19,569 nt of DNA from an uncultured Eubacteriales bacterium. Its GTDB lineage: Bacteria > Bacillota > Clostridia > Christensenellales > Borkfalkiaceae. The position numbers were made by a program, and so were the translations under genes. Shown here in pieces: positions 1-19,569 of the stretch. Position 1 is the stretch's first letter. Each line of letters opens with the position of its first letter. The notes under the pieces were generated by a model. It was not told the origin of the DNA, did no database searches, and saw only the letters and a list, made by a program, of their open reading frames with translations. Location: assembly GCA_900549005.1 (NCBI GenBank), contig URMT01000023.1:1-19569 (forward strand), in the 5' to 3' direction.

Positions 1-1
1 C

Positions 2-370
2 GCTCCGCCGCGCCCAAAAAGGCAGGGGCTGATTTTAAAATCGCATAAGTCAGAGCTTGCCCCGCTGTGCGTCGCCGCAGGCGGCGTGCTTATGATTCTG
101 TACGCCTTCGACTACGTTTCCGAGAGCCTTGACCTTCTTAAACAGTTTACCGAGCAGACGGGTATAAGCAGCTCGGTAATACGTGTAATATTCAAAATTA
201 TAGGCATCGGCTACGTGGTGGAACTTACGGCTTCTTCGGTAAAGGACCTCGGGTTTGAAAGCATAGCAGACAAGCTGATTATGTGCGGACGGATAGTCAT
301 TTTTCTGGTATCGGTACCAATTTTGCAGAGTCTTTACGAAGTAATAATTTCTTTGATAGAGCTGGTATGA
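2..370 (+). CDS. spoIIIAD: Stage III sporulation protein AD (SpoIIIAD), 5' end cut by window edge
   Basis: Membrane component of the SpoIIIA complex, which works with SpoIIQ to connect mother cell and forespore during sporulation. The open frame runs off the left edge in frame 2, so the true start is not visible. From about position 29 the product matches the family: LILKSHKSELAPL, then a hydrophobic helix, then the signature FKIIGIGYVVELTASSVKDLG (shown here only as FKIIGIGYVVEL), and a C-terminal hydrophobic helix. The family is about 128 residues long, so roughly 10 residues are missing. The first visible residues (Pro/Arg/Lys-rich, positions 2-25) do not look like the hydrophobic N-terminal helix expected there; see findings. 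The stop TGA (368-370) overlaps the ATG of spoIIIAE, so the two are translationally coupled. In model species this operon is controlled by sigma-E; its promoter lies outside the window. Confidence 0.9.
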   Translation, partial: APPRPKRQGLILKSHKSELAPLCVAAGGVLMILYAFDYVSESLDLLKQFTEQTGISSSVIRVIFKIIGIGYVVELTASSVKDLGFESIADKLIMCGRIVIFLVSVPILQSLYEVIISLIELV

Positions 371-1572
371 AGTTTAAAATTACAAAGCGCAGGGCGCTTG
401 TGGTTGTGGCGGTCATCTTCTTTTTTCTGTTCATTTTCGGTATTCCCGCGGCAACTGCGGCTGCCGACGACACGGACGGTGGAGATGCTGAACTTTCGCA
501 GAACATAGAGGACGTTTTGGGCGGGCTTGACCTCTCTGAACTGCAACAGTACCTCGATGAAAATTCAGAAAGCTATCTGTTTAATTTCGGCGACAACGCC
601 GAAGAGATTATCCGCTATCTCGTAAACGGTAACATAGGCACCGACTATGCAAACTACATAACCGAAATACTTTCGGTGGTGTTTTCAGACGTGATAAGCC
701 TTCTGCCCGCCTTTGCGGAAGTTGTTGCCATTGCCCTGCTGTGCACGATATTTTCCAGTGCGGAGGGCAATATTATAGGCAAATCGACGTCGCGCATAGT
801 AAAACTTGCCTGTTATTCGCTGATTGTGGTAATAGTTTCGTCCGCGCTCGTCGGCGTTGTGGCGGAGTGCATAGAGTGCGTTTCTTCGTTGCAGAGGCAG
901 ATGGAGATAATAACGCCCCTTTTGATTACGCTGACCGTGCTAACGGGCGGGACGGGCGGCGCGGCGGTATATCAGCCTTCGGCAGTCTTTCTGTCGGGCG
1001 CCGCGGTAGAGATAATCAACGGCTTCATCTTCCCCGCGGCAATCGCCGCCGCCGTGCTCAACTTTATGTCAAAAATCAACCCGCAGATAACGTTCACGGG
1101 AATGTCGAAATTGTTGAAGAGCATAATGAAGTGGGTGCTGGGCATAACGGTGACGGTGTTCAGCGTGTTTTTGACGGTGCAAAGCTCGGCGACTTCGCTG
1201 TTCGACGGCGTGCTGTTCAAAGCCACAAAATATATAATCGGCAATTCCGTTCCGATAGTGGGCGGCTTTTTATCGGGCGGGTTCGACCTTCTTACCGCGG
1301 CGGGACTGCTCATAAAAAATTCCGTAGGCGTGTGCGGCATCGTGCTTCTGATTGCGCAGGCGGCATCGCCGCTAATTCTGCTGATTGCTTTTTCCCTTCT
1401 GTTAAAGGTTGTGGGCGCCGTCGTGCAGGCGGCAGGCGAAAACGAGCTTTATTCGCTATTTTCCGACCTTTCGTCGGACACCGAATACTTTATCGCGGGG
1501 CTTCTGACGGTAGCTTTTATGTATCTTCTTATAATAATGCTGGTTATAAATTCGGCAAACAGTTTCATATGA
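367..1572 (+). CDS. spoIIIAE: Stage III sporulation protein AE (SpoIIIAE)
   Basis: Large polytopic membrane protein of the SpoIIIA-SpoIIQ feeding-tube complex, 401 residues, close to the family's usual ~400. An N-terminal signal-like helix (residues about 10-30) is followed by an extracytoplasmic segment rich in acidic residues (DDTDGGDAELS) containing the family-like stretch DLSELQQYLDEN. Then come about seven hydrophobic helices, including GLLTVAFMYLLIIMLVINSA at the C-terminus. I chose ATG 367 because it overlaps the spoIIIAD stop in the ATGA arrangement and begins with a short basic stretch (MKFKITKRR) before the signal helix. The frame is open further upstream, to 283, but that part lies inside spoIIIAD. 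The gene ends in a second ATGA overlap with spoIIIAF. No strong Shine-Dalgarno precedes it, so coupling is the likely initiation mode. Confidence 0.95.
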   Translation: MKFKITKRRALVVVAVIFFFLFIFGIPAATAAADDTDGGDAELSQNIEDVLGGLDLSELQQYLDENSESYLFNFGDNAEEIIRYLVNGNIGTDYANYITEILSVVFSDVISLLPAFAEVVAIALLCTIFSSAEGNIIGKSTSRIVKLACYSLIVVIVSSALVGVVAECIECVSSLQRQMEIITPLLITLTVLTGGTGGAAVYQPSAVFLSGAAVEIINGFIFPAAIAAAVLNFMSKINPQITFTGMSKLLKSIMKWVLGITVTVFSVFLTVQSSATSLFDGVLFKATKYIIGNSVPIVGGFLSGGFDLLTAAGLLIKNSVGVCGIVLLIAQAASPLILLIAFSLLLKVVGAVVQAAGENELYSLFSDLSSDTEYFIAGLLTVAFMYLLIIMLVINSANSFI

Positions 1573-2000
1573 CGGCTTATCTTGTAACGGCGTGCGGCGC
1601 CGTCTTTCTTTCGGTTGTGGTTTCGTTTATAATACCGCAGGGCAAGCTGGCAAAGACGATTACGTTCGTTCTGCGCATAGTCTGCATTGCCATATTGATA
1701 TCGCCGCTTGCTCAGATTTTTACCATTTCAGACGAGAGCTTCGACAGTATGGTGGACTACGACTATATCTGCAAGCAGTATTCAAACAGCCAGGCAAATT
1801 CCCTTGAAGCGTTTATAGAGGAAGAGTATTCCGCGCAGTCAGAATGCACGGTAAACATCGTCTATGGCGAGAAGGGATTTTATGCGGAAAGCGTAGAAGT
1901 TTGTCTTATCGGGTCGTATGGCGATTTAGCTTACGAAATTTATGAATATTTGGAACAGGCGGACTATATAAATATAACTGTATATGAAAGGAGCGGCTGA
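1569..2000 (+). CDS. spoIIIAF: Stage III sporulation protein AF (SpoIIIAF)
   Basis: Small membrane-anchored component of the SpoIIIA channel, 143 residues. Two N-terminal hydrophobic helices (about residues 2-21 and 30-50, the second ending in the family-like ISPLAQIF) are followed by a soluble domain that ends in a ring-building-type region (VNIVYGEKGFYAESVEVCL and onward). The same frame stays open upstream to 741, but that part is a shadow of spoIIIAE; the real start is ATG 1569, sharing bases with the spoIIIAE stop (ATGA). Its last 17 bases overlap the start of spoIIIAG. No Shine-Dalgarno is visible before 1569, consistent with translational coupling. Confidence 0.93.
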   Translation: MTAYLVTACGAVFLSVVVSFIIPQGKLAKTITFVLRIVCIAILISPLAQIFTISDESFDSMVDYDYICKQYSNSQANSLEAFIEEEYSAQSECTVNIVYGEKGFYAESVEVCLIGSYGDLAYEIYEYLEQADYINITVYERSG

Positions 2001-2334
2001 ATGGTTTAAAGAAAAAAAGAAGATAATAGTCGTGGTGGCGCTGATTGCCCTTCTGATACTCGTGGTGTTTCTGTTTTTCGGTACGGGCGGAGAAGAGAGC
2101 GCGCTGGGCGATTATTCCAAGTCGGACGCCGAGGTGCGGCTCACCGCTCTTTTAGAGAGGATTGACGGCGTCGGAGATACGGAAGTTATGATAACCGAAG
2201 ACGAAGGGGTTGTGACGGGCGTAGTAATAGTATGCGAAGGTGCCGACCGCATAATGGTAAGAAACGATATATTGAACGCCGTTTCTACGGCGCTTAATAT
2301 AAATAAAAACATTATTGCCATATATTCAATGTAA
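1984..2334 (+). CDS. spoIIIAG: Stage III sporulation protein AG (SpoIIIAG), unusually short form
   Basis: SpoIIIAG homologues form a large ring in the channel between mother cell and forespore. This copy has 116 residues, against about 229 in Bacillus subtilis. A basic N-terminus (WFKEKKK) precedes one membrane helix (about residues 14-33). A ring-building motif domain follows, recognisable by LERIDGVGDTEVMIT and GVVIVCEGADRIMVRNDI. The long insertion that usually separates these two halves is reduced to a few residues (EDEGVVTG). ATG 1984 is the only sensible start in this frame and overlaps spoIIIAF by 17 bases with no Shine-Dalgarno upstream. The only good Shine-Dalgarno nearby (AAGGAG, 1988-1993) points at an out-of-frame ATG at 2001. 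Start confidence is therefore moderate; family assignment is good. Confidence 0.87.
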   Translation: MKGAAEWFKEKKKIIVVVALIALLILVVFLFFGTGGEESALGDYSKSDAEVRLTALLERIDGVGDTEVMITEDEGVVTGVVIVCEGADRIMVRNDILNAVSTALNINKNIIAIYSM

Positions 2335-2344
2335 GGAGAATTTT

Positions 2345-2830
2345 ATGTCAAAGAAAAAGAAAATCATCGTAATGTCATCGCTCGTGTTCCTGCTTGCGCT
2401 CACCGCCGTGCTCAACGTACTGCTTGCGCAGAACCGCTCTGCCGTTGGCGACGAAGTGGTAACGACTGCAAACTATTTTGCTACATACCGCTCTGAGCGC
2501 ACCACCACGAGAAGCGAAGAACTTTTACAGTTAGACAGCATTATTGCTCTCTACGACGAAACCAGCGAAGAGTATGCCGAAGCCGTAGCCGCAAAGATGG
2601 AGATTGTTACAGCTATGGAGCAGGAGCTTCAACTCGAAACAATGATAAAGTCTCTCGGATTTTCCGATGCGGTCGTATCGATAGGTATGGACTCTGAAAA
2701 CGTAAACGTGTTCATCAATTCCGACGAACTCGATATGGATACCGCCCTGTCGATATACGATATGCTCCGCAACGAGGCGGGTGTTGACGCCGGAAATATA
2801 ATAATTATGCCCGTTTATTCGGAAATTTGA
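2345..2830 (+). CDS. spoIIIAH: Stage III sporulation protein AH (SpoIIIAH)
   Basis: SpoIIIAH is the mother-cell partner of forespore SpoIIQ; the two interact in the intermembrane space through a domain of the YscJ/FliF ring-building type. The product has 161 residues. It has a basic start (MSKKKKI), a single membrane helix (about residues 7-26), a helical charged linker (AQNRSAVGDEV to about residue 90), and the C-terminal ring-building domain (LGFSDAVVSIGMDSENVNVF, then LSIYDMLRNEAGVDAGNIII). ATG 2345 has a good Shine-Dalgarno (AAGGAG, 2333-2338). The frame is open upstream to 2315 but that part overlaps spoIIIAG. It closes the spoIIIA operon; no terminator is visible before the promoter of the next gene, so read-through into yqhY is possible. 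Confidence 0.94.
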   Translation: MSKKKKIIVMSSLVFLLALTAVLNVLLAQNRSAVGDEVVTTANYFATYRSERTTTRSEELLQLDSIIALYDETSEEYAEAVAAKMEIVTAMEQELQLETMIKSLGFSDAVVSIGMDSENVNVFINSDELDMDTALSIYDMLRNEAGVDAGNIIIMPVYSEI

Positions 2831-2840
2831 GTTAAGCCTG

Positions 2841-2869
2841 TTGCAAAAGCCGCGGATATGTGCTATACT
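2841..2869 (+). promoter_or_regulatory. Sigma-A-type promoter of the Asp23/YqhY gene
   Basis: TTGCAA (2841-2846), a 17-base spacer and TATACT (2864-2869), with TG one base upstream of the -10 (extended -10). The expected start of transcription is near 2876. A good Shine-Dalgarno (AAGGAG, 2876-2881) follows, with ATG at 2891. It lets the downstream housekeeping gene be expressed independently of the sporulation operon. Confidence 0.7.
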
Positions 2870-2890
2870 TAAACCAAGGAGATTGTTATT

Positions 2891-3223
2891 ATGGCACATC
2901 TGAGGCACGACCCTACTCAAAATCAGAAGGGTAAAATAACGTACGATACGGGAATCGTGGACGGCATCGTTGCGCTTGCTATAAACGAAGTTGACGGCGT
3001 TTCTCTGCTCAACACAAAGAACAGGGGCGTAAAGCTGGAATTTGAAAAGAACGGCATTGTGGCGGATATAAGCGTGAAAGTCGATTACGGCTATAACGTG
3101 GCTTCGCTCGCGTTCAGAATACAGCAGTCCATCAAACACAACGTAGAGTCCATGACGAAATTCAAAGTGGATAAAATCAACGTGCATATTCAGGATGTAG
3201 ATTTCCCTGATAATTTAGCGTAA
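2891..3223 (+). CDS. yqhY: Asp23/Gls24 family envelope-stress protein (YqhY-like)
   Basis: Small Asp23-family protein, 110 residues. Family members are abundant cytoplasmic or membrane-associated proteins linked to envelope stress and, for YqhY, to the control of fatty-acid synthesis. Seen in the sequence: the family core GKITYDTGIVDGIVALAINEV (core residues VDGIVALAINEVDGV), then VDYGYNVASLAFRIQQSIK and the C-terminal KVDKINVHIQDVDF. In Bacillus subtilis the yqhY gene lies between accBC and nusB. Here accBC is absent and the gene directly follows spoIIIAH, but nusB is still next. It has its own promoter (2841-2869), a strong Shine-Dalgarno and its own terminator (3227-3280), so it appears to be a monocistronic unit. 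Confidence 0.92.
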   Translation: MAHLRHDPTQNQKGKITYDTGIVDGIVALAINEVDGVSLLNTKNRGVKLEFEKNGIVADISVKVDYGYNVASLAFRIQQSIKHNVESMTKFKVDKINVHIQDVDFPDNLA

Positions 3224-3226
3224 ACA

Positions 3227-3280
3227 AAAATATTCCCTTTGCAAAGCAATTTCGGCACAAAGGGAATATTTTGCTTTTTT
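3227..3280 (+). terminator. Strong intrinsic terminator after yqhY
   Basis: A 15-bp perfect stem, AAAATATTCCCTTTG (3227-3241) with CAAAGGGAATATTTT (3258-3272), a 16-base loop, then GC and six T (3275-3280). The run of A before the stem suggests function in both directions. nusB starts only 12 bases further on, so nusB-folD-ispA must depend on read-through or on a promoter I could not identify. Confidence 0.9.
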
Positions 3281-3291
3281 GCGGAGCGCAT

Positions 3292-3714
3292 ATGAGAACC
3301 AAGGCAAGAGAAACATTATTCAAAATTTTATTTTCTTCGCAATTCGTGAAGCCTGTTGACCGCAGCTTCCGCCTCGGGATGTATAAGGCGGGCGAGCTGA
3401 ACGAGGACGACGTGCGCTATTGCGACAGATTGCTTAAACTTATAGAGGAGCATTATTCGGAAATAGCTTCGCTCATAGATTCCAGGTCTACGGCGTTTCC
3501 CGAGGACAGGCTGTTCCCTGCCGACAGAAGCGTGCTCTTTATAGCGATTACCGAAATTCTGTATTGCGACGACGTGCCCGACAAGGTTGCGGCGAGCGAG
3601 GCTGCCAACATAGCTTCGCGCTACTCTTCCGAAAAGTCTGCCTCATTCATAAGCGGCATACTTTCGTCGGTCATTGCCGATAAAGCGAAGAAGGACTTAA
3701 CCGTTTCAGACTAA
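3292..3714 (+). CDS. nusB: Transcription antitermination factor NusB
   Basis: NusB binds boxA RNA together with NusE (S10) and supports antitermination of rRNA operons. The product has 140 residues, typical of the family. It shows the N-terminal [17 protein letters not shown] pattern (helix 1, RNA/boxA side), [21 protein letters not shown] matching the conserved helix E(I/L)...D(V/I)P...V.INEAV (with ASEAAN here), and the C-terminal motif [13 protein letters not shown], corresponding to the usual FVNGVLD. ATG 3292 is chosen over an in-frame TTG at 3271, which lies inside the preceding terminator. GGAG (3283-3286) is well placed for ATG 3292. Position between yqhY and folD agrees with the standard Firmicute order. 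Confidence 0.92.
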
Positions 3715-3734
3715 ACGGCAAGGAGGCAGGGAGA

Positions 3735-4580
3735 ATGTATAAGTTAATAGACGGCAAGCGCCTCGCGCACGAAATGCGCGCGGGAATAAAAGAGAGCGTT
3801 GAAAAATATAAAGCGGAGAGCGGCAAAGATATCGGTCTTGCCGTGGTTCTTGTGGGAGAAGACCCCGCCTCGCAGGTATATGTGCGCAACAAGATAAAAG
3901 CGTGCGAAGAGGTTGGCATAAAGTCTTATGTCTATTACCTCGACAAGGACACCGCACAGGCAAGAGTGGAAGAGCTGATACGCAGCCTTTCGGTAGACAA
4001 TAAAATCAACGGCATACTCGTTCAACTGCCTCTGCCTGCGCACCTCGACAGCAAAAAGATTCTTGAACTCATACCGTACGCCAAGGACGTAGACGGCTTC
4101 TCTGCTGAAAATATGGGCAGACTTAGTATGAACGAGCCCTGCCTCGTCGCGTGCACGCCCAACGGCGTAATGAAGATGTTCGAGAGCGAAAATATTTGCC
4201 TTTCTGGCAAGAACGCCGTAGTTATAGGGCGTTCAAACATAGTGGGCAAGCCTATGGCGATGCTGCTTACAAACGCAAATGCCACGGTCACGCTCTGCCA
4301 TAGCAAGACGGCCGACTTGAAGGCAAAGTGCCTTGAAGCCGACATTGTAGTCGCCGCGATTGGCCAGGCAAAGTTTATTACTGCCGATATGATAAAGGAA
4401 GGCGCCGTTGTCATCGACGTGGGAATGAACCGCGACGAAAACGGCAAGCTGTGCGGCGACGTGGACTTTGAAAACGTAAAAGAAAAGTGTTCATACATAA
4501 CGCCCGTGCCCGGCGGCGTGGGTCCGATGACCATAACAATGCTTATGTATAATACATATCTTTCCGCAACGAGGAGCTGA
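3735..4580 (+). CDS. folD: Bifunctional methylene-THF dehydrogenase / methenyl-THF cyclohydrolase FolD
   Basis: Cytoplasmic one-carbon enzyme interconverting 5,10-methylene-, 5,10-methenyl- and 10-formyl-tetrahydrofolate with NADP(H). The product has 281 residues, full length. Motifs in order: [17 protein letters not shown] with the active-site Tyr49 and Lys53 pattern, [13 protein letters not shown], the folate-site DVDGFS, the dinucleotide-binding [17 protein letters not shown], and the C-terminal [17 protein letters not shown] 3735 has a strong Shine-Dalgarno (AAGGAGG, 3720-3726). It follows nusB by 20 bases. In many Firmicutes xseA and xseB follow folD; here ispA follows within 6 bases, so the exonuclease VII genes are missing from this site. 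Confidence 0.97.
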
Positions 4581-4586
4581 CATACA

Positions 4587-5465
4587 TTGTATTCGTTTAA
4601 AGATAAATACGGGGAGTATCTTTCCCTGTTCGAAGATCGTCTTGAAAGGTTTTATGCCGAGCTTAAATGCAGGCCGCAGGTGCTCGACGAAAGCCTGAAA
4701 TACAGTTTGAAGAGCGGCGGTAAGCGCGTGAGGCCCGTTCTTATGCTCGCTGCTGCCGACCTTGTGGGTGCAGACAGAGAAGCCGTTCTCGATTTCGCGC
4801 TTGCGCTTGAACTTATTCACACCTACTCGCTCATTCACGACGATTTGCCCGAAATGGACAACGACGATTTCAGAAGGGGAAAACCTTCCAACCATAAAGT
4901 GTTCGGCACGGGCAATGCCGTGCTTGCAGGCGACGGGCTTCTGAATACCGCCTATTATGTGCTTTTGTGCCGTTGCAGCGACGGAGTGAACTTCTGCGAA
5001 GCAGCCAAATTTATGTGCGACTGCGCAGGGGTCAAGGGTATGATTGCGGGGCAGTCTGCCGACCTTTATTGCGCGGAAAAGGGCATTAAAGACGAAAAAT
5101 ACCTCGATTATATAGTAAAAAACAAGACGGGAAAACTTATTTCCGCAGCCGTTGCCGCACCTGCAATACTTGCAGGCGGCAGGTACTTTTTGGAACTCAG
5201 GCAGTTCGGGGAAGACCTCGGCAGGCTCTTCCAGATAGTGGACGACATACTCGACGAAGAGGGAAGTCTGGAAAAACTCGGCAAAACTTCGGGGAAAGAC
5301 AGGGAAGAGAATAAACTTACCTATGTGACTTTCTACGGCGCGGAAGAGTGCCGCGTGCTTGCCGACGTTATGTGCGACAAGTGCCTCAAAATTCTTGAAG
5401 GCGTGCAGGGAGATACGCAGTTTCTGCGCGACGTGGTTTCGTTTGTGCGCTATCGTGAGGGTTAA
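4587..5465 (+). CDS. ispA: Geranyl/farnesyl diphosphate synthase (polyprenyl synthetase family)
   Basis: Short-chain prenyl transferase condensing DMAPP and IPP into GPP/FPP for undecaprenyl-phosphate and other isoprenoids. The product has 292 residues, typical. Motifs: GGKRVRP (residues 44-50), first aspartate-rich motif DDLPEMD (85-91) followed by RRGKPSNH, GQSADL, and the second aspartate-rich motif QIVDDILDEEG (about 216-226) followed by GKTSGKD. The start is a TTG at 4587; GAGGAG (4571-4576), lying inside the end of folD, is correctly spaced for it. Immediately downstream come the promoter and the structured RNA interpreted as OLE. This ispA/OLE adjacency is itself part of the evidence for OLE. 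Confidence 0.95.
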   Translation: MYSFKDKYGEYLSLFEDRLERFYAELKCRPQVLDESLKYSLKSGGKRVRPVLMLAAADLVGADREAVLDFALALELIHTYSLIHDDLPEMDNDDFRRGKPSNHKVFGTGNAVLAGDGLLNTAYYVLLCRCSDGVNFCEAAKFMCDCAGVKGMIAGQSADLYCAEKGIKDEKYLDYIVKNKTGKLISAAVAAPAILAGGRYFLELRQFGEDLGRLFQIVDDILDEEGSLEKLGKTSGKDREENKLTYVTFYGAEECRVLADVMCDKCLKILEGVQGDTQFLRDVVSFVRYREG

Positions 5466-5475
5466 AAAATTTTAT

Positions 5476-5504
5476 TTGACATTTTTTTCGCTGTATGATA
5501 ATAT
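5476..5504 (+). promoter_or_regulatory. Strong extended -10 promoter of the OLE RNA
   Basis: A consensus TTGACA (5476-5481), a 17-base spacer and TAATAT (5499-5504) preceded by TG one base upstream (5496-5497), i.e. an extended -10. The spacer is T-rich at its start. The expected transcription start is near 5511, just before the 5' arm of the stem that closes the RNA (5514-5526). It is the best sigma-A promoter in the window and points at the non-coding region, not at a protein gene. Confidence 0.9.
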
Positions 5505-5510
5505 AGTAAT

Positions 5511-6109
5511 AGTAATATTCAGTGGCGCAGTATTCTAGTCAGATGTTGCAGGTGCGAAGGCGGGGTTAAAAGACCGTCGCAGGGCATATCTATGAAGTTT
5601 CTGGTATCTGCTTGCTTTGCCCAAAAGCGGGTGGGTGCTGGGAGTAAAGGTTTATGGGAACTGCATAACGGCATATGACAGCCAACCCATTTACCGCGGA
5701 GGCCGCAATATTTTTTTGCGGATAAACCTGCTGCCTGGCGCAAGCTGGGCACAGAGTAGCCTGCTTTGAGTGAGTTCAGCGGATAACAGAACAAAGTTTT
5801 TGCGGCGCGGCCACGCCAAGAAAGCTATCGCTGTTTGAAATTGTACTTGCAAAAGAAGATAAACCCTGCATTATCTGTCAAGGAAAGCTTCTAGACTGTC
5901 AACGTATTAGAGATTACGGTGTGGACTCAGTGGCGATTCGGTTGCGCATAAGGAGACTGTGCGCCCGCACTCTTTAAAGGAAACTGCTTCTTCGGCGACG
6001 GGAAGTGAGCGCGGGGGAAATCCTACCGAACCTAAGCCGCAAAGTTTATTTAATATAAGCCACTCTATATTTACCTTTTACGCACACAATTAGTTGTGCG
6101 TATTTTTTT
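5511..6109 (+). ncRNA. ole: OLE RNA (ornate large extremophilic RNA)
   Basis: About 600 nt with no plausible protein gene on either strand. It lies between ispA and an OapA-like membrane protein gene followed by dxs, the site known for OLE RNAs in Firmicutes. Seen: strong promoter ending at 5504; the two ends pair (AATAT 5514-5518 with ATATT 6067-6071, AGTGGC 5521-5526 with GCCACT 6059-6064); stem TGCGA/TCGCA (5553-5557, 5577-5581) continued by CGG/CCG with a 3-nt bulge; TGGGT-GCTG (5632-5640) with CAGC-CA-ACCCA (5679-5689); CCGCAA/TTGCGG (5703-5708, 5716-5721); TTCGGT/ACCGAA (5937-5942, 6025-6030) enclosing two hairpins; terminator 6080-6109. Family knowledge: about 600 nt, bound by OapA and located at the membrane, connected with Mg2+, alcohol and cold responses in a studied Bacillus. 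Length, site and partner gene agree. I could not align it to a covariance model; tmRNA and RNase P were considered and rejected. Confidence 0.9.
6080..6109 (+). terminator. Intrinsic terminator at the 3' end of the OLE RNA
   Basis: Stem ACGCACA (6080-6086) with TGTGCGT (6095-6101), 8-base loop, then seven T (6103-6109). It ends 14 bases before the ATG of oapA. The RNA would thus have a defined 3' end of its own, with oapA and dxs reached only by read-through. Confidence 0.85.
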
Positions 6110-6123
6110 AGCAGAGATTTATT

Positions 6124-6858
6124 ATGGAAGAAAATTCTGGCGGTGCGCCAAGCCCGCAAAAAGAAAACGATATTGTTGCTGACGGCGATAATCTGCCGTC
6201 GGCAGCTTCCGACGCAGGCCACACGCATTGCTCCGAAGGCGGCGGAAGGGGCGCGGTTGCCTCAGAAGGCGAAAAAAAGCGCAAAAACGGCGGCAAGGGC
6301 GATAAAAACCGCAGGGGGAAGAAGAAAAAGAAGGTACCCGTCTGGCTGAGCTGGGGGCTTACGATTCTCGTGCTTTCCTTCTTTTTGAGCGTGCTGTTCA
6401 GCTTTCTCACGGAAATTGCCGTAAACGACAGTCCAGTATACGTTTGCGTAATCGTGCTTGTCGTCCTGCTGATACTCAACGTCGGGTGCGACATTATTGC
6501 AAATGCCGTGCTATCGTGCGACGTCGACGGGTTCAACGCAATGGCTTCGCGCAAGATACGCGGAGCCAGGCGCGCGGTGATGTTCTGTAAGCACGCCGAA
6601 AAGATTGCCAGCATCTTTTCTGACGTTATAGGCGACATCTGCGGCATAATAAGCGGTTCAGCAGGAGCTGTGCTGGCAGGTTATTTTGTGTTCAACGACT
6701 CTGTGGAAGGAATGGTAATCTCTATACTCATAAGCGCGGTGATAGGCGCGCTTACGGTAGGCGGCAAGGCGTTCGGCAAGCCGATATCTTTGAAGTATAA
6801 CAGTAAGATTGCCTTCGGTTTTGCAAAGTTTACCACATTCTTCGTAAGGGAGAAGTGA
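6124..6858 (+). CDS. oapA: OLE-associated membrane protein OapA, with long polybasic N-terminal extension
   Basis: Predicted membrane partner of the OLE RNA, 244 residues. Residues 1-50 are hydrophilic and low complexity (Gly/Ser/Ala/Glu). Residues 51-70 contain 13 Lys/Arg. Four hydrophobic segments follow, at about 73-98, 104-128, 174-190 and 194-213. Between helices 2 and 3 lies the part that resembles the family: NVGCDIIANAV (119-129), FNAMASRKIRGARRAV (137-152), HAEKIASIFSDVIGDICGIISG (157-178, key motif DVIGD 167-171). Known OapA proteins are about 21 kDa with several membrane helices and a DxxxD-type motif, so this one is longer mainly through its N-terminus. The Shine-Dalgarno is weak (GCAGAG). 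Placement directly after the OLE RNA and directly before dxs matches the known arrangement. Its exact molecular function is not known for any member. Confidence 0.88.
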   Translation: MEENSGGAPSPQKENDIVADGDNLPSAASDAGHTHCSEGGGRGAVASEGEKKRKNGGKGDKNRRGKKKKKVPVWLSWGLTILVLSFFLSVLFSFLTEIAVNDSPVYVCVIVLVVLLILNVGCDIIANAVLSCDVDGFNAMASRKIRGARRAVMFCKHAEKIASIFSDVIGDICGIISGSAGAVLAGYFVFNDSVEGMVISILISAVIGALTVGGKAFGKPISLKYNSKIAFGFAKFTTFFVREK

Positions 6859-6879
6859 TTGATTTTAAAGGGAAACCAG

Positions 6880-8604
6880 ATGCTTGAAAATATTGACGGC
6901 GCAAAGCTCAAATCTATGACGATTGAGCAGCTGAGCGCGCTGTGCGAAGAGCTTCGCGAAAAAATTATCGGCTCTGTAATGGAGAACGGCGGGCACCTTT
7001 CGTCCAACCTCGGAATGGTGGAAATTACTGTTGCCCTGCATTATGTATTCAATTTTCCCGAAGATAAAGTAATTTTTGACGTCGGACATCAGTGTTACAC
7101 GCATAAAATGCTCTCAGGCAGGCTTGATAAGTTTTCTTCGCTGAGAAAGAGGGGCGGTCTTTCAGGCTTTCCCAAGCGGGAAGAGAGTGTGTACGACTGT
7201 TACAACACGGGGCACGCAGGCACTTCTGTTTCTGCGGCGCTCGGTCTTGCCAAAGCGCGCGACCTTGCGGGCAAAGATTACAACGTGATTGCCGTGATAG
7301 GCGACGGTTCGTTCAACAACGGGCTTGTTTACGAGGCTTTCAACAGCCTGCGGCCGCTGGGTACCAACATTCTCGTAATCATAAACGACAACGGTATGTC
7401 CATCTCGCCCACGGTGGGCAGTATGCACGAATACCTCGAAGCGCTTAGCGCAGACGAGGAGGAACAGTACCATAAGCACCGCAGGGCGGGCATATTTGAA
7501 AAGTTCGGGTTTGCCTACGAAGGCGTATTCGACGGCAACGACCTTGCGGCTATGATAGCAGAGCTCACAAAAATTAAAGAGATGCTCAGAACGCAGTCTG
7601 TGATACTGCACGTGCTCACGAAAAAAGGCAAGGGATACAGCTTCTGCGAAGAAAATCCCGAAGCCACGCACGGAATAGGCGTGAAGCCTGCCGCAGTTTC
7701 GGTGGAATATTCGCAGGTTCTGGGCGAAAAGTTGTGCGAACTTGCCGCAAATGACGATAAAATAGTGGCCGTCACGGCGGCTATGACGGGCAGCTTAGGG
7801 CTTTCGCCCTTCTTTGAAAAATATCCCGAAAGGGCGATTGACGTAGGTATTTGCGAAGAGCACGCAACTATTTTGTGCGCTTCGATGGCGGCCGAAGGCT
7901 ACAAGCCTTATTACGCCGTCTATTCAACTTTCTTGCAGCGCTCGTTCGACGAAATAGTGATAGATATTTGCAGTCAGAATCTGCCCGTGACCATCTGCAT
8001 AGACAGGGCTGGTATATCGGGCGCCGACGGCGAGACCCACCAGGGCGTGTTCGACCTCTCGTTTCTGTCGTTCATACCCAATCTTACGGTTGCCGTGCCG
8101 AAGGACAAAGACGAATTTGCGGCGATGCTGGAATTCAGCGCAGGTTATATGAAGCCGCTTGCCATAAGGTATCCGCGTGCCTGCACGCACTCGTTCGGGG
8201 GCGTAAGTCCCGTGAAAGAGGGTACGTGGGAGGTGCTTGAAGAAGCTGACGGCGCAGTAGCAGTGCTTGCCTGCGGCGAGCGCGCCATAGCGCGCGCATA
8301 TAATGCCGTAAAGCAGGCGGGCGCCTGCGGCAGGGTTATGATTGTAAACGCCCGCTTTATAAAGCCGCTCGACGGCAATATGCTCGAAAAATTACGCGGC
8401 AGGCACATCATCACGGTAGAGGACAATATGCTTGCGGGCGGCTTCGGCTCGCTCGTCGCCGAATACTTTGCCGACAGCGATACGAAAGTAAAGATTTTTG
8501 CCTATTCCGATAAGTTCATAGAACAGGGCGGCGTAGCCGAGCTTATGGACGATTACGGCCTGAACGTCGGCGATATGGCAGATTACATACGTAAAATTTT
8601 ATGA
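6880..8604 (+). CDS. dxs: 1-deoxy-D-xylulose-5-phosphate synthase (Dxs), short form
   Basis: Thiamine-diphosphate enzyme joining pyruvate and glyceraldehyde 3-phosphate, first step of the MEP isoprenoid pathway. From ATG 6880 the product has 574 residues, against about 620-640 usually. Motifs: GGHLSSNLG (His39), DVGHQCYTHKML, the ThDP motif GDGSFNNG (141-148) to INDNGMSIS, GICEEHA (catalytic-type Glu326), and DRAGISGADGETHQG. The segment between SISPTVG and FEKFGF is about 30-40 residues shorter than usual, which explains most of the size difference. ATG 6880 has AAAGGG at a good distance; an in-frame TTG at 6859, right after the oapA stop and behind AAGGGAG, is a possible longer start. The 3' end overlaps tlyA (ATGA). 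Confidence 0.92.
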   Translation: MLENIDGAKLKSMTIEQLSALCEELREKIIGSVMENGGHLSSNLGMVEITVALHYVFNFPEDKVIFDVGHQCYTHKMLSGRLDKFSSLRKRGGLSGFPKREESVYDCYNTGHAGTSVSAALGLAKARDLAGKDYNVIAVIGDGSFNNGLVYEAFNSLRPLGTNILVIINDNGMSISPTVGSMHEYLEALSADEEEQYHKHRRAGIFEKFGFAYEGVFDGNDLAAMIAELTKIKEMLRTQSVILHVLTKKGKGYSFCEENPEATHGIGVKPAAVSVEYSQVLGEKLCELAANDDKIVAVTAAMTGSLGLSPFFEKYPERAIDVGICEEHATILCASMAAEGYKPYYAVYSTFLQRSFDEIVIDICSQNLPVTICIDRAGISGADGETHQGVFDLSFLSFIPNLTVAVPKDKDEFAAMLEFSAGYMKPLAIRYPRACTHSFGGVSPVKEGTWEVLEEADGAVAVLACGERAIARAYNAVKQAGACGRVMIVNARFIKPLDGNMLEKLRGRHIITVEDNMLAGGFGSLVAEYFADSDTKVKIFAYSDKFIEQGGVAELMDDYGLNVGDMADYIRKIL

Positions 8605-9359
8605 GACTTGATAAGTACCTTTCCGAAAAATTCGGTTCGCGCAGCAAGGCGGCCGCCGCGATAGAGAGGGGAGTTGTAAAGGTAAACGGCATCGTGCGCG
8701 CGCCTTCGTATGAAGTTAAGGAAAGCGACAACGTTGAAATCAGCGCCGAAGAAATATCCTTCGTTTCGGCGGGAGGCTACAAGCTCTATAAGGCGCTTTG
8801 CGACTTCAATTTCAGCGTGCAGGGCAAAGTGTTTGCCGATATCGGTGCAAGCACGGGCGGCTTTACAGACTGCCTTTTAAAGCAGGGCGCAAAGAAGGTG
8901 TATTGCATTGATGTGGGCGAAAGCCAGCTCGATAAGAGTCTGCTCGATAAAAATATCGTGGTTATCGATAATTTCAACGCCCGCGCGATAAACCGTCAGA
9001 TGTTTGAAGAAGAGCTCGACGGAGTGACGATTGATGTAAGTTTTATTTCGCTTACATACTTGTTGAAGGCTGTTAGCGAAGTACTATGTCAGGCAAAATA
9101 TGTGCTTGCGCTTATAAAACCGCAGTTTGAGTGCGAAAGCAGAAGCGTTGGCAAAAACGGAATAGTGCGCGGCGCGGAAAAGCATAAAAAGATTATAGGT
9201 AAAATTTATGATTTTGCCGCGGGGTGCGGGCTTCGTCCGCTTAAAATAACTACGGCTCCCGAAGTTAAGGGCAAAAATATCGAGTATGTGATTTTGCTTG
9301 AAAAGAGCCTTGCCGCACCCGAACCGTTAGAAAAACTTATAAAAGGCGTAAAACTGTAA
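8601..9359 (+). CDS. tlyA: TlyA family rRNA 2'-O-methyltransferase / hemolysin-like protein
   Basis: Predicted SAM-dependent ribose methyltransferase of the TlyA family, 252 residues. In characterised members the substrates are 16S and/or 23S rRNA; the Firmicute orthologue is YqxC. An N-terminal S4 RNA-binding domain (MRLDKYLSEKFGSRSKAAAAI, key residues RLDKYL...SR.KA, through VKVNG) is followed by an FtsJ/RrmJ-type fold: DIGASTGGFTDCLL (80-93, SAM binding), VYCIDVGESQL, TIDVSFISL and LALIKPQFE. The Lys61/Lys64, Asp145, Lys173, Glu177 positions are candidates for the K-D-K-E set. ATG 8601 overlaps the dxs stop; there is no Shine-Dalgarno, so translation is probably coupled. A terminator follows at 9368-9395. 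Confidence 0.93.
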   Translation: MRLDKYLSEKFGSRSKAAAAIERGVVKVNGIVRAPSYEVKESDNVEISAEEISFVSAGGYKLYKALCDFNFSVQGKVFADIGASTGGFTDCLLKQGAKKVYCIDVGESQLDKSLLDKNIVVIDNFNARAINRQMFEEELDGVTIDVSFISLTYLLKAVSEVLCQAKYVLALIKPQFECESRSVGKNGIVRGAEKHKKIIGKIYDFAAGCGLRPLKITTAPEVKGKNIEYVILLEKSLAAPEPLEKLIKGVKL

Positions 9360-9367
9360 ATTCTTTC

Positions 9368-9395
9368 AAGCGGCGCATAAATTTGCGCCGCTTTT
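9368..9395 (+). terminator. Intrinsic terminator after tlyA
   Basis: Stem AAGCGGCGCA (9368-9377) with TGCGCCGCTT (9384-9393), 6-base loop, followed by TTTT and an A/T-rich stretch. It ends the oapA-dxs-tlyA transcript just before the nadK promoter. Confidence 0.8.
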
Positions 9396-9410
9396 AAAAT
9401 TTCGCATTAA

Positions 9411-9446
9411 AAAGGCTAAAATTTTTAAAAATTCAGCCTTCTTTAT
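9411..9446. terminator. Second hairpin between tlyA and nadK, possible back-up terminator
   Basis: AAGGCT (9412-9417) pairs with AGCCTT (9435-9440). The A/T-only interior (about 9420-9433) is itself self-complementary, and a T-rich stretch follows. Together with the preceding hairpin this insulates nadK. It may act on either strand. Confidence 0.5.
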
Positions 9447-9474
9447 TGCATATTTGCATAAAATGCTGTATAAT
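9446..9474 (+). promoter_or_regulatory. Sigma-A-type promoter of nadK-argR
   Basis: TTGCAT (9446-9451), a 17-base spacer and a perfect TATAAT (9469-9474). Transcription would be expected to start near 9481, only about 0-5 bases before the nadK ATG at 9485, which implies a leaderless or nearly leaderless messenger. Confidence 0.75.
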
Positions 9475-9484
9475 GTATTCTGTT

Positions 9485-10297
9485 ATGAAAGTGGGGATAT
9501 ATTTCAACAAAAAGTATTTGCCGGGTTATCTTGAAACCGTGCAAAGAATTACAGAGCGGCTGGGCGCTTCGGGCATTGAATGCGCGGCCGTCTGCTCTCC
9601 CGAAGACCTCGACGGCACAGATGTCCTGATGGTTCTTGGCGGTGACGGCACCATTTTAACTGTTGCTGCCTACTGCGCGCGCCGAGGCATAAAGATAATG
9701 GGCATAAATTACGGGCATATCGGTTTTCTTGCAGAATTCGAGCAGGAGAAGCTCGACGAGGCGATAGAACTTCTGTGCAGCGGCGATTACAGCACCGAAA
9801 AGCGCGGTATGCTTTCGGTCGAAATCGGCGGCAGGTCTTTTATCGCCCTGAACGACCTGGTTATAGAGCGCAGCACCTACGGGCAGAAATACAGCAACAC
9901 CATAAGCCTTTCGGCGTATATAGACGGTTCGCTCGTCGATAATTATCTTTCAGACGGCATTATCGTGAGCACGCCCACCGGCTCGACGGCCTATTCGCTG
10001 GCGGCAGGCGGCTCTGTGCTTACGCCTGATATAGACGCATTCATACTCACGCCGCTGTGCGCGCATTCACTTCATTCCCGCCCGATAGTCTATTCAGACA
10101 AGTCGGAACTCCGTATTTTGTACGAAAAGGAAAACACTGCGGTAAACGTTTCGGTAGACGGCATAATTGTGGGTGAGTTTGAGGGCGCGGTAGAGGCAAA
10201 AATTACCAAATCTCAGTATTTTACCGAATTCATAACTTCGGATAAAGTAAATTTCTTTGATAAATTGCTGTCTAAACTCAGCAAATGGAGCAGATAA
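9485..10297 (+). CDS. nadK: NAD kinase (NadK/PpnK)
   Basis: ATP- or polyphosphate-dependent NAD kinase making NADP, cytoplasmic, 270 residues. Motifs: LMVLGGDGTIL (GGDG 52-55), GINYGHIGFLAEF, ALNDLVIERS (family usually NE/ND here), and SDGIIVSTPTGSTAYSLAAGG, plus LTPLCAHSLHSRP. ATG 9485 starts the conserved MKVGIYFNK. The frame stays open upstream, but this is the promoter. No Shine-Dalgarno is present, in agreement with a leaderless transcript (see promoter entry). A GTG two codons downstream is an alternative. argR follows with no gap. nadK between tlyA and argR is a common clostridial arrangement. Confidence 0.95.
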   Translation: MKVGIYFNKKYLPGYLETVQRITERLGASGIECAAVCSPEDLDGTDVLMVLGGDGTILTVAAYCARRGIKIMGINYGHIGFLAEFEQEKLDEAIELLCSGDYSTEKRGMLSVEIGGRSFIALNDLVIERSTYGQKYSNTISLSAYIDGSLVDNYLSDGIIVSTPTGSTAYSLAAGGSVLTPDIDAFILTPLCAHSLHSRPIVYSDKSELRILYEKENTAVNVSVDGIIVGEFEGAVEAKITKSQYFTEFITSDKVNFFDKLLSKLSKWSR

Positions 10298-10750
10298 GTG
10301 TACAGAAACGCAAGGCAAGCCAAAATACTCGAAATCATAGGAAGGTCAGAGATTGAGACGCAGGAAGAGTTGTGCGCTGAGCTGAACAAGCTCAATTTCA
10401 ACGTAACGCAGGCAACGGTTTCGCGCGACATCAAGGACCTAAGGCTCTACAAGGTGGCAGGCTCTGTAAAAAAATATAAGTACGCCTGCCTCGACGGCGA
10501 AAAGGCAGAACTCAGTCCGCGAATGCTCAATCTTTTCAGAGAGTGCGTGCTGAGCATAAACTACGCCAACAACCTCATTGTAATAAAGACTATGCGCGGC
10601 AACGGCCAGGGCGGCGGCTCGTTCGTCGATTCCCTTCAAATAGACGAACTAATCGGCAGCGTGGCGGGCGACGACACCGTTCTGGTCATCGTAGACAGCA
10701 ACGAGCACACGCCGATGGTTGCCGATAAACTCAAAGAATATCTGTTGTAA
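10298..10750 (+). CDS. argR: Arginine repressor ArgR/AhrC
   Basis: Hexameric arginine-responsive transcription regulator, 150 residues, typical length. The N-terminal winged helix-turn-helix contains RQAKILEIIGRSEIETQEEL and the recognition helix VTQATVSRDIKDLRLYKV. The C-terminal oligomerisation and arginine-binding domain contains GNGQGGGSFVDSLQIDELIG (Asp at the usual ligand position) and GSVAGDDTVLVIV. It starts with GTG 10298 immediately after the nadK stop; GGAG (10287-10290) is well spaced. It lies directly before recN, as in Bacillus (ahrC-recN). I saw no convincing ARG box in the immediate surroundings. Confidence 0.95.
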   Translation: MYRNARQAKILEIIGRSEIETQEELCAELNKLNFNVTQATVSRDIKDLRLYKVAGSVKKYKYACLDGEKAELSPRMLNLFRECVLSINYANNLIVIKTMRGNGQGGGSFVDSLQIDELIGSVAGDDTVLVIVDSNEHTPMVADKLKEYLL

Positions 10751-10761
10751 AAACAGTTTTT
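10742..10761 (+). terminator. Weak terminator-like hairpin over the argR stop codon
   Basis: CTGTT (10742-10746) pairs with AACAG (10752-10756), 5-base loop, then TTTTT (10757-10761). The stop codon of argR (10748-10750) is in the loop. The stem is short and A/T-rich, so efficiency is doubtful; partial attenuation between argR and recN is possible. Confidence 0.4.
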
Positions 10762-10768
10762 GCGTATT

Positions 10769-12439
10769 ATGCTTGAAAGACTGGCTATTAAAAATATTGC
10801 GCTGATAGACAGCGCCGATATAGAGTTCGGAGCAAACCTCAACATTCTCTCCGGCGAAACGGGTTCGGGCAAGTCGGTGATTTTGGACTCGCTCAATTTT
10901 GTGTTGGGAAGCAAGGCCGATAAAAATATGATTCGCTACGGTGCGCAGGAAGCAGTCGTGCGCGGCGAATTTAGCGTAGAACGCGATTCTTCCGCGGCTA
11001 AGGCGCTCGAAGAGTTAGACATAGATTGCGACGGCCTGATAGTTATAACGCGCAGGTACACCGCTGAGGGAAAGGGTAGCATAAAGATTAACGGCAACAA
11101 TGTGACCGCAGGTATGCTTAAAAGCGTATCGCAGCATTTGGTTGACGTGTACGGCCAGAGCGAGCACTTTGCGCTTTTAAGCGAGGGCAATCAGCTTTCC
11201 GTCATCGACGGACTGTGCGGTGCCTCGCATATAAAACAGGAACTTTCGGAACTTATCGCTGATAAGCGCGATTGCAAAAATAAACTCAAACAACTCGGCG
11301 GAGATTCGGCCGAGCGCGCGCGCAGGCTCGACCTTCTTTCCTATCAGATAAAGGAAATCGACGCCGCTGAACTTGCGGCAGACGAAGAGGACGAGCTGAT
11401 TGCCAAGCGCAGGATAATAGATAATACCGAACGCATAGCCTCGGCGATAGGCGGAGCGCTTGCCGCGCTCGGCGACGAGGGCGGCTGCTCGGACGCAGTA
11501 TCTTCTGCGCGCAGACTGATGGCGGGAATATCCGAGTTCGGTGAAGATTATTCTGCTGCGGCAGACAGGTTAGAGGCGCTTTCGGCAGAAATGCAGGACC
11601 TTACCGATACGCTCTCTGATATGGCCGACGGCCTTGAATTTGATGAGGCAGAGGCAAGGCGCGTGGAGGACAGGCTCGACCTTATACGCAGTCTTAAAAA
11701 GAAGTACGGCGCGACGGTGGAAGAAGTGCTCAGATTCCGCGAAAAGGCGGGCGCGGAGTACGACTTGCTCTCCGACAGCGAGAGCGTGGCCGAAGAACTT
11801 ACACAAAAGATTGCGTCGCTCGACGACAAGATTTATGCGCTCTGCAAAGAACTTACTTCTATGCGCAAAAAGGCTGCGGAAAAGTTCTGTAAAGATGTGG
11901 TTGCCGAGCTGAAAAGCCTGAACATATCGGGAGCACGCTTTGAAGTAGCCTTTGCGCCTTACGGCAGGGATACGGCCAAACTCTCGTCGGCAGACGGGTC
12001 TGATAAGGTTGAGTATATGTTTTCTGCCAACGCGGGCGAACCGTTAAGGCCGCTCAGTAAGGTAATTAGCGGCGGCGAACTGAGCAGATTTATGCTCGCG
12101 ATAAAGACCTGCCTTAAAGACCTGAACGGAATCTCTACATATGTATTTGACGAAATCGACGCGGGAATAAGCGGCGTCACGGCGAAAAGCGTGGCTGAAA
12201 AATTTGTGGCGATAGCCAAAAATACGCAGGTTATCGCCGTGTCGCACCTGCCGCAGATATGTGCCGCGGGCGATAAAAACTTCCTTATATCCAAATCCGA
12301 GCACGACGGCGTTACGACTACGAGCGTGCGTGAGATAGACGGCGACGGTAAGATAGAGGAAATAATACGCCTTACAGGCGGCGGTAATACCGAGGCCGCG
12401 CGCAGGCACGCTGCGGAACTTATCGCGCAATATAAATAA
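10769..12439 (+). CDS. recN: DNA repair protein RecN
   Basis: SMC-like ATPase acting in double-strand break repair, 556 residues, full length. Seen: N-terminal LERLAIKNIALIDSADIEF and Walker A GETGSGKS (29-36). A long helical coiled-coil region follows, rich in Ala/Glu/Leu/Arg (about residues 150-350). Then come the ABC signature region VISGGELSRFMLAIK, Walker B STYVFDEIDAGISG, the switch His region VIAVSHLPQICA, and RLTGGG near the end. I prefer ATG 10769 to the in-frame TTG at 10760 because the latter lies in the T-run of the preceding hairpin. No Shine-Dalgarno is apparent. A very stable hairpin (12472-12501) follows. Confidence 0.95.
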   Translation: MLERLAIKNIALIDSADIEFGANLNILSGETGSGKSVILDSLNFVLGSKADKNMIRYGAQEAVVRGEFSVERDSSAAKALEELDIDCDGLIVITRRYTAEGKGSIKINGNNVTAGMLKSVSQHLVDVYGQSEHFALLSEGNQLSVIDGLCGASHIKQELSELIADKRDCKNKLKQLGGDSAERARRLDLLSYQIKEIDAAELAADEEDELIAKRRIIDNTERIASAIGGALAALGDEGGCSDAVSSARRLMAGISEFGEDYSAAADRLEALSAEMQDLTDTLSDMADGLEFDEAEARRVEDRLDLIRSLKKKYGATVEEVLRFREKAGAEYDLLSDSESVAEELTQKIASLDDKIYALCKELTSMRKKAAEKFCKDVVAELKSLNISGARFEVAFAPYGRDTAKLSSADGSDKVEYMFSANAGEPLRPLSKVISGGELSRFMLAIKTCLKDLNGISTYVFDEIDAGISGVTAKSVAEKFVAIAKNTQVIAVSHLPQICAAGDKNFLISKSEHDGVTTTSVREIDGDGKIEEIIRLTGGGNTEAARRHAAELIAQYK

Positions 12440-12471
12440 TTTTATGATATTTGAAAAAATTCAATGTTTTT

Positions 12472-12505
12472 GCGGCGGGCGCTTTAAAAAGCGCCCGCCG
12501 CTTAT
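12472..12505 (+). terminator. Very stable hairpin terminator after recN
   Basis: GCGGCGGGCGC (12472-12482) pairs perfectly with GCGCCCGCCGC (12491-12501), extended by TT/AA at the loop. The following T stretch is broken (TTATATTTATT). A T-run before it and an A-rich stretch upstream suggest it may also act on the minus strand. The remaining ~145 bases up to spoIVB show no gene I can support. Confidence 0.75.
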
Positions 12506-12649
12506 ATTTATTGCAAAGAGCGCAATAAAGCAAATACGTTTTTTGCTGTTTTCAAGCCTTTGCAAATCGGAAAAATTTATTTTCTCTCGCCGCGGCTTCA
12601 AGCCGTATTTTGAGCGCATAGAAAGGCAAAAGCCGCGCAAAATAGTTTT

Positions 12650-13666
12650 ATGGCGAGCAGAAAAAAAGGTTTATTAAGGCTTATAATTATAATAATTGCC
12701 GTACTGTGCTTTTTTTGTACGGCGACGGGTGCCGCACAGGCGCAGACGGCGCAGCTCTACCTTGGCGGGTTTCCCGCAGGGTTCGTGTTGAACACGACTA
12801 CCGTCGAGGTCGTCGGAATGTGCGACGTAATGACGGAGAGCGGTTTGCAGTCGCCCGCGCGTGACGGCGGGTTAAAGACGGGCGACGTTATAAAGAGCAT
12901 TAACGGCGAAGAGGTGACGTCTGCCGAAGAGGTAACCGAACTTCTTTCCAAAGACATCAGGCGCGCGGAAATAAAAGTTCTGAGAGACGGCGAGGAGGTA
13001 AGTCTTACCGTAATTCCCGTAAAAGACGTTACTACGGGCAAACCAAGGGTAGGCGTGCTCGTGCGCGACAGTCTAAGCGGTGTTGGGACTGTTACTTATA
13101 TAAACGGAACAGACGGCACTTTTGCCTCGCTCGGCCATCCTGTGACCGATACTGCGGGAAACACTACCAAAATTAACGGCGGCACGCTGTACGGCTGTAT
13201 AATTTACGACGTCAAGCGCGGCGTGCGCGGCAATCCCGGCGAGCTTAAAGGCGCGTTCCAGAACTCAAAAAGTATAGGCGTTGCGGCGCTCAACTGTGAC
13301 TGCGGCGTGTTCGGCAACCTTGAAAAGAATTACGATTACAGTTCGCTTACCCCCGTGCAGGCGGGCAAGATAGAGGACGTGACGCCGGGTAAGGCGGTAA
13401 TTTATTCCACGGTGTCTTCAAATAAAACAGAATGTTATGAAATTTCGATTGTAAAGGTAGATAAAAATGCAAAGGATAACCGCAATTTCGTTATAAAAAT
13501 AGAAGATGAAGACCTGATAGAAAAGACGGGCGGAATAGTGCAGGGAATGAGCGGAAGCCCCATAGTACAGAACGGCAAGCTGGTCGGTGCTGTGACGCAC
13601 GTATTTATCAACGACCCTACGCGCGGATTCGGCATCTCTATCGAAAATATGTTGAAGTCTTACTGA
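12650..13666 (+). CDS. spoIVB: SpoIVB serine peptidase (S55 family), sigma-K checkpoint
   Basis: Secreted or membrane-tethered serine protease. In Bacillus it is made in the forespore and cleaves SpoIVFA, which allows pro-sigma-K processing. The product has 338 residues (Bacillus about 426). A basic start plus hydrophobic helix (about 10-30, ending AQAQTA) is a signal/anchor. A PDZ domain follows (about 45-125, with GLKTGDVIKSINGEEV). The S55 peptidase domain has FASLGHPVTD (His163) and GIVQGMSGSPIVQNGK (Ser301), then VGAVTHVFINDPTRGFGI. ATG 12650 lacks a good Shine-Dalgarno. GCATA (12616-12620) and CAAAATA (12638-12644) with a 17-base spacer weakly resemble a forespore sigma promoter, but the implied start would be at the ATG, so I do not list it. 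spo0A, the usual next gene, is not here. Confidence 0.94.
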   Translation: MASRKKGLLRLIIIIIAVLCFFCTATGAAQAQTAQLYLGGFPAGFVLNTTTVEVVGMCDVMTESGLQSPARDGGLKTGDVIKSINGEEVTSAEEVTELLSKDIRRAEIKVLRDGEEVSLTVIPVKDVTTGKPRVGVLVRDSLSGVGTVTYINGTDGTFASLGHPVTDTAGNTTKINGGTLYGCIIYDVKRGVRGNPGELKGAFQNSKSIGVAALNCDCGVFGNLEKNYDYSSLTPVQAGKIEDVTPGKAVIYSTVSSNKTECYEISIVKVDKNAKDNRNFVIKIEDEDLIEKTGGIVQGMSGSPIVQNGKLVGAVTHVFINDPTRGFGISIENMLKSY

Positions 13667-13689
13667 TTTATTTGTTTTACTTTATAAAG

Positions 13690-13719
13690 AGTCCTCATAT
13701 AATCTTGTATGAGGACTTT
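13690..13719 (+). terminator. Hairpin after spoIVB that contains the next start codon
   Basis: AGTCCTCATA (13690-13699) pairs perfectly with TATGAGGACT (13708-13717), 8-base loop, with only three T directly after and four more at 13723-13726. It is probably the spoIVB terminator, but the ATG of the next gene (13709-13711) lies in its right arm. Confidence 0.6.
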
Positions 13720-14251
13720 CGACTTTTCCCGCCTAAAATGCGACAAAAGATATGTAATAGCGTATATTACTGTCTGTGTCAGCGCGATTATATGTGGCAT
13801 AGTACTTTGCATAACCGTGCAAATAAACCCGTATATGCAGAATTACGCCTCGGAGTACGTATATTTTGTGTTCAACTTCCGCAATGCGTCGCTGCTTGTG
13901 CCAAGGCTTTTTTACGAGCTTGTGTATATGTATGCCTTTTTTCTTATTGCGTACTGCACGCGGCTGCGCCTACTGTGCCTGCCTCTTTTGTTCTTGAAGT
14001 GTATGATTTCGTCGGTGTATGCAGGGCTGATAATTTCCGTTTCCGCCTTCGGCGGCGTACTTGCGGCGGTGTTCGTGTTCATACCTTCGTCGCTGTTCAC
14101 GGTAGTGCTTGAAATTATTCTTATTGAATCGTGCAGAAGTTTCAATAAAAGGTATGCGCCGTTTGTACCGGCAGGGTTGGCGCTTATTTCTATGCTGGCG
14201 GAATGTATCTTTCTGAATGTGTTGTTCAGGGTTGTTGTCGCCATTGCCTGA
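13709..14251 (+). CDS. Uncharacterised multi-pass membrane protein, distantly SpoIIM-like
   Basis: I do not recognise this gene firmly. The product has 180 residues. After a basic N-terminus (RTFDFSRLKCDKR) there are about five hydrophobic segments (roughly 16-38, 65-84, 85-108, 110-137 and 150-178). Segment order, size and the glycine/phenylalanine-rich helix SVYAGLIISVSAFGGVLAAV followed by FIPSSLFTVVLEIILIES recall SpoIIM/DUF95-type proteins. That is a weak impression only. It sits between two genes with sporulation or envelope roles. ATG 13709 is inside a hairpin and has no Shine-Dalgarno; no alternative in-frame start exists nearby. The frame itself is convincing because of the regular membrane segments and fit to the space between two terminators. 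A +1-frame open stretch at 13672-14112 is a shadow. Confidence 0.7.
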   Translation: MRTFDFSRLKCDKRYVIAYITVCVSAIICGIVLCITVQINPYMQNYASEYVYFVFNFRNASLLVPRLFYELVYMYAFFLIAYCTRLRLLCLPLLFLKCMISSVYAGLIISVSAFGGVLAAVFVFIPSSLFTVVLEIILIESCRSFNKRYAPFVPAGLALISMLAECIFLNVLFRVVVAIA

Positions 14252-14303
14252 TTCTGTATCGGCTGAAAAAATTTAATTTTGGCTGCGCATATTATGGTTG
14301 CGC

Positions 14304-14341
14304 GGCAGACGGATATGCGGCCGTCAGGTTGCCTGATTTTT
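14304..14341 (+). terminator. Probable terminator after the membrane protein gene
   Basis: GACGG (14308-14312) pairs with CCGTC (14321-14325), extended by GGCA (14304-14307) with TGCC (14330-14333) across a four-base bulge, then GA and five T (14337-14341). An alternative small hairpin CAGG-TTG-CCTG uses part of the same bases. Confidence 0.5.
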
Positions 14342-14381
14342 GATGTTGTATAATAAATTGCCGATTCCAAATACTTATTGT

Positions 14382-15539
14382 ATGAAAAAGTTATTAGGCA
14401 TTTTCGGCGCGTGCCTTATTGCGGCGGGCACGTTTTCGTCTTTCGGCTTTGCCGCAGAAACTAAAAGCCCCGCGCTTACCGAGGGGTGCAAATCGGCATA
14501 TCTTATGGACTTCGATTCGGGGGAGTGCGTGTATAAAGAAAACGAACACGCGCGTATGCCCATAGCCAGCGTCTGTAAAGTTATGACGCTGACTTTGTGT
14601 TTCGATGCGGTAGAACGCGGCGAGCTGTCACTCGATGAGGAGGTCGAAGTAAGCTCCAACGCCGCAGGTATGGGCGGTTCGCAGATATTTTTGGAGAGCG
14701 GCTATTCATACCCGCTTTCACAGCTTGTAAAAAGCATAGTGGTGTGCTCGGCAAACGATAGCTGCGTAGCCGTAGCCGAGCGCGTTTCGGGCAGCGAAGA
14801 ACAGTTTGTAGCCGATATGAACGACAAGGCTGAGGAATTAGGGCTTTCCGACACGCTCTTTGCCAATTGTACGGGACTTCCCAAGGATACGCAGTATTCC
14901 TGCGCGGCGGATGTCGCAGTGATGTTCTCTAACCTTATCCGCCACGACGAATATTTCAATTTCAGTAAAATATGGCTGGAAGATTTCGAGCACGGCAACG
15001 GCAGGACGACTTCTATGACCAACACAAATAAGCTGGTGCGCAGCTACAACGGCTGTGACGGCGGAAAGACGGGCTTTACGGGTGAGGCCGGCTATTGCCT
15101 CGCTTCCACGGCGAAGAAGGAAAATATGCGCCTCGTTTCGGTAGTTCTGGGCGCCGACACCAGCGAACACAGGTTCAAAAGCGCCTCGCGGCTGTTCGAT
15201 TACGGCTTCGCCAATTACAAAAATAAGATTATTCTGGACAAAACCGTCACTCTGAACGATAATTTTGCCGTAAAGGGCGGAAAGAAGCGCGACTTTGCCG
15301 TGCTGCCCGCAGACAACTGCTATATGTTCTGCAAGAAGAACGACAGCCCCGAAGCTACGTTCAATATTGTAAGTTCCGACGTTAAAGCGCCCGTCGAAAA
15401 GGGGCAGAAGGTAGGCTGCATAGAGGTTTATAAAGACGGCGTTTTATATAAGACGGTAGACGTTGTCGCCGCCGAGAGCGTAAAAAAGGCAAGCTATGGC
15501 GACAGAATAAAAGAGGTGGCCGACGGCTGGTCGCTGTGA
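14382..15539 (+). CDS. dacF: Serine-type D-Ala-D-Ala carboxypeptidase (PBP5/DacF type, S11)
   Basis: Low-molecular-weight penicillin-binding protein that trims the terminal D-Ala of peptidoglycan peptides, outside the cytoplasmic membrane. From ATG 14382 the product has 385 residues: a signal peptide (MKKLLGIFGA... to FGFAAE, about residue 24), then the S11 catalytic domain with SVCK (Ser63-Lys66, SxxK), SAND (SxN) and DGGKTGFTG (KTG), and a C-terminal beta domain (about 290 onwards) ending DGWSL. The frame is open to 14340 but that lies in the terminator. A perfect TATAAT (14349-14354) precedes the gene, without a good -35 at the right distance, so the promoter is uncertain. There is no clear Shine-Dalgarno. 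The symbol reflects the neighbourhood (next to lysA, as dacF is near lysA in Bacillus); dacA is possible. Confidence 0.9.
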   Translation: MKKLLGIFGACLIAAGTFSSFGFAAETKSPALTEGCKSAYLMDFDSGECVYKENEHARMPIASVCKVMTLTLCFDAVERGELSLDEEVEVSSNAAGMGGSQIFLESGYSYPLSQLVKSIVVCSANDSCVAVAERVSGSEEQFVADMNDKAEELGLSDTLFANCTGLPKDTQYSCAADVAVMFSNLIRHDEYFNFSKIWLEDFEHGNGRTTSMTNTNKLVRSYNGCDGGKTGFTGEAGYCLASTAKKENMRLVSVVLGADTSEHRFKSASRLFDYGFANYKNKIILDKTVTLNDNFAVKGGKKRDFAVLPADNCYMFCKKNDSPEATFNIVSSDVKAPVEKGQKVGCIEVYKDGVLYKTVDVVAAESVKKASYGDRIKEVADGWSL

Positions 15540-15662
15540 ATGCGCCGCTTTTTAAGGCTTTAAGTATGCCGCAGGGCGGCAAACCCTTTGGTTTTGCGGT
15601 GGGCTGAATGTTGCCCTGTATGCACGGCAAGTTCCGTGATTAAACAAAAAGTTTTCATTTAA

Positions 15663-15691
15663 TTGACTAACGGCTCACACTTTGCTAAAAT
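15663..15691 (+). promoter_or_regulatory. Sigma-A-type extended -10 promoter of lysA
   Basis: TTGACT (15663-15668), a 17-base spacer and TAAAAT (15686-15691), with TG one base upstream of the -10. The start is expected near 15698, giving a leader of only about 27 bases with Shine-Dalgarno AAAGGTG before ATG 15725. The upstream stretch 15540-15662 contains one imperfect hairpin (CAAACC/GGTTTTG around 15580-15600) without a T-run and no gene I can support. Confidence 0.75.
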
Positions 15692-15724
15692 AAAATATAT
15701 ATAATTTTTGCAAAAGGTGCGCTT

Positions 15725-17050
15725 ATGAACGAAAGAGAAACGCTTAAAATAAACGATAAGGGGCATCTCGAAATAGGCGGGTGCGACGCGGTCGCTCTTG
15801 CAAAAGATTTCGGGACGCCTCTCTACGTGTTTGACGAGAAATATATCAGGGATATGATGCGCGTATACCGCGACACGATAGACGGCGAGTACGGCGGCAA
15901 CGGACTTGTTCTGTATGCCTCAAAAGCCTTTTCGTGCGAGGCCGTATACAGAATTGCCGCACAGGAAAATATCGGCGTAGACGTCGTTTCGGGCGGCGAG
16001 CTTTATACCGCAGTCAAGGCAGGCTTCCCCGCCGCTAAAATTTATATGCACGGCAACAACAAGCTGCCTTCTGAACTTGAATTTGCAGTAAGTTCGGGCG
16101 TGGGCGTGGTGGTGGTCGATTCTTACGACGAAGCCGATATGCTCGACGAAATTGCAAAAAAGGCGGGAATAAACCAGAAAGTTTTAATACGCATTAACCC
16201 CGGGGTAGAGGCGCACACCCACGCATTCGTGCAGACGGCGCGCACCGACTCCAAGTTCGGTTTCTCGGTATCCGACGGCACGGCCGTGAAGATGACGGAG
16301 TATATACTCGGAAAAAAAAATCTCAGCCTCCGCGGCTATCATTGCCATATCGGCTCGCAGATTTTTGAAAAGCAGTCATTCGTGCTCGCCGCACAGAAGG
16401 CTATGGACTTTATCGCTTCGGTAAAATCCGGGCTCGGGTTCGAGGCAGACACGCTCAACATAGGCGGCGGATTCGGCATCTGGTACACCGACGAAGACGC
16501 TAAAATCAGCGTGCAGGGCTATGCCGATTACCTGAAAGCGCTTATTTCCGCCGTCAAGGATAAGGCAAACGAACTCGGCTTAAAACAGCCCTTCCTCGTA
16601 ATAGAACCCGGCAGGTCGATAGTGGGCGAGGCGGGCGTCACACTGTATACGGTTGGCGCCATAAAGGATATACCCGGCATAAAGAAGTACGTCGCAATCG
16701 ACGGCGGTATGTTCGATAACCCCAGATACGCGCTCTATCAGTCAAAATACACCGTAATTCTTGCCAACAGGGCAAACGAACCTTGCACCGAAAAGGTGAC
16801 GATAGCGGGCAAGTGCTGTGAAAGCGGCGATATTATTGCCGTAGACGTTCCCTTACCTAAGGCAAAGCGCGGCGACATTGCGGCCGTGCTCTCTACGGGC
16901 GCATACAACTATTCGATGGCAAGCAACTACAACCGCAACTTCGTTCCGCCCGCAGTGCTTGTAAAAGACGGCAAAGCGGCATATATAGTAAAGCCGCAGA
17001 CTTATGAAGATTTGGTGCGCAACGACGTTGTGCCCGATTACCTCAAATAA
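15725..17050 (+). CDS. lysA: Diaminopimelate decarboxylase LysA
   Basis: PLP enzyme decarboxylating meso-diaminopimelate to lysine, last step of lysine synthesis, 441 residues. Motifs: LVLYASKAFSC with the PLP Lys67, GVDVVSGGELYTA, RINPGVEAHTHAF and KFGFSV, GYHCHIGSQIF, NIGGGFGIWY (phosphate binding), IEPGRSIVGEAG, and GKCCESGD with the active-site Cys contributed to the neighbouring subunit, then TGAYNYSMASNYN. ATG 15725 has AAAGGTG at a suitable distance. It has its own promoter and then opens a compact group with the M50 peptidase gene (26 bases further) and scpAB. The order lysA, then scpA/scpB, is the same as in Bacillus. Confidence 0.97.
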   Translation: MNERETLKINDKGHLEIGGCDAVALAKDFGTPLYVFDEKYIRDMMRVYRDTIDGEYGGNGLVLYASKAFSCEAVYRIAAQENIGVDVVSGGELYTAVKAGFPAAKIYMHGNNKLPSELEFAVSSGVGVVVVDSYDEADMLDEIAKKAGINQKVLIRINPGVEAHTHAFVQTARTDSKFGFSVSDGTAVKMTEYILGKKNLSLRGYHCHIGSQIFEKQSFVLAAQKAMDFIASVKSGLGFEADTLNIGGGFGIWYTDEDAKISVQGYADYLKALISAVKDKANELGLKQPFLVIEPGRSIVGEAGVTLYTVGAIKDIPGIKKYVAIDGGMFDNPRYALYQSKYTVILANRANEPCTEKVTIAGKCCESGDIIAVDVPLPKAKRGDIAAVLSTGAYNYSMASNYNRNFVPPAVLVKDGKAAYIVKPQTYEDLVRNDVVPDYLK

Positions 17051-17076
17051 ATTTTCTGCGCACAATTTTAACAGAT

Positions 17077-17760
17077 ATGGTAGAAACTGTACTTTTTTAT
17101 GCGGCATCGGTGCTGGCGATTGTGTTCGTGCTTGTGCCGCACGAATTTGCGCACGCTTTGGCGGCGCACTTAAACGGCGACCTCACGCCAAAGATGAACG
17201 GCAGGCTTACGCTCAACCCCGTAAAGCACTTCGACCCCGTCGGGTTCGTGATGTGCGCGCTGGTCGGATTCGGCTGGGCAAAACCCGTCCCCATAAATAC
17301 CGCCAATTTCCGCAGGTATAAGCTGGGACTTTTTACCACGGCCATCGCGGGCGTAGTTACAAATCACGTAATGGCGCTGATTTTTTATCCGTTCTATCTG
17401 CTGTGCGTCAAATACCTCGGCGGAGGATACGGTGCGTATTTTCTGCGTGAATTTTTCCGTCTTGTATACAGTTATAATCTGAGTATTGCCGTATTCAATC
17501 TTCTGCCGCTCTTCCCGCTCGACGGATTCAGGGTACTTGAATCTTTGACCAAGCCGTGGAACAGGGTAAGGCAGTTTTTGCAGAGGTACGGTCAGATTAT
17601 TCTGCTCGTGCTCATCGCCGAAAGTTTTATCTGCGGCATCGCCGTAAGATATTTCAATACGGATATTTTCGGCTACTTCGATATTTTGGGTTACGTAATG
17701 TACTTTGCAACCTACTATATAGGTATGCCTATTCGTGCGCTTTGGGGGCTTATAATATGA
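17077..17760 (+). CDS. Site-2-protease-like zinc metallopeptidase (M50 family), membrane protein
   Basis: Small M50 family member of the YwhC/RseP-minimal type, 227 residues, with the catalytic region embedded in membrane helices. Seen: HEFAH (His22, Glu23, His26) in the first helix. Then come GRLTLNPVKHFDPVGFVM and GWAKPVPINTANF, typical of the family, and FNLLPLFPLDGFRVLE, with the third zinc ligand Asp in LDG. At least two further hydrophobic helices follow. The physiological substrate is not known for this group. ATG 17077 has no Shine-Dalgarno. The stop overlaps the ATG of scpA (ATGA). The same gene commonly sits before scpA in clostridia. Confidence 0.93.
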   Translation: MVETVLFYAASVLAIVFVLVPHEFAHALAAHLNGDLTPKMNGRLTLNPVKHFDPVGFVMCALVGFGWAKPVPINTANFRRYKLGLFTTAIAGVVTNHVMALIFYPFYLLCVKYLGGGYGAYFLREFFRLVYSYNLSIAVFNLLPLFPLDGFRVLESLTKPWNRVRQFLQRYGQIILLVLIAESFICGIAVRYFNTDIFGYFDILGYVMYFATYYIGMPIRALWGLII

Positions 17761-18713
17761 CCGATGAAGAAGTAAAAACTGAACAGACCTCCGAAGGCGG
17801 GGAGCAGGCGAGCGTGCAGTCCTCCGCCGCGGCAGAAAATGCGGCGGTAAATGAAAATGCGGCAGAGAATGTTGCCAAAGCGCCCGCGGCCGAAAAGCAA
17901 AATATTGCAAAGGAATATGCGAACTTTGAATCAGACGTGGACTATACCACCGTGCTCGACGACTTCGAAGGCCCGCTCGACCTCCTTCTGCACCTCATAA
18001 ACATTGCAAAAATCAATATCGAGGACGTTTTCGTATCACAGGTGACAGAGCAGTTTCTCGATTACATCGAATATATGAAGACCCAGCCTTCGCGCGACGT
18101 GGATAAGGAGAGCGAGTATCTGCAAATCGCCGCACAGATTATTTACATAAAGTCGAAGAGTATGCTCCCGCCCGTAGATATGCCGGAAGAGGACCAGGAC
18201 CTCATTGCAGAACAGCAGGCGTTCATAGAGCAGCTCAAACAGCGCGAATACGAGCTCATAAAGGAAGAGACCCCCAAGCTGAAAGAGCTTGAAACGATAG
18301 GATACTATTATAAGGGGGTAGATAAGGAGTTCAGCAAGGTTAAAGTCGTTTACAAGGACTTTACCGTAAGCGCGCTGTTAGAGGCATTTGCAAAACTGAT
18401 GCTTAAAAACGAAAGCCTTGCGCGCGAAAAGACCAATATCCGCGAAATACCCAAAGACACTTTCACCGTCGAAGAAAAGGCGGAATTTATAAAAAACACG
18501 CTCGTTGCGCGCGGAAGCGTGAAGTTTGAAGAGCTGTTTACCACCTATTCCAAAAGCGAAATAATAACCACTTTCCAGGCTATGTTAGAGATGCTCAAAC
18601 ATCAGCGCATTATGGTTGAACAGAGCGGCGTGTTTGAGGAAATAGAAATAAAACTTAACCCCGAATGGGATTTAAAGGACGATTCAAGTGAAAACTATGA
18701 CGAATATAATTGA
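17757..18713 (+). CDS. scpA: Segregation and condensation protein A (ScpA), with N-terminal extension
   Basis: Kleisin subunit of the SMC-ScpAB condensin, chromosome organisation, 318 residues (family about 240-260). The kleisin N-domain starts at about residue 60: YTTVLDDFEGPLDLLLHLI, NIEDVFVSQVTEQFLDYI, EYLQIAAQIIYIKSKSMLPP (SMC-neck contact). The C-terminal winged helix is FVTVEEK-like here: FTVEEKAEFIKNTL through FQAMLEMLKHQ. Residues 1-58 are a low-complexity Ala/Glu/Asn segment (AAENAAVNENAAENVAKAPA), probably disordered. The start ATG 17757 overlaps the preceding stop; GGGGG at 17743-17747 may serve as Shine-Dalgarno. The frame is open further upstream (to 17556) but that part lies inside the M50 gene. 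Confidence 0.95.
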   Translation: MTDEEVKTEQTSEGGEQASVQSSAAAENAAVNENAAENVAKAPAAEKQNIAKEYANFESDVDYTTVLDDFEGPLDLLLHLINIAKINIEDVFVSQVTEQFLDYIEYMKTQPSRDVDKESEYLQIAAQIIYIKSKSMLPPVDMPEEDQDLIAEQQAFIEQLKQREYELIKEETPKLKELETIGYYYKGVDKEFSKVKVVYKDFTVSALLEAFAKLMLKNESLAREKTNIREIPKDTFTVEEKAEFIKNTLVARGSVKFEELFTTYSKSEIITTFQAMLEMLKHQRIMVEQSGVFEEIEIKLNPEWDLKDDSSENYDEYN

Positions 18714-19419
18714 GGCGATAGTTTTCGCCTCCGGCGAGCCCGTGCCCGTCAAGTACATAGTCGAAAAACTCGGCTGTTCGTTAAAAGAGGTAAACGCCTG
18801 CGTGGACGAACTGAAAGAGAGATATTCTGGCGAAAGCGGAATACATATTCTTGCGTTCAACGGAAAGTTGCAGTTCGCCTCCAACCCTCAGTATAAAGAG
18901 CAGGTACAGGCGGTCATAACGCCCATAAAAGAGAAGGAGTTCACCCGCACGATTTTGGAGTGCGCGGCGATTATCGCCTACAAACAGCCCATAACCAAGT
19001 CGGAGCTGGAAGACATAAGGCAGGTAAGCTGCGATTATGCCATACATACCCTTATGGACCTCGGAATGATAACCCCCTGCGGCAGAAAAGACACGGTGGG
19101 CAAGCCCATACTCTACGCCACGACGGACAACTTTTTGAAGAGGTTCAAACTCAACTCAATCGACGAGCTGCCCGATTATGACGAGCTTATGGCGCAGATT
19201 GCCGAACTCAACAGCAGGGCATTCGCCGACGAGGATGAAGAGGACGCAAATTACCTGTATAAAAAAGATGTCTATAACCCCGAAGAGGACGATGAAAACA
19301 AGCCGAAAGAAATAGCTAAGGCCAAAGAGGAGAATGCTCCCGTAGTAGAAGACGGCTTTGAATTGCCCGACTTTTTGGGCGAGGACGACGAAGTTATAAA
19401 AATTAAAGACGAAGATTAA
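18688..19419 (+). CDS. scpB: Segregation and condensation protein B (ScpB)
   Basis: Dimeric winged-helix partner of ScpA in the SMC condensin, 243 residues. Two winged-helix domains are visible: IIEAIVFASGEPVPVKYI to LAFNGKLQFASNPQY, and then FTRTILECAAIIAYKQPITKSELEDIR with GRKDTVGKPILYATTDNFL. An acidic low-complexity tail follows (about 175-243, e.g. ADEDEEDANYL). GTG 18688 is chosen because AAAGGA (18674-18679) is correctly spaced; ATG 18697 is an alternative that starts exactly at the conserved TNIIEAIVF. It overlaps scpA by 26 bases. Two terminators follow. Confidence 0.95.
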   Translation: MKTMTNIIEAIVFASGEPVPVKYIVEKLGCSLKEVNACVDELKERYSGESGIHILAFNGKLQFASNPQYKEQVQAVITPIKEKEFTRTILECAAIIAYKQPITKSELEDIRQVSCDYAIHTLMDLGMITPCGRKDTVGKPILYATTDNFLKRFKLNSIDELPDYDELMAQIAELNSRAFADEDEEDANYLYKKDVYNPEEDDENKPKEIAKAKEENAPVVEDGFELPDFLGEDDEVIKIKDED

Positions 19420-19423
19420 AAAT

Positions 19424-19464
19424 AAAAAAAGGCTGTGCGCTTGAAAGGCGCACAGCCTTTTTTT
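19424..19464. terminator. Strong bidirectional terminator after scpB
   Basis: GGCTGTGCGC (19431-19440) pairs perfectly with GCGCACAGCC (19448-19457), flanked by seven A (19424-19430) and seven T (19458-19464), which extend the stem and make it usable on both strands. Confidence 0.93.
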
Positions 19465-19488
19465 ATACAACAAAATATACGCAGAAAG

Positions 19489-19521
19489 CGGCGTATGCGC
19501 AGGGCATACGCCGTTTTTTTT
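19489..19521 (+). terminator. Second strong terminator downstream of scpB
   Basis: CGGCGTATGC (19489-19498) pairs with GCATACGCCG (19504-19513), 5-base loop, then eight T (19514-19521). No gene lies between it and the first terminator, so it either backs the first one up or belongs to a very short transcript. Confidence 0.85.
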
Positions 19522-19531
19522 GGTTTACGAA

Positions 19532-19554
19532 AACCACCCGTTGTACGGGTGGTT
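19532..19554. repeat. Perfect 10-bp palindrome at the right edge
   Basis: AACCACCCGT (19532-19541) and ACGGGTGGTT (19545-19554) with a TGT loop. There is no T-run after it on the + strand and only a short one on the minus strand. It could be the hairpin end of an IS200/IS605-like or REP-like element continuing past the window, or the terminator of a gene on the minus strand beyond the edge. Undecided. Confidence 0.45.
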
Positions 19555-19569
19555 CCAAAGAGGCTAAGC

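Follow-up and report, generated by a model that had tools for sequence, protein, structure and literature searches.

OLE RNAs, which are membrane-bound, are among the largest structured bacterial RNAs for which no biochemical activity is known. The protein partners are not universal, with the OapB gene found in about 60% and the OapC gene in about 45% of OLE species (PMC11332333). The P13 loop is the OapB site in H. halodurans, and the A-rich loop of P4 is a dimer contact in the published OLE structures (PMC12286853, PMC12265935). Two kink-turns have been described, an OapC-induced one proposed to form from J4a/5 with J5/6 and P6 (PMC9723947) and a protein-free one of J4a/5 with J6/7 seen by cryo-EM (PMC12286853), and both are discussed in PMC12054373. 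An anti-Shine-Dalgarno mimic in P6 has been proposed for bS21 binding (PMC12054373), and the genes reported around ole include some of isoprenoid, sporulation, DNA-repair and cell-wall processes (PMC12265935). In addition, variant clades have been described that are largely without OapB (PMC11332333).

The window considered here is the whole stretch of 19,569 nucleotides analysed (contig URMT01000023.1 of assembly GCA_900549005.1, from an uncultured Eubacteriales bacterium). Its OLE RNA resembles the full-length H. halodurans type (RF01071; PMC11332333, PMC12265935, PMC9723947) in covering all model positions, in its P1-P13 framework, in adjoining oapA and in being surrounded by genes for the same processes (isoprenoids, sporulation, cell wall); a promoter of its own, as reported for B. 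halodurans (PMC9723947), likewise has a promoter-like counterpart in the window. Unlike that type, the window RNA has a P7 of one short hairpin, an A at 5646 in J5/6 and no anti-Shine-Dalgarno mimic in P6, and its clade differs further by a sequence-conserved 3' hairpin and in that no L7Ae-family protein was found in the relatives. A reduced P7 and an OapC that was not found are shared with variant 1 (TANB77) and variant 2 (RF39) OLE RNAs (PMC11332333), whereas here neither P8, P9 nor the P13 loop departs from the ordinary size, and the relatives retain an OapB-like gene. The Clostridium acetobutylicum OLE RNA, a cryo-EM dimer compared from its published description (PMC12286853), is similar in length (577 nt there, 574 here), in its A-rich L4 and in the kink-turn strands J4a/5 and J6/7. 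OLE RNA in Clostridia, a reduced P7 and a missing OapC are already in print; what is added here is the conserved 3' hairpin and the comparison of the kink-turns. A search of the literature, mostly outside subscription papers and supplements, found none linking Coproplasma or Christensenellales with OLE RNA, and the published GTDB survey may well list these genomes.

A complete OLE RNA beside oapA

The ispA gene ends at 5465 and the next open reading frame, oapA (6124-6858), begins immediately downstream of the RNA, leaving the protein-free gap of exactly 658 bases described by a sequence-only reading of this DNA. That reading placed in the gap an OLE RNA of about 600 nt with many stems, a strong promoter and a terminator, and proposed a search with the Rfam OLE covariance model. 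When run, RF01071 matched 5506-6079 of the forward strand over its full length (413.1 bits, E 2e-118, model positions 1-616 of 616), far above the gathering score of 50 bits, and 124 of the 141 model base pairs for which the window has both partners are standard, which supports both the family and the many-stemmed RNA. The end point given earlier, 6109, takes in the terminator. Folding energy is low on the forward strand (z = -2.36, 1/100 shuffles as good) and less so on the reverse (z = -1.10, 14/100 shuffles as good). The window therefore holds a complete OLE RNA beside its partner gene, a genuine but expected member of the family (Table 1).

We put at about 0.93 the probability that the gap carries a working ole gene with its own promoter and full fold, mostly terminated before oapA and giving an OLE-type ribonucleoprotein that is most likely OapC-free in the clade. 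On this reading ole would be transcribed from a sigma-A-type promoter of its own, the transcript would fold completely, giving both domain 1 (P3-P9) and domain 2 (P1, P2 and the 3' helices) of OLE RNA, and transcription would mostly stop at a dedicated hairpin just ahead of oapA. By analogy with the OLE RNAs studied elsewhere, it may then dimerise, bind both OapA, encoded by the gene that follows, and (at P13) an OapB-like protein, and act as a membrane-bound ribonucleoprotein that serves under stress. In the clade the particle would most likely do without OapC, relying on a self-formed kink-turn of J4a/5 with J6/7.

Table 1. Features of the OLE locus, in positions of the window
Feature	Position	Strand	Basis
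Promoter-like site of ole, TTGACA-17-TAATAT	5476..5504	+	10/12 matches, TG before second hexamer
OLE RNA, full length	5506..6079	+	RF01071, 413.1 bits, model 1-616
P1, 5' strand	5521..5526	+	pairs with 6059-6064; covariation
P3/P3.1, 5' strand	5541..5555	+	pairs with about 5863-5875; covariation 5542-5875 to 5554-5863
P4 hairpin, A-rich loop	5559..5578	+	RF01071 match and alignment
J4a/5, kink-turn strand AUGAAGU	5592..5598	+	identical in 19/19 clade OLE RNAs
P5 hairpin	5598..5644	+	20/20 window pairs standard
J5/6 region GAGUAAAGG	5642..5650	+	A5646 diagnostic of clade
P6 hairpin	5649..5695	+	alignment; without CCUCC anti-Shine-Dalgarno mimic
J6/7, second kink-turn strand CGCGGAG	5695..5701	+	CG[CU]GGAG in 18/19 clade
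Reduced P7, single short hairpin, U-rich loop	5702..5722	+	length measurements
P8 hairpin	5727..5754	+	9/13 window pairs standard
P9 arm, GGCC in end loop	5763..5859	+	alignment, length count
P3/P3.1, 3' strand	5863..5875	+	covariation
3' domain (domain 2) helices, including P13 loop	5903..6057	+	alignment
P1, 3' strand	6059..6064	+	covariation
Clade-conserved 3' stem-loop UACGCAC-loop-GUGCGUA with U tract, terminator-like	6079..6109	+	motif searches
oapA, 244-aa membrane protein, basic N-terminal tail and CNNM-like region	6124..6858	+	open reading frame, profile, fold

Relatives and alignment

Judged by the OapA protein, the closest named genomes belong to Candidatus Coproplasma species (gut MAGs) and uncultured gut Clostridia, in agreement with the clostridial host suggested earlier from the gene set; a 96% identical OapA is labelled Oscillospiraceae bacterium by its source. 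GTDB places the organism in Christensenellales. In a tree of 128 OapA proteins the window groups with genomes G001, G004, G006 and G009 (support 99/93; genome and locus labels are our own), a subgroup nested in a group of 18 OapA rows (support 100/100). The clade referred to below consists of 19 OLE RNAs, namely those of this group and that of G297, added by its OLE sequence, its oapA being truncated at the end of a contig. The corresponding genome set numbers 24 and includes six genomes (G002, G003, G005, G007, G008 and G015) by OapA similarity alone.

OLE matches were obtained in 18/20 relatives and in 135/297 genomes drawn from the order. The two relatives without a match, G003 and G015, each have a contig that stops at most about 260 bases upstream of the 3' hairpin. 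The alignment comprises 144 OLE RNAs: the window, 14 relatives, after removal of four partial matches (G002, G005, G007, G008) and the two genomes without a match, and 129 others, after removal of G009, already counted, and of five partial matches (G215, G191, G054, G039, G133). G207, which contains a run of N, was excluded from the counts of conserved strands and loops, from the J5/6 counts and from one of the two covariation analyses, which used 143 RNAs in place of 144, and was kept in the list of clade-change sites. The helix-length comparison was made without G207, G050 and G245. A separate measurement of P7 and P4a gave no value for 8 RNAs at P7 and for 1 at P4a, and loci with too little flank were excluded from the promoter, terminator and U-rich counts.

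Helices and covariation

Helix names are a mapping onto PMC12286853 and PMC12265935. Covariation adds several helices that are open in the Rfam structure line, namely P1 (5520-5526 with 6059-6065), P2 (5534-5895), P3/P3.1 (5542-5554 with 5863-5875) and the pair 5583-5761, so that P1, P2 and P3 all covary within a conserved secondary structure. P1 is fully paired in the window and covaries across the 143-144 aligned OLE RNAs (G-C/A-U/C-G, U-A/A-U, U-A/C-G), and its first pair is changed on both sides in the clade, from G-C to A-U. The 5' strand of P3/P3.1 is 15 nt long in 123/141 OLE RNAs. Loops L4, L5 and L6 and the GGCC of the P9 end loop are recognisable in the window; on the other hand, L5 lacks one C in 9/19 clade RNAs and is changed in 3/19, with the window unaffected.

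Several local features were seen in addition. The pair 5978-5985, unpaired in the Rfam structure line and seen in both window and relatives, is among the strongest covarying pairs (A-U/G-C/C-G, 140/143) and closes an AG-GAAA-CU mini-hairpin in the 3' domain. The clade as a whole is changed at 5917-5918 and 6043 (U to C, A to G and G to A). These positions face each other beside the helix 5920-5924/6037-6041 and may form a covarying non-canonical A-G pair, in the part of the RNA that is unresolved by cryo-EM. In 5/5 Coproplasma OLE RNAs the P4a region (5585-5594) has CAUA-(1-2 nt)-UAUG in place of the AUCGAU palindrome.

Reduction of P7

In the clade P7 is a plain hairpin of 17-32 nt; its median length in the other groups is 43 and 45 nt. 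The GGU..UACU motif of P7, present in 86/103 and 11/14 RNAs of those groups, occurs in 0/5 Coproplasma and 2/14 sister RNAs. Only P7 is clearly reduced. P8 is 28 nt in the window (median 31) and the P9 arm 79 nt (median 79), and the RNA is therefore neither the published variant 1, with short P7, P8 and P9, nor variant 2, without P7 and P8. According to PMC12265935 neither P7 nor P8 is a dimer contact, which would explain why P7 can shrink, although PMC12286853 lists L7, to the contrary, among the contacts of one bridge. The opposite extreme was found at G050:C13:9146-9976 (locus L213), an OLE RNA of 831 nt in which inserts enlarge P7 by 129 nt, the 3' domain by 66 nt and P9 by 29 nt; the P7 and 3'-domain inserts both fold into long stems.

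OapC and the kink-turn

An L7Ae-family protein (PF01248, the family of OapC) was detected in 0/24 clade genomes, which are MAGs of unknown completeness and do not include the window's own genome, and in 108/125 other OLE genomes, at E up to 0.001. Loss of the gene is one reading of this difference. The other, that an OapC is present and too diverged for PF01248 or that another kink-turn protein substitutes for it, is rather unlikely: small proteins that have diverged may escape a first-look search, and matches are only weak in several other OLE genomes of the order (5 of the 108 stay under the cut-off), but the same search that gave the contrast between clade and order was positive for the B. 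subtilis control.

An OapC-free particle would also fit the junctions. Position 5646 in J5/6 is A in 19/19 clade RNAs and U in 118/125 others, while the two strands of the protein-free kink-turn are kept (Table 1). Preserved J4a/5 and J6/7 strands together with a changed J5/6 are consistent with survival of the protein-free kink-turn, a pattern that is suggestive only, because the change in J5/6 is one evolutionary event in the clade. Moreover, loss of OapC is not generally accompanied by this change: of 17 other OLE RNAs whose genomes yielded no L7Ae protein, 15 keep the usual GUUAAG, and the clade-like GUAAAG is found in 4/107 OLE RNAs from L7Ae-bearing genomes. The clade can be regarded as a natural test of the two published kink-turns, which exclude each other: the J6/7 partner is kept, the J5/6 partner is changed and no L7Ae protein was detected, albeit in a single event that is not repeated in most other L7Ae-less genomes. 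The fuller proposal, in which the clade particle is OapC-free with a protein-independent J4a/5-J6/7 kink-turn and the OapC-induced alternative lost, and in which the 3' hairpin is a regulated terminator setting the OLE:OapA ratio, is unlikely as a whole, and was marked down slightly because of those 15/17 RNAs.

OapA, OapB and bS21

OapA is CNNM-like by profile in relatives and by fold with a middling Z, and is a possible member of the CNNM transmembrane domain family (PF01595). An OapA-like open reading frame lies downstream in 128/144 aligned loci; of the 16 in which none was found, 5 have fewer than 300 bases available and 11 have 1000 bases, in which a long reading frame may not have closed. 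OapB-like reading frames, recognised by eye, are present between map and infA in 18/18 infA loci of relatives (MAGs). Seven of them, when aligned, share 37 invariant columns, and the one protein tested matches the solved OapB structure 7k9b (E 2e-8). The presumed binding site is conserved as well, since the P13 loop CGGCGACGG at 5993-6001 is identical in 16/19 clade RNAs and has one change in the other 3. The gene for bS21 was found in 20/20 relatives. The CCUCC of the anti-Shine-Dalgarno mimic in P6 occurs in 7/144 aligned OLE RNAs and is absent from the window; the mimic proposed for bS21 binding is thus rare in this order.

Promoter-like site, 3' hairpin and probable read-through into oapA

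The predicted promoter is the only promoter-like site in a scan of 5400-6200, where 1.0 is expected by chance, and its place and conservation therefore weigh more than its count. In 19/19 clade loci (shuffles 17-27%) a site with at least 9/12 matches has its end 17-20 nt upstream of the GG of P1, and promoter-like sites precede OLE in 85/121 other loci; over both sets the shuffles give 14-27%. The promoter claimed earlier thus has a candidate that is kept throughout the clade.

The claimed terminator also has its counterpart, a terminator-like hairpin at 6079-6102 followed by a T tract, 21 nt ahead of oapA; the same scan gave two other terminator-like sites, with 0.9 expected in all. Such a hairpin follows OLE in 19/19 clade loci (shuffles 1%) versus 17/122 others (14/105 and 3/17), and over both sets in 1-3% of shuffles. 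The motif with its T tract occurs 22 times in 425 kb (the window and 29 relative loci), always directly after OLE, and a looser pattern is present in 28/28 loci with a complete OLE-oapA interval (27 and L016); L007 and L025 start inside oapA and are outside this count. The loops are 4-10 nt long with 24 distinct sequences, whereas the stem pairs vary solely by G-U wobble and one C-A. Across the 24 clade genomes the exact pattern gave 29 matches, versus 3 for the reversed control pattern: 16 lie beside an OLE match, 3 near contig ends (G003, G005, G015) and 10 elsewhere at 8 sites. In 46 other OLE genomes there were 13 exact matches, none on an OLE contig. The use of 'terminator' in PMC10898510 refers to the ykoY riboswitch.

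From the end of the stem to the next ATG there are 13-26 nt in 28/28 loci (in the window this ATG is the oapA start), which leaves little room for another promoter, and oapA is therefore probably expressed by read-through. The clade-specific conserved tail hairpin in this way ties ole to oapA, and it may set the OLE:OapA ratio. A U-rich stretch lies within 16 nt of P1 in 73/124 other OLE loci (background about 8%), and OLE folding itself could gate oapA through this stretch near the closing helix elsewhere in the order. The stretch is also present after P1, ahead of the hairpin, in 17/19 clade loci (background 12%); the hairpin is therefore an addition and not a replacement, and it may not be the sole end point.

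The close spacing of hairpin and ATG, with the sole promoter-like site of the scanned region upstream of OLE, might also mean that the RNA is mainly a 5' leader, an attenuator controlling oapA, and not a free-standing RNA. This is improbable, given that OLE occurs as an abundant RNA of its own where it has been studied (PMC9723947, PMC12265935). Furthermore, control of oapA and a free OLE RNA are mutually compatible.

Integrity of the locus

A decaying copy that has lost its function would account for the reduced P7, for a score of 413 bits below the best of the order (531 bits) and for the L7Ae-family protein not detected in the clade. It is nevertheless highly improbable, as the conserved loops and most helices are intact, the P7 reduction is common to all 19 clade RNAs, the promoter-like and terminator-like sites are kept in 19/19 clade loci, P1 carries its two-sided change and oapA is open downstream. 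Another large RNA (tmRNA, RNase P RNA or a group II intron), which length and structure alone might suggest, can be dismissed, as the full-length OLE match is the only one at a gathering score in the whole window. A working ole gene accordingly remains the preferred reading.

Neighbouring genes and further observations

Upstream of OLE lie spoIIIAE, an Asp23/YqhY-type gene, folD and ispA (polyprenyl synthetase), and downstream, after the membrane protein, dxs, a tlyA-like gene, argR, a spoIVB-type peptidase, a D-Ala-D-Ala carboxypeptidase-like gene, lysA, a scpA-like gene and scpB. The tlyA, spoIVB and scpA matches are all under the NCBIfam cut-offs, those of tlyA and spoIVB by less than 1 bit, and nadK and recN are putative, read from open reading frames alone. 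A 180-aa reading frame at 13709-14251 matches no Pfam family at E 0.001.

In nine cases (G002, G005, G007, G008, G039, G054, G133, G191 and G277:C22) only part of the OLE RNA is matched, mostly close to the end of a contig, which might mean that the conserved RNA breaks short-read assembly. Two genomes, G215 and G277, each have two OLE matches on different contigs, reflecting either mixed strains or a second copy.
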